Below, one piece after another: positions 1 through 64,000 of a stretch of 64,000 nt of DNA. Position 1 is the first letter of the stretch. Every line of letters begins with the position of its first letter. The stretch covers positions 6,176,501 through 6,240,500 of the forward strand of contig NZ_CP048222.1 in NCBI RefSeq assembly GCF_010119975.1, written 5' to 3'. A model generated the notes under the pieces. It saw only the letters and a program-made list of their open reading frames with translations, was not told the DNA's origin and did no database searches. This DNA is from Rhodocytophaga rosea. GTDB taxonomy: Bacteria > Bacteroidota > Bacteroidia > Cytophagales > 172606-1. Made by a program: the position numbers and the translations under genes.

Positions 1-1157
1 ATAGCTACCAGTAACAGATTAATATCTGCCGAATTTCCGGTACGGGCTTCATAGGCTTTCTTTGTGGTGGTTTCTGTATACTTGTTTTTAATGCCGTTCC
101 ACTTCATGTATTTTCTTACATATTCATAAATCGCAATGGCTTTCTGAGAAGGCTCAGTAATTTTAGCAGAAATGGCAGCCAGTTCATTTTTTACAAATCC
201 GGTTCTGGCAAGCTGGTCACCAAAATATTCACTTTTTAGTAAGGTTTCAGTAAGGGCTTCCCAGGTATTTGTATAGGTTTTAATCATCTGGCCTGGAAAC
301 TTTGTGCTTGCCAGTTCAAATTCTATTTTACTTACAAAATCATCAATGGTAGTCATATAGGGCTCTTCCTTCATGGCAGGCACATCTTTGGCCGTCCAGC
401 GGTAAGAACTTGCTTTGGCCTGTACATTTTCCATTCTGGCTGGTGTCCTTTCACCATAAGTTGAATAGTCTGCATCGATCCGGATAGAAAAGCTCATATC
501 TGTCATCTTTTCTTCCGTGTTAATCGGCTCATATCCCTGGGCAAGCTGCTTATAGTTAAAATATTCGGGAATAACTGCCCTGTATTCGCTCCAGATCACC
601 GGAATTGATTCCTGAAACTGCCACTCTCGGAAATTGTACAGAAAATCTGACTTAATGGTATAACTGAACTCTATAACAGAACCTTCCTTCACGTTAGGCA
701 TAGAGAATTTTTTCATATACCAGTTGTCAGATAACTTTTCTTCAAACACCGATTCCTTTGTCAGTTTATCCTTTACAATCTCATTGCCATTGAGGTTATA
801 AGTAAATCCTTTCAAATTGGATATTTCTTCTTCGCTGCTGTTGCTTACCCGGTAGAAAGGAATTTTACCATCAGCCCAGTCATAGCCTGATTTTTTCAGA
901 ATCTTAATTCTGGTTATCCGTTCAAAATATACCTGGAAACCTTCTTCATTGCTGTATCTGAAATAAGAATTGCCAAAATCACAAAGCACTACTGCGGCTG
1001 CTCCGGTATCTTTTGCATAGTGCTTCATTTGCAGGTCTTTTAACTCTACTTTGCCAAACTTCACCGGATCAGGCTGACCTATACTCCAGGTTGAAATAAG
1101 CAGAAAACTGATGGTACAAATAAGGCAGAACACTGTTTTTTGAAAATGTTTACACAT
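1..1157 (-). CDS. DUF3857 / transglutaminase-like exported protein (C-terminus outside window)
   Basis: I translated this gene by hand on the minus strand. It begins MCKHFQKTVFCLICTISFLL, a clear signal peptide, and runs off the left edge of the window. The first 300 or so residues read like a DUF3857 domain (for example FEKITRI-like text 'YFERITRIKIL' and 'EGSVIEFSYTI'). At the window edge the transglutaminase-like core begins, with the text RTGNSADINLLL. In active transglutaminase-fold enzymes a Cys lies near this position; here a Ser is seen, so the domain may be non-catalytic. Such proteins are common envelope proteins of Bacteroidota with no settled function. No gene overlaps it on its 5' side, and the next gene (1402) is divergent, so both are probably read from the intervening 244 bases. 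Confidence 0.8.
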   Translation of the reverse strand, partial: MCKHFQKTVFCLICTISFLLISTWSIGQPDPVKFGKVELKDLQMKHYAKDTGAAAVVLCDFGNSYFRYSNEEGFQVYFERITRIKILKKSGYDWADGKIPFYRVSNSSEEEISNLKGFTYNLNGNEIVKDKLTKESVFEEKLSDNWYMKKFSMPNVKEGSVIEFSYTIKSDFLYNFREWQFQESIPVIWSEYRAVIPEYFNYKQLAQGYEPINTEEKMTDMSFSIRIDADYSTYGERTPARMENVQAKASSYRWTAKDVPAMKEEPYMTTIDDFVSKIEFELASTKFPGQMIKTYTNTWEALTETLLKSEYFGDQLARTGFVKNELAAISAKITEPSQKAIAIYEYVRKYMKWNGIKNKYTETTTKKAYEARTGNSADINLLLVA

Positions 1158-1401
1158 AAAATTTGGATTAATTACTGAAAGATAAATAGTCAGACTGGGA
1201 TGGATTATGTAAAATGAATGGATATGGTACGTTACGATGCCTGAGTTTTTAAAAATAATATCTCCTTGTTGCTGAACCCTACTCAGCCTGATTGCACCAT
1301 ACATATGTATTTTTTAAGAACAATTATGCTTTTTTTTATAAATGACATACTCTATATTTATTATACAGCTCTGTAAAATTTCTATTATTAAATACACCTC
1401 T

Positions 1402-2094
1402 ATGGAAAATGGTATACTCCGACGTAATTATTTATTTTCTGATCCCTATCTGCACCAGTTATGCAATGAAAAAATTGTAATTGCCGGCAGAGACTTTCAC
1501 AAACTGTTTTTTCAAAATGCCGCACCTGTATCCCTTACGGCATTGAGCGCCCGCAACATAGCTTTTAAAGATCTCCCTTCAGAATACGAGCTCACCTGTA
1601 AACTCGAGGAAGCCAGCGAAACAAAGTCATATCTGGCGGCTCAGTTACGAACAGGCATACGTAATATTTTACATCGATTGAGCTTTCAACCGGATGCAGT
1701 ACCAGCTTCTGTACAAAAACTGGAAAAACCTTGCCTCGAACAACTGACGGATATAGACCTGCTGTCTTATGGAAAATCATTGGTGCAAACCCTGTCTCCC
1801 AGTTTATCTGACATAAGAGATACCGGTTTGACACCAGCCATGATGAGTACGCTGTTACAGATTTGTTATGAATTTGATCTGGCGATAGACAAATTGCGGA
1901 AAACTGTATGCGATTGTGATTTAATTAACGCCCAACGTATAAAAATAGGAAACCAGATTTACGAAGAACTCCTGAGTTTATGTAACAAAGGCAAACAAAC
2001 CTGGGCTGGAATTAATGAAGCCAAGTACAATGATTATGTGATCCTGGGAAGTCCTCATAATAGCCAGGAAAGCGTAAAACCTTCTCAGCAGTGA
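1402..2094 (+). CDS. hypothetical helical protein
   Basis: I do not recognise this protein. The frame is open from 1342, but the text before Met 1402 is an isoleucine-rich stretch that does not look like a proper signal, so I prefer MENGILRRNYLFSDPY as the start (about 230 residues). It has no signal peptide or membrane segment. It appears mostly helical, with several Cys scattered through it, and ends in a polar tail rich in Ser and Gln. It stands alone between a divergent DUF3857 gene and a convergent metallopeptidase gene. Coding potential looks real because codon use matches its neighbours and the frame is long, but no motif suggests a job. Confidence 0.55.
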   Translation: MENGILRRNYLFSDPYLHQLCNEKIVIAGRDFHKLFFQNAAPVSLTALSARNIAFKDLPSEYELTCKLEEASETKSYLAAQLRTGIRNILHRLSFQPDAVPASVQKLEKPCLEQLTDIDLLSYGKSLVQTLSPSLSDIRDTGLTPAMMSTLLQICYEFDLAIDKLRKTVCDCDLINAQRIKIGNQIYEELLSLCNKGKQTWAGINEAKYNDYVILGSPHNSQESVKPSQQ

Positions 2095-2288
2095 TTGAAA
2101 ATGTTAGGTGGTGATTATTTGCTAAAATAATAAATATCTGTTATTTAAAAAAAATTTCTGGAAATAATTTAAAAAGCGAAAAGAACGTATACTACCTCAA
2201 AACCTGCAAATCATTTTATTGATTCAGTTTTTTTTATATCATATTGAGCGCTACTACGTTTCAGTTGCTAGCCTAACTTCTAGGTAAT

Positions 2289-3062
2289 TCAATAGGTCTG
2301 GTTGATTTGTAATTCTATTTCTGCCGGACTCAGGTAATACTTGCTGCCTAGAGAAGTTTCTTCATAGGGCATCACTTGTCTGGCATAATGTGCATAAGAC
2401 AATAATTGCCATCCCAATCCATGTGCTATCGTCCGGCGGTCTGTGTTTTTTTCGAAATCGGCTCTGAAATCCGGAAAAATATAATTTAATCCAATCAGGA
2501 TCATCTGCCACACACTTTTATCCAGGTAATAAGATGTATGCGCCAGTTCGTGTCCGATAATTCCTACTTGTGCTTCAAACGGCAGATTCTTTACCAGGAT
2601 TGGCTCCATCGCTTCTATACTTTTTGTGCTGATAATAACATTGTACTGCCAGTTTTGTTTTGAGTACAGCATCCGGAAAGGTTCTGGCCTCGAAGCTAAA
2701 GGAAGGAATGCCTCTTCCTGGTAATAATGAATAGGAATTTCTTTTAACTCCGGATAATGCGATAGTGCTAGCAAAATCTGAAGTTCATAGGCTTTGATAA
2801 GTTGCTTATTTTTTCCATAAAGTTCCCGCAAACTATCTATACACGGTTCCCAGTCGGCTTGTATATATTTTGCAACTGGCATTTGATACTTTTGCAACAC
2901 AAGGCTTTCTGCTTCGATGAGGCTTTTTCCAGCCACATATATCCCGGCAAAAAACAGAGTCAATATAGCGCCTGCCATCAATAGTTTACTTGCTTTTCTG
3001 AAGAGATAAACCGGATACATAGGTAGTTTTATCTGAATATTATATTTATATGCATTGATCAA
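2289..3062 (-). CDS. membrane-anchored HExxH metallopeptidase-like protein
   Basis: A 257-residue protein with one membrane segment near the N-terminus (about residues 28-48, LLMAGAILTLFFAGIYVAG). This is followed by a soluble domain carrying the zinc-peptidase motif HELAH at residues 171-175. An acidic stretch follows (DFEKNTD, about 202-207) that could give the third metal ligand. This is the layout of small M48-like or minimal zincin proteins. A second Met (MYPVYLF, residue 15) is an equally good start. The gene converges with the unknown gene ending at 2094 and is divergent from the PAS-REC-HPt gene at 3201. The protease fold is inferred from the motif alone; the substrate is unknown. Confidence 0.65.
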   Translation of the reverse strand: MINAYKYNIQIKLPMYPVYLFRKASKLLMAGAILTLFFAGIYVAGKSLIEAESLVLQKYQMPVAKYIQADWEPCIDSLRELYGKNKQLIKAYELQILLALSHYPELKEIPIHYYQEEAFLPLASRPEPFRMLYSKQNWQYNVIISTKSIEAMEPILVKNLPFEAQVGIIGHELAHTSYYLDKSVWQMILIGLNYIFPDFRADFEKNTDRRTIAHGLGWQLLSYAHYARQVMPYEETSLGSKYYLSPAEIELQINQTY

Positions 3063-3200
3063 TGACTAAACAAATTCAGGCCATATTTTCGTACATAACG
3101 TTTAAAACTGCTAAGGTCTACTAATAATATCAAACAAATAAATCCGGTATCGTATATACAAAGCCATTCTGTTGATAAACAAACTGTTAACCTATAAACA

Positions 3201-5183
3201 ATGCCTGCCAGATCTTCCAAAAAACCACTTCGGGATAAAGAACTTCTTTTTGATGTGATTACCGGCAACTTAATGGATGCGATCGTTTTACTGGATGCGG
3301 ATGGCAGGAAAATATATGCAAGTGCAGCCATAGGTGAAATATTTGGGTATGCGCCTGACGAATTGGAAGACTGGGTATTCTTAGAACAGATCCATCCTGA
3401 TGATATGCCTTCCTTACAGGAGGGTTTTAGAATGTTATTACATCAACACACTGGCGAGTCAATATTTCTGTACCGGCAGAAAAACAAACAGGGACAGTAT
3501 ATCTGGCTGGAAATGAAGCTCAAAAAAGTATCTCAGCATCTGATACCTTCAGCCCAATTCATAGCCGTTATACGAAATGTAAGCCAGCGGATCATAACCG
3601 AGCAAAGGGATATGATGCAGAAAAATCTGCTGGAGACTGCATTTCATCATCTTCCTTTCAGTATTGTTATCGTAGATAAGGATAATACGCTTGTATTGGT
3701 AAACCAGTATACACTGAACTTATTGGAATTGCCAGCAGAAAGAAGTAAACCTAAAACATTATACGCTTTACTTCCGGAAGATGCGGAGAGATTTGCCAGA
3801 GACAATGTTCAGGTATGGCAAACAGGGAAAGAAACAATCAAAGAAGATATTTTTCAGACAAAAGATAAAGTATATATTGTACTGATTGGCAGAAAATTGA
3901 TCCAGCCTTTGCCAAATGGGGAGAAGTTTCTGCTGCTTCATGCCATAGATATTACAGAACGCAAAATAGCTGAAAAGGAAACAGAAATAAACCGCAACTT
4001 TATCCGCAGTATTGCTTTTGCCATACCAGATATTTTGTATGTGTATGACCTGGAAGAAAAAAAATATCCCTTTATCAATAATGGTTTTGAAAAAACACTG
4101 GGATATAGCACAGAGCAACTGGAAGAAATGAGCAGCAACTTAATTCAGACTCTGATCCATCCCGAAGATGCACCATTTCTAACAGATATGTTTACAGAAA
4201 TTGCCAGGGGCGGAAAAGATTTCTTTGAATATAGATACCGTTTAAAAGATGTTTCAGGGAATTACCGCTGGTTTCATAGCCGTAAAATGGCTTTTAAAAA
4301 GAACAATGCTGGTCATTTAACCCAGATTTTAGGAGTAGCCCAAGATATAGATCTGCATCATCAAGCGGAGAAAGGCCGGCAAATCTCGTTGCAAGAATTA
4401 CGCGTGCTATATGTGGAAGATGTGCTTTCTAACCAGATTCTGGTGGAGGAAATTTGTAAGCAGTGGGAGGTAAATCTACAGATTGCCGCTAACGGAAATG
4501 AAGCAATAGATAAACTCCAGCGACATACCTATGATTTAGTACTGATGGATATTCAAATGCCCGGAATGGACGGCTATGAAATCACCCAGGCGATACGCAG
4601 TCTTGCGATGGAACGAGCCCAGCGTATTCCGATTGTGGCACTTACGGCTGATATTTCTGAAAAAAACAGGTCTGATATTGCAATGGCTGGAATGAATGAT
4701 TATCTCGCCAAACCTATCCAACCTGATGCCTTATTTAGTATTCTAAAGAAATATGCCTCTGGATCTGTAGCTATTATAAGTCAGGGATCTCACCAAATGG
4801 CCGGTAATTTGCCAGAATACGCAGATGAAGTTTCCATTCCTTCGGTTAATTTTGGCTTATTCGACCAGTTATTCTTAAAAACGCCGGGTGAATATGTGAA
4901 TTTTTTACAAACCTATATGAATGAGTTAGATACCTATGAGCAGGATTTCAGGAAGGCTGTTTTGGAAAATGATTATACACTTTTTCGCAACACCCGGCAT
5001 AAGATTAACTCTGCTATCCATCATTTAAAAGCAGAAGCATTAAAGACTGTCTTACTGAAGATGGAAAACCATCTGGAAGGAACTGCTCCTTCTGCTCCGC
5101 CAGATATTCTGATCACAGAATTACAAACTGAATCTGATAAAATGAATGAGGCAATTCTGGAAAAAATAAAAAGCCTGAAATGA
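3201..5183 (+). CDS. PAS-PAS-PAS-REC-HPt signalling protein without a kinase domain
   Basis: This 660-residue cytoplasmic protein has three PAS/PAC units (about residues 20-130, 145-255 and 265-390). A receiver domain follows (about 402-520) with the phospho-accepting Asp at residue 450 in LMDIQMPGMDGYE. A C-terminal HPt domain comes last (about 560-655), with the probable phospho-His at residue 600 in TRHKINSA. Between the third PAS and the receiver there is no room for a HisKA/HATPase pair: PAS text ends at GVAQDIDL and receiver text starts at LRVLYVEDV about 20 residues later. It should therefore act as a phosphorelay intermediate that receives phosphate from a separate kinase and may modulate transfer by PAS sensing. 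No kinase gene is adjacent. The start at 3201 fits the first PAS closely. Confidence 0.85.
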   Translation: MPARSSKKPLRDKELLFDVITGNLMDAIVLLDADGRKIYASAAIGEIFGYAPDELEDWVFLEQIHPDDMPSLQEGFRMLLHQHTGESIFLYRQKNKQGQYIWLEMKLKKVSQHLIPSAQFIAVIRNVSQRIITEQRDMMQKNLLETAFHHLPFSIVIVDKDNTLVLVNQYTLNLLELPAERSKPKTLYALLPEDAERFARDNVQVWQTGKETIKEDIFQTKDKVYIVLIGRKLIQPLPNGEKFLLLHAIDITERKIAEKETEINRNFIRSIAFAIPDILYVYDLEEKKYPFINNGFEKTLGYSTEQLEEMSSNLIQTLIHPEDAPFLTDMFTEIARGGKDFFEYRYRLKDVSGNYRWFHSRKMAFKKNNAGHLTQILGVAQDIDLHHQAEKGRQISLQELRVLYVEDVLSNQILVEEICKQWEVNLQIAANGNEAIDKLQRHTYDLVLMDIQMPGMDGYEITQAIRSLAMERAQRIPIVALTADISEKNRSDIAMAGMNDYLAKPIQPDALFSILKKYASGSVAIISQGSHQMAGNLPEYADEVSIPSVNFGLFDQLFLKTPGEYVNFLQTYMNELDTYEQDFRKAVLENDYTLFRNTRHKINSAIHHLKAEALKTVLLKMENHLEGTAPSAPPDILITELQTESDKMNEAILEKIKSLK

Positions 5184-5490
5184 GCTATAGCTTCTGGTAA
5201 ATCTATCTGGTGCAAAAGAATATCACTAAAAGTCATTCAGTTGTTATTCGCTGCAAAATGATTGTTCATTCATCACGTTTATTTTCCGTTTGCATAATTC
5301 ATAGGAAAAATTTACCTCATAATTGGTAACTTTCCGGTTATGGAACTACTTTTGATTTAAATCTGTCAAAAGAATTTCACTTAAAAGCTGTCTGTCTGCA
5401 TACCTGTTTTATTCTGCACCCATAAGTAGAGGAAAAAGATAATCAGCAGATTCAGACGGACTTGTAAACTTTAATAATTAATTCCTATTC
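5184..5490. other. intergenic region upstream of the M61 peptidase gene
   Basis: This gap of 307 bases holds no credible gene. It contains a possible Bacteroidota-type promoter (listed separately at 5323-5354) and a small inverted repeat, CTTTTGA...TCAAAAG, at about 5349-5373 that overlaps the promoter's -7 element and could be an operator. No terminator was found for the gene ending at 5183. Confidence 0.4.
5323..5354 (+). promoter_or_regulatory. possible Bacteroidota-type promoter for the M61 peptidase gene
   Basis: TACTTTTG at 5347-5354 matches the Bacteroidota -7 consensus TAnnTTTG. A TTG lies 21 bases upstream at 5323-5325. It would leave an untranslated leader of about 130 bases before Met 5491. 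This is a pattern match only, in AT-rich DNA where chance hits are likely. Confidence 0.25.
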
Positions 5491-7350
5491 ATGAAAAAAT
5501 TAGCAATGTGTGTATGGGCGTGTGTGTTCGCCTTTTCAGTAGCAATGGCCGATAATGGAAAGCCAGTAAAAAATCTTTACCAGTTTTCTGTTGATTTAAC
5601 CAGGGTAAAAAATGATAAAATTACCGTTGAACTGGTGGCACCGGAAATGAATAAAAAAGAAGTAGTGTATTATATGCCTAAGATCGTACCTGGTACCTAT
5701 GCCAATTATAATTTCGGGCGTTTTGTAAGTGATTTTACGGCCAGAGATAAAAAAGGCAAAGTACTGCCGGTAGAGAAATTAGATGAAAACAGCTGGAAAA
5801 TCAAAGATGCCAACAAACTCAGCCGGATTAGCTATACGGTAGAAGATACCTGGGATACAGACCAGGAAAAAGATTTTGTGTTTGAACCAGGCGGAACCAA
5901 TATCGAAGAGAATACTAATTTTGTAATCAATACCCACGGTTTTTTTGGCTATTTCGATGACCTGAAACGGGCTAATTATCAGGTAAGTATTACCAAACCT
6001 CAGGGATTTTATGGCTCTACTTCGCTCACTACCACCAAAACTAGCAAAGATCAGGATACTTATGTGATTAACTCCTATAATGACCTGGTGGATGCACCCA
6101 TGATGTACAACAAACCAGACACTACCATCCTGAAAGTAGGCGGTGCGGACATTCTGGTTTCTGTGTATTCTCCCAACAAAATGGCTTCCTCTAAGGAAAT
6201 CGCTACTAATATCAACGAAGTACTAGAAGCACAGAAAGAATATTTAGGCGGTGAATTACCTATTAAAAAATATGCCTTTCTTATCTATCTGTTCGACAAG
6301 CCTACTAAATCTGGTTCTATGGGTGCCCTGGAACACTCCTATTCATCCATGTATACCTTGCCAGAAGCAAGTTCCGACAGGCTGGCACAGACCGTACGGG
6401 ATGTAGCTGCTCATGAGTTTTTCCATATTGTAACCCCGCTAAGTATACATTCTGAGGAAATACATAATTTCGATTTTAATACACCTCAAATGTCCAAGCA
6501 TTTGTGGCTGTATGAAGGCGTAACTGAGTATTTTGCCGGACACATGCAGGTGAAACATGGGTTAATCGATCTGGCTCAGTATGCAGATATGATTGTAGAT
6601 AAATTATTCCAGGCAGAACAGTTTAATGATACCTTGCCATTTACGGTGATGAGTAAAAATGCCCTGGAACTGCACAAAGACCAGTATCAGAATGTATACG
6701 CCAAAGGAGCCTTAATTGGAGTGTGCCTTGATATTAAATTGCGGGAATTGTCTGGTGGCAAATATGGCATGCAGAACCTGATGAAAGACCTGGCCAAAAC
6801 CTATGGAAAAGAAAAGGCTTTCAAAGACGAAGAACTTTTCGACCAGATTGCCAAACTGACCTATCCTGAAATCCGCACGTTCTTCTCACGCTATGTGGAA
6901 GGAAATGAATCCTTGCCTCTGGAAGAAATGCTGGGCAAAGTAGGTATTTCTTATAAAGCCAGTGAGAAAGTAAAAGGTGTTACGCTGGGCAATATTGGCA
7001 TTAACTTTAATCCTGAATCTTCCCGCCTAGTAGTTTCAAGTGTAGCCCAGATGAATGACTTCGGTAAAACCATAGGTTTCCAGGAAGGCGATGAATTTAT
7101 ATCTTTTAATGGCACCAAACTCACGACTGAAAATATTCAGGAAATTATCACCCAGTACATTACAACAGCTAAAGAAGGGGATAACCTGGAAATTGTGGTA
7201 GCCCGGAAAGATGAAAAAGGAAAAGAAGTTGAAAAGAAGCTGGCTGCAAAAGTAGTGGAAACAGAAAAAGAGCAGCGGCATGTGTTACAACCTTTAGAAA
7301 CTCCTACGCCAGAACAAGCTGCCTTACAGCAGGCCTGGCTGAAACCATAA
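5491..7350 (+). CDS. M61 family metallopeptidase with PDZ domain
   Basis: A 619-residue exported peptidase of the M61 (glycyl aminopeptidase-like) family. It starts with a signal peptide (MKKLAMCVWACVFAFSVAMA), followed by a beta-rich N-terminal domain to about residue 200. The catalytic domain carries the zinc motif HEFFH at residues 308-312. The downstream acidic motif LYEGVTEYFAGH puts a Glu at 342 and 346, the usual third zinc ligand region. A PDZ-like domain occupies roughly residues 495-590 and probably binds substrate or partner C-termini. Length is typical for the family. The gene stands alone: a strong terminator follows 16 bases after the stop codon. It probably acts in the periplasm or outer envelope. 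Substrate cannot be read from the sequence. Confidence 0.92.
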   Translation: MKKLAMCVWACVFAFSVAMADNGKPVKNLYQFSVDLTRVKNDKITVELVAPEMNKKEVVYYMPKIVPGTYANYNFGRFVSDFTARDKKGKVLPVEKLDENSWKIKDANKLSRISYTVEDTWDTDQEKDFVFEPGGTNIEENTNFVINTHGFFGYFDDLKRANYQVSITKPQGFYGSTSLTTTKTSKDQDTYVINSYNDLVDAPMMYNKPDTTILKVGGADILVSVYSPNKMASSKEIATNINEVLEAQKEYLGGELPIKKYAFLIYLFDKPTKSGSMGALEHSYSSMYTLPEASSDRLAQTVRDVAAHEFFHIVTPLSIHSEEIHNFDFNTPQMSKHLWLYEGVTEYFAGHMQVKHGLIDLAQYADMIVDKLFQAEQFNDTLPFTVMSKNALELHKDQYQNVYAKGALIGVCLDIKLRELSGGKYGMQNLMKDLAKTYGKEKAFKDEELFDQIAKLTYPEIRTFFSRYVEGNESLPLEEMLGKVGISYKASEKVKGVTLGNIGINFNPESSRLVVSSVAQMNDFGKTIGFQEGDEFISFNGTKLTTENIQEIITQYITTAKEGDNLEIVVARKDEKGKEVEKKLAAKVVETEKEQRHVLQPLETPTPEQAALQQAWLKP

Positions 7351-7365
7351 ATTAGTTAAATCAAG

Positions 7366-7402
7366 CAAGGATTAGTCTTCAACAGGCTAATCCTTGTTTT
7401 TT
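7366..7402 (+). terminator. Rho-independent terminator after the M61 peptidase gene
   Basis: A perfect 10-base inverted repeat (CAAGGATTAG 7366-7375, CTAATCCTTG 7387-7396) with an 11-base loop is followed at once by a run of T. It separates the peptidase gene from the ABC exporter genes. Confidence 0.85.
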
Positions 7403-7425
7403 ATCACCCTTAACTAATTCTTTAC

Positions 7426-8313
7426 ATGCAACTGGTAATAAATAATCTGTCCAAAACCTATCCCAACGGCGTTCATGCCCTGAAGGAAGTGAATCTTACT
7501 ATCCCCAACGGCATGTTTGGGCTTTTAGGACCGAATGGAGCCGGAAAATCATCGCTGATGCGTACACTGGCTACCTTGCAGGAGGCAGATAGCGGCAGTG
7601 TGTTTCTGGATGAGATGAATGTGCTGGAAGATAAGGAAGGCGTACGGAAGATTCTGGGGTATTTGCCGCAGGAATTTGGCTTATATCCGAAAGTAAGTGC
7701 AGAAACATTGCTCACGCATATTGCTTATCTGAAAGGAATTACCAGCCATCGGGAAAGAGAGGAAACTGTAAAAGCCTTGCTGCACAAAGTAAACCTGTAT
7801 GATGTCCGGAAAAAGAACCTGGGTACCTTCTCGGGTGGCATGAAACAGCGTTTTGGCATCGCACAAGCGCTCATTGGCAATCCTAAACTTATCATTGTAG
7901 ACGAACCAACCGCCGGCCTTGACCCAACAGAACGAAACCGTTTTCATAACCTGCTCAGTGAAATTGGAGAAAATACAATTGTGATCCTTTCCACCCACAT
8001 TGTAGAAGATGTAAGCCATCTGTGCAATAACATGGCCATTATCTGTAAAGGGGAGGTACTCATTACCGGTCATCCGACTCAGATTATAGATGCCATGCAG
8101 GGGAAAATATGGAAAAAAACAGTAGAAAAAGAAGAATTGCAGCACTATATACAGGAACAGAAAGTAATTTCAACTACGCTTTTTGCCGGTAAATCAGTTA
8201 TACATGTATATCTAGATGAACAGCCAGATGCCAGCTTTATACCAGTAGAAGCAGATCTGGAGGATGTATATTTTACAGTTATTTCTGATAAAACCAGCGT
8301 TATTACTTTATAG
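7426..8313 (+). CDS. ABC transporter ATP-binding protein
   Basis: A 295-residue ABC ATPase of the ABC-2 exporter type. It has Walker A GPNGAGKSS at residues 35-43, the signature FSGGMKQRF starting at 135, Walker B ending in VDEPTAGLDP (Asp 159, Glu 160) and the switch His in STHIVED. A C-terminal extension of about 80 residues follows the nucleotide-binding domain, as is common in this exporter group. The gene starts 24 bases after the upstream terminator and lies 218 bases before the permease/peptidase fusion gene, which is its obvious partner. All catalytic motifs are intact. The transported substrate is unknown. Confidence 0.92.
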   Translation: MQLVINNLSKTYPNGVHALKEVNLTIPNGMFGLLGPNGAGKSSLMRTLATLQEADSGSVFLDEMNVLEDKEGVRKILGYLPQEFGLYPKVSAETLLTHIAYLKGITSHREREETVKALLHKVNLYDVRKKNLGTFSGGMKQRFGIAQALIGNPKLIIVDEPTAGLDPTERNRFHNLLSEIGENTIVILSTHIVEDVSHLCNNMAIICKGEVLITGHPTQIIDAMQGKIWKKTVEKEELQHYIQEQKVISTTLFAGKSVIHVYLDEQPDASFIPVEADLEDVYFTVISDKTSVITL

Positions 8314-8531
8314 CCAATGGCGGTTTATTATAACTGTAACTATCTGATAGAGAGTTTTGTTTTATGCTATGGTTACTATAATATTTGCAGATTAAACTTA
8401 CTAAACTGTATTTCATATTGAAACATTTTGACCCTACTCACTTCCTTATTGTAAAGCGGTTCATCTTTCAAATGGCAGTTCAGCGAAGCCGATCTACAAA
8501 TCTTCCGGTATTCTAATCTGTTATCACAATC

Positions 8532-11500
8532 ATGTTCAGGGAGATTTTTCTATTTGAATTGAAATACCGGCTCAAAAGACCGGCTACCTATATTTACTTT
8601 CTCATTTTTTTTCTGCTTCCATTTGTTGCCCTGATCAGCGACTTTGTACAGATTGGTGGTGCTTCCGGTAAAATACTTAAGAATACGCCTTATAATATCA
8701 ATAATATTGTTATCATCCTGAGCATATTCGGAACAATTGTTTCTTCTGCCGTGATGAGTGTGCCGGTGTACCGCGATATTGAACACCAGATGCATACCTT
8801 TTATTATACCTTACCTATTCATAAAACTACCTACCTGGCCGGGCGGTTTGCCGGTTCGTTTGTGGTATTGCTATGTATCTTTTTCAGCGTCATTCTGGGC
8901 ATTTTTATAGGCAGCATCTGGCCCACTCAAGACCCTGAAGAAATAGCTCCCTTCCAGTTCAGAGCCTACTGGCAACCATTCATGCTGTTTATGTTACCAA
9001 ATCTGCTTTTTACCGGAGCAATATTTTTTTCCCTGGTAGCGCTCACCCGCACCATGATGGCTTCCTACCTGGGCAGTGTTATTTTCTTGGTGGCATATAT
9101 CCTTACCCTGGATTCACTCACTGAACTGGAAAACCAACGGCTAGGTAGTTTATTAGATCCTTTCGGGTATGCCGCCAGTAATTATTTTACCAGATACTGG
9201 ACTATTTTTGAAAAGAACAGTGCCTTTATTCCTTTTGACCCGTTAATTCTACTCAACCGTTTGATCTGGATTGGGGTGAGCCTTCTTTTATTAGGATTTA
9301 CTTTTTACCGGTTTAACTTTAATCTGCTCACTGGCGCTGCTGCTAAAAAATCTTCCCGAAAAGCAATGGCTGCCGAAAAAATAGAAAGCACCATACATTC
9401 TTATGAATTGCCCAGAGTCCAACGGATTTTCTCTTTTGGCTCCAATTTCCGGAAAATGCTTTCCCTTACCAGGCTGGAAATTAAGAATATCACCCGAGAT
9501 ATATATTTTATTGCCATTCTGGGAGCAGGGGTTATTTTTCTGGCGGTGGATGCCTGGTATAGCAACCAGTTGTATGGTACCTCTACCTATCCGGTAACAT
9601 ACATTGTCGTTGCCATTAAAGATTTCGATTTTGTGCTGTTTGCCATTGTAATTACGGTGTTTTATGCCGGAGAGCTGGTTTGGCGGGAACGGAGCCTGGG
9701 CTTTGCTTCTTTTGCAGATGCCTTTCCGGTACCCAACTGGCTTTCCTATACTTCTAAGCTAATCGCACTATACGCCATTTGCTTCATTCTGTGCCTTACC
9801 GTGATGCTGGTGGGCGTGTTGACCCAAACCCTGAAAGGCTATTTCCACTACGAACTGGATGTATATTTCAAAGAGCTATTTCTGATCACTTTCCCTTCTT
9901 ATTTGCTACTGGCTACATTCAGCTTTTTTATACAGGTGCTGGTAAATAATAAGTTTGCCGGACATTTAATTGTAGTGCTTGCCTTCATTTTTAATACCAT
10001 TGTACTCACGCAACTGGGATACAGCCACCACTTATACCGCTATGCCACCCGGCCAGGGTATACCTATTCGGATATGAACGGCTATGGACATTTTGTACAA
10101 CCCTTGTTCTGGTTTACGTTATACTGGGCTTTTTTTGCAGCCATGCTCGCTGTAACAGGAAACATGCTCTGGAAACGGGGAGTAGATTTATACCCGAAAT
10201 TCACCAAACAGGTAAAATCAACACTGGTTATTCTATTTATTGGGTTTGCAGCAACAGGCATGTATATTTATTACAATACCAATCTGCTCAATAATTACTA
10301 TAATCGCGATGCATTAAATGAGTTGCAGGGGGAATACGAAAAACTATACAAGAAATATGATCACTTGCCTCAGCCCAGAATTACCGATGTAAAAATAGCC
10401 ACAGATATTTACCCCGAAGAAAGAAAGGCTGTTATCAGAGGAGAGTATGTATTGTACAACAAAACGATTCATTTTATTGATTCCCTTCATATAAACCTGG
10501 GCATTGAAGCTGGCGTCAAGTCGAAAATTAATATTAAATCCATACTCATCAATCAGCGGCCTGGGCGTATTGTTCTGGATGATAAAAAGCTGGGCTATTA
10601 TATTTATAAATTAACCCGGCCTTTACAACCAGAAGATTCGCTTACATTCAGTTTCGACATGGAAATTGTGAGCAAAGGTTTCCGGGACGATGATGAAAAC
10701 AATAGTCTGGTAGCTAATGGTACTTTTTTTAATAGCAATTTGCTTCCCAGTATTGGCTATGACCAGCAGGCTGAACTCACCGATAATAAAGAGCGCAAGA
10801 AACTGAAATTGCCAGATAAAGAACGGATGGCAGATGTGAATGATAGCACAGCCAGACTTGACAATTACATTTCCAGGGATTCCGACTGGATAACTTTTGA
10901 GGCTACCGTAAGCACTTCTCCCGATCAGATTGCCATTGCTCCAGGGTATTTACAAAAAGAATGGCAAGCCAATGGCAGGCGGTACTTTCATTATAAAATG
11001 GATTCAAAAATTCTCAATTTTTATTCCTTTCTTTCCGCCGCTTACCAGGTTCGCAAAGACAAGTGGAACGAGGTAAACATTGAGATATATTACCAGAAAG
11101 GGCATGAATACAACCTGGACCGGATGGTAAAAGCGGTTAAGAATTCCCTGGATTATTTTACGAAAAACTTTAGCCCCTATCAGCACCGGCAGGTACGTAT
11201 TATTGAATTTCCCAGATATGCCTCCTTTGCCCAGGCTTTTCCCAATACCATTCCGTACTCCGAATCCATTGGGTTTATTGCCAAAGTAGATACTGAAAAC
11301 GAGAAAGATATTGACTATCCATTTTATGTAACGGCCCATGAAGTAGCGCATCAATGGTGGGCACATCAGGTGATAGGGGGAAATGTGCAGGGATCTACGG
11401 TGATGTCTGAAACGATGTCGCAATACTCGGCACTCATGGTGATGGAAAAAGAGTATGGCCGCAACCAGATGAAACGTTTCCTCAAATACGAACTAGACCG

Positions 11501-12119
11501 GTATTTACAAGGCCGTAGCAGCGAATCAGATAAAGAATTGCCACTATACCGGGTCGAAAATCAAGGCTATATTCATTACAACAAAGGCAGCCTGGTGATG
11601 TATGCGCTCAGAGATTATATCGGAGAAACTGTACTTAATCAGGCACTGGCTGCGTACATTAAAAAAACAGCCTTTCAGCAGCCTCCTTATACCAATTCCC
11701 TGGAATTTTTATCCTATATCCAGAAAGCCACTCCGGATTCTCTCCAGTATTTAATGAAAGACTTATTTAAGGAAATCACTTTGTATGAAAACCGGATCAC
11801 CAATGCCTCTTATACTTCAGCAGGAAATGGACAATTCAAAGTAAAGCTGCAATTGAATGCCAAAAAATTTATCGCCGATAGCCTGGGTTATGAGAAGGAA
11901 CAACCCTTGCAAGACTGGATAGAGATTGGCGTATTTGCACCAGAAACTGGTAAACAGCCTGTTAAACCTCTATATATGGGTAAACACCTGGTAAAAGCCG
12001 GAGATAATACCATTGAAATTCTGGTAAAACAGAAACCTGAAAAAGCAGGCATCGACCCTTACTTCAAACTGGTTGACCGCAATCCGGAAGATAATATCAT
12101 GCGTATCAGTGGAGATTAA
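8532..12119 (+). CDS. ABC-2 permease fused to M1 family aminopeptidase
   Basis: A 1195-residue fusion. The N-terminal half (about residues 1-590) holds two ABC-2 permease units: one from residue 1 to about 260, and a second starting near residue 305 (SLTRLEIKNITRDIYF). Each has about six membrane segments. A short linker leads to an M1 peptidase domain facing the other side of the membrane, with HEVAH at residues 936-940 and the Glu ligand in MSETMSQY at residue 960. With the upstream ATPase it forms a complete exporter with a built-in peptidase. This architecture recurs in Bacteroidota (established). Processing or export of peptides is the likely role (inference). The metal ligands are intact and the length is usual for the family. 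Confidence 0.92.
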   Translation: MFREIFLFELKYRLKRPATYIYFLIFFLLPFVALISDFVQIGGASGKILKNTPYNINNIVIILSIFGTIVSSAVMSVPVYRDIEHQMHTFYYTLPIHKTTYLAGRFAGSFVVLLCIFFSVILGIFIGSIWPTQDPEEIAPFQFRAYWQPFMLFMLPNLLFTGAIFFSLVALTRTMMASYLGSVIFLVAYILTLDSLTELENQRLGSLLDPFGYAASNYFTRYWTIFEKNSAFIPFDPLILLNRLIWIGVSLLLLGFTFYRFNFNLLTGAAAKKSSRKAMAAEKIESTIHSYELPRVQRIFSFGSNFRKMLSLTRLEIKNITRDIYFIAILGAGVIFLAVDAWYSNQLYGTSTYPVTYIVVAIKDFDFVLFAIVITVFYAGELVWRERSLGFASFADAFPVPNWLSYTSKLIALYAICFILCLTVMLVGVLTQTLKGYFHYELDVYFKELFLITFPSYLLLATFSFFIQVLVNNKFAGHLIVVLAFIFNTIVLTQLGYSHHLYRYATRPGYTYSDMNGYGHFVQPLFWFTLYWAFFAAMLAVTGNMLWKRGVDLYPKFTKQVKSTLVILFIGFAATGMYIYYNTNLLNNYYNRDALNELQGEYEKLYKKYDHLPQPRITDVKIATDIYPEERKAVIRGEYVLYNKTIHFIDSLHINLGIEAGVKSKINIKSILINQRPGRIVLDDKKLGYYIYKLTRPLQPEDSLTFSFDMEIVSKGFRDDDENNSLVANGTFFNSNLLPSIGYDQQAELTDNKERKKLKLPDKERMADVNDSTARLDNYISRDSDWITFEATVSTSPDQIAIAPGYLQKEWQANGRRYFHYKMDSKILNFYSFLSAAYQVRKDKWNEVNIEIYYQKGHEYNLDRMVKAVKNSLDYFTKNFSPYQHRQVRIIEFPRYASFAQAFPNTIPYSESIGFIAKVDTENEKDIDYPFYVTAHEVAHQWWAHQVIGGNVQGSTVMSETMSQYSALMVMEKEYGRNQMKRFLKYELDRYLQGRSSESDKELPLYRVENQGYIHYNKGSLVMYALRDYIGETVLNQALAAYIKKTAFQQPPYTNSLEFLSYIQKATPDSLQYLMKDLFKEITLYENRITNASYTSAGNGQFKVKLQLNAKKFIADSLGYEKEQPLQDWIEIGVFAPETGKQPVKPLYMGKHLVKAGDNTIEILVKQKPEKAGIDPYFKLVDRNPEDNIMRISGD

Positions 12120-12606
12120 TATCTGTGATATAAGCAATTGAGCATATTCTATTAATTGCTCATGTATTGATTTTCCTGGTTGATCTTACAAATTCCCTAA
12201 CTGAATCTCCATTTTGGCTGTACCAGACAGAATATTCTATCCTATTCTTTTATAAGTACTTGCACATCTATTTATTTTCCCCTCACTAATAAAATCCTGG
12301 ATGTAGGTTTTATGTATCGGTTCCTGATTTTAATACGTTGCTTGCCTTCTGGTTTATATTCTGTAAGACTTTGTTGTTTGATTGTGAGCACAATAAGTGT
12401 AAATAATTGGCAGTTGAATATGCTTTTATATAACCAGGTTTCCAGTTTGCTGATTTCTATCTACCCAAATCGAATTCTTTTACCTATAACCTGTGAAAGG
12501 TAAGATATTACATAAAATAACTACTCTCTGTTTTAATAGCTATTCCGAGATTTACAGCCATAAGCATATTTGATTTCCAGCTAATTTTTTCAACCTGCAA
12601 TAAATT
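12120..12606. other. intergenic region with no convincing gene
   Basis: A gap of 487 bases between the exporter fusion gene and the membrane GAF/PAS sensor gene. The only open frame of note (12312-12503) encodes a cysteine- and leucine-rich 63-residue peptide without any sign of selection. A weak inverted repeat (AGCAATT...AATTGCT, about 12133-12160) lies just after the upstream stop but lacks a T-run, so I do not call it a terminator. The region probably carries the sensor gene's promoter. Confidence 0.4.
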
Positions 12607-14547
12607 ATGGGTAACGTTTTTACCTTATCGTTTTATTTTGACTTGGGCGTAGCAACAGCGACATCAAGATATACCCAGGAAAAAATTCGCTCAGCCAACC
12701 GCTTGGCTTTGACGATCAGTAGTATCTGTCTGCTTTGCGGCATATTTGCTTGTATCAGTTCAAGCAAACTGGGTGTTCTGCTAATGTGTGTGTCAGTTAT
12801 ATATGCTTCTTTACCATTGCTGCATTTACTGGGCGTAAGTACCCTTATGCGTTTATGTAGTGCGGTTGTTTTACCTCTGACAATATATGTAGTACATTCT
12901 TCCATAGCTACTTCTGTACAGATGCCACTTCCCGGATTCACCCTCATTCAATTAGCAGCCCTGCCTTTTCCCTGGATCTTATTCAGCTATAAAGAAAAAA
13001 GTAAACTATTGCCGGTGGTAGTAATGGTGGTATCCCTGCTTTTTCTGGCGCAACAGCCAGTAAATATACTCGGAATCAGCATGGACAAAAGCCTGCTGCT
13101 TAGTGCAGGATTCAATTATTTTACATATGGAGTAGCAATAGTATTGTTATGTACAGGGTTGTTTATGCTACAGCGGGAGAATCTGATTTTTCAGGCACAA
13201 AGCCAGCAAATGGCTTCAAGCATGCAAGGCCAGGAGGCAGCTTTCAAGGAAACCCAGGATAAACTCAATACTTATATAACAGAAATTGAGCAATCGCAGC
13301 AAGCCAATCAACAACGGCAATGGGCTTCAGATGGTATTGCCTTATTCGCTGAAATTTTACGCCGCCAGGATACTACTGACTTATACGATACGCTTATTGG
13401 CCAGTTAGTAAAATACCTGAAAGCAAACCAGGGTGGTTTGTTCCTGATAAAAGAAGAAGAGGGAAATAGTTTTCTGGAATTAAAAGCCTGCTATGCCTAT
13501 GACCGTAAAAAGTATCATAAAAAACAGATACAAATCGGTGAAGGATTACTTGGGCAATGTATGCTTGAGCAGGATATTATTCATCTGACAGAAATTCCCA
13601 ATGATTATATCAACATTACTTCGGGTTTAGGTAAAGCCAATCCCACTACTATTCTGATTCTGCCGCTCAAATCGAATGAGAGTATGGAAGGGATAATTGA
13701 ACTGGCTTCGTTCCGCATTTTTGAGTCTTTTGAAATAGAATTTCTGGAGAAATTATGTGAAAGTATTGCTTCTTCGGTGGGTAGTGTAAAAATTCACCAG
13801 CGTACCAGGGAACTACTCGACCAGTTCCAGATGCAATCTGAAGAGATGCACGCCCAGAAAGAAGAAATGCGCCAGAATATTGAGGAACTCGAAGCTACTC
13901 AGGAAGAAATGCGCCGGATACAGGAACGCCTGCAACGTAAGGATGAAGAAAGCCAGCAAATGGTAGCAGAACTCACTGGCATCCGCAATGAACTGGAAAC
14001 ACAACTGACAGAAAAGTTGAGCGAAGCTGAAGGGCAGAAGGCACGCATGGAAGTGTTTCTCAAAACAGCTACTGATGCCATTCTTTTTATGGACGACCAG
14101 GCTTGTATAACGGCCTGCAATGCCGCTACTGAAACGATGTTCAGCTACAAAGCCGTGGACCTGACCGGCAAAAGTATCGCCCAGTTACTGCAATTACCAG
14201 CCGAAGCCAACCTGATACAACACTTGCAGGAAAATATCAAAACCAAACGTTCCAACTGGATAGAATATAATGGAAAAAATAAAATGTATGGCTCCATTAT
14301 TCCGGTAGAACTTTGCCTCACAGAAGGACAGGTAAATGAAGAAACCATTTTTGTAATGATGATCCGGGATATTTCCAAACGCAAAAAGACAGACAACGAA
14401 GCGCAAAAAACCATTGGGAAATTCCAGGAACTGCAGAAAGCCATGCAGGAATCCCTGCAAAAAATGAATGCCCTTAAAGTGCAACTGAAAGAGAAAGAAG
14501 ATTTGCTGGCATTGAAAGAAGAAGAAATCAAAACCCTGAAAAATTAA
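12607..14547 (+). CDS. membrane GAF-PAS sensor protein without an output domain
   Basis: A 646-residue protein. The first 190 residues contain about five or six membrane segments (for example LTISSICLLCGIFACI and AIVLLCTGLFML). A coiled coil (about 195-240), a GAF domain (about 250-400), a long Glu/Gln-rich coiled coil (about 400-470), a PAS domain (about 480-600, with RDISKRKK at its end) and a final coiled coil (605-646) follow. It lacks any histidine kinase, cyclase, phosphatase or methyl-accepting signature. It may pass a signal by protein contact through its coiled coils, or regulate a separately encoded kinase (inference). The YceI gene follows after 26 bases in the same direction and could be co-transcribed. 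Confidence 0.8.
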   Translation: MGNVFTLSFYFDLGVATATSRYTQEKIRSANRLALTISSICLLCGIFACISSSKLGVLLMCVSVIYASLPLLHLLGVSTLMRLCSAVVLPLTIYVVHSSIATSVQMPLPGFTLIQLAALPFPWILFSYKEKSKLLPVVVMVVSLLFLAQQPVNILGISMDKSLLLSAGFNYFTYGVAIVLLCTGLFMLQRENLIFQAQSQQMASSMQGQEAAFKETQDKLNTYITEIEQSQQANQQRQWASDGIALFAEILRRQDTTDLYDTLIGQLVKYLKANQGGLFLIKEEEGNSFLELKACYAYDRKKYHKKQIQIGEGLLGQCMLEQDIIHLTEIPNDYINITSGLGKANPTTILILPLKSNESMEGIIELASFRIFESFEIEFLEKLCESIASSVGSVKIHQRTRELLDQFQMQSEEMHAQKEEMRQNIEELEATQEEMRRIQERLQRKDEESQQMVAELTGIRNELETQLTEKLSEAEGQKARMEVFLKTATDAILFMDDQACITACNAATETMFSYKAVDLTGKSIAQLLQLPAEANLIQHLQENIKTKRSNWIEYNGKNKMYGSIIPVELCLTEGQVNEETIFVMMIRDISKRKKTDNEAQKTIGKFQELQKAMQESLQKMNALKVQLKEKEDLLALKEEEIKTLKN

Positions 14548-14573
14548 TCTTTTACTAAACAATAAATCAAGTT

Positions 14574-15128
14574 ATGGAACAATTAACACTGCTTGCTAAA
14601 AAATGGAAGATTGACGCCAATCACTCTGATATTACTTTTAAAGTAAAACATCTGGGGCTGGCTACCATTCGTGGTACTTTCTCTGAATATGAAGGAATCG
14701 TTACTCTGGAAGAGAAGGGTGGATTTCAGAATGCCAGAGTGGAAGTTACGATTCAGGCTGAAAGTATTACTACCGGTAATACCATGCGGGATAATCACCT
14801 GAAAACAGATGAATTTTTCGGATGTTATGCCTGGCCTACTATCACATTTGAAGGCAGTTCATTTACAAAGAAAAATGAAGCAGAGTATGAACTGAAAGGA
14901 ATGCTCACGATGAAAGGGATTGCTAAAGAAATAACAATTGCAGCGTTGTTTGAAGGGATGCGAAAAGATCTGTGGGGAAATGAGGTAGTTGTTTTCAGTG
15001 TAAAAGGCAGCATCAACCGCTTCGATTTTGATATTAAATGGAATGAGTTGTTAGATGGAAATATTCCGGCCATCGGCAAAATGATCGACTTCGACATGAA
15101 CATCGAACTGTTGCAGGAACACGAATAA
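14574..15128 (+). CDS. YceI family lipid-binding-like protein
   Basis: A 184-residue YceI-family protein. The family folds as a lipocalin-like beta barrel that binds polyisoprenoids or similar amphiphiles. Typical text is present: KWKIDANHSDITFKVKHLGL at the N-terminus, GTFSEYEG, and LKTDEFFGCYAWPTITFEG in the middle. Many family members are periplasmic, but no signal peptide is visible here, so this one is probably cytoplasmic, as in several Bacteroidota paralogues. It lies 26 bases after the membrane GAF/PAS sensor gene and is followed by a terminator, so the two may form one transcript. Confidence 0.9.
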   Translation: MEQLTLLAKKWKIDANHSDITFKVKHLGLATIRGTFSEYEGIVTLEEKGGFQNARVEVTIQAESITTGNTMRDNHLKTDEFFGCYAWPTITFEGSSFTKKNEAEYELKGMLTMKGIAKEITIAALFEGMRKDLWGNEVVVFSVKGSINRFDFDIKWNELLDGNIPAIGKMIDFDMNIELLQEHE

Positions 15129-15153
15129 TTCTTACTATAAATACTGGTTTATC

Positions 15154-15183
15154 AAAAGGCTGCTTTACAAAGCAGCCTTTTTT
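15154..15183 (+). terminator. Rho-independent terminator after yceI-like gene
   Basis: GGCTGC and GCAGCC form the core stem, extended by flanking A and T runs, 25 bases after the stop codon and ending in TTTTTT. The stem is nearly the same as the terminator at 17644-17674. Confidence 0.85.
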
Positions 15184-15651
15184 CTTGTCAATAAAAATGT
15201 GTATAAAATTTATAAATAGCGGATTTACAGGCCATTAATTGTATGCACAGTTAGTAGTTCTTGGATAATAGAATGTAGCATAGTTCTTTAAACAGCATTA
15301 TTTATATTATTAGATCTATTAAAATCCTGCTTGTTATTACATTTTTTACTTCGCAGATTGTCAGACAATTGAATCTTTTTTTAGCTATTTGCTGTACGGC
15401 ACTCCGTTTATGTGCATCATTCCCATCAAATACAAACAAATAAGCAAACTTGCTTACATAAGTAATAATCGTCTGAAAATCAAGAGATGATATCCTGTTA
15501 ACCCGCTTACTTTTAAACATTTCCGCACACATTTTATTTGTCGTATACTTTTGGTTATTCCCGTTTGTGAACAGAATCCAGCTGTTTGTCAAGGTTTTCC
15601 AATGGTAAATGATAAGAAGCCAGTTTCAAACATTTTACTAAATACTTATTT
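15184..15651. other. intergenic region with no supported gene
   Basis: About 470 bases between the YceI terminator and the next exported-protein gene. One minus-strand frame (15302-15592, 96 codons) is open. It has no recognisable motif, signal peptide or neighbour relationship, and its Lys/Ile/Asn-rich text fits translated AT-rich spacer. Nothing else stands out. Confidence 0.4.
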
Positions 15652-17520
15652 ATGAAAAAAGTAATTTTATCTGCTTTTGCCTGTTGCCTGTATCTTTTTA
15701 GCCATGGACAGGTGGCCATCATGGAAAAAGATCATGAAATTTCCCGTAAATCTAACAAAGGTTACCTGGGGGCTGTTCAAGAAACGTCCAATGGCCAGTT
15801 TGATATGATTTACATTCTTCCCTCTTCCAAACGAAAAATCAAAACAGAAATTTATCATTTTGATAAAGATGCTAACCAGATTGGCGTTGATCGGACGGAA
15901 GAAGACGTTGAACTTGCCCGTAAAAGATGGAAATGGTTCACGTTTAAAGGTGATTTTTTTATGACCAATAATGTTTCTGCTTCCACCAATTATACCGGCG
16001 ACCTGGTTTTTCGCCGCAAACGTATCACTGCCAAGTGGAACTGGTGGACAGGCCAGTATGAGAGAGATGTGGATATGCTGGATAAACTTAAACCCCGTAC
16101 AGAAAGCGGGCGCAAATACAAATTTACCGGTGGTGCCTATGAAGTAGAACGCGACAGCACTATTCTGGTATTGGCTACTGACTTACAGGCTTCTATGGAC
16201 AATAATAAAACTGTTTTTGATCTGTTGAAAGCAGATAATCAGTTAAATATTAAAGTCATGCAACGCATTGAATTTCCTTATTCTGTTCAGCTGGTGTATG
16301 CACAACCTCTTACCGATGAACAAAGTGAGAATATTCCCAACGATGACTTACCCCGCGACTGGGCATTGGTATATGCGCCGGTAGACCTGGGTGGAAAATG
16401 GGCCAAATCCAAGGATACCCGCACTTTTGAATACCTGCGGATTACTCCTGAAGGCAATATAAAAGAACGCTTTACATTTCAGGCTCCCTATTCCGGATGG
16501 CGTATTCTGGATGCCTATGAAAAAGACAATGCCGTATTACTTTATGGCCTTGGCACAGGAAAAGCTGATAAATACCTCAATAAATCTATTACATCTGCTC
16601 TGATTGCTACTACCAGCAACGATGCCACTGAACAGGCCGAAGCTACTAAATCTGCTGGTGGTATGCTGGGAGGTTTTAAAACAGTGGCTAATATGGCTTC
16701 TGGTCAGAATGAAGTTGGGGTTACCCAGGATAAGATTGACGAGCAGCTTGACCTGCTTACCTATAATTCGTTTGTAATGGCGAAACTACAGAATGGAGGA
16801 GCTATTATGAGCAAGGTAACTTCTATAGACGAGATGAACGAAAAAGCTACTTGTCCTCCGGATATGAAACGCCCTTCCAAATTCGATGGCAAAATGTTTA
16901 AAGTTTCGGGAGTAGATTTTCTGAGCGACAACAGCCTGATCATGAGCCTTCAGGATTTTAAGAAGAATAAATCCGGCGGACATCAGAATAAGTTGATGGG
17001 TACAATTATGGGGTATTCTGCTTCTCAAAGTGCCTCAGCCAGCCAGTATTTATTTAAAGATGTGTTTTTGCTGCACTTTAATAAAGAGGGTGACCTGGTG
17101 AAAAATTATACAGTCACTATTGACCAGAAGAATAAGAAAGGATTCTTTAATAACTCTCCCCTCACGGCTGATATGTTCCCGGCCAAGAGTTATGTATATG
17201 AAAGTCCCGATAAGAAAAAACTTACCTGGGTGATGCATATGGTAAAGGCAATTGATAAAAGCAGCAGTTCAGACTTCAATCCTTTTAATGGCCGCAGCAG
17301 CACTACTACTTATTTTAGTCCTTTATTCTCAATTGAGTACGGTAGCATTGATCTGGAGAAAAATAAAGCAAGTGATTTTAAAACACTGGGCGAAGATGAG
17401 AAGCGCAAATTTTATCTCTATCCACGCAATAATATGATGTCTACAACAGAGCATCTGTATTTCTTTAGCGAAACTACCAAGGGTGATAAAATGCTGATTT
17501 CCAGATTTAACCGCGAGTAA
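15652..17520 (+). CDS. hypothetical exported protein
   Basis: A 622-residue protein I do not recognise. It has a signal peptide (MKKVILSAFACCLYLFSHGQ), probably cleaved after the Gly-Gln. The remainder looks beta-rich, with recurring short strands ending in aromatic residues and several 'D..NSLIMS' or 'KDNAVLLYG' like segments reminiscent of propeller blades. A Ser/Gly-rich stretch sits near the middle (SAGGMLGGF, about residue 341). No catalytic motif, lipobox or T9SS sorting tail is seen, so the likely home is the periplasm. It is a single-gene unit closed by its own terminator at 17644. Function unknown. Confidence 0.75.
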   Translation: MKKVILSAFACCLYLFSHGQVAIMEKDHEISRKSNKGYLGAVQETSNGQFDMIYILPSSKRKIKTEIYHFDKDANQIGVDRTEEDVELARKRWKWFTFKGDFFMTNNVSASTNYTGDLVFRRKRITAKWNWWTGQYERDVDMLDKLKPRTESGRKYKFTGGAYEVERDSTILVLATDLQASMDNNKTVFDLLKADNQLNIKVMQRIEFPYSVQLVYAQPLTDEQSENIPNDDLPRDWALVYAPVDLGGKWAKSKDTRTFEYLRITPEGNIKERFTFQAPYSGWRILDAYEKDNAVLLYGLGTGKADKYLNKSITSALIATTSNDATEQAEATKSAGGMLGGFKTVANMASGQNEVGVTQDKIDEQLDLLTYNSFVMAKLQNGGAIMSKVTSIDEMNEKATCPPDMKRPSKFDGKMFKVSGVDFLSDNSLIMSLQDFKKNKSGGHQNKLMGTIMGYSASQSASASQYLFKDVFLLHFNKEGDLVKNYTVTIDQKNKKGFFNNSPLTADMFPAKSYVYESPDKKKLTWVMHMVKAIDKSSSSDFNPFNGRSSTTTYFSPLFSIEYGSIDLEKNKASDFKTLGEDEKRKFYLYPRNNMMSTTEHLYFFSETTKGDKMLISRFNRE

Positions 17521-17643
17521 TAATTTACTAAACTATAAGCAGTTTTCTGAACTATGAGAGGTTATATGTATATTATTAAACCATATGATTGATAATATTT
17601 TCAGAAGATTTTCCGGATAAATTGAATACTACTCAAATTTTAC

Positions 17644-17674
17644 AAAAGGCTGCTTTCAAGCAGCTTTTTGTTTT
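17644..17674 (+). terminator. Rho-independent terminator after the hypothetical exported protein gene
   Basis: GCTGCTT pairs with AAGCAGC across a TC loop, extended by a G-T pair and A/T runs, then TTTTT. It sits about 125 bases after the stop codon, in the space between two convergent genes. Confidence 0.7.
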
Positions 17675-17732
17675 ATAGCCTAATGGTATGGATACAAATT
17701 TACCAGCCTCAAATGATGAAATCCCTTAGATA

Positions 17733-17885
17733 TTATAACTGACAAAATAATTTCACTTGTTCCATCCAGTTTTCTCCTGATAGCAGAAGCATCATACCTT
17801 GCGGTGTAATTAAGATTTTTGATGGATACGCGGTAATAGAAAAATTTTTCTCAATACTTTCGTCAGCCATAGCTACCGGAAAGTT
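17733..17885 (-). pseudogene. orphaned C-terminus of the TlpA-type thioredoxin gene
   Basis: Reading on in the same frame past the TAA at 17886-17888 gives 50 more codons, ending at a second TAA at 17733-17735. The text begins NFPVAMADESIEKNFSI and continues with the motif AYPSK, the cis-Pro loop of thioredoxin folds, then ILITPQG. This is exactly what a TlpA-like domain should contain after its first half, so the stretch is the severed end of the upstream gene rather than an independent gene. It has no start codon at its head. Confidence 0.85.
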
Positions 17886-19121
17886 TTATCTGTTTTTATT
17901 CAGATAGGTTTTTACTTTTGTTTCCGTATCCTGGCAGGCAATGGTTAACAGCGCTATTTTATCTGAATGCTTGATTGAAATTTCCCTGTAAAATGCCTGC
18001 ATTTGTGGCATTTCTTTCATACAGGGCTCACACCAGGTTCCCCAGAAATCGAGCAATACCCATTTTCCTTTCTGGGATTCAAGCGAAAAATCAACCGTAT
18101 TTAGTTGTTTCATTGTAAATACAGGAGCTATTGGAAGGGCTTTTAACTGCTTTTTCCAGTATATGTCAAATGATTCCTGGCTTGCAAAATGCCCATTATA
18201 AAAATCTTTTAATCTGGTTAAATGAGTAGCATCAGACAGAGCAAGGGCAGTAAGAACTTTCAGTGCCTCATCAGTATTAAAACTTGTTTCCAGAAAAGCC
18301 AGATAATGTTCCTTAAAACCATCTGAATAGGCCGCAGTTCCAAGAAAAGAGATATCATATTCGTAACCAGGTTTGGCTGTTTTGTCTATGGCATCCGGAC
18401 TGTATTCAGCCGCCGTTCTATAATATATCTCGGCTTCACCCATATTTCCTTTTCTTTTGTATTTGTCTCCCTGTAGAAAGTTGCTGTAGGCATATACGTA
18501 TCTGTACCATGCCCTTTTCTGGTTATGAACTGCCTCTCCCGGTAATACATATTCTTTCAGTTGCGTTTGCAAACCTTTTATTGTTTGGGTCAGTAAAGAA
18601 TGGGCCTGGGAGGCTAACTCGGGTTTAGGTTGAATGATCAGATAAATCAGCAATGAATACCTGGCCGTCCGGTTTTCATACCATTCATCGGTATTAAGCT
18701 GTGTATTAACAAATTCCTTAACCAATCTGCTTAATTCAGCCGGATTATTCTCATTTTCCTGAATATTTATCCACAGCACGATTGGTTCTAATGCCTGCAA
18801 AATCACCTGACTGGTATCCTGCATAAGTTTTTCGAGCAGTTTACGTTCTACTGCATTCGGCCGATTACCTATTAGTCCCTTACTGAATGATTGCGCATAA
18901 AAGGTATGAAACAAACTTCTCAAACTGTATGGACAAACTTTTGCCAGATTCCGGGCATGAGAAAGGGCTACGTCTTGTTTTTCTGGATTGTGGTATGCAT
19001 GCAGAAATCCATTGAAGTATTTGAAATAGTCATAAGACTGGCATCCATCAGAGGGAGTTTGTGCATACAGGCTCACGTTAAACAGATATGTACTTAATAA
19101 TAGAGCAACAGCAACTTTCAT
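17886..19121 (-). CDS. TlpA-type thioredoxin protein, truncated by an in-frame stop
   Basis: The best start is Met 19121 (MKVAVALLLSTYLFNVSLYAQ, a good signal peptide); the frame is open 24 codons further up but with poor signal features. Residues up to about 330 form a helical, repeat-like domain of unknown role. A thioredoxin fold follows with the redox motif WCEPC. The protein then ends at KTYLNKNR, halfway through the fold, without the cis-Pro loop and final strands. Those missing parts are encoded directly after the stop (17733-17885). As drawn it should not fold as a working oxidoreductase. It follows the TIM-barrel gene by 84 bases on the same strand. A single-base change of Tyr TAT/TAC to TAA is the simplest explanation. 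Confidence 0.8.
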   Translation of the reverse strand: MKVAVALLLSTYLFNVSLYAQTPSDGCQSYDYFKYFNGFLHAYHNPEKQDVALSHARNLAKVCPYSLRSLFHTFYAQSFSKGLIGNRPNAVERKLLEKLMQDTSQVILQALEPIVLWINIQENENNPAELSRLVKEFVNTQLNTDEWYENRTARYSLLIYLIIQPKPELASQAHSLLTQTIKGLQTQLKEYVLPGEAVHNQKRAWYRYVYAYSNFLQGDKYKRKGNMGEAEIYYRTAAEYSPDAIDKTAKPGYEYDISFLGTAAYSDGFKEHYLAFLETSFNTDEALKVLTALALSDATHLTRLKDFYNGHFASQESFDIYWKKQLKALPIAPVFTMKQLNTVDFSLESQKGKWVLLDFWGTWCEPCMKEMPQMQAFYREISIKHSDKIALLTIACQDTETKVKTYLNKNR

Positions 19122-19205
19122 ATACTGTAGACAATAATGTAAACCGATTGAAATAAAAATTGCCAGGCAACAACCTGGCAATTTCAACAACATTTAAACA
19201 CGAAC

Positions 19206-20153
19206 TTATACTTTAAAATTATCAGACTCCCGGTAAGCAGCAATCAGTGCTAATTCGCCTTCCTTGCCCTGGCCTGCATTTCCATGTTCCATGCCTAGTA
19301 TGCCTTTAAAGCCTTTTTTATGAATATGGGCAAATACATTCTTATAATTGATCTCCCCGGTAGTAGGTTCTTTCCGGCCTGGTTCATCACCGATCTGTAT
19401 ATAGGCGATCTCATTCCAGGTCTGATCCATATTATATATCAGGCGGCCTTCATTTTTCTGCATATGGTAAATATCGAACAAGATTTTGCAGGAAGGACTA
19501 TTTACGCCTTTGCAGATCATATAGGTCTGGTCAGAGTAGCGCAGGAAAAGATTAGGTGTATCGCTAAGGGGTTCCAGCACCATCACCAAGCCATGAGGTT
19601 CAAATATTTCCGCCCCTCTCTGAAGTGCTTCGATGACATGGCCGGTTTGTACCCCTAAAGGAATGTTTCTATCAAAATCGCCGGGCACTACAGTCATCCA
19701 TTTGGCATTTACCCGTTTGGCCACTTCCACAGCCCGTTTGCAGCCATTGAGAAAAATGTCAACATATTCTTGTTTTCCGGCAGCCAGCGTATTCTGAGAA
19801 TTTCCACCTTTATCTACCACAAAAACGCCCATGGTCATGCCGAGTTTAGCCAGGGTTTCTCCGATCTTTGTTTGCAATTCTACCGGGCGGCCCATCATTC
19901 CATTGTCTTCCAGCGCCATAAACCCATTATCGGCCATAAACTTCAGCTGATCAAGGGGGTCTTTTCCGGCATGGTTTTCAAACATGCCAAAATGAGGGGC
20001 ATAATTAAGTTTGAATTTGGCAGCAGGCTGGGCAGGCGTAGCACCTTTCCCTTTTGGGGTTTTTTGAGATAATCCAGGAGTAGTAGCCAGACCTGCCAAC
20101 GCTGTAGTTCCGGCGGCAAGGCTTGTTTTAACAAAAAAATCTCTGCGTTTCAT
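19206..20153 (-). CDS. Tat-exported sugar phosphate isomerase/epimerase-like TIM-barrel protein
   Basis: A 315-residue protein with a twin-arginine signal (MKRRDFFVKTSLAAG) followed by an AP endonuclease 2-like TIM barrel, as in hydroxypyruvate isomerase and related sugar isomerases. Putative metal ligands are present: the Glu in VLEPLSD, the Asp-His in LFDIYHMQ, and the Glu in LGMEHGN near the C-terminus. A Pro/Ala/Lys-rich linker (about residues 30-45) joins signal and barrel. It lies 98 bases downstream of the haem-binding dehydrogenase-like gene. That pairing is common in Bacteroidota sugar catabolism loci, so a role in periplasmic conversion of a carbohydrate is likely (inference). Confidence 0.85.
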   Translation of the reverse strand: MKRRDFFVKTSLAAGTTALAGLATTPGLSQKTPKGKGATPAQPAAKFKLNYAPHFGMFENHAGKDPLDQLKFMADNGFMALEDNGMMGRPVELQTKIGETLAKLGMTMGVFVVDKGGNSQNTLAAGKQEYVDIFLNGCKRAVEVAKRVNAKWMTVVPGDFDRNIPLGVQTGHVIEALQRGAEIFEPHGLVMVLEPLSDTPNLFLRYSDQTYMICKGVNSPSCKILFDIYHMQKNEGRLIYNMDQTWNEIAYIQIGDEPGRKEPTTGEINYKNVFAHIHKKGFKGILGMEHGNAGQGKEGELALIAAYRESDNFKV

Positions 20154-20194
20154 GAAAGAGTATAGGTGTTTAAGATGAATTGAAAATTGAAAGT

Positions 20195-20243
20195 TGAAAA
20201 TGGATAATTATACATATTTTCAATTGTCAATTATCCATTTTCA
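20195..20243. repeat. 15-base perfect inverted repeat in a spacer
   Basis: TGAAAATGGATAATT at 20195-20209 is repeated inverted as AATTATCCATTTTCA at 20229-20243, with a 19-base spacer that is itself rich in CAATTG-like words. The flanking DNA carries more degenerate copies of the same words (TGAATTGAAAATTGAAAG at 20176-20193). It could form an RNA hairpin between the two minus-strand genes or be a remnant of a small repeat element. Confidence 0.7.
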
Positions 20244-20251
20244 TTTGGTAA

Positions 20252-23200
20252 TTAGCTTGATTTTTTCAAAGAGGCAAGATATTCCACTAGGTCAACCAGC
20301 TCCTGTTCCGACATGGTTTGATGTAAGCCGGATGGCATGAGGGATGTTTCCATTTTCTGCATGGATACAATATCTTTCCGGCTCAGGCGGTTGCCAGTTC
20401 CGCCAGGCATGCGTATATCTACTTCATCTTCGGTCTGGCTGGCAATGATACCGGTAATAGAACTTCCGTCTTTCAACTTCAGTACATATCCTTCGTAGCC
20501 AAAACTGATACCAGCATCTGGTTGCAGGATAGAAAAATACTGGGCTTCTTTGGAAAGTTTGCTGCCGATCTCCGAGAGTTTAGGTCCGAAATCAATTCCT
20601 TCTCCGTTCACCTGATGACAGGTACTACAGGTCCGGGTAAACACAGTCTTTCCAGTTGTAACATCTCCTTTCATCGCTATGAGTTGATTGAGCGGAGGAA
20701 GTTTTTTATTATTGGAAGCAGCCATCTGAATATCCAGTACCTGCGCTGCGCCTTCCCGAATATCCTTCCGGTAGGCACTCATCAGGGTGCTGGCAGCGGC
20801 AGGCTTCAATTCATCTGGGAAATTCCCGCTTTTTACTACACCCAGCAGTCTTTCTTCACCACTCCATCCTCTTCCTAACGCCTGTACAGCCTCTTTGCGT
20901 AAGGCCAAAGGACGTTTGCTGTCCAATACGATAGATTCAATAAAATCCATGGATTCTTTGCTGTTAATTCTTCCTAAGGCCGTAAGTAAGGAAGTAATTG
21001 TTTTTTCGTCGGGTGAATTAAAAGTTTCCGTGATAAGCGAAGCACCGCCCTGGCGTAACAATAACCTGGCAGCATCTACGCCTAAGTTACCACTGTTTGA
21101 TTTATCAACAGCCATTTTCAACAATTTAGGGTTTTGTTCTTTTAATGAAAAACGGCTAACCAGATCCAGGTATTCCTGTGTGCCTTCCACCGTAACTAAT
21201 GCTTTGCCTAGTTCTGTTTTTACTTCTGGTGAACTTTCTACTTTCGCCGGATCGATATGTCGCAGGGCAAGCAAATTGATTTGTGCCTGAGATGGGCTGC
21301 TGCCTTTCAACATAGAGAGTAACACATCCTGTTTGGAAGCATCTTCCTGGAAATCGAATGCACGGAAATACCGGGGTCTTTCTGCTGGTGAAGTAGTTGG
21401 GTCAGAAGCCAGAGAGGCAAGCAAGGGAATGGCTTCTTTGCTACGCGAACGCCATACAATATCCCGGTTCGCCTGGTTTTTTAAGCCGCTTTCTCCGGTT
21501 TTCTGCCACCAGGTTGCAAAGAATTTGTCCCACTGTTTATCGGCAGCAATGCCTAAGGCTTCCAGGTACCAGCGGTCTTTTCCATCGTATTTGGTAGCCA
21601 GTTCAGTCCAGATAACAGGGGCTTCCGGAGAAGGATTATGGCGAAGCGCAATTAACACTTCCCGGCGTACCTGCGGATCTAAATCTTTAGATAATTGCTT
21701 GATATAAGACATAACATCCATTTTAGACTGGCGGGCAATACGCAATCCGGTAATCCGGATATCTGGATTGATGTCTTTCAAAGCAATGTCGATATATTTT
21801 TTCTCACGACCTGGAATTTTAGCAAGCAGCCACAGCGCACGGGCACGGAAACGGTCATTATCAGAAGCCCACAGTTTGAGCAATTCTTTTTCAGCTTTTT
21901 TACCCATACCATGCAGTTTTTCCCAGGCTAGATACCTTGTAGAAAGATTGGGGCTTTTTAGCGCTTCAATGGCTCCGGCAGCCGTACTTAAATCCATGGC
22001 TGGCACTTTATACGGCGTTTGCGGAGGCGCAACCCTAAAAATCCGTCCCCGATCCTGGTCGCCTGCCTGATGGCCTCCCACACCTGGGTCATACCAGTCA
22101 GAAATAATCAATGAACCATCCGGAGCCACACATACATCCGAGGGGCGGAACCACTGGTCACGGCCTTCCAGTACATTTACAATGGTGGCCTCATAGCCTG
22201 CTCCATTTTTGGTAACCGGATAGGAACGTACTACATTCGGACCAGCATCTGAATGTATCATCTGGTCCCAATAAATTTTGGGTAATAAACGGCCTTCATA
22301 CACGATCATTCCGGTAGGAGAACCAGCGCCGGTCTGAAGTAGATTGGGTACTACGCCAGGGTCATTCAAATGCCAGTGTTTTTTAGGGATTTCAGTTTCC
22401 ATATTAGTCCGGCTGGCTTGCCAAGCAGCACCTGTCATTTCATCGTGGTAGCCATAGTTGCCAAACTCCATTACATAGTTGATCCGGACCCCTTTATTTC
22501 CATCATCATCATTATCCGATTGCCATAAGGTGCCATAGGAATCTACTGCTACTTCATAATTATTTCGGAAATTGTGGCCTAATACTTCAAATTCGCTTCC
22601 ATCGGGATTGCAGCGGAACACCATACCCTGGCGGTAGGGCTTGCCTTTGCCATTCACTTCATTACCATCTTTATCTTTTACCGGATTCCCTTTTCCATCT
22701 TGAATCTGGTCGCCGGCATTTCCAAAGTTGAAATACAGCTTTCCATCCGGACCAAACACCATCGCATGCACCGCATGATCATGCTGTTCGCCGCCTATAC
22801 CGGTAAAAAATACTTCTTTATTGTCTGGCTTATCGTCGCCATTGGTATCCGTGAAAATAAAAATATTGGGGCTGCAGGATACAATTACTTTATTGCCCAT
22901 TACCCATACACCCAGCGCAGCATTAATATCCGTTCCCTGGTAATATACTTTGCTGTTATCTGATTGTCCGTCTCCATTGGTATCTTCCAGAATCAGAATG
23001 CGGTCGCCTTCCGGTTTTACCTGGTTTTTTGGATTCAGTTTGGTACGATAATTATATGCCTCGCACACCCATACCCGGCCTTTGGCATCTACATCGATAT
23101 TTGTCGGATTCACCAGGGTGGGTTCGGCAGCAAACAAAGTAGTTTCCAGACCTTCAGCCGTTTTTAAACCTGCTACAGCATATTTGGGATCATGCTTATC

Positions 23201-23368
23201 ATCTTCAGGAAGATTCAGGTATACTTCTTTCCGGTAAGGCTGTGAATTAAATTTATCCTTGAAAGGCTTTTTCCAGGCTACTGTGGAGCCAACGACCAGT
23301 GCACCCATCAGCAAGATGCTTCCCCGTATGCCTGCCTGTTTGTTAGTAAATATTTTTTTCAGATTCAT
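20252..23368 (-). CDS. PQQ-dehydrogenase-like, HEAT-repeat, cytochrome c fusion (PVC-type CxxCH protein)
   Basis: A 1038-residue exported protein. After an N-terminal signal or anchor (about residues 15-32) comes a beta-propeller dehydrogenase-like domain (about 55-445) of the membrane-bound dehydrogenase group. It carries text such as GRVWVCEAYNYR and IISDWYDPGVGG. HEAT-like helical repeats follow (about 450-860). A single haem c domain ends the protein, with CSTCH at residues 914-918 and Met-rich text downstream as a possible sixth ligand. The last part matches the C-terminal haem-binding family often found in Planctomycetes and Cytophagales. It should oxidise a sugar-like substrate in the periplasm and pass electrons on. 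The TIM-barrel gene downstream supports a carbohydrate role. Confidence 0.88.
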   Translation of the reverse strand: MNLKKIFTNKQAGIRGSILLMGALVVGSTVAWKKPFKDKFNSQPYRKEVYLNLPEDDKHDPKYAVAGLKTAEGLETTLFAAEPTLVNPTNIDVDAKGRVWVCEAYNYRTKLNPKNQVKPEGDRILILEDTNGDGQSDNSKVYYQGTDINAALGVWVMGNKVIVSCSPNIFIFTDTNGDDKPDNKEVFFTGIGGEQHDHAVHAMVFGPDGKLYFNFGNAGDQIQDGKGNPVKDKDGNEVNGKGKPYRQGMVFRCNPDGSEFEVLGHNFRNNYEVAVDSYGTLWQSDNDDDGNKGVRINYVMEFGNYGYHDEMTGAAWQASRTNMETEIPKKHWHLNDPGVVPNLLQTGAGSPTGMIVYEGRLLPKIYWDQMIHSDAGPNVVRSYPVTKNGAGYEATIVNVLEGRDQWFRPSDVCVAPDGSLIISDWYDPGVGGHQAGDQDRGRIFRVAPPQTPYKVPAMDLSTAAGAIEALKSPNLSTRYLAWEKLHGMGKKAEKELLKLWASDNDRFRARALWLLAKIPGREKKYIDIALKDINPDIRITGLRIARQSKMDVMSYIKQLSKDLDPQVRREVLIALRHNPSPEAPVIWTELATKYDGKDRWYLEALGIAADKQWDKFFATWWQKTGESGLKNQANRDIVWRSRSKEAIPLLASLASDPTTSPAERPRYFRAFDFQEDASKQDVLLSMLKGSSPSQAQINLLALRHIDPAKVESSPEVKTELGKALVTVEGTQEYLDLVSRFSLKEQNPKLLKMAVDKSNSGNLGVDAARLLLRQGGASLITETFNSPDEKTITSLLTALGRINSKESMDFIESIVLDSKRPLALRKEAVQALGRGWSGEERLLGVVKSGNFPDELKPAAASTLMSAYRKDIREGAAQVLDIQMAASNNKKLPPLNQLIAMKGDVTTGKTVFTRTCSTCHQVNGEGIDFGPKLSEIGSKLSKEAQYFSILQPDAGISFGYEGYVLKLKDGSSITGIIASQTEDEVDIRMPGGTGNRLSRKDIVSMQKMETSLMPSGLHQTMSEQELVDLVEYLASLKKSS

Positions 23369-23493
23369 AGAAAGTAAAAGTATAGGTTTTATAATTTTTG
23401 CAGATACAAAAGAATTAATATGGTTTATCCGGTAAATTGCCCCTTAAATTAGTAAATTTTTGTTGTGGTTTTACATGTAAACAAGTTTTAATC

Positions 23494-24501
23494 GTGTTAA
23501 GCAAATTAACAGCGGTTAGTATTGGGTTGCTTCTGATGCTTGGCTGCCGTTCCTTTCCGGCTACTCAAACTCCTCATAAGCGCTATGAATTCACCCACCG
23601 GCAAATGGGCACCTTATTCCGCATCATTTTATATACTTCTGATTCTACCAAAGCAACGCTAGCCGCAGAACTTGCTTTTAACCGGATTGATCAGCTCAAC
23701 GATATTCTGAGCGATTACAAAGAGGACAGCGAACTTAGCCGTTTGTCAATTAGCTCTGGCACAGGGAAGAAAATAAAAGTAAGCGATGATTTGTGGCAGG
23801 TATTGCAACAGTCTGTAGCCTTATCCCAGCAGACCAATGGTGCATTTGATATAACAGTTGGCCCTTATGTGCAACTCTGGCGCAGGGCAAGCAGGCAGCA
23901 GCAACTTCCTTCAGAGGAAGCTTTACAGAAGGCCAGTCAAAGTGTAGGGTACCAGTATATCAGATTTTATCCTGATGAGCAGATGGTGGAGATAACCAGA
24001 CCAGGAATGCGCCTGGATGCTGGTGGCGTAGGGAAAGGATATGCAGTGGATGAAGCCATGAAAATATTGCAGCAGCAGGGTATTCAATCAGCTTTGGTAG
24101 ATGGAGGAGGTAACATTCTGGTCAGCAAAGCGCCTCCCGGTAAAAAAGGATGGCAGGTAGAACTATCTTCCTCAGCGGGAAATATATCAGTAGAACTACA
24201 ACAGACTGCGGTTGCTACTTCTGGTGATCTGTACCAGCATATTGAACTCGATGGCAAACGCTATTCACATATTCTCGATCCCAGAACAGGATTAGGGCTT
24301 ACCAACCAGATTATGGTGACTATCCTTGCCAGAGATGGCATTACCGCAGATTTATATTCAACAGCCGTTAGTGTACTGGGTCCGCAACATGGTTTAGCAC
24401 TAGTGGAGCGCACCAAACATGCGGCAGCAATCATTGCTGAGAAAACCAATGATACCATACAAACCTGGCAATCCAGACGGATGAGAAAATTAGTAAAATA
24501 G
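23494..24501 (+). CDS. apbE: FAD:protein FMN transferase lipoprotein
   Basis: ApbE-family flavin transferase, about 335 residues. It covalently attaches FMN to threonine residues of exported or membrane flavoproteins, with Mg and FAD as cofactors. Diagnostic text is present: FRIILYTSD, SDYKEDSELSRLS, LDAGGVGKGYAVDEA, VDGGGNILVS and YSHILDPRTG. The open frame reaches back to a TTG at 23437, but GTG 23494 gives a textbook lipoprotein signal with lipobox LMLGC, so I prefer it. The gene is divergent from the haem dehydrogenase gene with about 125 bases between the two starts. Proximity to a periplasmic redox protein fits its role, although no flavoprotein target is in the window. Confidence 0.9.
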   Translation: MLSKLTAVSIGLLLMLGCRSFPATQTPHKRYEFTHRQMGTLFRIILYTSDSTKATLAAELAFNRIDQLNDILSDYKEDSELSRLSISSGTGKKIKVSDDLWQVLQQSVALSQQTNGAFDITVGPYVQLWRRASRQQQLPSEEALQKASQSVGYQYIRFYPDEQMVEITRPGMRLDAGGVGKGYAVDEAMKILQQQGIQSALVDGGGNILVSKAPPGKKGWQVELSSSAGNISVELQQTAVATSGDLYQHIELDGKRYSHILDPRTGLGLTNQIMVTILARDGITADLYSTAVSVLGPQHGLALVERTKHAAAIIAEKTNDTIQTWQSRRMRKLVK

Positions 24502-24735
24502 AGGTTAAAAACCATCCTCTTTCTGCACCCAACTCTATTGTTAGCAGAATTTTCGAGGAAAAATACCAGTTTCCGGGTATTTCATTTACAGTTAAAAATT
24601 CCCACATTTACTATAAATCTCTGCGTTATACCCATCAGGTCAAAGAGATACGCTTCCGGAAGATAAAGTTTTTCAGTTAATACAGAATTGCTTTTCTGGT
24701 TGCCAGATGAATAGTATAATAAACCGCTTTGAACC

Positions 24736-27700
24736 ATGGTCCTGCTGTCTGAATACAATTTTCTGGAACGGATTAGCCTCCATGACCATACCTTTATCTA
24801 CCGGGCAGAGCGCTGCAAAGACCACCAAAAGGTATTACTCAAAATTGTTGAAAATGCCAGTGAAAAAAGTGAGCAGGCTGCCCGTATCGCCCATGAATAT
24901 GAAATTGCCAGCAGTTTTTCATGCAAAGGCATTGCCCGTTTCCTCACCCTGGAAACCTACCAAAGCCTCCAGGTAGCTGTTATTGAAGACATTGAAGGCA
25001 TTTCGCTTGAAAAATACCTGAAAGAGCACAAAGTTACCCTTGCCCAGACACTCCAGATAGCGATTGCCATTACTGAAATTCTCGAACATTTTTACCAGAA
25101 AGGCATTGTTCACCAGGGACTTTGTCCGGCACACCTGCTCATTAATCCGCATACACTCGATGTATACCTGATTGACCTGTCTATTGCTTCCAGGGTATCT
25201 TCCCAGAAAGGAGTAATCGAACAGCCTGAATTTTTGAAAGGCTCACTTGCCTATATTGCCCCGGAACAAACCGGCCGGATCAAAGGTGAAATTGACATCC
25301 GCAGCGACCTGTATTCCCTGGGTATTATTCTCTATGAAATGGTGCTGGGCGAAGTTCCTTTTGATGCCAAAGAAGTCTTAACCCTGGTACATCTGCACAT
25401 TGCCAAAAGCACTGTTCCTCCGCACCTGAGTAATCCGCATATTCCCGGAACGCTGTCTGCTATTATATTGAAATTGTTGTCAAAAAATGCAGAAGACCGC
25501 TACCAGTCTCCGTTTGGCCTGAAAAAAGACCTGCAGGCCTGCCTCAGTCAATGGAATACCATCAAACGTATGGAATTGCCTATGCTAGGACAATATGATT
25601 TCTCAGGCAGGCTGCAACCGCCCAGAAAACTGTATGGCAGGGAAAAGGAAATGGCGCAACTTCAGCAAGCCTTCAGCCGGGTGCAGGCTGGTGCGTTAGA
25701 GATCGTACTGATTGAGGGCTATTCCGGCATTGGAAAATCTGCCCTGGTACAATTAATCAAAGAGCCAGTATACCAGATAGGAGGAAATTTTGTAGAGGGC
25801 AAATTCAACCAGTTTCAACGGAATGTTCCCTATTCTGCCTTTATTCAGGCATTCAAAGTGTTTACTGACCAGATTCTTACCCAGAATGCAGAAGGGATCA
25901 CCCAATGGAGGGAAAAAATCCTGGAGGCCGTAGGCACCAACGGACGTATTTTGACAGATATTATTCCGCACCTGGAACTACTGATCGGTCCGCAACCGGA
26001 GGTAGCCGAACTTGAATCCACTGAAACCCAGAACCGGCTGCATTTTGTATTTATTAAATTTATTAAATGTATTGCCCGGCAGGAGCATCCCCTGGTTATT
26101 TTTTTTGATGATCTGCACTGGGCAGATGCCGCTTCTTCGGGTTTATTAAAAATAATCGCTGCCGATAAAGATCTCCGTTACGTGTTATTTATTGGAGCAC
26201 TGCGCAACAAGGAATATACCAGTGATAGTGTATTTTCTGCCACGATAGAAAACATGCAAAAAGAAGGCTTCCGCATTCAGAAAATGGTGCTCATGCCGCT
26301 GCAATATACACATGTGGAAGCCCTTATTCACGAAACCCTGCAAGGCAATATACAAGATGTACAGGCTTTTACTAGTCTGATGTATGATAAATCACAGGGA
26401 AATCCCTTCTTTATTCACGCCTTTCTCAAATGCCTGCATGCAGAACATATACTTCATTTTGACTTTAATTCCTTCGGGTGGATATGGAATGCGGCCAGAA
26501 TCCAGCAGCTTCGCTTTTCAGAAAACATAGTAGAATTACTTGCCGGAAGAATTCAAAAACTTCCAGGAATTACTCAGCACCTGTTGAAATTAGCGGCTTG
26601 CCTGGGATTTGAGTTTGATGTATCACTGCTGATGATTGTACGCAAACAAAACAGGCAGGAAATTATTCATGCCTTGCTTCCGGCGCTGGAAGAGGATCTG
26701 ATTTTGCCGGCAGGCGATCATTACCGGTTTACCCACGACCGGATACAGCAAGCAGCCTATTCTTTAATTCCCGATGCTGCTAAAAAACAAGAACATGCCA
26801 TTATTGGCCAGGCGCTGTTACACCATTTTGAACAGGAAGACCATCCAACGTATCTGCTTGAAACGGTGAACCAGCTCAATGCCGGCCGTGAACTGATTGT
26901 TTCTACGGAAGAAAAATACCAGCTGGCCGCTTTAAACTTACGGGCAGGTTTGAAAGTGAAATCTTCTGCCGCTTATACACTCTCCTTTGAATACCTGCAT
27001 GCCGGTATTCAACTGTTAGGTGAGGATGCCTGGAAAACCCATTACGAACTGGCTTTGCAGTTGCATATAGAAGGGGCTGAGAGCAGCTTTTTGAGCGGAA
27101 ATCCCTACATGATGGAAGAATGGGTAGAAACGGTAGTGAGAGAAGCCAATCGTGTGCTCGATAAAGTGAGGATCTATGAAATTACCATCAAATCGTATAT
27201 CGCCCGCAACCAGCTGGTATATGCCGTACAAGCCTCTTTACAGATACTGGAATTACTGGGTATACGCTTTCCGGCTAAGCCTAATAAACTGCATGTATTA
27301 ACAGCCCTTGTTTCGATAAAACTCAGGCTCCTTCACCAGCCTATTGAAACCCTGAATACGCTGCCACCCATTAAAAACCCCTACATTGAAGCCGCCATCC
27401 GGGTACTGGCCAGTGTGGGGTCAGCCGTGTATTTTGCTATGCCAGCGCTGTTTCCACTGTTTGTGTGCAAGGCATTTTCCCTGATGATCAGGTATGGAAA
27501 TACGCCTTATTCCGGGGTGGTTTGTAATAGTTTTGGACTGATTATGATCGGTGGGGTAGGCGACATTGAAACCGGATATAAGCTGGGTAAAATCGCCATG
27601 CAGCTTTCCGAAAGGTTTGAAGGAAGTTCTCTAAAATGCCAGAGTCGGATGATGGTGCATTCATTTATTTCTCACTGGAAAGAACCCCTACATCATACGT

Positions 27701-29904
27701 TAGCCCCCCTGCATCACAATTACTGGTATGGCCTGGAAAATGGAAATATCGAATTTGCAGCCTATTCTATTTTTGTACATTGTTATTCCGCTTTTTTCTG
27801 TGGCCGCAATTTAAAAGACATTGCAGAAGAACACCTGAAGGTTCATGAACGACTGCTCCGGCTGGAGCATGAAAGCGGCCTTAACCTGCACCGGATTCCA
27901 ACCCAGGCCGTATTAAATTTGTACCAGGTAGTAGAAAATCCCACTGTTCTTACCGGCAGTGTTCATGACGAGGAAACCATGGTACCTATCTATAAAGAAA
28001 GAGCCGCTGAAACTACTTTATGTGCATTATATCTATACAAACTCATTCTTAGCTATTTGTTTGAGAAAGAGGAAGAAGCCAGCCAGCAAGCGCAGGAGTT
28101 CAGAAACCGGATTGAAAGTGTGGCTGGCAGCTCTGAATTTATGATTTTTTATTTTTATGATACCTTGATTGCGGCCAGCCTGCTCTCTGGCCAGAAAAAT
28201 GTATCCCGCAGAAAACTATTGAACCAATGCGAAGCCAACCTGGCAATCTTCCGTAAATTTTCCGGGAAATCTCCTGTTAATTATCAGCATAAGCTGTACC
28301 TGATGGAAGCAGAACTATGCCGGTTGAAAGGCAATATACACAAAGCCGCCATGCTCTATGACCATGCGATTGAGGAAGCCAGAAAAAACGACTATCTCAA
28401 CGACCATGCCTTGAGTTGTGAACTTGCCGGTAAATTCTACCTGTCCCAACACCGGGAAACCCTGGCCAGACACTATTTAACTGAATCACATACGTATTAC
28501 CGGCAATGGGGAGCTTTTAATAAAGTACATGTTCTGGAGAAAAAATATAATTTTCTGTCCGGAACACCTGTACAAACTGCCATTGCTTTGCCCGGAACAT
28601 CTCCACAGCAGGATTCCGGAGATTTTTCTGTGGAGAGAAGCCTACAAGGATTGGATTTACACAGCATTATGAAAGCAGCTACCGCTATTTCCAGTGAAAT
28701 TCAGCTCGAGAAACTGCTGAAAAAGCTGGTAAAAATTGCGGTAGAAAATGCCGGGGCACAGCAAGGTTACCTGATTTTAATCAAGGACGAAGCATTTGTT
28801 ATAGAAGCTGCCTGCTCTATTGATTCTGAAGAGGAAGTAGTACTGCCTTCATTGCCTGTTAAAAATAACCGCCTGGTATCTGAAGCCATTATCAATTATG
28901 TGTTTGTAACCCAGGAAAATGTGGTGCTCGATAATGCTTCTCAGCATCCGGTTTTTTCTTCTGATACAGTTCTGGCAGAAAATCAGTCCAGGTCGGTATT
29001 GTGTGCGCCTATTATTCACCAGGGAAAAGTTATTGGCTTGTTATATTTTGAAAACAGGCTGATCTCGCATGCCTTTACCCTTGACCGCATTGAACTGCTC
29101 AAACTTCTTTCCGGCCAGATTGCTGTTTCCATTCAGAATGCGCTCAATGAACAAAAGAAGGTGAATGCCTTTATGGAGCGGGAAAAGCTGCTCAAAAAAA
29201 TTAATCTACAGCAGAGTGTTCAGTCCAAAGCTATTCTCAAGACCCAGGAAAACGAAAGGCGGCGTATTGCCGAAGAACTGCATGATGGATTAGGCTATAT
29301 GCTGTCTACGCTAAAACTCAACCTGACTTCGCTCAAAGAACAATTATCCGGCCCGGAAGAACAGGTTCAGTTTTTACACAATTCTTTTCTGCTGCTGGAA
29401 GATTCCTTTAAAGAGCTGAAGTCGATTTCCAATAACCTCATGCCAGACCTCTTGTTCCAGTTTGGATTGCTGGTAGCCGTGGAAGATTTGTGTAAAAAGG
29501 TGAATGATGCCGGCAAACTTCATATTACTTTCAGGCATTATAATTTCAAACGGAAATTGAAGAAAGACTTTGAACTGGAGGTGTTCCGCATTGTACAGGA
29601 ACTGATCAATAATACTATTAAACATGCCCAGGCCATAAATCTGGAAATCCAGTTTCTTATTCAGCAGGACCGCCTGGTGATTATGGCCGAAGACGATGGC
29701 AAAGGCTTCGATTTTCAAAAGAAAATAAAGTCCAGAAGTAAAGGCAAAGGCCTGACCAATATTACTAACCGGATCAATTTTATGAGAGGCACTTTGCGTG
29801 TAGAATCTTCCGAAGATTTTGGAACCAGTTTTATTATCGATCTGCCACTAACTTTCAAACTCGTTAACTTATTAACTGATGATCAAATTACTGATAGCCG
29901 ATGA
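24736..29904 (+). CDS. giant sensor: pseudokinase - AAA ATPase - TPR-like - GAF - histidine kinase
   Basis: A 1722-residue protein. A Ser/Thr kinase-like domain (about 5-270) is followed by an ORC/AAA-type ATPase with Walker A GYSGIGKS at 328-335 and Walker B FFDDLHWAD near 458. A long helical TPR-like region follows (about 700-1290), then a GAF domain (about 1335-1475) and a NarL-type histidine kinase with phospho-His 1516 in EELHDGLG and a HATPase (GKGFDF). This is the HstK-type hybrid kinase plan known from cyanobacteria and myxobacteria. Here the catalytic loop reads HQGLCPAHLL (126-135) instead of HRDxxxxN, and the DFG is DLS (147-149), so the kinase domain looks inactive. The ATP-site Lys 36 and the APE motif (175-177) are kept. 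Its stop overlaps the response regulator gene. Confidence 0.9.
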   Translation: MVLLSEYNFLERISLHDHTFIYRAERCKDHQKVLLKIVENASEKSEQAARIAHEYEIASSFSCKGIARFLTLETYQSLQVAVIEDIEGISLEKYLKEHKVTLAQTLQIAIAITEILEHFYQKGIVHQGLCPAHLLINPHTLDVYLIDLSIASRVSSQKGVIEQPEFLKGSLAYIAPEQTGRIKGEIDIRSDLYSLGIILYEMVLGEVPFDAKEVLTLVHLHIAKSTVPPHLSNPHIPGTLSAIILKLLSKNAEDRYQSPFGLKKDLQACLSQWNTIKRMELPMLGQYDFSGRLQPPRKLYGREKEMAQLQQAFSRVQAGALEIVLIEGYSGIGKSALVQLIKEPVYQIGGNFVEGKFNQFQRNVPYSAFIQAFKVFTDQILTQNAEGITQWREKILEAVGTNGRILTDIIPHLELLIGPQPEVAELESTETQNRLHFVFIKFIKCIARQEHPLVIFFDDLHWADAASSGLLKIIAADKDLRYVLFIGALRNKEYTSDSVFSATIENMQKEGFRIQKMVLMPLQYTHVEALIHETLQGNIQDVQAFTSLMYDKSQGNPFFIHAFLKCLHAEHILHFDFNSFGWIWNAARIQQLRFSENIVELLAGRIQKLPGITQHLLKLAACLGFEFDVSLLMIVRKQNRQEIIHALLPALEEDLILPAGDHYRFTHDRIQQAAYSLIPDAAKKQEHAIIGQALLHHFEQEDHPTYLLETVNQLNAGRELIVSTEEKYQLAALNLRAGLKVKSSAAYTLSFEYLHAGIQLLGEDAWKTHYELALQLHIEGAESSFLSGNPYMMEEWVETVVREANRVLDKVRIYEITIKSYIARNQLVYAVQASLQILELLGIRFPAKPNKLHVLTALVSIKLRLLHQPIETLNTLPPIKNPYIEAAIRVLASVGSAVYFAMPALFPLFVCKAFSLMIRYGNTPYSGVVCNSFGLIMIGGVGDIETGYKLGKIAMQLSERFEGSSLKCQSRMMVHSFISHWKEPLHHTLAPLHHNYWYGLENGNIEFAAYSIFVHCYSAFFCGRNLKDIAEEHLKVHERLLRLEHESGLNLHRIPTQAVLNLYQVVENPTVLTGSVHDEETMVPIYKERAAETTLCALYLYKLILSYLFEKEEEASQQAQEFRNRIESVAGSSEFMIFYFYDTLIAASLLSGQKNVSRRKLLNQCEANLAIFRKFSGKSPVNYQHKLYLMEAELCRLKGNIHKAAMLYDHAIEEARKNDYLNDHALSCELAGKFYLSQHRETLARHYLTESHTYYRQWGAFNKVHVLEKKYNFLSGTPVQTAIALPGTSPQQDSGDFSVERSLQGLDLHSIMKAATAISSEIQLEKLLKKLVKIAVENAGAQQGYLILIKDEAFVIEAACSIDSEEEVVLPSLPVKNNRLVSEAIINYVFVTQENVVLDNASQHPVFSSDTVLAENQSRSVLCAPIIHQGKVIGLLYFENRLISHAFTLDRIELLKLLSGQIAVSIQNALNEQKKVNAFMEREKLLKKINLQQSVQSKAILKTQENERRRIAEELHDGLGYMLSTLKLNLTSLKEQLSGPEEQVQFLHNSFLLLEDSFKELKSISNNLMPDLLFQFGLLVAVEDLCKKVNDAGKLHITFRHYNFKRKLKKDFELEVFRIVQELINNTIKHAQAINLEIQFLIQQDRLVIMAEDDGKGFDFQKKIKSRSKGKGLTNITNRINFMRGTLRVESSEDFGTSFIIDLPLTFKLVNLLTDDQITDSR

Positions 29905-30535
29905 CCACCAGCTGTTTATTGATGGTCTGACAATGCTGCTCAAATCGGAAACCGGCCTGGAAGTAGCCGGACAGGCACTGAACGGAAACGAGGTATTGCA
30001 GGTACTTGCGCAAAAAAGCATTGACATTGTTCTGCTGGACATCAATATGCCCAATACAGATATTGTGGGGCTGGTGAAAACCATCCGGGCGAAATATCCG
30101 CATACCAAAATCATCATCCTGACGATGTATCACGGCACCAGGTTCTATGCCAAACTGATCAAACATGGTATCAATGGATATTTATATAAAAGTGAGGGAA
30201 AAGCGATTTTTCTGGAAGCGATCGAAAAAGCAGCTAATGGGGAAATTTATATCAGCAAGGAATTATTCACCGACATTAATAATCCGGTGCAGGCGGCTTC
30301 TCCGGCTTTTGATCTGAATCTGGCTTCTCCGGAAAGCGTACTGACCAAACGGGAAATTGAAATTTTAAAATTAGTGGCCCAGGAACATTCCAACCAGGAA
30401 ATCGCCGACAAACTCTTTATCAGCATCAATACCGTAGATACCCACCGCAAACATATCCTGCTGAAACTGGGAGTAAAAAATACAGTAGGGCTTGTGAAAT
30501 ACTGTATGCAATATAATTTGCTGGGTAATTTTTGA
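29879..30535 (+). CDS. LuxR/NarL-type response regulator
   Basis: A 218-residue response regulator. The receiver domain has the acidic pair in IADDHQ, the phospho-accepting Asp 54 in LLDINMP and the conserved Lys in YLYKSEG. A LuxR-type helix-turn-helix occupies about residues 150-210 (LTKREIEILKLVAQ through VDTHRKHILLKLG). Its ATG lies inside the end of the upstream histidine kinase gene, with a 26-base overlap, which implies translational coupling. It is therefore the cognate partner of that NarL-type kinase. It should bind DNA as a dimer on phosphorylation. Targets are unknown, but the genes that follow at 30643 and 32136 are candidates by position. Confidence 0.93.
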   Translation: MIKLLIADDHQLFIDGLTMLLKSETGLEVAGQALNGNEVLQVLAQKSIDIVLLDINMPNTDIVGLVKTIRAKYPHTKIIILTMYHGTRFYAKLIKHGINGYLYKSEGKAIFLEAIEKAANGEIYISKELFTDINNPVQAASPAFDLNLASPESVLTKREIEILKLVAQEHSNQEIADKLFISINTVDTHRKHILLKLGVKNTVGLVKYCMQYNLLGNF

Positions 30536-30642
30536 AGCTGTTGGGAATGAGTTAATTAAATGACGATATTTATGAGTGTTTGCGCCAGAATTGAAACTTG
30601 TTTCTAATGTCTGTCAACCGATAATCTTCAAACCACCCACCC

Positions 30643-31998
30643 ATGCCTACCGAACCATTATACCAGACTACTGCCAGGCCAGAGGTAATCATGCGGAACA
30701 ACCAAACTTATATTTTCCAGAATGGCCTTACTATCATTACACCCATTGATCCGGCCCGAGATATCCATCAGTTGTATGAGTTACTGAGTGGAATTGGCAA
30801 TAACATTAACAAGCAGGAAACTATCCGGTTTCAGGCTATGAAAACGCTGCATTTTGCCCGATGGTTTATTATTGAAGGAGCCGCCGATGCAGCCGGAAAT
30901 GCTTTTGGAAACAGCCTGGCATTCGCCACCGATTTTGACGGAAATCCCCATGAACACCTGCTGGAACTGCTCCAAACTTCCGGCCCGGGCATTGATCAGA
31001 TATATGGTTTTTGCAAAGGATATCCGCCCAATGGAAGCCGGTCTCCAGAAACTGTAGTGAACTATTTTTTATCACATAGCCAGAAAAATCAATTGCTGTG
31101 GTCCTGTGTCAGGGGAGGTACAGTGGAACAATTATTAGGTGAAGAAAAATTGCGGCAAGCTATCCAAACCATTCTAAAAACCCAGCAAGGTAAACTCGAT
31201 CAACTGAACCCAGAAGAAATCCGTAACCTTATAAAAAACTACATTGCTCAACAGCCTGATCTGCGCTGGGCGCTTCAGAAACGGGCTTCTCCCAAGCTGG
31301 AATGGAAGATTCAGTATTATGGAAAACTGGTATTCCGTCTGCTATCATTATTGCTGTTATCTCCGGTGCTGGTTTTTCTGTTTATTCCCTTCTGGGTATT
31401 TGTGCTTTCCCGGATATTTGAAAAACGAGATGAGCGCAAAGAACGGGAAAAGATTCAGCCCAAAGCAATTAGAAAGCTGGTGGAAAAGGAAGATCATATT
31501 CCGATGAACCAGCTTACCATATATGGCACTATCAAAAAGCCCTACTGGTACCGGCTTACTACCCTCAAAATAGGCTTATGGCTATTTGCCACCAATGGTA
31601 CGTACCGTTCCAATAAAGGAAAACTAAGCGGTATCGAAACCATTCATTTTGCCAGGTGGTGTATTTTTAACCAGGGAAAAAACGTAATGTTTCTAAGTAA
31701 TTACGACGGTGCCTGGGAAATTTATCTGAGCCAGTTCATCGACCGCTCGGCTGCTGCGATGAATCTCACGTTTGGAACTACGGTGGGCTATCCGCCAGTC
31801 CGGAATTTGTTTTGGGGTGGTGCTTTTGATGAACAGGCTTTCAAAATAGTCGTGCGCAAAAACCAGTATCCCAGCCAGGTATTTTATAGTGCCTATCCCT
31901 ATTCAACGGCAAAAAACCAACTCAATAATTCCCACATCCGCAAAGGACTGAACGGAGAATCTAAAGAAAGCTGTGAGGAATGGCTAAAACGCTTGTAA
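30643..31998 (+). CDS. hypothetical membrane protein with an internal duplication, partner of DyP peroxidase
   Basis: A 451-residue protein without a signal peptide. Two related domains flank a hydrophobic hairpin (about residues 230-257). Copy 1 has LHFARW at 69-74, FDG at 98-100 and GYPP at 126-129. Copy 2 has IHFARW at 334-339, YDG at 354-356 and GYPP at 382-385. The spacing from xDG to GYPP is 28 residues in both, so this is a true duplication. The pattern of a ferredoxin-like unit repeated twice recalls the DyP/Cld dimeric alpha-beta barrel superfamily, but I see no haem ligand. The DyP peroxidase gene follows after 137 bases on the same strand. A basic, charged linker (RDERKERE) follows the hairpin. 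Function is unknown. Confidence 0.75.
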   Translation: MPTEPLYQTTARPEVIMRNNQTYIFQNGLTIITPIDPARDIHQLYELLSGIGNNINKQETIRFQAMKTLHFARWFIIEGAADAAGNAFGNSLAFATDFDGNPHEHLLELLQTSGPGIDQIYGFCKGYPPNGSRSPETVVNYFLSHSQKNQLLWSCVRGGTVEQLLGEEKLRQAIQTILKTQQGKLDQLNPEEIRNLIKNYIAQQPDLRWALQKRASPKLEWKIQYYGKLVFRLLSLLLLSPVLVFLFIPFWVFVLSRIFEKRDERKEREKIQPKAIRKLVEKEDHIPMNQLTIYGTIKKPYWYRLTTLKIGLWLFATNGTYRSNKGKLSGIETIHFARWCIFNQGKNVMFLSNYDGAWEIYLSQFIDRSAAAMNLTFGTTVGYPPVRNLFWGGAFDEQAFKIVVRKNQYPSQVFYSAYPYSTAKNQLNNSHIRKGLNGESKESCEEWLKRL

Positions 31999-32135
31999 TA
32001 ACAGTATGAAGTAGTAAGTATTGCATACCAAGCGTGTTTTCGCATAGATAATAAATAAAAATTGCATGATAGCCTAGTACTGAAATATAAAGAATAGCTA
32101 ACAACCAAGACCTAACAACGAGCAACCATACGGAT

Positions 32136-33599
32136 ATGGAAGAAATGGTAGAAAAAGATGATGTACAAGGCATCATTTTTAAAGGATATGCCAGACTGGA
32201 GTGGGCCAGTTATATTCTGCTTCATTTTACAGAACCTGCACCAGCCAGAAAATGGATCGCTGATTTATCAACCCGGATTCTTTCTGCCGGTACGTCCAGC
32301 CGTGATCAGTCTACCGCTATTCATATAGCCTTTACCTGCCCCGGACTGGCAAAACTGGGCTTGAGTGCGGAAGAACTGGCTACTTTTCCCAGGGAATTCA
32401 CCGAAGGAATGGTTACTGAACACCGGCAGCGAATACTGGGCGATTGTAATGAGGGTGAGCCGGCCAGATGGATATGGGGTGGCCCCAATGATACTATAGA
32501 AATTCATGCCATGTTGCTAGTATACGCCCTGGATAATGCCACAATGGTAGAGCTGTATTTCTCAGAAAAAATACTCTGGGAACAAGCAGGAATACAGTCT
32601 GTTCATGTAATGGAAGCCCATTTTCTGCCAGATGGAAAAGAACATTTTGGGTTTCGTGATGGAATCAGCCAGCCGGAGATCAAATTTGCAGGCCGGGATG
32701 AATCTTCGCATGAGGCCAATCATATCAACCCGGGTGAGTTTCTATTCGGCTATAAGAATGAATACGAAAAATATACCTACAGCCCCAATATTTCCCCGGA
32801 AAATGATCCGCAAAACCTGTTGCCGCCAGATAAAAACTTCCCGCAGATGAAAGATCTGGGGAGAAACGGCAGTATGATGGTATTCAGGCAGCTGCACCAG
32901 CAGGTACAAGCGTTCTGGCAATTTATGCAAGCCCACACAGACCAGGCACCTTCATCCATTAAAAACCCCCTGGAATACGTAGCTTCTAAAATGATGGGCA
33001 GGTGGCCAAATGGCGCTCCACTCACCAAATGTCCGGTAGAACCACTCTCAGAATTCGAGGATTGTAATGATTTTGGCTATGCACAGAAAGATTTTGATGG
33101 TTTTAGCTGTCCGGTAGGGGCTCATATTCGCCGGGTAAACCCGAGGGATAACTTTCTCCGGGATAGCACCGGGAATCCGGAAAAAGACATTAAAAAATCC
33201 CAGGTGTTCATGAAGCGTTTCCGGGTGATCCGCCGGGGAAGGCCGTATGGTCCGCCACTGGCAAAAAGTATGCTTCCGCAGGATATATTAAAAACCGAAG
33301 ATTCCGGAGAGGATAGAGGAATATTCTTTATGTGTTTCAACTCTAACATCGGCCGCCAGTTCGAACTCATTCACCAGACCTGGATCAATAATCCCAAATT
33401 AGCCGAACTTTACGAAGATCCTGATCCGATTGTCGGCTTTCCGGAAATGATGGAAAACGGTGCAGTAAGCTCTTTCACAATGCAGGCTTATCCGGTACGC
33501 AGAAAAATAGAAAATATTCCCCGCTTTGTCTGGGCAAGAGGGGGAGGGTATTTCTTTATGCCCGGCATTAAAGCGCTGCAGTATCTGGGCAGCCGGTGA
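32136..33599 (+). CDS. DyP-type haem peroxidase
   Basis: A 487-residue dye-decolorizing peroxidase. The family signature GFRDG is at residues 172-176 with catalytic Asp 175. The proximal haem His is His 330 in CPVGAHIRR, and the distal Arg is in RRGRPYG (about 366-371). There is no signal peptide, so it is cytoplasmic or exported by another route. It uses hydrogen peroxide to oxidise dyes, phenols or porphyrin-like compounds in vitro; the natural substrate is generally unknown. The upstream duplicated membrane protein is its likely partner and may dock it at the membrane (inference). All catalytic residues are present and the length is in the normal upper range. Confidence 0.92.
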   Translation: MEEMVEKDDVQGIIFKGYARLEWASYILLHFTEPAPARKWIADLSTRILSAGTSSRDQSTAIHIAFTCPGLAKLGLSAEELATFPREFTEGMVTEHRQRILGDCNEGEPARWIWGGPNDTIEIHAMLLVYALDNATMVELYFSEKILWEQAGIQSVHVMEAHFLPDGKEHFGFRDGISQPEIKFAGRDESSHEANHINPGEFLFGYKNEYEKYTYSPNISPENDPQNLLPPDKNFPQMKDLGRNGSMMVFRQLHQQVQAFWQFMQAHTDQAPSSIKNPLEYVASKMMGRWPNGAPLTKCPVEPLSEFEDCNDFGYAQKDFDGFSCPVGAHIRRVNPRDNFLRDSTGNPEKDIKKSQVFMKRFRVIRRGRPYGPPLAKSMLPQDILKTEDSGEDRGIFFMCFNSNIGRQFELIHQTWINNPKLAELYEDPDPIVGFPEMMENGAVSSFTMQAYPVRRKIENIPRFVWARGGGYFFMPGIKALQYLGSR

Positions 33600-33759
33600 G
33601 AATACTGTTTTTTAGCAGCGACTTCCCGGAATTATAGCCTTTTCCTCTTCTCTACATCTTAAAATAAAGTAAATTAAGGTTCAAAAGCACACGGCTGCAA
33701 CCCTTGAATATAAAATGGCATCCATAACTGGCATGAACCTTTTGCATGCGTATTGAGAA

Positions 33760-34644
33760 ATGGCAACTTATTTATTTGAAAACCACTACAAAGATACCTG
33801 GGTGAAAGTCATTGGTTCATTGCTGATGGCACATTTTATCAGGGCTATTGGCAGCAATGAATCTATTCTGGAAATGCTGTTGCAGCCTTTTTATTATGTG
33901 GAAGTGCTTTCGGGTACAGTGGTGGCATTGCTTACCTGGGAAGTAGTAAGCCGGGTTACCAACTGGCTTGACAGAGCCTATGACTGGGTGGAGCACAGCA
34001 CCTCAAGAAGTTTTCTGCAATTAATAGGCGGGGTAATACTGCCCTCGCTGCTTATATTTTTCCTGATCTATCTGCAATTCAAGTATATTATCCAGTATGA
34101 TATCTTCCAGACACAGTGGCTGTTGTACGAATATCCGGTAAGTATTTTGTGTGTCATTACAATCAATGGGTATTATGTAGGGTATTATTTTTATAACCAG
34201 TATCAGCAAACCAGTCAGAAGCTGGAAAATACGTTAAAACACCAGATTGCTTCATCCATTTCTTTACCAGTACCTACCTCTATTGAAAAAGCGAGTGAGC
34301 CAAAGCTGCAAGTACTGATTGTTACCAAAGGTTTTAAAAATGTGCCTGTTGCGGTAGAGGAAATAGCGTATTTTTATATTCAATCTCCTCATACTTACCT
34401 GAAAACTTTCCAGGATGAAACGTTTCTGATTACCCAGATACTGGATGAACTGACAGCATGCCTGCCAGAGGATATTTTTTACCGCGTAAACCGCCAATAT
34501 ATTGTAAATATAAAAGCCTGTGAATCCTATGTCAGTATTGAAAATGGCAAGCTGGAGGTATTTTTCACACCTGCTCATAAAGAACCCATCATTGTCAGTC
34601 AGAAAAAGGCAAAGGAATTTAAGGAATGGGTAGTAAAAAGTTAG
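33760..34644 (+). CDS. LytTR-type transcriptional regulator with membrane domain
   Basis: A 294-residue regulator. The first 160 residues hold about four membrane segments (for example LIGGVILPSLLIFFLIYLQF in the middle). A linker carries a short coiled coil, and the C-terminus is a LytTR DNA-binding domain (about residues 195-290, with IAYFYIQSP, YRVNRQYIVNI and SQKKAKEFKEW). There is no receiver domain. The membrane part probably senses directly, a plan common in Bacteroidota. It sits alone, convergent with the six-PAS histidine kinase gene. Targets are unknown. Confidence 0.88.
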   Translation: MATYLFENHYKDTWVKVIGSLLMAHFIRAIGSNESILEMLLQPFYYVEVLSGTVVALLTWEVVSRVTNWLDRAYDWVEHSTSRSFLQLIGGVILPSLLIFFLIYLQFKYIIQYDIFQTQWLLYEYPVSILCVITINGYYVGYYFYNQYQQTSQKLENTLKHQIASSISLPVPTSIEKASEPKLQVLIVTKGFKNVPVAVEEIAYFYIQSPHTYLKTFQDETFLITQILDELTACLPEDIFYRVNRQYIVNIKACESYVSIENGKLEVFFTPAHKEPIIVSQKKAKEFKEWVVKS

Positions 34645-34648
34645 TCAA

Positions 34649-34719
34649 TGGTCATTCGTTATTTAGAGAGGTAGTAAAAGGCTATATTCAGTTACAAAAT
34701 TCCTCATACCTAATGACCA
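34649..34719. repeat. inverted repeat between convergent genes
   Basis: TGGTCATT at 34649-34656 is repeated inverted as AATGACCA at 34712-34719. The surrounding spacer is built of low-complexity words like those in other spacers of this window (see 20195-20243). A bidirectional terminator role is possible but there is no T-run next to the stem. Confidence 0.4.
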
Positions 34720-34723
34720 CTGA

Positions 34724-37700
34724 TCAGGTTACTTCCGGAGGGTGAAGAAAAAGGTAGATCCTTTGCCAGGTGTTGATTCTACCCAGATCGTACCGTGATG
34801 GCGTTCTACAATACGTTTGCAGGTAGCAAGGCTCAATACCAGCCCCTTCATATTCATCCCGGCTATGCAGCCGCTGAAAAACCTGAAAAATCTTGCCGGC
34901 ATATTTCATATCCATCCCTATGCCATTGTCTTGTACGCTGATCAGTATATGCTCGCCTTGTTCGGTGGCTGAAATATGGATTTCCGGCGGAAGTGTACTT
35001 TTGAATTTGATGGCATTGCTGACCAGGTTCTGGAATAACTGTACAATTTGCGATGCAACTACTGGTACTGCTGGTAAATCGTCTATTATAACCTGTGCAT
35101 GAGTTTGCAGAATGCGTGCCTGTAAATTGTAAATAGCTACTCCGGCCAGATCTGAAAGAGGAGTAAGTTCAAAGGTTTTAGCTACTGTATTAATTTTGGA
35201 ATAATTGAGCAGCGAACGGATAAGCATTTTCATCCGGTCGGTAGAAGTAACAATAAATTCGATGAATTCTTGTCCATCTGCATCCAGTACAGGTTTGTAT
35301 TTCTTTTCAAGCAACTTGGCAAAACTGGCAGCCGTATTCAATGGTTCCTGCAAATCATGGGAGGAAATAAAGGCAAACTGTTCGAGATCGGCATTAGACT
35401 GTTTGAGTTCGATGGCTTGTTGTTCCAGCGCTTCCTGAATTTCCTTCATATCCGTTACATCCACCATAGAGCCCAGCATCCGGATAGCTTTTCCCTGCTC
35501 GTTATGCAAAATATACGTCCTGTCCAGAATATAGGCATAGGTGCCATCTGCCCGGCGGAAGCGGTATTCATCTGACCATTGCTCGCCTTTACTTTCTATG
35601 ACCTGATGAATTTTTTGCAATACCCCTTCCAGATCATCCGGATGAATGCGGCTGTACCAGGATTCTGGCCCTACTTCTATTTCGTCGGGCTGGTAGCCGA
35701 ACATATTCTTAAATCCTTCATTCCACCAGATCACATCTGTCTGTAAATTCCAGTCGCGTACGGCATCATTGGTGGCACGGGTCACCAGCCTGAATCGCTC
35801 TTCACTTAAAGTCAGGTTTTGCTGTGCTTTTTTCTGTTCGGTTATGTCGAGTACGTAGGCAACACCCTGTTGAACATCATCCTGCAGCAATACTCCTCCA
35901 ATAATAATGGGTACCAGACTTCCATCTTTGCGAATGTATTCTTTTTCGAGGGCGGCGCTGGTGCCAGTGGCTAAAAGCTGCTGAAGTGTCAGTTGGTCTA
36001 AGGAAGCGTATTTTGCCGGAGTAAGTTGTTGCCAGTTAATTTTCCCGGAGGCTATATCTTCTCTGGTATAGCCAATCATCTGGAGAAACTTATCGTTGGC
36101 CTCTGATATATGCCCATTTACATCCCATAAAAATATTCCCAGCATATCCGATTCGAAGATCCGCCGGAACTTGGCTTCACTGGTAAGAATGGCTTCTTCT
36201 GCCAGCTTGCGCTCAGTAATATCGGCCATTGCTCCCACCATCCGGAATGGTTTTCCTTGTGTATCCTGCTGTACAAAACCCCTGTCGAATACATATGCGT
36301 ACGAACCATCTTTTCTCTGGTGGCGGTATTCATCCGACCATACTTGCTCACCTCTGTTTATCACTCTTTGTATATGGTCAATAATCTGGTCCTTATCTTC
36401 CGGATGAATCCGGCGGGTCCATTCTTCAATAGTATGGAGTGTTTCATTTGGTTCATATCCGAAAATTACCGAATAGCCTTTGCTATAGGTGAGCTCACCG
36501 GTGATCAAATTCCAGTCCCAGATGGCATTGTGTGTTACATAGGAGGCAATTTCATAGCGTTCCTGGCTGATGGCAAGGTCTTGGGTGCGTTCAGTTACCC
36601 TTTTCTCCAGTTCCTCATTGAGCAACATCAGTCTGGTTTCGCTTTTCTTTAATTGTTCCTCTGTTATTTTCTGGCCGGTGATATCAATAGATATATTGAG
36701 CACATGCAGCACTTTCCCACTGGCATCTCTGTCGAAAACAGTACCGCTGGTATGCAGCCACCGCCATTCCCCGTTGTGGTGACGCAGCCTGTATTCAAAA
36801 TCTACCACCGTTTCGGGATCATTGGCCTGCTTTGCATTGGATTGCTGTATTGCTTCCTGGTTGCTTGCCATCAGATTTTCTGCCTCATCGGGATGTAGTA
36901 AAGATATCAGCAGGGAAACCCCTTGTTCCAGTAAGTTTTCCCTGGCGTAACCCATCATCGGTTCAATGGCTTTATTTACATAGATATACTGGCCAGTGTG
37001 TATATTGTATACTGTAATCAGGCAGGGAACCAGGTCTGTTATCTTATCAGTGAATGCTTTTTGTTCTTCCAGCACAGTATCCAGTTTTCGCCTCAGTTCA
37101 ATCTCCTGAAATAGCTGTTCATTCATGCTGGTGAGCTCTTCATTTGCGGTTGAAAGCTCATTGGTCCGTTCCTGAACCCGTTTTTCAAGGGCTTCTTCGG
37201 CAAGTTTCTGGTCCTGTATATCGGTGCAAGTGCCAACCCAGAGCGTAATTTGCCCGGCTTCATTCCGTACAGGCAATGCTCTTCCCAATAGCCATCGATA
37301 CATTCCTTCCGGCTCTTTCTTAAACCGGTATTCGCATTCATATTTTTCTCCGGTCTGCATCGCCCGGCTCCATTTCTGAAGCACCCGGTCTATATCTTCG
37401 GGATGAAAAAAAGATTGCCATCCCCATTCCAGAAGCTCATGTACTTGCTTGCCGGTATATTCTGCCCATTTGTGGTTCACATACGATACACCTCCATCCG
37501 GCCTGGAAGTCCAGGCTAAATGAGGCATTGTTTCAAGTATCGTTTGAAAAGGAGGAAAGAGGACAGTAGAATCAGTTACTGTAATTTTTTTTAACAGAAC
37601 AGAAGTGCCGGCAAACTGTTCTTCTGCATCCCGCAACGGAGAAAACGTAATTTCCAGGCTTATTGTATCCCGGTACATTATTTTCTCCCTCACGATGCTT

Positions 37701-37927
37701 GTCCGGTTTATTTCTGGTAAAAGCAGGGATGGAAAAAGTGCTGTGATGGGCAACATCCGGCATTCCCGCATTGTTCTGCCGGTAAGCCGTAAAAAAGACT
37801 CATCGCAGAATGTAATCTGATCTGCTGTATTTAAAATGGCGATGGCACTTTCTGCAGACGAAGATTCTTTATCTGGCAAATGTTGGGAGTGAATATCACC
37901 TGCCCCTTGCGCATTATGTATTGACAT
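34724..37927 (-). CDS. multi-PAS sensor histidine kinase with frameshifted ATPase domain
   Basis: A 1067-residue cytoplasmic kinase. Six PAS/PAC units (about residues 27-110, 125-245, 300-430, 460-580, 590-700, 705-835) precede a HisKA domain with phospho-His 857 in ISSHDLQEP and a HATPase with N-box [10 protein letters not shown] and G1-box DNGIGMD. After EYEGAGI the predicted chain turns into unrelated text (EPCYLQTYC...) to its stop. The expected end, starting [19 protein letters not shown] and finishing TFFFTLRK, lies in the next frame at 34729-34830. Removing one base (T at 34833 on the plus strand) restores GGC, that is a proper G2-box GIGLA. As it stands the G2-box and last strands are lost, so kinase activity is doubtful. 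The gene is divergent from ldh. No adjacent response regulator is seen. Confidence 0.88.
34729..34830 (-). pseudogene. out-of-frame C-terminus of the multi-PAS histidine kinase
   Basis: Thirty-three codons and a stop in the frame next to that of the main kinase gene. They read as a standard HATPase ending: [32 protein letters not shown]. There is no start codon; the stretch makes sense only as the continuation of the upstream reading frame after a one-base insertion. Confidence 0.85.
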
Positions 37928-38450
37928 ACTGTGATACCCGTATACTTGTGAAGTGAAACCAGCATTGCTTTACAAAGTATAGCTTTATATTAGATTCACC
38001 GGTGATAATTGAAAAAGCATTCATTGGCTTTTTGAAAGTTACCAGTTAAGGTATACTATTAGTTGCCATACGATAAATGCTATAATTGAATTAAAAAATT
38101 TATATAAAAATCTGCTGTTGCAACCCGTAAAACAGCTCTTAGCTGTTTTCAAAAGCATACTTCGGGTACCAACTACAATAAGTGATAGTTTCATCAAAAG
38201 CCTTGTTCCAAAGCAAAGATTTGAAAGTAATTTTTTTTACTTATCTGAAAAGGAAGCAAATCAGATTTGTTGGAAATATCCAATCAGGATTTAACGTAAA
38301 AAATATAGACAGGTTGCTGCAATAAGTTGATTTTATCAGGCAAGCTGCACAAAAAGATTCTGGTTAATTTTCTATCCTATACACCCTTTGCAGGCGGATT
38401 CCGTATGTAGCAGCGAACGATCCATTCTGGTAAAATATTAAACCACCTAT
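37928..38450. other. 523-base spacer between divergent genes
   Basis: This spacer separates the histidine kinase gene (minus) and ldh (plus), so it must hold both promoters. I see no open frame of note. A 9-base hairpin, AAAACAGCT-CTT-AGCTGTTTT at 38129-38149, lies near its middle. Without a T-run after the stem and between divergent genes it is more likely an operator than a terminator. Confidence 0.4.
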
Positions 38451-39392
38451 ATGAAAATTATTCCTATTTCCCCTCCCAGGGTATTTGTAATCGGAGCTGG
38501 TATGGTAGGGGCAACAGCAGCCTATACCCTGCTGATCCGGGAAATTGCCTGGGAAATTGTTCTCATCGATGTACACCAGGAACTGGCGGAAGGCCAGGTG
38601 ATGGATATGAACCATGCTTCGGCTTTTGGTTCGGGCGTTCGGGTACGTACTGGCAATTACAGCGAAATCCGGGAAAATGATATTATTGTTATTACCAGCG
38701 GCGCTTCCCAGCAAGCAGGCGAAGACAGGCATAAAGCGGCAGAAACCAACGCGAACATTATCAAAGAAGTGGTTGCCAAAATTATGAAGAAGGGAGTGCC
38801 AGTATTTATTTTGATGGTAACCAATCCGGTAGATGTGCTTACCTATGTTGCCTATAAGGAATCTGGTTTGCCGGCCGAACGGATATTTGGAACCGGCACT
38901 TCACTGGATACAGCCAGGCTCAGGTTTATGTTGTCGCAGCGGCTCAAGGTAAATGCCAGCAATACAGTGGCTTTTATTCTGGGTGAGCATGGCGATACTT
39001 CATTTCCGGCCTTAAGTGCTGCTACCATTGAAGGTATCCCGCTGAAAAAATATACCACTTATAAAGAAGAGTTCACCAAAGGCATCATGCAGGAAGTACG
39101 GGAGTCTGCCTATAAAATTGTAGCTGATAAAAAAGCGACGTATTATGGAATTGGTTCTACCGTTGCCGACCTGGTGGCTGCCATTATAGAGAACAAGCAT
39201 AAGTTATATGCGGTAAGTGGCCTGCTGAATGGGGAATATGGACATACTGGCGTTGCGATTGGAATTCCTGCCTTGCTTTCCGGTTCCGGGGTAAAAGTGC
39301 AGGAAAACTATCCGCTGAACAGCCAGGAAACCAGGCTGCTGCACAAATCAGTGGAGTTTCTGAAGGAAAGTATTAAAAAGCTAGGGTATTGA
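38451..39392 (+). CDS. ldh: L-lactate dehydrogenase
   Basis: A 313-residue NAD-dependent L-lactate dehydrogenase of the LDH/MDH family. The Rossmann motif VIGAGMVGATAAY is near the N-terminus with the NAD-selecting Asp in VLIDVHQ. The substrate loop reads SGASQQAGEDR, with Gln at the position that selects pyruvate over oxaloacetate. The substrate-binding Arg is in LDTARLR and the catalytic His is residue 180 in GEHGDTSFP. It interconverts pyruvate and L-lactate in the cytoplasm. It is monocistronic or leads the CrtA-like gene, which starts 51 bases later. Residue choice supports LDH rather than MDH. Confidence 0.92.
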   Translation: MKIIPISPPRVFVIGAGMVGATAAYTLLIREIAWEIVLIDVHQELAEGQVMDMNHASAFGSGVRVRTGNYSEIRENDIIVITSGASQQAGEDRHKAAETNANIIKEVVAKIMKKGVPVFILMVTNPVDVLTYVAYKESGLPAERIFGTGTSLDTARLRFMLSQRLKVNASNTVAFILGEHGDTSFPALSAATIEGIPLKKYTTYKEEFTKGIMQEVRESAYKIVADKKATYYGIGSTVADLVAAIIENKHKLYAVSGLLNGEYGHTGVAIGIPALLSGSGVKVQENYPLNSQETRLLHKSVEFLKESIKKLGY

Positions 39393-39443
39393 ATGGATTA
39401 TTGTCAACTGAGAATTATTTGAAATTATCCATTTCTTAACATT

Positions 39444-40184
39444 ATGATGGCAAATAAACCTATTGTAACTATTACATTTTTCCGGTTTTCCGGCCTTGCC
39501 AAACTTTGGGCTTTGCAGCAAATGCAGCTTGCTGCCTATTCCCTCAACCACTTACCTGGACTACAATTTTACAAACTTTTGGGAAGCGGCTATGGGAGTG
39601 GTTTTAGCATGCGCCCCGATTTTTCAACATTTGCCCTGCTTTGCAACTGGACAGACGATCAGGCGGCACACCAGGGTTTATATGGCTCACACATTCTGCA
39701 AAAATTTAAAAAGGAGTCTGATGAGCAGTGGACTATTTATATGCATACCCTGGCTTCTCATGGACGCTGGTCTGGTATGGCTCCGTTTGGACTTGCCAGC
39801 CAGCCTCAGGATTCGGGTGGAGTAATTGCTGTACTGACCAGAGCTTCTTTGCATTTCAAACACTTAATTGATTTCTGGAAACATGTTCCTTCCGTAAGCC
39901 AGGCTATACAAGATAATCCGCATCTGATTTTTACAAAAGGTATTGGTGAAGTGCCACTCATTCACCAGGCAACTTTCAGCTTATGGACTTCCCAGCAGGA
40001 CATGATGGCATTTGCCTATCAGAATCCTTTTCATACTGAAGTGATTCGCAAAACCAGGGAAATGGGCTGGTACAAAGAGGAGTTATTTGCCAGATTTAAG
40101 CCTTTTCATTCAGAAGGAACCTGGCAGGGACAAGATCCACTGGCAACCTATCTTTCTCCTCACTTAGACGAAAAAGCTTCCTGA
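39444..40184 (+). CDS. crtA: spheroidene monooxygenase (CrtA)-like protein
   Basis: A 246-residue protein of the CrtA family, haem-dependent monooxygenases that add keto or hydroxy groups to acyclic carotenoids. Matching text includes FFRFSGLAKLWALQQMQ, LPGLQFYKLLGSGYGSGF, PDFSTFALLCNW and HGRWSGMAPF, in the usual order and length. No signal peptide is present. Other carotenoid genes (crtB, crtI, crtY) are absent from the window, so it is a stand-alone copy here. Start codons at 39444 and 39447 are adjacent ATGs. A role in pigment tailoring is likely but the substrate is not known. Confidence 0.8.
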   Translation: MMANKPIVTITFFRFSGLAKLWALQQMQLAAYSLNHLPGLQFYKLLGSGYGSGFSMRPDFSTFALLCNWTDDQAAHQGLYGSHILQKFKKESDEQWTIYMHTLASHGRWSGMAPFGLASQPQDSGGVIAVLTRASLHFKHLIDFWKHVPSVSQAIQDNPHLIFTKGIGEVPLIHQATFSLWTSQQDMMAFAYQNPFHTEVIRKTREMGWYKEELFARFKPFHSEGTWQGQDPLATYLSPHLDEKAS

Positions 40185-40317
40185 TAATTACCGAAGTGTT
40201 TGTTATTGTCTTTATATTATCCTTTCGGCAAAAAAAAACGTAACAATAATTGTGTGATACAGGTTGTGCCTAATAGTTCATGAGCAAGTGTGTGAAAGAA
40301 CTATCAATAAAAAATGC

Positions 40318-40349
40318 GATCAACCATCAACGACCAACCACCAACAATG
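40318..40349. repeat. short CAACCA-type low-complexity tract
   Basis: A stretch of overlapping words CAACCATCAACGACCAACC (40320-40338) followed by ACCAACAATG lies just before the MscS-type gene. Related words occur before the DyP gene (AACAACCAAG at about 32099-32108). They look like eroded tandem repeats typical of spacers in this genome segment. Confidence 0.45.
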
Positions 40350-40358
40350 TAGAAGCAT

Positions 40359-41282
40359 ATGCAGGAAACTATCAGCAATGCGATCAATAAAGTATTTGAA
40401 AAGTTATCTTCCTGGGTAGAGCATTTTATTTTGATGCTGCCTAACCTGCTGGTAGCCATTCTGATTTTTGTAGTTTTCTATATTATAGGCCGTCTGGTAA
40501 GAAAGGCATTAACCAAACCCCTGCAGCGTTTTTCGCATAGCCAGGCACTGATTGGCCTGCTGCTGAATGTGATTTTTACGGCTTTCGTTGCTACCGGTAT
40601 TTTTATCGCTTTAAGCATTCTGCAATTAGATAAAGCTGTTACCTCTTTGCTGGCGGGTGCTGGTATCATTGGTCTGGCGCTGGGGTTTGCCTTTCAGGAT
40701 ATTGCTGCCAACTTTGTTTCTGGCGTACTTTTGGCTATCCGCCGTCCGATCCGGCCTGGAGATGTGATCGAATCAAATAGCTATTTTGGCTCAGTGATCA
40801 GCATTAATCTGCGGAGTACCATTATCCGCACGATGCAGGGGCAGCATGTGCATATTCCCAACAAGGATATTTTCAATAAGCCTATCGTAAATTTTTCTGA
40901 GGAGGGCAAACGCCGGATCGACCTTAAGTGCGGTGTTTCGTATGGCGATGACCTGGAAAAGGTAAAAAAGGTAACGATAGATGCCATCCGGAGTATTGAT
41001 TACCTGCTCAATAAAGAAGACATTACTTTTTTCTACAAGGAATTCGGCGATAGTTCCATCAATTTTGAAGTGCGCTACTGGATAAACTATAAAAAACAAC
41101 AAGAATATTTAGCCGCTGTGAGTGATGGGATTATAAGGATTAAAAAAGCCTTTGATGAAAATAATATTATGATTCCGTTTCCCATCCGTACCCTGGATTT
41201 TGGAATAAAAGGAGGTGAAAAATTGCAGCAGCAGCTGGAAAGCCTTTCACACCCTTCTCATGAAAACGGCAAAGATAAATAA
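40359..41282 (+). CDS. small-conductance mechanosensitive ion channel (MscS family)
   Basis: A 307-residue MscS-type channel. Three membrane segments lie within the first 135 residues. The pore-lining helix carries the Gly/Ala pattern GAGIIGLALGFAFQDIAANF, and the beta domain follows with the text RPIRPGDVIE and GSVISINLRSTIIRT. The C-terminal alpha-beta domain ends near residue 285. It opens under membrane tension to release small solutes on osmotic down-shock. It is slightly longer than E. coli MscS with a charged tail. The gene is closed by a strong terminator at 41353-41386. Confidence 0.92.
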   Translation: MQETISNAINKVFEKLSSWVEHFILMLPNLLVAILIFVVFYIIGRLVRKALTKPLQRFSHSQALIGLLLNVIFTAFVATGIFIALSILQLDKAVTSLLAGAGIIGLALGFAFQDIAANFVSGVLLAIRRPIRPGDVIESNSYFGSVISINLRSTIIRTMQGQHVHIPNKDIFNKPIVNFSEEGKRRIDLKCGVSYGDDLEKVKKVTIDAIRSIDYLLNKEDITFFYKEFGDSSINFEVRYWINYKKQQEYLAAVSDGIIRIKKAFDENNIMIPFPIRTLDFGIKGGEKLQQQLESLSHPSHENGKDK

Positions 41283-41352
41283 GAATATAAGTTTCTTGTA
41301 GGGTCAATTCATCTACTTTAAAAGCTATAATGGGCTGGCTAAAATTTCTTCA

Positions 41353-41386
41353 GCAAAAATCCCGGTTAATATGCCGGGATTTTTGC
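41353..41386 (+). terminator. Rho-independent terminator after the MscS-type gene
   Basis: A perfect 13-base inverted repeat, GCAAAAATCCCGG (41353-41365) and CCGGGATTTTTGC (41374-41386), with an 8-base loop. The A-run and T-run inside the stem make it potentially active in both directions. Confidence 0.85.
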
Positions 41387-41450
41387 TTATTCGTATACTG
41401 ATAAATTTCAGCAGCAATTGCTGTTTATGCTTACAAACCTGATTGTCAAC

Positions 41451-42080
41451 ATGGAAAATCTTACTACTGTTATTACCCACGAGCATATAGAGGCTGCCTA
41501 CAGTTACGAAGAATACCGCACGATGCTGGATGAATTACTCGCCAGCAACCAGACCACTGGCCCCAAACAAACCCCCGAACTGGTACAGATCACTAAGTTA
41601 AATATTCAGCGCATGCACCGCCTCGATAAAACAGCAGTGTTACATGCAAGCCTGGTAGAGAAGCTTAAACTGGTGCAAGACAACTGGATATGGCTGGTGA
41701 TATTGGAGGCCTGGTGTGGAGATGCCGCCCAGTTTATTCCCTACTTTGTAAAAATGGCCCATGTGAATGAAAATATTTCCCTGAAATTTATGCTCCGGGA
41801 CGAAAATCCGGAGGTAATGGACCGCTACCTGACCAATGGTACCCGTTCTATTCCTAAACTGATCTGTTTACAGTCGGATACCCTGGCAGAAATTGGCACC
41901 TGGGGACCTCGTCCGGCTACAGCCCAGCAAATGGTAATGGAGCATAAGAAAAATCCTCAAATGGCTAACCGGGAGTTCACAGAAATGCTTCATACCTGGT
42001 ATACCAAGGATAAAGCACAGCAACTCCAGCAGGAGTTTGAAGAATTGCTGGTAAAATGGAACCACAAAGCCTATGTTTAA
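41451..42080 (+). CDS. thioredoxin-fold family protein
   Basis: About 209 residues from the preferred start MENLTTVITHEH at 41451 (the frame is open to 41418). The fold is thioredoxin-like, with the active-site region WLVILEAWCGDAAQ carrying a single Cys in a CGDA motif instead of CxxC, and the cis-Pro loop in RSIPKLICL. The second Cys is replaced, so a classic dithiol reaction is not expected. A monothiol or structural role is more likely, as in other Bacteroidota members of this group. There is no signal peptide. It is followed after 20 bases by the NAD(P)-binding protein gene, probably in one operon. Confidence 0.82.
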   Translation: MENLTTVITHEHIEAAYSYEEYRTMLDELLASNQTTGPKQTPELVQITKLNIQRMHRLDKTAVLHASLVEKLKLVQDNWIWLVILEAWCGDAAQFIPYFVKMAHVNENISLKFMLRDENPEVMDRYLTNGTRSIPKLICLQSDTLAEIGTWGPRPATAQQMVMEHKKNPQMANREFTEMLHTWYTKDKAQQLQQEFEELLVKWNHKAYV

Positions 42081-42100
42081 CCAAAAATATTCCCTGTGAT

Positions 42101-42766
42101 ATGGCAGATAAAAAAACGGCCCTGGTATTGGGGGCAACAGGCCTGATCGGCAGCCATTTACTATCCCTTTTATTGGAAGACAAGCGGTATTCTCTGGTTC
42201 GGGTATTGGTCAGAAAACCGCTGCCCATTCAGCATGCCAACCTCCAACAGATCACAGCCAATTTTGATACGCTTTCTGCCTACAAGAATAGTTTTGCGGT
42301 AGATGACGTGTTTTGCTGCCTTGGAACTACCATTAAAAAAGCTGGTTCGCAGGAGGCATTTTACAAAGTAGATGCTACTTATCCCTATGAAGCCGCCAGG
42401 CTGGCTAAAGAAAAAGAAGCCAGACAATACCTGATTGTTACGGCAATGGGCGCAGATAAAAATTCCCGCATTTTCTATAACCGGGTGAAAGGGGAGGTAG
42501 AAGAAAAAATCGCTGGTCTGAATTTCCCTGCATTCCATATGCTACATCCTTCCTTGTTAATGGGCGAACGCAATGAAAAACGCACTGGTGAACAGATTGG
42601 ACAAGCAGTAATGGGTACTTTAGGATTTCTGATGGTGGGACCCTTGAAGAAGTACAAAGCCATTGAAGGAAGTACTGTAGCCAAAGCCATGCTCAACATA
42701 GCCAATCAAAACCTATCCGGCATGCACATCTATGAGTCAGATCAGTTGCAGGAACTGGGGAAATAG
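42101..42766 (+). CDS. NAD(P)-binding oxidoreductase, HTATIP2/YbjT-like
   Basis: A 221-residue atypical short-chain dehydrogenase from Met 42101 (MADKKTALVLGATGLIGSHLL). The nucleotide motif GATGLIG is near the N-terminus and the Tyr-Lys pair is in FYNRVKGEVE. The text DDVFCCLGTTIKKAGSQEAF is typical of the HTATIP2-like group. An upstream Met at 42056 would overlap the thioredoxin-like gene and gives no extra domain. It lies 20 bases after that gene in the same direction. The substrate is unknown. Confidence 0.83.
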   Translation: MADKKTALVLGATGLIGSHLLSLLLEDKRYSLVRVLVRKPLPIQHANLQQITANFDTLSAYKNSFAVDDVFCCLGTTIKKAGSQEAFYKVDATYPYEAARLAKEKEARQYLIVTAMGADKNSRIFYNRVKGEVEEKIAGLNFPAFHMLHPSLLMGERNEKRTGEQIGQAVMGTLGFLMVGPLKKYKAIEGSTVAKAMLNIANQNLSGMHIYESDQLQELGK

Positions 42767-42831
42767 TCAATGGTAATATTTACTATTCCTATGACAGGAT
42801 TTTACTCAAACCTTTATACACCAATAACTAA

Positions 42832-43764
42832 TTATTCCAGTACAGCGCTCATGGGAAATTTTTTGGCATAGCGGCCATTGAGTAGGGGATATTGTTTCCG
42901 GCTCGTTTCTTCGGATACTTTTGTACGCACATACTCATAAATTTCCCGGATGTCGACCAGTTTATTCTTATTTTCATCGGCAGCGCCTTTCAGCCCCTCC
43001 ACCAAATAATACGTAAATACGCCATGGCCGCCACCCCATTGCGGCGCTTCTACCGAAGTTTCTCCGGCTGAAGATGCACTTAATACAATAAAACTAGCCT
43101 GGGCAGAAGCGACATTGGCCAGGAGCCGGTTCACCATGGTGGCCTCAGCAATTTCCCGTTCACCCCGCATGGTGCTGCCTGCAAATGCCGTTTCTGTACC
43201 TACCACCGTACCAGAGTGACAGGCATCGGCGATCCATACTTTTTTCTGTGCCCTCGAACTGCTGATCGCTTCATCGAATTCAGATTGAGATACGGCAGAG
43301 CCTTCCAGATTTTCCCGGTCGGTGTCTGTGCCTAAAAAGAAAAGTTTATTTCCCCGTTTGGTAGGCAACCCATGACAAGCAATATAGACGATCGCCAGAT
43401 CTTCCTCGAATGCATCGCTAAACTGATTATTTAAGGCTTTGATAATGTTTGCCCTGGTTGCATTTTTATTGAGCAATAAGGTAATATTTTTCTCCGGTAC
43501 CGAACCTCCTTGCGGGCTTCTTAAAAAGTTATAATACAGCTGGGCATCGGCATCGGCATATTTCAGGTCTTTGATATTAGGGTCCTGATAATCCGATACG
43601 CCAATAATAACTGCATATACTTTGGAAGTCTTAAACTCTGCATCCTCACTTTTTACTTTGATGCTTACCGGGTTGCTGCGGCTGCTTGCCTCTTGTGCGG
43701 AAGCGATATAACTGGTTCCAGCAAATAAAAGCATGGACAAAGTTATTTGGATAATACGTTTCAT
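42832..43764 (-). CDS. secreted caspase-family protease (C14-like)
   Basis: A 310-residue protein with a signal peptide (MKRIIQITLSMLLFAGTSYIASAQ). It carries a caspase-like p20 domain with catalytic His 131 in YIACHGLP and Cys 182 in IADACHSG, both in canonical context. AVIIGVSDYQ and LKYADADAQLYYNFL are typical of bacterial orthocaspases. No extra domain follows. It is the last gene of a four-gene minus-strand group. The T9SS cargo gene starts upstream at 47079 and ends 57 bases before this start. Its place beside exported repeat and beta-helix proteins suggests processing of envelope or secreted substrates. Bacterial caspase relatives usually cut after Arg or Lys (established), but specificity here is not visible. 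Confidence 0.9.
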   Translation of the reverse strand: MKRIIQITLSMLLFAGTSYIASAQEASSRSNPVSIKVKSEDAEFKTSKVYAVIIGVSDYQDPNIKDLKYADADAQLYYNFLRSPQGGSVPEKNITLLLNKNATRANIIKALNNQFSDAFEEDLAIVYIACHGLPTKRGNKLFFLGTDTDRENLEGSAVSQSEFDEAISSSRAQKKVWIADACHSGTVVGTETAFAGSTMRGEREIAEATMVNRLLANVASAQASFIVLSASSAGETSVEAPQWGGGHGVFTYYLVEGLKGAADENKNKLVDIREIYEYVRTKVSEETSRKQYPLLNGRYAKKFPMSAVLE

Positions 43765-43821
43765 AAAACTGTTTTTAAATATACTATCTGCAAAATTTTC
43801 TCACGTTTGCAGAATTAAAGT

Positions 43822-46800
43822 CTATCGTAAAATCATTTTCAGGGTATAGTTCTGGCTGGAAGCAGAATCTCGAATAGTAGCCCTGCCCATGTACATTCCT
43901 GCCGGCAACCGTTGTCCCTGACCGTTTTTGCCATCCCATACAAGCTGATAAAAACCAGCCTGATACTTTCCTTCTGCCAGTGTAGCCACTTGTTTTCCGT
44001 TGGCATCAAATACTTGTACCTGCACCTGATAGGGCAGCTGCGATTTCGGCAAAGCAAATGCAATGGTAGTAGATTCGCTGAAAGGATTAGGCATGTTGGC
44101 AAGCAACTGAATACGGCTGGCATTCAGGTTTTCTGCCATAAATCTGGCATCACCATAATACACCCTGAACTTATGTTCTTTGGAAAGATCAAATGTATAC
44201 TGCTGTTGTGATTGCATATCAATAATTCTTTCAGCTGTAGGATCATACAAAAACAACTGCTTACCAATAGCTCTGGCGAAATAATTTTCCCATTTCAGAC
44301 TTGCTTGCTGGGCATCCAGGTTGCTTTCCACAGTAAACTCCCATACCTTATTTTCTTCTACCGGCACCATATCTTTGGTAAACCGGCCATAAAAATGTTC
44401 CGGATGGGCAAAATTTACCTGCAGGTAATGCAGTATTTTTGGCAAACCGATTTCATCCAGATAATCCCGGTCCGGTTGAGCATCGGGGTGCATGCCCAGG
44501 CCACCTAAGCCATAACTCAGTTCTTTAGTGTGCAGGGTAAAATTAGACTCAAACTCAGAATCCGGATGGTATCTGGGCAGGCTTTCTTCCGCAGCAATTC
44601 TGGCTGAATTGTATTCCAGGTTGCGTTTTACCGGGAATTTTAGGGTTACCGCCTCATCGCAGAAAACAAATCCACCTGAAAAAGCATTAAGCTTATCGCT
44701 GCCTGCATCTGGATAGGTGCCATCCTGAAGCACCCTAAGTTTCCCGACCAGGCCGTTTTCAGGAATGCCGCTCTTTTCCCGGATCTCTTTCCAGGATAAA
44801 TTCAGATTATAAGGATTTCCAATCAGATTCCAGCCTTTGAGAAGGTTCAGGGTAAACGGATTATTCTCATTCTGGCGCAGGGTAGAACCTTCACCTGTAG
44901 TAATACTTATCTGGTCTTTCACTATCAGCAGGTATGCTTTCCCAGGTTCTATGGTAGTAAATCCATTGGTGTATTCCACCAAACGGCTATTTTCAAAGGC
45001 GAATAGCCGCCATTTTTCCTTGTCGTAACTGCCCAGTTCATTGAATATGGCGCTCACTTCTTTGAGTGAAGTATTTAAAGGGATAGAAATGATCTGATAA
45101 TCTTTCTTTTCTGAGCCGAAAATAAGACCTGGAATGGGAAGCCCAGGATCATTATAAGAAGTATTCACTAATTGCACATCAGTAACCACTTTCTGTCCGG
45201 CGGTGGTAGTTAGTTCAAAATAGTATTCCAGACCAATTTCATCTTTTAGCGTAGCAGGCAGCGGCAAATTCAGCGTAAACTTGGCAAGGTCTTGAGTGTT
45301 CTGGAGCATAGGATATTCCCGCCATTCATTACGGGTAATATCTTTAGAAAGAATCTTTACCTGACTGATGGCTGCCACCGGATAATTCACCTTCACGGCT
45401 GTTTCTGCCGCACTTGCGTCTGATTCTATTTCAGTAAAGCCTTTTTCAATCGTAATGGGAGGAAGGGTAGTAAAATTCCAGGTAGTAGCCGTTGTACCCA
45501 CATAATTATTTCCGGCGAGATCTGTAAAGGTGCCTTCCGGAATTTCTACACTGATACGGGCACTAAACTCAAAATCAGTAGCTGGATTAATGGTAACTTT
45601 GGTATCGGTTTCCGAAATAGTGATCAGGTCGCTGCTAAGCGGAATCGTAGCATAAACATCATTATTCTGCCTGATAATTATACTTCCGGTTCCTTTCTGG
45701 ATGGCTTCACTGAATGTTAAAGTCAGATCGGAATAAATGTTGATATTAGTAGCATCATCAACGGGAGATAAAGTAGCAGTGGGTGGAATACTTTCCAGAG
45801 GTGTATAAAAGGTTTCGTTCAGGCTGTATACAGTATCCTGAGCAGTAATTACCCGTATCCGGTAATTATAAGTAGTATTGGCCGTAAGTCCGGTTAAAGC
45901 GACACTTACGGGCGTATCAGCGGTGCCTGTTACGGAAGAAGGAGTGGCCGGAGCCAGTGTAACATACGACAGGTCTGTGCTGTACTGGAAGGCAACCGCA
46001 GCGCTTGCACCATTGGCATTTACGGTTCCCTGTAAGGTAATAGATTCTGATGTAACGTTGGTAGGGGCAAGGGTAAGCACTTTAATGGCATTGGGGTCAA
46101 TGGTAAACTCCTGTACAGAAACATCACTCCAGATTCCTTTGCTATCTTTTACCCGGATGGTTAACTGGTGTTTTCCTAATGCCAGGTTTGTAATATCTAT
46201 TTCGGAATCCATTTCCAGGCTGGCGCCTGGCGTAATAGTTAAGGGTTTGCCTGCTCCCGGTGCAGGATTGGCATTATCGAAGAAATATTCGGCTGCTGTG
46301 ATCTGCGCCAGACTTGTAAGTGCCTGATTAATCACCAGAGATCGGCTTTCCTGTAAGCTCCAGGTTCCCCGGCTGTCTTTCACCCGGATATACAAAGTAT
46401 GAAAACCAGCATTCAGTCCTTCCTTCGATAAATCTATTTCTACTTCTGCCTGTCCATTTTCTCCAATAGCTATACTTTTACCTTTCCCAAATCCGGGATC
46501 AGTATCGAAAAAATATTCCCCTTGTGTAGGTACAGTATTAACGGTAACGGGCGTTGGCTGAACCAGGAAAGTACGTCCTTCTATCAGGCTCCACTTTCCA
46601 TTTGAGTCTCTGGTGCGCACAAACAAAGTATGTACACCAGCTGCTAAACCGGTCAGGTTAATTTCAGGTTCAAGATCAATGGTGCTGCCAGCAGTAACTG
46701 ACAAACTGGTGCCATTTCCATTCCCAGGATCAGTATCGAAAAAGTATTCAGCAGCAGTAATGGTAGGAGTACTGATAACAGGAGCGTCCTGAATCAGGAA

Positions 46801-47079
46801 AGTACGTCCTTCCATCAAACTCCACCTGCCATTGGAATCCCTGGTTCGTACAAACAATATATGTGTGCCAGTGGTTAGGCTGGTCATGTCAATTTCAGCA
46901 TTTATTTCTACTGAAGCACCGGCAGTAATGGTAATAGAGGTGCCATTGCCCACGCCTGGATCAGTATCAAAGAAATATTCAGCAGAAGACACGGTTTGTG
47001 CCCATGCGGTACCTGATGCGCCTGATAAGCCCATCACAAGCAAGCAGCCTATGATGAACCGTAGTATACGGAATGTCAT
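43822..47079 (-). CDS. T9SS cargo protein with four EYFFD repeats, Fn3-like and Big-like domains
   Basis: A 1085-residue secreted protein. A signal peptide (residues 1-28) is followed by four repeats of about 77 residues with EYFFDxxxP at 34, 111, 188 and 264. A fibronectin III-like domain (about 331-425), a bacterial Ig-like domain (about 430-540), a region of unknown type (540-990) and a C-terminal T9SS sorting domain (about 995-1085: MPNPFSESTTIAFALP, QVFDANGKQVATL, LPAGMYMGR) complete it. It should be carried across the outer membrane by the type IX system and anchored or released. It starts 13 bases after the stop of the beta-helix gene, so the two are surely co-transcribed. No enzyme motif was seen; an adhesin or surface scaffold role is inferred. 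Confidence 0.9.
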   Translation of the reverse strand: MTFRILRFIIGCLLVMGLSGASGTAWAQTVSSAEYFFDTDPGVGNGTSITITAGASVEINAEIDMTSLTTGTHILFVRTRDSNGRWSLMEGRTFLIQDAPVISTPTITAAEYFFDTDPGNGNGTSLSVTAGSTIDLEPEINLTGLAAGVHTLFVRTRDSNGKWSLIEGRTFLVQPTPVTVNTVPTQGEYFFDTDPGFGKGKSIAIGENGQAEVEIDLSKEGLNAGFHTLYIRVKDSRGTWSLQESRSLVINQALTSLAQITAAEYFFDNANPAPGAGKPLTITPGASLEMDSEIDITNLALGKHQLTIRVKDSKGIWSDVSVQEFTIDPNAIKVLTLAPTNVTSESITLQGTVNANGASAAVAFQYSTDLSYVTLAPATPSSVTGTADTPVSVALTGLTANTTYNYRIRVITAQDTVYSLNETFYTPLESIPPTATLSPVDDATNINIYSDLTLTFSEAIQKGTGSIIIRQNNDVYATIPLSSDLITISETDTKVTINPATDFEFSARISVEIPEGTFTDLAGNNYVGTTATTWNFTTLPPITIEKGFTEIESDASAAETAVKVNYPVAAISQVKILSKDITRNEWREYPMLQNTQDLAKFTLNLPLPATLKDEIGLEYYFELTTTAGQKVVTDVQLVNTSYNDPGLPIPGLIFGSEKKDYQIISIPLNTSLKEVSAIFNELGSYDKEKWRLFAFENSRLVEYTNGFTTIEPGKAYLLIVKDQISITTGEGSTLRQNENNPFTLNLLKGWNLIGNPYNLNLSWKEIREKSGIPENGLVGKLRVLQDGTYPDAGSDKLNAFSGGFVFCDEAVTLKFPVKRNLEYNSARIAAEESLPRYHPDSEFESNFTLHTKELSYGLGGLGMHPDAQPDRDYLDEIGLPKILHYLQVNFAHPEHFYGRFTKDMVPVEENKVWEFTVESNLDAQQASLKWENYFARAIGKQLFLYDPTAERIIDMQSQQQYTFDLSKEHKFRVYYGDARFMAENLNASRIQLLANMPNPFSESTTIAFALPKSQLPYQVQVQVFDANGKQVATLAEGKYQAGFYQLVWDGKNGQGQRLPAGMYMGRATIRDSASSQNYTLKMILR
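46099..46980 (-). repeat. four tandem 77-residue coding repeats (EYFFDTDPG type)
   Basis: The repeats start at residues 34, 111, 188 and 264 of the T9SS cargo protein, giving periods of 77, 77 and 76 residues. Each begins EYFFDxxxP and ends with a strand pattern RxxDSxGxWS followed by a hydrophobic strand. Units 1 and 2 are most alike; unit 4 is the most divergent, with DNANPAPGAG in place of DTDPGxGxG. Confidence 0.9.
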
Positions 47080-47091
47080 CCTGGTGCGCTG

Positions 47092-48120
47092 TTAGTTTTT
47101 GGCTTCTGCCTTAATGGAAATATTCAGCTTGCTGTTTGGCGCTATTACGCTATTTTTAATTACAAATTCCCGGATCTGCGGAACAGCAGGTTCGCCACTT
47201 TCTGAAAACCCTATTCCACCATAGAGGCCTATATCTTTCCCATCTGTTCCCGCATTTTTACCTGGGGAAGAAGCCTGCAGGTGAAAATCATATTCATATT
47301 TAAACGTATTATCCCCGGCAGCCGGAAAATTTGTAAATACCGGATCTGCATTTACTTTATTGGCGGTACCAAAGTTGGTCCCATAAGGAATGGGATTGGC
47401 TGTAGTAGAATAGGTAAGATTGTTATTGAAAGTTGAGTTACTAGCGCCTTCTGGACTTACCCCATAAAAAATGTTATTTTGGAATGTACAGTTCTTTACA
47501 ACATAAAAAGCATCAGTATTACTAGATACGGTAGCTATAAATACATTATTATTGAAGAAACAAGTATGTGCATAATACACTATGCCTGTAAAAATATTAT
47601 TGTTGATCTGGAACTGATTGGGCGTAGTATTATTGGCGTTATTGGTTATTTGTAAATTGCTAACAATAATATTATTTTCAATTACCCAGTTAGTAGGTTC
47701 TGTTGTATTATTTCCGTAAGAATATATATAAGTGATATAACATCTTTTAATGGTAATGTCATTAATAGTAAAACTGCTGGCTGAATTTATATGATAGATA
47801 ATAAGGCCAATGAAGGAAGAGCCAGTAGCACCAGCTGTTTTGCCTAGGGTAATAGTGCCTAGTGTCGCTTTTAACGCTACCTGTTTTTGCGGATTATGGC
47901 CAGGCCCTATGAATACCAGCTTCTTATCTACATCAAAATTGCCATACTCTGTTTCAGAGCCGTGGATGTAAATAGTATCTCCTGCAGCAGCAGCAGTCAT
48001 AGCAGCCGTAATAGTTGCATACTGGGCAGGAGTTCCGGCACGGTTACTCACGGTGAGTACTTTGGCATAGGCAAGGGAAGTAAGTATAACTAAGAAAGAG
48101 AGTAGACATATACGTTTCAT
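47092..48120 (-). CDS. exported right-handed beta-helix protein
   Basis: About 342 residues from the preferred start MKRICLLSFLVILTSLAYA at 48120; the 15 codons upstream add nothing. After the signal peptide comes AQYATITAAMTAAAAGDTIYIHG, in pieces typical of pectin-lyase-like folds. Many short Asn-rich rungs follow (NNIIVSN, NNNIFTG, FQNNIFYG). The C-terminal 40 residues include ITLPNSVIAPN-like text (actual: KNSVIAPNSKLNISIKAE). Neither a T9SS tail nor catalytic residues could be picked out. It sits between the Kre9/KNH-like gene and the T9SS cargo gene on one strand. A carbohydrate-binding or structural surface role is plausible. Confidence 0.82.
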   Translation of the reverse strand: MKRICLLSFLVILTSLAYAKVLTVSNRAGTPAQYATITAAMTAAAAGDTIYIHGSETEYGNFDVDKKLVFIGPGHNPQKQVALKATLGTITLGKTAGATGSSFIGLIIYHINSASSFTINDITIKRCYITYIYSYGNNTTEPTNWVIENNIIVSNLQITNNANNTTPNQFQINNNIFTGIVYYAHTCFFNNNVFIATVSSNTDAFYVVKNCTFQNNIFYGVSPEGASNSTFNNNLTYSTTANPIPYGTNFGTANKVNADPVFTNFPAAGDNTFKYEYDFHLQASSPGKNAGTDGKDIGLYGGIGFSESGEPAVPQIREFVIKNSVIAPNSKLNISIKAEAKN

Positions 48121-48219
48121 ATAAATAGGGATTTTGTAGTAGCGTATGGAGTAATATGTGTTCAAAGTTGAATGCCAAAATGAGGAAACCTACCCAAGCA
48201 AGAGGTGTAGGCACAGAAT

Positions 48220-48954
48220 TTATTGCGGTACATCCGGCTCTGGCAGTAAGATTTTTTGTGGAGGAGGTGGTGGTCCGGAATCCTGGTTGAGAATAATATA
48301 TGCACCAGCCCCAACGAGTGCAAATGGCAATACTTTCGCTAATAAAGGAATCCGGCGGCGAATGCTGAACTTGCGGCTCAAACTAAAATTATCCGGATTT
48401 GCTTCACTGCTCACCCGCAACTGATAATTTCCTCCGGGCTTACTTTTATCAGGCACGTTCCAGGAATGTTTGCCTTTATTGGCAGTAGAGGTAATGCTGG
48501 ATATCTTCACATCATTGCGGTATAGTTCCACATTCACTTTGTCAGAAGTAAGGCCACCAGCCCATTCAATCTGATAGGTCTTGCCGCGTTTATATCCGGA
48601 AGTTTTACCAGGAGATTTTACTGCAAAAGGTGAAAAAGCCAGCTCTGCCCGAACATCAAAAGTGATGTCTCCTTCAAAATTATTCAGCTCTCTGGTTTGC
48701 CATACCATCTTTTTGTTTTTGCCAGCCTTTATTTTGTTGCCTACTTCTCCGGTAACATAAAGCAGGGGAGAGTTATACTCATTATGGGAGCCATAGAGTT
48801 CTACTGTAAAAAGCTGGCCTTCTATGGTTCCTTGCAAATCGTAGAGGATAGTAACAAAAGCAGAATCGGCAGTGGCTCTCACATTTGAAATTTGCTGGGA
48901 AAAAGCAGGGTAAGCCATCAGGTAAAGCAGGAGGCCAGCTGTAAAAACTTTCAT
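48220..48954 (-). CDS. exported protein with Kre9/KNH-like domain and C-terminal membrane segment
   Basis: About 244 residues from the preferred start MKVFTAGLLLYLMAYPAFSQ at 48954 (the frame is open to 49020; Met 48960 is an alternative). After the signal peptide is a beta domain (about 20-105). A Kre9/KNH-type Ser-Thr-rich GPI-anchored-family domain (about 110-200) follows, with SPGKTSGYKRGKTYQIEWAG, and KHSWNVPDKSKPGGNYQLRV. A basic stretch RRRIP precedes a membrane helix (LLAKVLPFALVGAGAYIIL) and a short proline-rich tail (GPPPPPQ). It is the first gene of the minus-strand group that ends with the caspase gene. It may anchor or organise the other exported products at a membrane (inference). 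Confidence 0.8.
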   Translation of the reverse strand: MKVFTAGLLLYLMAYPAFSQQISNVRATADSAFVTILYDLQGTIEGQLFTVELYGSHNEYNSPLLYVTGEVGNKIKAGKNKKMVWQTRELNNFEGDITFDVRAELAFSPFAVKSPGKTSGYKRGKTYQIEWAGGLTSDKVNVELYRNDVKISSITSTANKGKHSWNVPDKSKPGGNYQLRVSSEANPDNFSLSRKFSIRRRIPLLAKVLPFALVGAGAYIILNQDSGPPPPPQKILLPEPDVPQ

Positions 48955-49189
48955 CAGCATTTTTAAAATGCTAAAAAGAAGGAGTTGAAAATGTGGTAAA
49001 ACGTAAAAATGAATCCCCATATGCTCATTAAAATAAAAAACACATTCAAGGCAGGCGGTAATCTTACATTCAAATCCGATAACTGGCAGGGATAATTTGA
49101 GCTAACTTGCTAAACTTATTAAAGATACGGGCTTAATCCGAGAAATAAAATACCTACTTTCAGGTATTTTCAGAAGTATATCTTACATA

Positions 49190-49227
49190 AAAACAAACCC
49201 CGCAAGAAGGTTTAATTCTTACGGGGT
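49190..49227 (-). terminator. Rho-independent terminator after murA
   Basis: On the minus strand ACCCCGTAAGAA pairs with TTCTTGCGGGGT (one G-T pair) over a 7-base loop, then TTGTTTTT. It begins 25 bases after the murA stop. A second, weaker 9-base hairpin (AAAATACCT...AGGTATTTT, 49147-49170) follows. Confidence 0.8.
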
Positions 49228-49251
49228 AATACACTTATTAGTGGGCTTTAG

Positions 49252-50559
49252 TTATTGTAAGCGCTCGATAGAGGCACCTAATTTTTGGAGACGGGTATCA
49301 ATGTGCTGGTAACCCCTGTCTATCTGTTCGGCATTATCGATGATACTGGTACCTTTGGCAGAAAGTGCAGCAATCAGCAGCGAAACCCCGGCCCGGATAT
49401 CAGGAGAAGTCATCTGGATGCCCCGTAAGGGCACTGCCCGGTTAAGGCCGATCACATTTGCCCGGTGCGGATCGCATAAAATAATCTGGGCGCCCATATC
49501 GATTAACTTATCTACGAAGAACAGGCGGCTCTCAAACATTTTCTGGTGAATGAGTACCGAACCTTTAGCTTGCGTTGCGGTAACCAGTATGATGCTAATT
49601 AAATCAGGCGTAAAGCCTGGCCAGGGAGCATCGGCTACAGTCAGAATGGAACCATCAATAAAGGTCTCAATTTCATAATGCTCCTGAGCGGGAATATAAA
49701 TATCATCGCCCCGGTATTCTAAGGCAATACCCAGCTTTCGGAATACTTCGGGAATCATGCCCAGCTGATCAATCCTGGCATTTTTAATGGTAATTTCAGA
49801 TTGTGTCATGGCTGCCAGGCCAATGAAACTACCGATCTCAATCATATCCGGCAACATGGTATGTTCGGTGCCTTTGAGCGCTTCTACTCCCTCAATGGTA
49901 AGCAGATTAGAACCTATGCCTGAAATTTTACCACCCATCCGGTTAATCATTTTACATAACTGCTGAATATAGGGTTCGCAGGCAGCATTGTAAATGGTAG
50001 TGGTGCCTTTGGCTAATACAGCTGCCATAATTACGTTGGCCGTTCCAGTAACAGAGGCTTCATCGAGTAACATATAGGTGCCTTTCAGGTTGCTGGCATC
50101 TATGTGGTAGAAGCTATCCTGGGAATCATAAACAAATTTCGCCCCCAGCTTTTCAAAACCCAGAAAGTGCGTATCCAGTCTTCTTCTGCCAATTTTATCT
50201 CCGCCCGGCTTTGGAATTTTGCTTTTTCCGAATCTGGCCAGTAATGGCCCTAAAACCATAATGGAACCTCTCAAGGCAGCGGCTTTTTCCTTATAGGCAG
50301 GAGATTCCAGGTATTGCATGTCAATATTGCTTGCTTCAAAACGGTAGGAGGATTCCTTGAGCTTTTCCACTTTTACGCCCATACTGGCCAGCAGTTCGAT
50401 GAGTTTATTCACATCCCGGATGTCTGGCACATTATGGATGATTACCGGCTCTGCCGTAAGCAGTACGGCACAAAGGATTTGTAAGGCTTCATTTTTGGCA
50501 CCTTGCGGAATAATTTCTCCCCGAAGGCGGTTTCCTCCCTGAATTTTGAATGAAAGCAT
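49252..50559 (-). CDS. murA: UDP-N-acetylglucosamine 1-carboxyvinyltransferase
   Basis: MurA transfers enolpyruvate from PEP to UDP-GlcNAc, the first committed step of peptidoglycan synthesis, in the cytoplasm. The 435-residue chain is normal in length. The Lys-Asn pair of the active site is at 22-23 (QGAKNEAL). The catalytic loop reads PGGDKIGRRRLD, so the residue equivalent to E. coli Cys115 is Asp 121 (codon at 50197-50199). This Cys-to-Asp change is known to keep activity while removing the fosfomycin target. The gene lies 29 bases after the DUF4290 gene and ends at a strong terminator, so the two form an operon. Confidence 0.95.
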   Translation of the reverse strand: MLSFKIQGGNRLRGEIIPQGAKNEALQILCAVLLTAEPVIIHNVPDIRDVNKLIELLASMGVKVEKLKESSYRFEASNIDMQYLESPAYKEKAAALRGSIMVLGPLLARFGKSKIPKPGGDKIGRRRLDTHFLGFEKLGAKFVYDSQDSFYHIDASNLKGTYMLLDEASVTGTANVIMAAVLAKGTTTIYNAACEPYIQQLCKMINRMGGKISGIGSNLLTIEGVEALKGTEHTMLPDMIEIGSFIGLAAMTQSEITIKNARIDQLGMIPEVFRKLGIALEYRGDDIYIPAQEHYEIETFIDGSILTVADAPWPGFTPDLISIILVTATQAKGSVLIHQKMFESRLFFVDKLIDMGAQIILCDPHRANVIGLNRAVPLRGIQMTSPDIRAGVSLLIAALSAKGTSIIDNAEQIDRGYQHIDTRLQKLGASIERLQ

Positions 50560-50588
50560 AGTATATGGGTAAGCTGGTGAATGAAAGT

Positions 50589-51278
50589 TTACTGATTTTT
50601 CCTTTTTTGTTTGTTGTCTTGTTTATTACGGTTGTTATTCATATTGGGATTATTTCCCATTTTCTTGGCATTCGGATTATTAAATACCTTATTGCGGTTA
50701 TCAGATTTTTCTTTTGCCGATGCATCAAACAGGTTTTCTGCTTTCACTTTCTCCAGGCTGATGTTGAGTTTATTTTCTGACATTTCCCGCAAGTGTTCCA
50801 CAATGACGGCATCATCTACGTTTTCTTTGTTCCAGGTGCCATAAAAGCTTTTCATCAGGCGGCCAATATAAATGATGGCATTAAACCGATCATCCGGATT
50901 TTCCATGGCAATGGCTTTTTCGATCAGCAATTCTACATTGCGGCCATAATGCTTATAATGGAGTTCGTGGGTATTGTAGGCCACCATCTTTGGCTTTTTG
51001 CCCAGGGCATCTTTCTCCGGCATGGGATAGGGTGCATCTACTTCCAGGTTGAATTGGGAGAGGATATAGAGATCGTCCCACAGCTTATTAGAGTAATCCT
51101 GGTTATCGCGCATGTTGGGATGGATCTGGCGCATGAGTTCTACCAGGATTTGCGCATACTTGTTTCGTTTGTCTCTGTCTTCTATCGTGATGATGTGATC
51201 TACGAGTTTCTGGACGTTTCTGCCGTATTCTTTCAAAATGAGATCGTTTTGTTGGGTATTATAAATAAAATTTTTCAT
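50589..51278 (-). CDS. DUF4290 domain protein
   Basis: A 229-residue protein of the Bacteroidota-specific DUF4290 family, with the repeated element LKEYGRNVQKLVDHIITIEDRDKRNKYA (shown only in part: KEYGRNVQKL and KHYGRNVELL). It appears all-helical. The C-terminal 40 residues are a low-complexity tail rich in Asn, Lys and Gln (for example NNPNMNNNRNKQDNKQ), likely disordered and basic, which might bind nucleic acid or membranes. It is upstream of murA by 29 bases, an arrangement seen often in the phylum. No function is established. Confidence 0.88.
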   Translation of the reverse strand: MKNFIYNTQQNDLILKEYGRNVQKLVDHIITIEDRDKRNKYAQILVELMRQIHPNMRDNQDYSNKLWDDLYILSQFNLEVDAPYPMPEKDALGKKPKMVAYNTHELHYKHYGRNVELLIEKAIAMENPDDRFNAIIYIGRLMKSFYGTWNKENVDDAVIVEHLREMSENKLNISLEKVKAENLFDASAKEKSDNRNKVFNNPNAKKMGNNPNMNNNRNKQDNKQKRKNQ

Positions 51279-51327
51279 AGCAGTATACTATTTATCAATA
51301 GTTTTCAGGCTATTGTAGTTTACAATA

Positions 51328-51480
51328 CTAGGTATTATGAATTTTTAACTTGGCAAAGCTCAATAATAATGTTTTTTCTCCTACTTTTTCAAATTCAATT
51401 TTGGCTTTCTTTTCATTTCCATTGGTTTCCACTTCTTTTACTACGCCAAATCCAAATTTTGGGTGTTCTACCTTCATGCC
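51328..51480 (-). pseudogene. out-of-frame C-terminal domain of the UvrD/PcrA-type helicase
   Basis: Fifty codons and a TAG in the frame next to the end of the helicase gene. The text GMKVEHPKFGFGVVKEVE and KTLLLSFAKLKI is the standard Tudor-like C-terminal domain of PcrA/UvrD, which contacts RNA polymerase. It has an ATG as its second codon but is too short and specific to be an independent gene. Confidence 0.85.
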
Positions 51481-53564
51481 CCAGTAAGCGTGGATGTATC
51501 GCTGGGAGTAAAATCTTCGGAAGGTTTATGCACGATCTCATTGGCCGCTGCCGGTTTACGAGGCGTAAGGTTGCGTACAAAACTGGTGACTGAAGATTCT
51601 CGTCCTCCCAGGGCTTTTTCTGAGCGAATAAAGGCCGGGTCAATTTCATTTAGAAAGCGGCTGGGTTCGCAGTTTTTTAAGCGGCCAAATTTATACCTGG
51701 TTTCGGCATAGGAAAGGGTGAGTTTCTTTTCTGCCCTGGTGATGGCTACATAAAACAAACGCCGTTCTTCTTCGAGTTCAGCCCGGCTGGTAAGCATCAT
51801 TTGCGAAGGAAACAGGTCTTCTTCCATGCCTACAATGTACACATGCTTAAATTCCAGCCCTTTGGCTGAGTGAATGGTCATCAGCGTCACTTTGTCGTTG
51901 TCGGTGTCTTTTTCATCGTCGGCGCTGGTGAGCAGGGAAACACTTTGCAGGAAGGCACTCAGGCTTTTATCCGTATTTTCCGGATTATCTGTAAATTCCT
52001 TAATGGCATTAAGCAATTCCTGCACGTTTTCATACCTGGCCAGTCCTTCTACGGTTTTATCATCATACAATTCCTTAATCAATCCGGAAGTTTTGGCTAC
52101 ATGTGAAGCAGTTTCAAAGGCATCTTTGGTTTCAGAAATTATGCGGAAACTTTTAATCAGCGTAGCAAATGTGTCTAAAGCGGCAGCATGACGGCCTGGT
52201 AAAAACTGCTGTACATGACTTACAATTTCCCACAAAGTAGTGTTATGCTCGTCGGCCGCCACTACTATTCTGGCAATAGTGCTGTCTCCTATTCCCCGTT
52301 TGGGCAGATTAATGATGCGTTTGAAAGCTTCTTCGTCGTTCTGATTGACCGTAAAACGCAAATACGCAATAATATCTTTGATCTCTTTGCGCTGATAGAA
52401 AGACAAGCCGCCAATGATGCGGTATTTGATATTGCGCCTGCGCAGGGCTTCTTCGAAAGCTCGGGACTGGGCATTGGTGCGGTAGAGAATGGCAAAATCG
52501 TTGTTACGGAGCGAATGATTCATCTTTTCCTCAAAAATAGAGGTAGCTACCAGGTTGCCTTCCTCATTATCAGAAGTAGCCTTAAACAAATCCAGTAGCG
52601 GACCGTCGGCATTGGAAGTCCATACGTTTTTGCGGAGCTGGGTTTTATTTTTGTTAATGATAGAATTGGCCGCTTTTACAATATTCTGGGTAGAACGGTA
52701 ATTCTGTTCCAGGCGGATTACTTTCAGGTCAGGATAATCTTTCTCAAAGTTGAGGATGTTCTGGATATCTGCCCCCCGGAAGGCATAAATACTTTGTGCA
52801 TCATCTCCCACTACACAAATATTCTGGTGCATGGCGGCCAGTTTGCGGGTAATCAGATACTGCGAAATATTGGTATCCTGAAACTCATCTACCATCACGT
52901 ATTTAAACTTATGCTGGTATTTGTTGAGCACATCCACATGATCGCGGAAAAGCACATTGGTATTAAACAGCAGATCATCAAAATCCATGGCATTGGACTT
53001 AAACAGCCTGTCCTGGTATACTTTGTATAACCTACCCATTTCCGGAACTCGGGCAGCCTCATCATCGGCTTTATAAACAGCATTCCGTGTATATTCATTC
53101 ACCGAAATAAGCCGGTTTTTGGCACCCGAAATCCGGCCCAATACGCCGCCCACCCGGTACACCTTATCATCCAGATTAAGTTCTTTGAGGATGGAACGGA
53201 TCAGTGATTTGGAGTCGTCGGTATCGTAAATAGAGAAATCCCTGGAATAGCCTATTTTATGGGCTTCAATGCGGAGGATACGGGCAAAAATAGAGTGAAA
53301 AGTACCCATCCAGATATTACGGGCATCATTGCCTACTACTTTTTCTATCCGCTGGCGCATTTCTGCCGCCGCTTTATTGGTAAAAGTTAAGGCCAGAATC
53401 TGAAAAGGATCTACACCATGGTAAATCAGGTGGGCAATCCGGTAAGTCAGCACCCTTGTTTTTCCTGAACCAGCGCCGGCAATAATCATCAGCGGACCTT
53501 CGGTTGCCAGCACTGCTTCTTTCTGTGGTTCGTTTAAGCCTTCTAAGTATTCCATGCCGTTCAA
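51474..53564 (-). CDS. UvrD/PcrA-type ATP-dependent DNA helicase, C-terminus frameshifted
   Basis: A 696-residue superfamily 1A helicase. Motifs in order: Q-motif LNEPQKEAV, Walker A GAGSGKT, Ia TFTNKAAAEM, II VDEFQDTN, III GDDAQSIYAFRGA, IV VIRLEQNYRS, V TIHSAKGLEF and VI RLFYVAITRA. It unwinds DNA 3' to 5' in repair and in removal of obstacles. The frame ends at SEDFTPSDTSTLTGA, just before the C-terminal PcrA domain, which is readable in the next frame at 51328-51480. The shift falls in a run of four G (plus-strand CCCC at 51479-51482); a fifth G would restore LTGGMKVEHP. The helicase core is intact, so a truncated product could still unwind DNA but would lack the polymerase-binding domain. 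Confidence 0.92.
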   Translation of the reverse strand: MNGMEYLEGLNEPQKEAVLATEGPLMIIAGAGSGKTRVLTYRIAHLIYHGVDPFQILALTFTNKAAAEMRQRIEKVVGNDARNIWMGTFHSIFARILRIEAHKIGYSRDFSIYDTDDSKSLIRSILKELNLDDKVYRVGGVLGRISGAKNRLISVNEYTRNAVYKADDEAARVPEMGRLYKVYQDRLFKSNAMDFDDLLFNTNVLFRDHVDVLNKYQHKFKYVMVDEFQDTNISQYLITRKLAAMHQNICVVGDDAQSIYAFRGADIQNILNFEKDYPDLKVIRLEQNYRSTQNIVKAANSIINKNKTQLRKNVWTSNADGPLLDLFKATSDNEEGNLVATSIFEEKMNHSLRNNDFAILYRTNAQSRAFEEALRRRNIKYRIIGGLSFYQRKEIKDIIAYLRFTVNQNDEEAFKRIINLPKRGIGDSTIARIVVAADEHNTTLWEIVSHVQQFLPGRHAAALDTFATLIKSFRIISETKDAFETASHVAKTSGLIKELYDDKTVEGLARYENVQELLNAIKEFTDNPENTDKSLSAFLQSVSLLTSADDEKDTDNDKVTLMTIHSAKGLEFKHVYIVGMEEDLFPSQMMLTSRAELEEERRLFYVAITRAEKKLTLSYAETRYKFGRLKNCEPSRFLNEIDPAFIRSEKALGGRESSVTSFVRNLTPRKPAAANEIVHKPSEDFTPSDTSTLTGA

Positions 53565-54108
53565 TAAAACTGCAAGATACTACTAATCTCCCTTTTTCTG
53601 AATAAAACTTTGGAGCTGTTTACGTTAATTTTATGCACTATCTTTTGAAGCCTTATGAGTGATACTGGTAGCATAAATACCTTAGTAACTACTGAAATTT
53701 ATAAGATATATATGTAAGGCTTCCCTGAAGGAATATAATTTCCCTTCCTATAACGACTCTATATATCATCTTCGTTTAGTTAAAATTTAACACTGAGATT
53801 GTTATTGTTTTCCTGTCACATTGTTGCTCATCTTGCAAATTTATACAAATGAGTAGTAACTGAAAGTACATAGTTTTGACTGGCGTTTGTAATGAATAGA
53901 GGTAGAAGTACTTGAAACTTATATAATGTTAAATGAAAAGATGGAAATTTAAACATCTTTCTCTAACGCTAGGTATTAGAAAAGAGTATTTCATCGGAAA
54001 ATAATACTAGGGGTTTAGCAAAAGAAAAAAGGAAAGCTTCTTTTTCTGAAGCTTTCCTTAAAGGGCAAGCAATTTGTCTGTCTTTAAAATTTTAACTTAG
54101 CCAGTTGC
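53565..54108. other. 544-base spacer between the helicase gene and the polysaccharide cluster
   Basis: No credible gene was seen. It contains a strong minus-strand terminator for the polysaccharide genes (54029-54059) and must hold the helicase promoter near 53565-53640. The DNA changes here from the codon style of the housekeeping genes to the AT-rich style of the cluster, so this spacer marks the boundary of that cluster. Confidence 0.5.
54020..54059 (-). terminator. Rho-independent terminator at the end of the polysaccharide cluster
   Basis: A perfect 12-base inverted repeat, AAGGAAAGCTTC (54029-54040) and GAAGCTTTCCTT (54048-54059), with a 7-base loop. On the minus strand it is followed by TTTTTTCTTTT and lies 50 bases after the stop of the SAF-domain gene. 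Confidence 0.88.
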
Positions 54109-55425
54109 TTAATTAATTATCTTATCGTGAGAAAAAGTAAAATATGTATTTTGCTCCTCCCTTAGTTTATCACATAATCTTCCATATGGTAATTCGATAT
54201 CATCATATGTCAATACTTGATCTTTTGAAATATCACGTTTTAATCGGCAACCTTCAGCCAGACCAATTGGAAGTAAACTTTGAGTACGGGTTACCTCATG
54301 ATTTTCGGCTAATCCATAAGTCATATAATCACCTAAACCATCCAGAATATCTCCAGCCTTTAAGTCAGTTTTTGCAGCAGTAATTACATCCACAAGTGGA
54401 CCTCCTAAAGGGGCTAAGGTTGCATCTCCGAACAATACCGCCCTGGCAATTGTGTTATGAACCTCAAAATGGCAAAGATGATAAGGAGTATAAAAACAAT
54501 ATAGGGGCCCGGGGCCTAATTTATATAAGTTCAAATAATGCTGCATAGTTGGATGTTCGTGCGTACCCAACACAAAAACACCAGGTCCGGGAACTGCTCC
54601 CACTACATAATCAACAATGCCGGGTCCTTCAACTAAGGCCTCTAATGGATATAAATTTACTGATTGTTCTATGGGCGTCCCGGAAGGCACAGATGGTCCA
54701 AACATACCTCGTTTTGCAACTCTCATTCCAGTAGCGTTAGCTACAATAGCATTTTCAAAAGAAATTTTAGTGCCATCGGCAAAAGAAGTCACCATACTGG
54801 GATTTTGGCCCCATTTCTTGGCAAACCCTTCTTGTGTAGTTGGATTCCGGTAAGGATCATGTAATCCCTTAATATTACCACATAGCACAGGCTTTACACC
54901 AATAGACTTTACAAACCGATACAAATTCATCATTACTCCTGGTTGATCTCCATCAGAGCCAGTTAGTATTACGCCTGCTTTATCTGCATATACTTTTAAG
55001 ATAGGTCCAATTGTACCATCAACTTCAGCATTCATCATAATGACATGCTTGCCATGTTGAATAGCATTCAGTACAACATGAGCTCCGAATTCTACGGCAC
55101 CTGTTACTTCTATAATCGCATCAATTCCCCCAGCCTTACAAAGGAGTAATGCGTCCTCGGTTACAGCATATCTCTTATGGGCTATACAGTTCTCTAATTG
55201 GGCAACAGTTTGGACAACCTGAAAATTATCTACACCTGCTTCAGAATAAGCCCGTTTTGCACCTTCCAAATGTCTATTGGAAATAGCTACTAGTTCTATA
55301 CCAGGTACAAAGCGACAAATTTGAAGGGCTATCCCACGTGCCATAAATCCAGCACCTACCATACCTACCCGAATAGGTTTACCTTCACTTTGACGCTTTT
55401 CTAAAGCTTTATCAACTATAATCAT
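54109..55425 (-). CDS. NAD(P)-dependent oxidoreductase with SAF domain
   Basis: A 438-residue protein with a homoserine dehydrogenase-like Rossmann domain (VGMVGAGFMARGIALQ) and central catalytic domain (LTGSDGDQPGVMMNLYRF). A C-terminal SAF domain follows (about 350-435, with LKAGDILDG and LKRDISKDQVLTYDDI). SAF domains also occur in sialic acid synthase and UxaA-type dehydratases, where they help bind sugar acids. Such oxidoreductases are found in surface-sugar loci, often near cytidylyltransferases. The reaction is unknown; oxidation or reduction of a nucleotide-linked keto sugar is the best guess. It is the last gene of the cluster and ends at a strong terminator. Confidence 0.85.
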   Translation of the reverse strand: MIIVDKALEKRQSEGKPIRVGMVGAGFMARGIALQICRFVPGIELVAISNRHLEGAKRAYSEAGVDNFQVVQTVAQLENCIAHKRYAVTEDALLLCKAGGIDAIIEVTGAVEFGAHVVLNAIQHGKHVIMMNAEVDGTIGPILKVYADKAGVILTGSDGDQPGVMMNLYRFVKSIGVKPVLCGNIKGLHDPYRNPTTQEGFAKKWGQNPSMVTSFADGTKISFENAIVANATGMRVAKRGMFGPSVPSGTPIEQSVNLYPLEALVEGPGIVDYVVGAVPGPGVFVLGTHEHPTMQHYLNLYKLGPGPLYCFYTPYHLCHFEVHNTIARAVLFGDATLAPLGGPLVDVITAAKTDLKAGDILDGLGDYMTYGLAENHEVTRTQSLLPIGLAEGCRLKRDISKDQVLTYDDIELPYGRLCDKLREEQNTYFTFSHDKIIN

Positions 55426-55480
55426 AAGGTGTAATACTAAAACAATGTATATATCAAATATTCAATTATAAGTTAAATTT

Positions 55481-56011
55481 CTACCAAGTATAATTTGGAT
55501 GATTTTCATCTTTTGCTGATATAACTTCGACCGGAATAGGCCATTCTATACCCAATGTTGGATCATTCCAGCGGATTCCTGCCTCAGCACCTGGTGTATA
55601 GAATTGGGTCACCTGATAAGTTACAGCAGTATTATCTTTTAAGGTAATAAATCCGTGGGCAAAATCTTCTGGCACATAAAGCATTCTAAAATTATCTTCA
55701 GTCAATTCCACACCAATCCATTGTTTATATGTAGGAGAATCTTTTCGTAGATCAATGATAACATCATATATTGCTCCTTTAGTGCAACGAATAAGTTTAG
55801 TTTCCTGATAAGGGTTAATTTGAAAATGCATTCCTCGAAGAGTACCTTTTTTATGATTAAAAGAAACATTCGCTTGTACAACATTGGAATTTAATCCATG
55901 TTCTTCCATTTCTTTCTTGCACCAGGAACGGCCAAAAAAACCACGTTCATCTTCTATTCTTTTAACATCAACAATAAAAGCTCCTTTTAATTTAGTTTCA
56001 GTAAAAATCAA
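55481..56011 (-). CDS. rfbC: dTDP-4-dehydrorhamnose 3,5-epimerase family protein
   Basis: A 176-residue RmlC-type cupin, the usual length. Matching motifs are DERGFFGRSW, RGMHFQINP with the catalytic His, DLRKDSPTYKQW and YVPEDFAHGFITL. The family epimerises 4-keto sugars on nucleotide carriers. Because the cluster has a cytidylyltransferase but no RmlA or RmlB in the window, this member may act on a CDP-linked 4-keto sugar rather than dTDP-rhamnose precursor. It lies 42 bases downstream of the SDR gene and 55 bases upstream of the SAF-domain gene, on the same strand. Confidence 0.9.
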   Translation of the reverse strand: MIFTETKLKGAFIVDVKRIEDERGFFGRSWCKKEMEEHGLNSNVVQANVSFNHKKGTLRGMHFQINPYQETKLIRCTKGAIYDVIIDLRKDSPTYKQWIGVELTEDNFRMLYVPEDFAHGFITLKDNTAVTYQVTQFYTPGAEAGIRWNDPTLGIEWPIPVEVISAKDENHPNYTW

Positions 56012-56052
56012 AGTTACCTCCTGATTATTTAGTTGTTAACAATATTATATTT

Positions 56053-57105
56053 TTATTTTTTACCTATCCATTCGAGTTTGTCAGTAATAAGCTCTTTTGC
56101 TTGTAACCGATCTAATACTTTCAGCCTCATTAACTGAGAATTTCTGAATTCTTTGTCATTGAATCCCATGGCTTCTAGATTATCTTTTAGTTCTCTAATT
56201 GTTCCTAAAAGATCTGATAGCGGCTGGTGATTGGGGGCTAATTGTTTAAATAGATCAAAACTAACCCGATAAGAACGCTTATCTGGAGGAGCGTCTTGAT
56301 TTATAGAAATTTTTACATCAGGAATTATTTGAGCTACAGCCTGAGCAAGATCTTTCACTTGATAATTCCATTCATTACTGCCAGCATTAATTGCGAGAAA
56401 ATTACCACCCACCGAGGGAGTGCGATTAATGGCCCAATCAATTGCACGAGCCATATCTTTTACATTTATAAGAGGACGCCAAGGGCTACCATCACTTAAT
56501 ATAGTAATTTGCTTATTGGCAACAGCTCCGGCTACAAAATCATTCAGGACTAAATCTAGTCTAAGCCTATTACTCATTCCACATGCAGTTGCAAAACGCA
56601 AGCACGTAACTGTAAATGTGTCATCTGCTAAAGGCTTAACCCCTTCTTCTGTAAATACCTTTGATCGGGCATATGCAGTAAGTGGATTTAATGTTGAATT
56701 TTCTGTTTTAGGTTTGTCTTCTGCTGCACCATACATACTACAACTAGATGCAAAAACAAAAGATTTTACTCCGGATTCTTTTGCTTTTTTAGCCAAATTT
56801 ATACTGGAACGATAATTTATATCTAAGGTAACTTCCTCAAATTTATTCCCCATTGGATCATTAGAAATAGCAGCTAAATGTACTACAGAATCTACACCCT
56901 TCAAAATCTCTGCTGGAATATGTCTTACATCTCCAAAAAGCTGCTGGTCTAATCTGCTTTCTGGGAAAAAATCTGCATTTGTAAGACAATTAGCAAAATA
57001 CCCCATATCAAATCCGATTAATATTGCATCGGGATATTGAGTTCTTAAATAATTTATAACCCCAGGCCCAACATACCCCATATTCCCTGTAATGAGTACT
57101 TTCAT
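56053..57105 (-). CDS. NAD-dependent epimerase/dehydratase (extended SDR)
   Basis: A 350-residue extended short-chain dehydrogenase. The nucleotide motif is GNMGYVGPG at the N-terminus, VVHLAAISNDP follows, and the catalytic elements are SSCSMYG and the Tyr-Lys pair in YARSK. The C-terminal substrate domain contains RPLINVKDMARAI. The family acts on nucleotide sugars by oxidation at C4. Its exact reaction cannot be told from the sequence, and it is not a close textual match to a CDP-glucose 4,6-dehydratase, the enzyme that usually follows RfbF. It lies 60 bases after rfbF in the same direction. Confidence 0.88.
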   Translation of the reverse strand: MKVLITGNMGYVGPGVINYLRTQYPDAILIGFDMGYFANCLTNADFFPESRLDQQLFGDVRHIPAEILKGVDSVVHLAAISNDPMGNKFEEVTLDINYRSSINLAKKAKESGVKSFVFASSCSMYGAAEDKPKTENSTLNPLTAYARSKVFTEEGVKPLADDTFTVTCLRFATACGMSNRLRLDLVLNDFVAGAVANKQITILSDGSPWRPLINVKDMARAIDWAINRTPSVGGNFLAINAGSNEWNYQVKDLAQAVAQIIPDVKISINQDAPPDKRSYRVSFDLFKQLAPNHQPLSDLLGTIRELKDNLEAMGFNDKEFRNSQLMRLKVLDRLQAKELITDKLEWIGKK

Positions 57106-57165
57106 AGATTTTATATTGTTTAGCTTTTAATACTTTTAATTATTTTTGATCTAACATGAGTTTTC

Positions 57166-57942
57166 TTACCAGACTTTCCACGGAGCTTTATTGTTTTGCC
57201 AGAGGTCTTCTAATACATGTTTATCACGGAGTGTATCCATTGGTTGCCAAAAACCGGTATGCTTAAAAGCGGATAACATTCCACCTGACGCTAATTTCTC
57301 CATGGGTCCTTTTTCCCAGACAGTGGAATCATCTGTGATATAATCTATGACTTGTGGTTCTAAAATAAAAAAACCTCCATTTATCCAAGGTGTATGTTCA
57401 TCTTGTGGTTTTTCCTTGAAAGCGGAGATTTTTGGTTCATTTCCTGCCAAATTAAAGGCTCCAAACCTGCCAGGTTGTTGTACTGCTGTAAGAGTAGCTA
57501 ATGTTTTTTGTTCTTTATGAAATTGAATAGATTCAGCAATATTTATATCGCTAACTCCATCTCCGTATGTCAAGCAAAAAGTTTCATTACCAATATAATT
57601 TTTTACACGTTTTATTCTGCCTCCTGTCATTGTTCCTTCGCCTGTTTCCACTAAAGTTACTTTCCAAGGCTCAGTATTATTTTGGTGGACTTCCATATGA
57701 TTTTTCTTCATATCGAATGTAACATCGGACATATGTAAGAAATAATTAGCGAAATATTCTTTAATTACATATCCCTTATATCCGCAGCAGATAATAAATT
57801 CATTAATGTTATGATGAGAATAAATTTTCATTATATGCCATAGAATAGGTTTTCCTCCTATTTCAACCATTGGTTTTGGCTTAATGCCGCTTTCCTCACT
57901 AATTCGTGTGCCGAATCCACCGGCAAGTATTACTGCTTTCAT
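57166..57942 (-). CDS. rfbF: glucose-1-phosphate cytidylyltransferase
   Basis: A 258-residue RfbF that makes CDP-glucose from CTP and glucose 1-phosphate. Diagnostic text includes the nucleotide loop [31 protein letters not shown] and the metal-binding Asp in [10 protein letters not shown], plus [10 protein letters not shown]. Length is normal. It opens the sugar-activation part of the cluster (rfbF, SDR, 3,5-epimerase, SAF oxidoreductase). These four genes run in the same direction with short spacers and should form one operon that makes a modified CDP-sugar. Confidence 0.94.
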
Positions 57943-58007
57943 AAATTGTACTAATATAAGAAATATAGTTAATGATAATTTATATAATCTAATTTATTGG
58001 TATAGTC

Positions 58008-58035
58008 AATATTTATAATATGAATTATAAATATT
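58008..58035. repeat. AT-rich hairpin upstream of rfbF
   Basis: Two perfect 12-base arms (AATATTTATAAT at 58008-58019 and ATTATAAATATT at 58024-58035) around a 4-base loop, in the 227-base spacer between the GT2 gene and rfbF. It lies about 65 bases upstream of the rfbF start and may be an operator or chance AT palindrome. No terminator T-run follows on the minus strand. Confidence 0.5.
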
Positions 58036-58169
58036 TGTATTTTTTTAATTTTTTGGACATTTATTCATTCAAATTATATTACTTGGTGTAGATACATTTT
58101 TATATGTAGTAGTAACCAGATTTTTACAAAAATGTATAAAAAAATACCTAAGCAAGTTTAATATATAAT

Positions 58170-59009
58170 TTATTTAATAATATATCCAAAAATCCTGCGA
58201 AAATACCCATTTAACAGAACCAATGGTATGTAAGGAGTGGGGCAATTTTTCAAAGTGAATTTAGTAAAGTTAGCCAAGTTTCCTCCGCCCTTTATTCCAA
58301 ATAAATGATTATAATAGTTTTTAATTGTCTTCTTCTTTCTTATTTGGTGGTCACCACTTTCAGAAGGATAGATAAATATTTTTGCATCGAAATTACAATA
58401 GATTTCAAAACCGGCTCTGGTAGCCGTATAAGTAAAATCATAATCAGCAAAATAATGCGGAAACTTTTTTACATCAAATAAGCCAATTTTTTCGAACACT
58501 TTTCTGGGTATCCACAAACCTCTACCAGGAAAGTGAGTTACTTGGTGTAATCCAGTCTGCTTTTCGGGTGAAAGATTAGCTAGTACAGAAGCATTGGTAT
58601 TAGATAACCAGTTTAACCTTTCTCCTCCAAACACAGGTTCTTTGGTATAAGCATCCAAAGCCAAAGCACCCATTATAATATCTGGTTTTTTTGCTGCCCA
58701 ATAATACATCTTCTCAACAAAATCCTCAGTTGCAATTGTATCATTGTTAAGTGTCATAACGAAGGTGGCATGTTGATTCAGAGCATAGCTGATGCCAAGA
58801 TTAGTTGCAGCTGTCCAGAATAAATCACCTTTTGCTTTTATAAGAATTACTTCAGAGAAATTTTTATCTATCATTTCTGAAGTACCATCTGTCGAACCAT
58901 CATCTACTACAATGATTTTAAAATTTGTGTTAGTTTGCTTCTGAAGCGATAGTAGACATTCCTCAGTGAATTTCTTGCGGTTGAACACTGGGATTATTAT
59001 ATAGAGCAT
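58170..59009 (-). CDS. glycosyltransferase family 2
   Basis: A 279-residue GT2 enzyme, inverting, GT-A fold. It begins MLYIIIPVFNRKKFTEECL and shows VVDDGSTDGTSEMI for nucleotide-sugar binding, the metal motif in TLNNDT and a later FADYDFTYTATRAGFE, like rhamnosyltransferase-type members. No membrane segment is predicted in the core; a hydrophobic C-terminus could associate with the membrane. It is one of two glycosyltransferases in the cluster and probably adds one sugar to the lipid-linked repeat unit. Donor and acceptor are unknown. Confidence 0.9.
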   Translation of the reverse strand: MLYIIIPVFNRKKFTEECLLSLQKQTNTNFKIIVVDDGSTDGTSEMIDKNFSEVILIKAKGDLFWTAATNLGISYALNQHATFVMTLNNDTIATEDFVEKMYYWAAKKPDIIMGALALDAYTKEPVFGGERLNWLSNTNASVLANLSPEKQTGLHQVTHFPGRGLWIPRKVFEKIGLFDVKKFPHYFADYDFTYTATRAGFEIYCNFDAKIFIYPSESGDHQIRKKKTIKNYYNHLFGIKGGGNLANFTKFTLKNCPTPYIPLVLLNGYFRRIFGYIIK

Positions 59010-59091
59010 GTTTGCTTAGTAGAGCTGGAAATGGTTTATTTAGAAAAGGTATTCTGTTCGTATAATCAAAATAAGTTATTCTAAGTAATAT

Positions 59092-60381
59092 CTATTTGTT
59101 GTATTTTTGACTTTCTATAGTGGTATTTTCCCTTTCAATAAAATTTATAGCTATTCCTAGAATACCAAAATAATATACAGGTAAATTATAAGAAAATCCA
59201 TAAAATAGGCCGGACATTATAAATGAAACCAAAATCACTTCCTTTAATGTTAAATTATTTTTTTTAATAGTTTTAAAAATAAGATAAAATACCGGGAGTA
59301 GAAGTAGGATAAGGCCAACGACACCCATATAAAATAATCGATCTACATAAAAGCTATGAAAATGATGCCCTGTACCATCTAGGAAAACGGCTGTTCCAGC
59401 CTCTGCTTGGTAGAATTGAACAGGTAATTCAAATCCTTCGAAACGCATACCTATAAGAAAATTATCTACAATAAAAGGCCAATAAGACGCGAATTGTTCT
59501 AGTCTCCAACTTCCAGTGCCTTGTGTTTTTACATTTTGAATATCAGCAATTCTTTCAGAAATAGCATCAATAATTTCAGGATTGGCTGAAATAACTAGAC
59601 TAGATATAAGTATTAGGCCTATAGTTGGTATAGTGATAATTGGCATAAAATCAGTTATAGCTATTTTTGTTTCTGTCTTCTTTAACAGAAGAAGATTGAT
59701 TGTCAATGAGGTAATAGACGCTATCCATACAGATCGGTGATTTAAAAAAATTATTAAACCAAATAGTATGAAAAATAAAAATAGGGATATTAATGCTTTT
59801 TTCGAAAAATAACTGTTTATGAAGAATAGTAAAGGAATTACTAACATATATACTGATGGTGCAGGAAACCCTCTAACAGTACCCACAAACGCACTAATAG
59901 ACAGAATATCTCTTTTTAACCATAGTAGATTAACTAAAAAAGTAAAAAAAATCAAATAAATAATTAACGAAAATTGTTTTTCATGTATTTTTTTTGCAAA
60001 ATGATATAGAAAAAACATCACGAAAATAGCAAGCAGTTTAGAAAATACATGTGGATATTGAAAGAACGAACCGTACCTGTAATAGGATTCCAGTGAGAAT
60101 ATGCCAAATACAAAATAATATAATAATGCCAGCCAGTACATGAATGTACTCATGCCGCTTATAAAAAGTGCAGTAGACGCAAAGCACAAAATGATTGCAT
60201 ATTTGGTATAATTGTCTTCTTCAACCTCTTTAACAGCTTGTACGATTTCCTGTTTACCTACGATCTGCTTATTATTTGTTGCTACATCATGAAAAATTCC
60301 ATCTGTTAAAAGTATTATAACTACTGCCACTAAATACAGATACTTTATTTCTAAAATTCTTTTACCATATGTAATAATCAT
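59092..60381 (-). CDS. O-antigen ligase/polymerase-like membrane protein
   Basis: A 429-residue polytopic membrane protein with about ten hydrophobic segments and a large loop in the second half (about residues 265-335, between SANPEIIDA and FYVDRLFYMG). The plan matches Wzy polymerases and WaaL-type ligases, which share this loop. Neighbouring flippase, glycosyltransferase and acyltransferase genes favour a Wzy-type polymerase. The sequences of these families are too variable for a finer call. The gene is clearly AT-rich compared with the first 50 kb. Confidence 0.82.
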   Translation of the reverse strand: MIITYGKRILEIKYLYLVAVVIILLTDGIFHDVATNNKQIVGKQEIVQAVKEVEEDNYTKYAIILCFASTALFISGMSTFMYWLALLYYFVFGIFSLESYYRYGSFFQYPHVFSKLLAIFVMFFLYHFAKKIHEKQFSLIIYLIFFTFLVNLLWLKRDILSISAFVGTVRGFPAPSVYMLVIPLLFFINSYFSKKALISLFLFFILFGLIIFLNHRSVWIASITSLTINLLLLKKTETKIAITDFMPIITIPTIGLILISSLVISANPEIIDAISERIADIQNVKTQGTGSWRLEQFASYWPFIVDNFLIGMRFEGFELPVQFYQAEAGTAVFLDGTGHHFHSFYVDRLFYMGVVGLILLLLPVFYLIFKTIKKNNLTLKEVILVSFIMSGLFYGFSYNLPVYYFGILGIAINFIERENTTIESQKYNK

Positions 60382-60470
60382 TGTTGTAACTTTTGTGCTG
60401 GAAATATTTATTACTTATTAGATAACTCAAAGTAACTTCATCTCATATTTCAGCGATTAAAAATATATGA

Positions 60471-61061
60471 TTATAAATTTTTAATAAATTTAGCCGGACT
60501 TCCAGCCCAAATCTGATTAGGTGGAACATCTTTAGCTACTATACTACCTGCGCCAATCACAGAATTCTCTCCTATAGTTACGCCTTTGAGTACAACCGAA
60601 TTCATACCTATAAAAACATTATCTTCTATAACTACTTTCCTGGATTGTATATCTTCATAATTATATCTTCTGTTTTGAGGAGCTATAGGGTGAAAATCAG
60701 TATCTGTAATAAAAGCATTTGCCCCGAGCATAACATTATTTCCTATTATCACTTCTTTCATTACACAAATACCACCACCACTAATGCCAACATCATTACC
60801 TATAGTTAGTTGTGATTCTTTTGTAAGTGCCCTGATAATTACAGGATGATTTACTCCGGGCTGGCTAAAATAGGAGTGAGATATAAGCATAATATTTTTG
60901 CCAAATTTTACCTTTGCACCTTTATGTATTGAAATAATTGGTATACCCAGTATACTTATTCGGTTGCCGATTTTATGGGCAAGTAATAAGTTGATAAAAA
61001 ATTCCTGTACAATTAGGATTAATTTACGTATTCCCCAAATGCTATACAAAATAGTTGACAT
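60471..61061 (-). CDS. hexapeptide-repeat acyltransferase
   Basis: A 196-residue left-handed beta-helix acyltransferase. It shows many imperfect hexapeptides (IGNDVGISGGG, IGNNVMLGANAFI, IEDNVFIGMNSVVLKGVTIG, IGAGSIVAKD) and the loop TDTDFHP with the likely catalytic His. The C-terminal PPNQIWAGSPAKFI is typical of the WcaF/WbbJ-like acetyltransferases of surface polysaccharide clusters. An N-terminal 55-residue extension is partly hydrophobic. It probably O- or N-acetylates a sugar in the repeat unit. Confidence 0.9.
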   Translation of the reverse strand: MSTILYSIWGIRKLILIVQEFFINLLLAHKIGNRISILGIPIISIHKGAKVKFGKNIMLISHSYFSQPGVNHPVIIRALTKESQLTIGNDVGISGGGICVMKEVIIGNNVMLGANAFITDTDFHPIAPQNRRYNYEDIQSRKVVIEDNVFIGMNSVVLKGVTIGENSVIGAGSIVAKDVPPNQIWAGSPAKFIKNL

Positions 61062-61095
61062 GGATGCTTAGATGTTTAAAAAAATAATCATAAAA

Positions 61096-62247
61096 CTATT
61101 TTTCATTTTCTAATACTCTCTTGTATTGGTTTATATAGGCTGTAAGTATACTTTCTTCTGAAAAATTTTCTACAGCATATTTATGAGCTGTATCCCTTAA
61201 CTGAGCTTCATATTTTTCATCATTTAATATTTTGGATGCTGATTTTGCAATATCATCCGGATCATCAATATCGCATATCTCTCCAGCTTTTCCGTGAAGT
61301 AATAAAAATGGAATATTACCGCTATTTTTTCCTCCTACTACAGGTGTGCCTACTACCATAGCTTCCAGAACTACATTTCCAAAAGACTCTTCACGTGAGG
61401 TATGTAAAAGTAACTTGGCGTGTTTTATCTCTTCTAAAAGCTCTGCAAACGGTTTGTAACCTATAAATTCAACTCCTTCTAATAAATTGTTTTTTTTTGC
61501 ATACTGAAAAGCATCGCTACCTGTCTCCATAAACGCGCCAAGCAAATGATATTTTAAAGTTGGAAATTTTTTCCTGATAACAGCGAATGCCATCAAACCT
61601 GATTCAACGTTCTTTCTACGGTCAAAGCCATTATTTATAGAAACTATATAGTTTCCTTTGGTTGCTGAATCTAAAAAATGACGTTCGAGACCTGTTGTAT
61701 AAAAATTACTAATCACTACAGCCTTTTCTTGTTGCTTTTTTGTTAATAACTCTTTCAGATAGCTAGAGTTAGTAGTTAGATACTTGGCTTTAGTTAGTAC
61801 AATCAGATTCATGATCCATCTTACTGCTCGATATGGGATCATTTGGTACTTGAGAATAGTGGTTGCATGGTCCCGTACAGTTACTACTGTTGGAATTCCA
61901 CTATCAATAGCAGCCCATGCAAATTCGTATGACCAGTGTGCATTAATTATATCTGTAGGGTATTGCTGCATGAGTGCTTTCAAATTTCGGCGTACCGGCC
62001 TAAAAAAATTTCTTCCAGGATGCGATTCACTCTTGGCAATACAAATTGTAATCTTCTCATTTTTAAAACATATGGCTTCATCTATTTCATCAGAAGTTGT
62101 AAAAACAACTACTTGGTGACCTCTTTTTACTAACGCATTTACAAGATTGGCTATTAGTGGAAAGCTATATGTTTGAGGTACTTTTGCTCCTTTAAAATCA
62201 AAATCAATTAAACCCAATGTTATCGGTCCGGCAATGCCTATCTTCAT
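61096..62247 (-). CDS. glycosyltransferase family 4
   Basis: A 383-residue GT4 enzyme, retaining, GT-B fold. The N-terminal domain begins MKIGIAGPITLGLIDFD, and the C-terminal domain carries the nucleotide-binding stretch HTSREESFGNVVLEAM with the E-x7-E pattern, followed by GTPVVGG and GNIPFLL. No membrane segment is seen. It should add a sugar from a nucleotide donor to a lipid-linked acceptor on the cytoplasmic face. It lies 34 bases upstream of the acyltransferase gene. Confidence 0.9.
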   Translation of the reverse strand: MKIGIAGPITLGLIDFDFKGAKVPQTYSFPLIANLVNALVKRGHQVVVFTTSDEIDEAICFKNEKITICIAKSESHPGRNFFRPVRRNLKALMQQYPTDIINAHWSYEFAWAAIDSGIPTVVTVRDHATTILKYQMIPYRAVRWIMNLIVLTKAKYLTTNSSYLKELLTKKQQEKAVVISNFYTTGLERHFLDSATKGNYIVSINNGFDRRKNVESGLMAFAVIRKKFPTLKYHLLGAFMETGSDAFQYAKKNNLLEGVEFIGYKPFAELLEEIKHAKLLLHTSREESFGNVVLEAMVVGTPVVGGKNSGNIPFLLLHGKAGEICDIDDPDDIAKSASKILNDEKYEAQLRDTAHKYAVENFSEESILTAYINQYKRVLENEK

Positions 62248-62483
62248 GTTCTTTTATAAATTTATTAGTTTATAAGTAAGTCAAAGATTATAAAGTTAAA
62301 AGTTGCTCACCCATTTTAAAGCAGATTATTATCACTTACAAACATTATACTTCATTCTGGCATCCTTCATTTAGCTTCCTACTTAAAAAAAGAATATTAT
62401 TGTTGAGAAATTATAGATGAATATCTTTAAATAAGATTTATAACTATATAAGATCATACTACAGTTGTCTTTGCTTCAATTAA

Positions 62484-63998
62484 TTATGACATTAATTGAA
62501 GCGCTTTGTTTAATAACTTATTTTTAAACGACTTGTTAGTATCAGTAATCGAATTGGCCAATCTTTTATAAATTTCATTTTTAATTAGTTTATTCACTTT
62601 TAAAAATAAGGATAGAAAAACGCAAAGCGCTCCAGTAACTATTTGAGCACTTAAAATAATTAACAATGGAAGAGAATGGTTTTTTAGAAAAATTGTAATT
62701 GTATAAATGGAGATTCCAGCAATTATTCCAGTAAGCATACCTGGTGCTATCGCCTGCAATATTTCACTTACAGTATATTGTAACAACTTCTTGGTAATGA
62801 TAGTATAGGCTATTATCATAAATAATTCAGCCACAATAAACGACATTGCAATTCCAACAAGTTCATACTCTTTTAATATAAAATATAAAATGGTAAGTAA
62901 ACTTATGTAAAAAATTTGAAATATAGCTTTTACATTTAAAGTCGCAGTAGCTTCACATACGATACCATTAATATTATTAAATACCCGGAAAGGCATTCCT
63001 AATGCTAAAATACTTGTAACTATTATTGCAGCCTCAAACTTGCTACCCAGTAATATAAGTACCATTTGCTCAGATGCTATTGAAATACCAATACAAATAG
63101 GAATAATTATGTAGCCTACTATGGCTATTGACGATAAAAAGGCATTTTTGAGTTTTGGTTTGTCGTCCTGAATAACGCTAAATACAGGTAATAGGACTTT
63201 TGAAAAATTTGTAGTTAAATAGTAAATTGGCAAACTTATTAATTCAAAAGCACGGGTATATATACCCAATACGGCGGCAGAAAACAAACGCCCGATTACA
63301 AGTGTACTTAAGTGAACTCTCAAAAATTCCAGTAAACTTATAAAAGAAATTTTACCACCAAAATTAAGTAAGGGTTTGTAATATTCCCATTTAAACAAGA
63401 AAAGCAGATTATGCCTTACAATCGAATAAGATATTAAAGTTGAGGAAATAATCTGTGCTAAACCTGCCATAACGATACTCCAGTAACCAAAACCATAATA
63501 TGCTAATATTATCCCAACACTTAGGTAACCGAATAAGTATGAACAGACTTCTATAATTGACAAAAGTTTAAAATCCATTTTCTTTCTTAACAGATTCATT
63601 GATGTAGAAGACAATCCTGATAAAAAGAAAGAAATAGACATTACTCGGACAACAGAGATAATCTTAGGATTTGCAAAGACGAGTGTAGAAAAAGGAGCTA
63701 AAACATAGAATAAGCCTGAAAATAGAATTCCAAGAAAGAATGTAGAAGTGAATGCAACTCTAATATCATGACTGCTAATTTCCTTTTTTTGGATTAAAGC
63801 CTGTCCAATACCCATTTGAGCAAAATAACCGCCAAACCTTAATACAAAACTAGCCATAGCAACAACCCCAAAATCTTCTGGTTGAAGCAGACGTGCCATT
63901 ATTGAGGTATACAATACCTGTAATAAGGTAGTAATAACAGTCGCGAAGGTTGTCCACTTTAATCCCCTTATAGCAGCATCACCTAAATTTGTAGCCAT
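62484..63998 (-). CDS. polysaccharide flippase (Wzx/WzxC-like)
   Basis: A 504-residue MATE/PST-superfamily flippase with about 14 hydrophobic segments. It begins MATNLGDAAIRGLKWTTFAT and shows ARLLQPEDFGVVAMASFVLR and the MGIGQALIQKKEI text typical of the lipopolysaccharide-exporter group. It moves lipid-linked sugar repeat units across the inner membrane. The gene is complete; its ATG is only 3 bases inside the right edge, so its promoter and any further cluster genes lie outside the window. Confidence 0.92.
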   Translation of the reverse strand: MATNLGDAAIRGLKWTTFATVITTLLQVLYTSIMARLLQPEDFGVVAMASFVLRFGGYFAQMGIGQALIQKKEISSHDIRVAFTSTFFLGILFSGLFYVLAPFSTLVFANPKIISVVRVMSISFFLSGLSSTSMNLLRKKMDFKLLSIIEVCSYLFGYLSVGIILAYYGFGYWSIVMAGLAQIISSTLISYSIVRHNLLFLFKWEYYKPLLNFGGKISFISLLEFLRVHLSTLVIGRLFSAAVLGIYTRAFELISLPIYYLTTNFSKVLLPVFSVIQDDKPKLKNAFLSSIAIVGYIIIPICIGISIASEQMVLILLGSKFEAAIIVTSILALGMPFRVFNNINGIVCEATATLNVKAIFQIFYISLLTILYFILKEYELVGIAMSFIVAELFMIIAYTIITKKLLQYTVSEILQAIAPGMLTGIIAGISIYTITIFLKNHSLPLLIILSAQIVTGALCVFLSLFLKVNKLIKNEIYKRLANSITDTNKSFKNKLLNKALQLMS

Positions 63999-64000
63999 TA

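Follow-up and report, generated by a model that had tools for sequence, protein, structure and literature searches.

A recurrent Cytophagales cassette joins a Kre9-like protein, a modular T9SS-type cargo and, usually, a caspase

In Porphyromonas gingivalis, surface proteins delivered by the type IX secretion system (T9SS) are processed by gingipains, a precedent for cysteine proteases acting on T9SS cargos. Few bacterial relatives of caspases have, to our knowledge, an assigned role. Gingipains are described as C25 enzymes in PMC4357240, and metacaspases, paracaspases and orthocaspases are described, there and in PMC6426788, as cleaving after Arg or Lys. Surface-linked metacaspase operons with possible signal peptides have been reported by Asplund-Samuelsson et al., the available part of whose paper does not contain the cassette presented here (PMC3501461), and caspase relatives are also present in conflict systems (PMC7159879).

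Here we analyse four genes within a 64,000-nucleotide window of the Rhodocytophaga rosea genome, itself a single contig of 9.0 Mb. An initial annotation had described them as closely spaced on one strand, each with a signal peptide. The open reading frames indeed follow one another on the minus strand in the transcription order Kre9-like, beta-helix, cargo, caspase, from 49020 to 42832, with successive intergenic gaps of about 99, 12 and 57 nt, and a strong terminator-like hairpin sets the upstream murA-like gene apart from the cassette (Table 1). All four N-termini are signal-peptide-like by eye, an assessment complemented by a permissive scripted test that 366 of 823 control ORFs pass, and the four products are apparently exported. 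Base composition was considered as a sign of recent acquisition and rejected: GC content is ordinary, save for a 500-bp segment within the beta-helix gene, where it drops to 0.346.

Table 1. Features of the R. rosea cassette, in window coordinates
Feature	Position	Strand	Description and evidence
Terminator-like hairpin	49197..49227	-	12 pairs, T-rich tail; between murA-like gene and cassette
Kre9-like partner (gene 1)	48220..49020	-	266 aa ORF; Pfam, family alignments, gene order
Beta-helix protein (gene 2)	47092..48165	-	357 aa ORF; predicted fold, gene order
Chimeric cargo (gene 3)	43822..47079	-	1085 aa; domain matches, homologue searches
Cargo Arg827 codon, candidate cleavage site	44597..44599	-	conservation
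Secreted caspase C14 (gene 4)	42832..43764	-	310 aa; Pfam, dyad, leader profile, predicted fold

The gene 1 product, probably initiated at the ATG at 48960 or 48954, consists of a signal peptide, an unnamed domain, a Kre9/KNH Ig-like domain (residues 136-220), a C-terminal membrane helix and a proline-rich tail, LLPEPDVPQ. Its assignment as Kre9/KNH-like holds, as Pfam Kre9_KNH scores 34.7 bits against a cut-off of 24.6 and also matches 11 of 15 relatives; its description as a membrane protein derives from the C-terminal hydrophobic helix, which is conserved across family alignments together with an LPxPPxP tail. A basic stretch preceding this helix was considered as a caspase site and rejected, as it does not track the caspase (2.8 K/R with, 3.2 without).

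The gene 3 product comprises a signal peptide, EYFFD repeats at about residues 28-335, an fn3-like domain (336-425), a Big_5 domain (431-538), a constant base (546-990) and a T9SS type A-like C-terminal domain (995-1085), with Pfam matches to Big_5, Y_Y_Y and FlgD_ig. Of its initial description as a four-repeat T9SS cargo, the repeats stand, starting at residues 34, 111, 188 and 264, whereas the sorting domain falls slightly under cut-off (Por_Secre_tail, 20.4 against 27; TIGR04183, 21.4 against 23). Three cassette relatives (L147, L150 and L211) exceed it, and SprA in this genome (SprA_N, E 1e-161) marks the T9SS as present. Each window protein was searched in 59 genomes, its own and 58 relatives. 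The constant base and C-terminal domain have relatives throughout the window's own family, with a Kre9-like relative directly or nearby upstream as far as contigs allow, and relatives of the EYFFDTDPG-repeat head occur in distant families, immediately preceded there by a gene related to that of the beta-helix protein. These two separate distribution patterns indicate that two conserved units met in the window, whose cargo is, judged by homologue searches, a chimera. Cargo heads are exchangeable more widely and include Sortilin/BNR and FG-GAP propellers, leucine-rich repeats, DUF5122, Big_5 arrays and ten Kre9 domains, besides EYFFD repeats.

To place the locus within its order, one genome per species was scanned with the cargo base alone, using one peptide pattern and retaining the best 80 matches, so that the frequencies describe that sample of 78 loci and 81 cargos. 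Among the 75 cargos with at least 900 bases downstream, and hence testable, the next same-strand gene encodes a caspase in 46 and a caspase lies within two genes in 51; of the 50 loci of the same best-80-match scan in which this could be tested, 33 have the Kre9-like gene as immediate upstream neighbour of the cargo base, and both partners lie within two genes of the cargo in 34 of 46. By comparison, a next-gene caspase accompanies 1 of 28 base-less repeat cargos, 0 of 22 comparable cargos from outside the order and 0 of 324 further genes of these loci. Cargo and caspase are separated by a median of 6.5 nt, and Kre9-like gene and cargo by a median of 14 nt, with some overlaps. Detection depended on the profile, as a narrow caspase HMM missed cassette caspases of 390-405 aa that a broader one recovered. 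Cassette records carry the names Cyclobacteriaceae, Fulvivirgaceae, Flammeovirgaceae, Marivirga and others, and tandem copies occur at two loci (L225 and L233).

Individual loci reveal how the arrangement varies. The R. rosea genome itself holds a paralogous cassette 80 kb away (L109), with a Kre9-like gene, a cargo combining another head with the same base, and a caspase that shares 56% identity with that of the window, as well as a related but different gene set (L113). In another family, locus L149 of genome G080 presents a Kre9-like gene, two beta-helix genes, a repeat-plus-base cargo and a caspase in the same order and on the same strand; L255, from Flammeovirgaceae UBA4659, contains all four families; and L239 shows a repeat cargo and a caspase at a contig edge. 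Outside the order, L269 carries a repeat-plus-base fusion and a beta-helix partner, without Kre9-like gene or caspase, and the exact four-gene set is absent from all seven other sampled genomes of the window's family. When the conserved co-occurrence on which the initial annotation had staked its module was examined, the core trio was thus found to recur across the order, with all four families together in the window, L149 and L255. Conservation and gene order at the sequence level define the Cytophagales core cassette as a Kre9-like protein with a C-terminal helix, a large T9SS-type cargo with swappable head and constant base, and a small exported protein, usually a caspase, and we have little doubt that these genes form a real functional unit. 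The unit is conserved but not fixed: its core is three genes, and a fixed four-gene module is ruled out, as the beta-helix gene accompanies one head type and tracks the repeat head rather than the cassette.

No Pfam family matches gene 2, which probably starts at the ATG at 48120, but its predicted fold, a right-handed beta-helix (pLDDT 76 from a shallow alignment) with a PL6 alginate lyase as best PDB match (E 1e-5, TM 0.54 by query), agrees with its annotation as a beta-helix protein. Of 291 genomes surveyed across the order, 56 carry the beta-helix family and 30 the cargo base, and a repeat-bearing cargo gene lies immediately 3' of the beta-helix match in all fetched loci except L184. The beta-helix gene is, on this distribution, a non-core element that makes up, with the repeat head, a second pair that is itself conserved (beta-helix plus EYFxDxDPGxG-repeat cargo). 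A tree of 44 beta-helix proteins separates the window's protein from those of L149/L255 by a strongly supported branch, and a single clade is rejected; the graft of the pair onto the cassette thus took place at least twice. The beta-helix and caspase trees both derive from quick searches and include some long branches.

Gene 4 was annotated as a secreted caspase-family protease, in accord with a Peptidase_C14 score of 76.7 bits against a cut-off of 21.4 and a caspase domain at residues 48-310, with the dyad His131/Cys182, behind a signal peptide and a short cassette leader (QEASSRSNPVSIKV). The gingipain/PorU relation proposed alongside survives at clan level only: hmmscan of gene 4 to E 1 returns Peptidase_C14 and a sub-threshold CHAT match but no Peptidase_C25, and the PorU model match falls in the cargo's C-terminal domain, not in the protease. 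Among 67 cassette caspases, the catalytic His is kept in 64 and the Cys in 60 of the 65 with the column covered, and two pocket Asp residues at metacaspase-type positions persist in 63 of 65 and 65 of 67 sequences. Within C14, cleavage after Arg or Lys is a trait of C14B, and most metacaspases depend on Ca2+. The structures nearest to the predicted caspase fold are MALT1 and plant metacaspase 4, the latter with a VIA-align Z of 23.6; the structural models come from shallow alignments, with mean pLDDT of 70 and 76. Some cassette caspases (L133/L190, L197, L199 and L205) are catalytically dead, judged by their residues, and in relatives from the window's family the third slot is occupied by caspase-free CARDB proteins.

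A short leader after the signal peptide is common to most third proteins, and its distribution bears on the origin of the R. rosea enzyme. A tree of 101 caspases unites most cassette members in one large group, outside which the window and L109 enzymes lie, nearest to the same-genus stand-alone caspases L114 and L115; placing them in one clade with the main group is rejected, by a likelihood gap whose large size suggests an imperfect constrained search. A leader profile built without the window and L109 nevertheless matches both (E 0.0056 and E 0.01). We read this as a refilling of the protease slot, in which a new caspase domain came to follow the existing leader, with weak convergence as a possible alternative for the leader resemblance.

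In the scheme that we infer for localisation, T9SS use, leader docking, substrate and cleavage site, the Sec/signal peptide would carry the cargo over the inner membrane and the type IX system would take it over the outer membrane via its C-terminal domain, so that an interchangeable head is displayed on the constant base. Anchored in the envelope through its C-terminal helix, the Kre9-like protein would be the cargo's dedicated partner, and the caspase, docked on the same assembly through its short leader, would cut the cargo, most likely after an Arg or Lys in the constant base with Arg827 as candidate, thereby maturing it or freeing the head. In the window, the head and its beta-helix partner stem from the second gene pair and the caspase domain from another lineage. 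The cassette may in this way build and then cut a surface structure, as the initial annotation had suggested. Cargo processing is supported by the mostly retained dyad, the metacaspase-like pocket and fold, the Arg/Lys-cutting class and the isolated invariant Arg, and the cargo-caspase pairing by the presence, in the window and L109, of other-lineage caspases that occupy this slot behind the shared leader. The dead caspases and CARDB replacements, on the other hand, count against cargo cutting, and the caspase has no T9SS tail, so that it might not come into contact with the cargo at the surface. Overall, we hold the surface-cassette explanation with a caspase that processes its cargo at a little under even confidence, and that the caspase acts on either the cargo or the Kre9-like partner as evenly balanced.

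Arg827 is the most isolated of 51 strongly conserved columns of the cargo base, being Arg in 97% of 105 cargos of the order, with the commonest residue of the flanking columns averaging 27%; outside the order, Arg occupies the column in 4 of 22 cargos, an adjacent caspase being found in 0 of the 22. It looks like a protease recognition site, as a candidate picked out by post-hoc scanning. Yet 37 of the 38 order cargos that lack an adjacent caspase retain this Arg as well, including those of two genomes (G002 and G006, the latter with 7% contamination and many contigs) in which no C14 match is found, and this retention in caspase-less relatives counts against Arg827 as the caspase site. We consider a cut at this residue a specific but rather unlikely proposal.

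The main rival to cargo processing casts the third protein as an adaptor or regulator, which would bind the cargo or the Kre9-like protein through its leader and its Ig-like or CARDB part, proteolysis being secondary or absent. The same slot is indeed occupied by CARDB-only versions in the window's family and by pseudocaspases, and the leader is common to all versions of the third protein; yet the dyad is intact in about nine of ten cassette caspases, and Rhodocytophaga filled the slot with an other-lineage caspase that has the dyad and is predicted active. We regard an adaptor as possible though doubtful. The caspase might instead serve envelope quality control or shedding, degrading or releasing failed-export or signalled cargo rather than maturing it. 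Its lack of a T9SS tail, hence its probable periplasmic location, and the provision of one caspase per cargo even in the tandem arrays are compatible with such a role, which would however not require one enzyme per cargo; the single invariant Arg also suggests one defined cut and not degradation, and we judge this role improbable.

A programmed-death or conflict device, with the surface protein as detector of strangers and the caspase as killer of either the intruder or the cell itself, could draw on the variable heads as sensors and on a PADLOC caspase model that matches the domain. That match spans only part of its profile, however, the NCBIfam EACC1-type model scores under cut-off, and the protein carries a signal peptide with no NTPase or effector partner, all of which makes this reading highly improbable; a known defence system was likewise rejected, the caspase domain being all that matched. 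Finally, the genes could be chance neighbours that are all exported, as the rarity of the exact four-gene set (0 of 7 other sampled genomes of the family) might imply. The caspase adjacency in 46 of 75 testable cargos of the best-80-match scan, set against the three controls above, and the four-family set in two other lineages rule out chance clustering, to which we accord almost no probability.

Each part of the cassette is of a known kind, and no description of the combination was found in the open-access literature searched; within that literature, the initial remark of knowing no such described system is sustained. Tentatively, and with clearly less than even confidence, the cassette could represent a new surface system of polymorphic T9SS-displayed proteins, each served by a caspase of its own that cleaves the constant base at a fixed site and thereby controls display or shedding, in an extracytoplasmic, non-death caspase role. 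What the analysis offers is a large, coherent set of caspases with likely partners indicated by gene order and a specific candidate cut site, in a surface system with modular exchange of head, helper gene and protease; if the proposal is true, caspases take part in surface-protein maturation.

Among curated caspase models, the EACC1-associated caspases (NF047832; PMC7159879) come nearest, at 122.1 bits, but the window's caspase stays below the cut-off of 140, is exported and has no EACC1 or NTPase partner in view. Prokaryotic metacaspases and orthocaspases share its fold, dyad and acidic pocket, whereas the cassette caspase is exported and lies in an operon with a Kre9-like protein and a polymorphic cargo, an arrangement not described in the available portions of PMC3501461 and PMC6426788. 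PorU sortase is likewise a clan CD protease tied to T9SS cargo, but it is a C25 enzyme present once per genome, and its model matches only the cassette cargo's C-terminal domain; membership of gene 4 in the gingipain/PorU (C25) or EACC1 groups is thus ruled out by the missing C25 match and the sub-threshold NF047832 score. If the proposal is right, the closest functional likeness would be to the gingipains, clan CD cysteine proteases with an Arg/Lys preference in a T9SS cargo context, from which the cassette protease differs as a C14 enzyme, without T9SS tail or C25 match, encoded by a separate gene beside one cargo.

The Kre9-like proteins share a C-terminal end composed of a membrane helix and a proline-rich tail of the LPxPPxPxN type (positions 48220-48330 of the window and aligned relatives), with the tail motif present in 51 of 57 proteins. 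Basic residues precede the membrane helix, an arrangement that fits the positive-inside rule poorly. Among the caspases encoded in the cassettes, those of L133/L190, L197, L199 and L205 have lost the catalytic cysteine and are pseudocaspases, some of which have lost the histidine as well.

The genome containing the window also carries a second type of set, at locus L113, whose members are listed below together with one further gene of the window.

Members of the L113 set and an additional window gene
Feature	Location	Strand	Length (aa)	Description
L113 set	G000:C1:848001-868000			
Kre9-family protein	L113			lacks the Kre9 domain
Lipoprotein-like gene	L113		244	
Cargo	L113		1363	head and tail both different
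Caspase	L113			placed inside the main cassette group of the caspase tree
Multidomain protein	window 24736-29904	+	1722	single chain: protein kinase domain, AAA_16 ATPase, GAF domain, histidine kinase

The beta-helix gene and a T9SS cargo with EYFxDxDPGxG repeats form a widespread two-gene unit (loci L120-L127 and L161-L188), the beta-helix part of which matches no Pfam family; several copies of the unit are found in each of two genomes, G025 and G080, the latter from another family. Outside Cytophagales, a beta-helix gene is followed at locus L269 (genome G376) by a repeat-plus-base fusion cargo, beside which the Kre9-like gene and the caspase are both absent. Beyond this order, too, a cargo whose base is similar sometimes has a protein of 170-176 aa encoded 3' of it (L275, L281 and L285), for which two matches to the Kre9-like profile were obtained.
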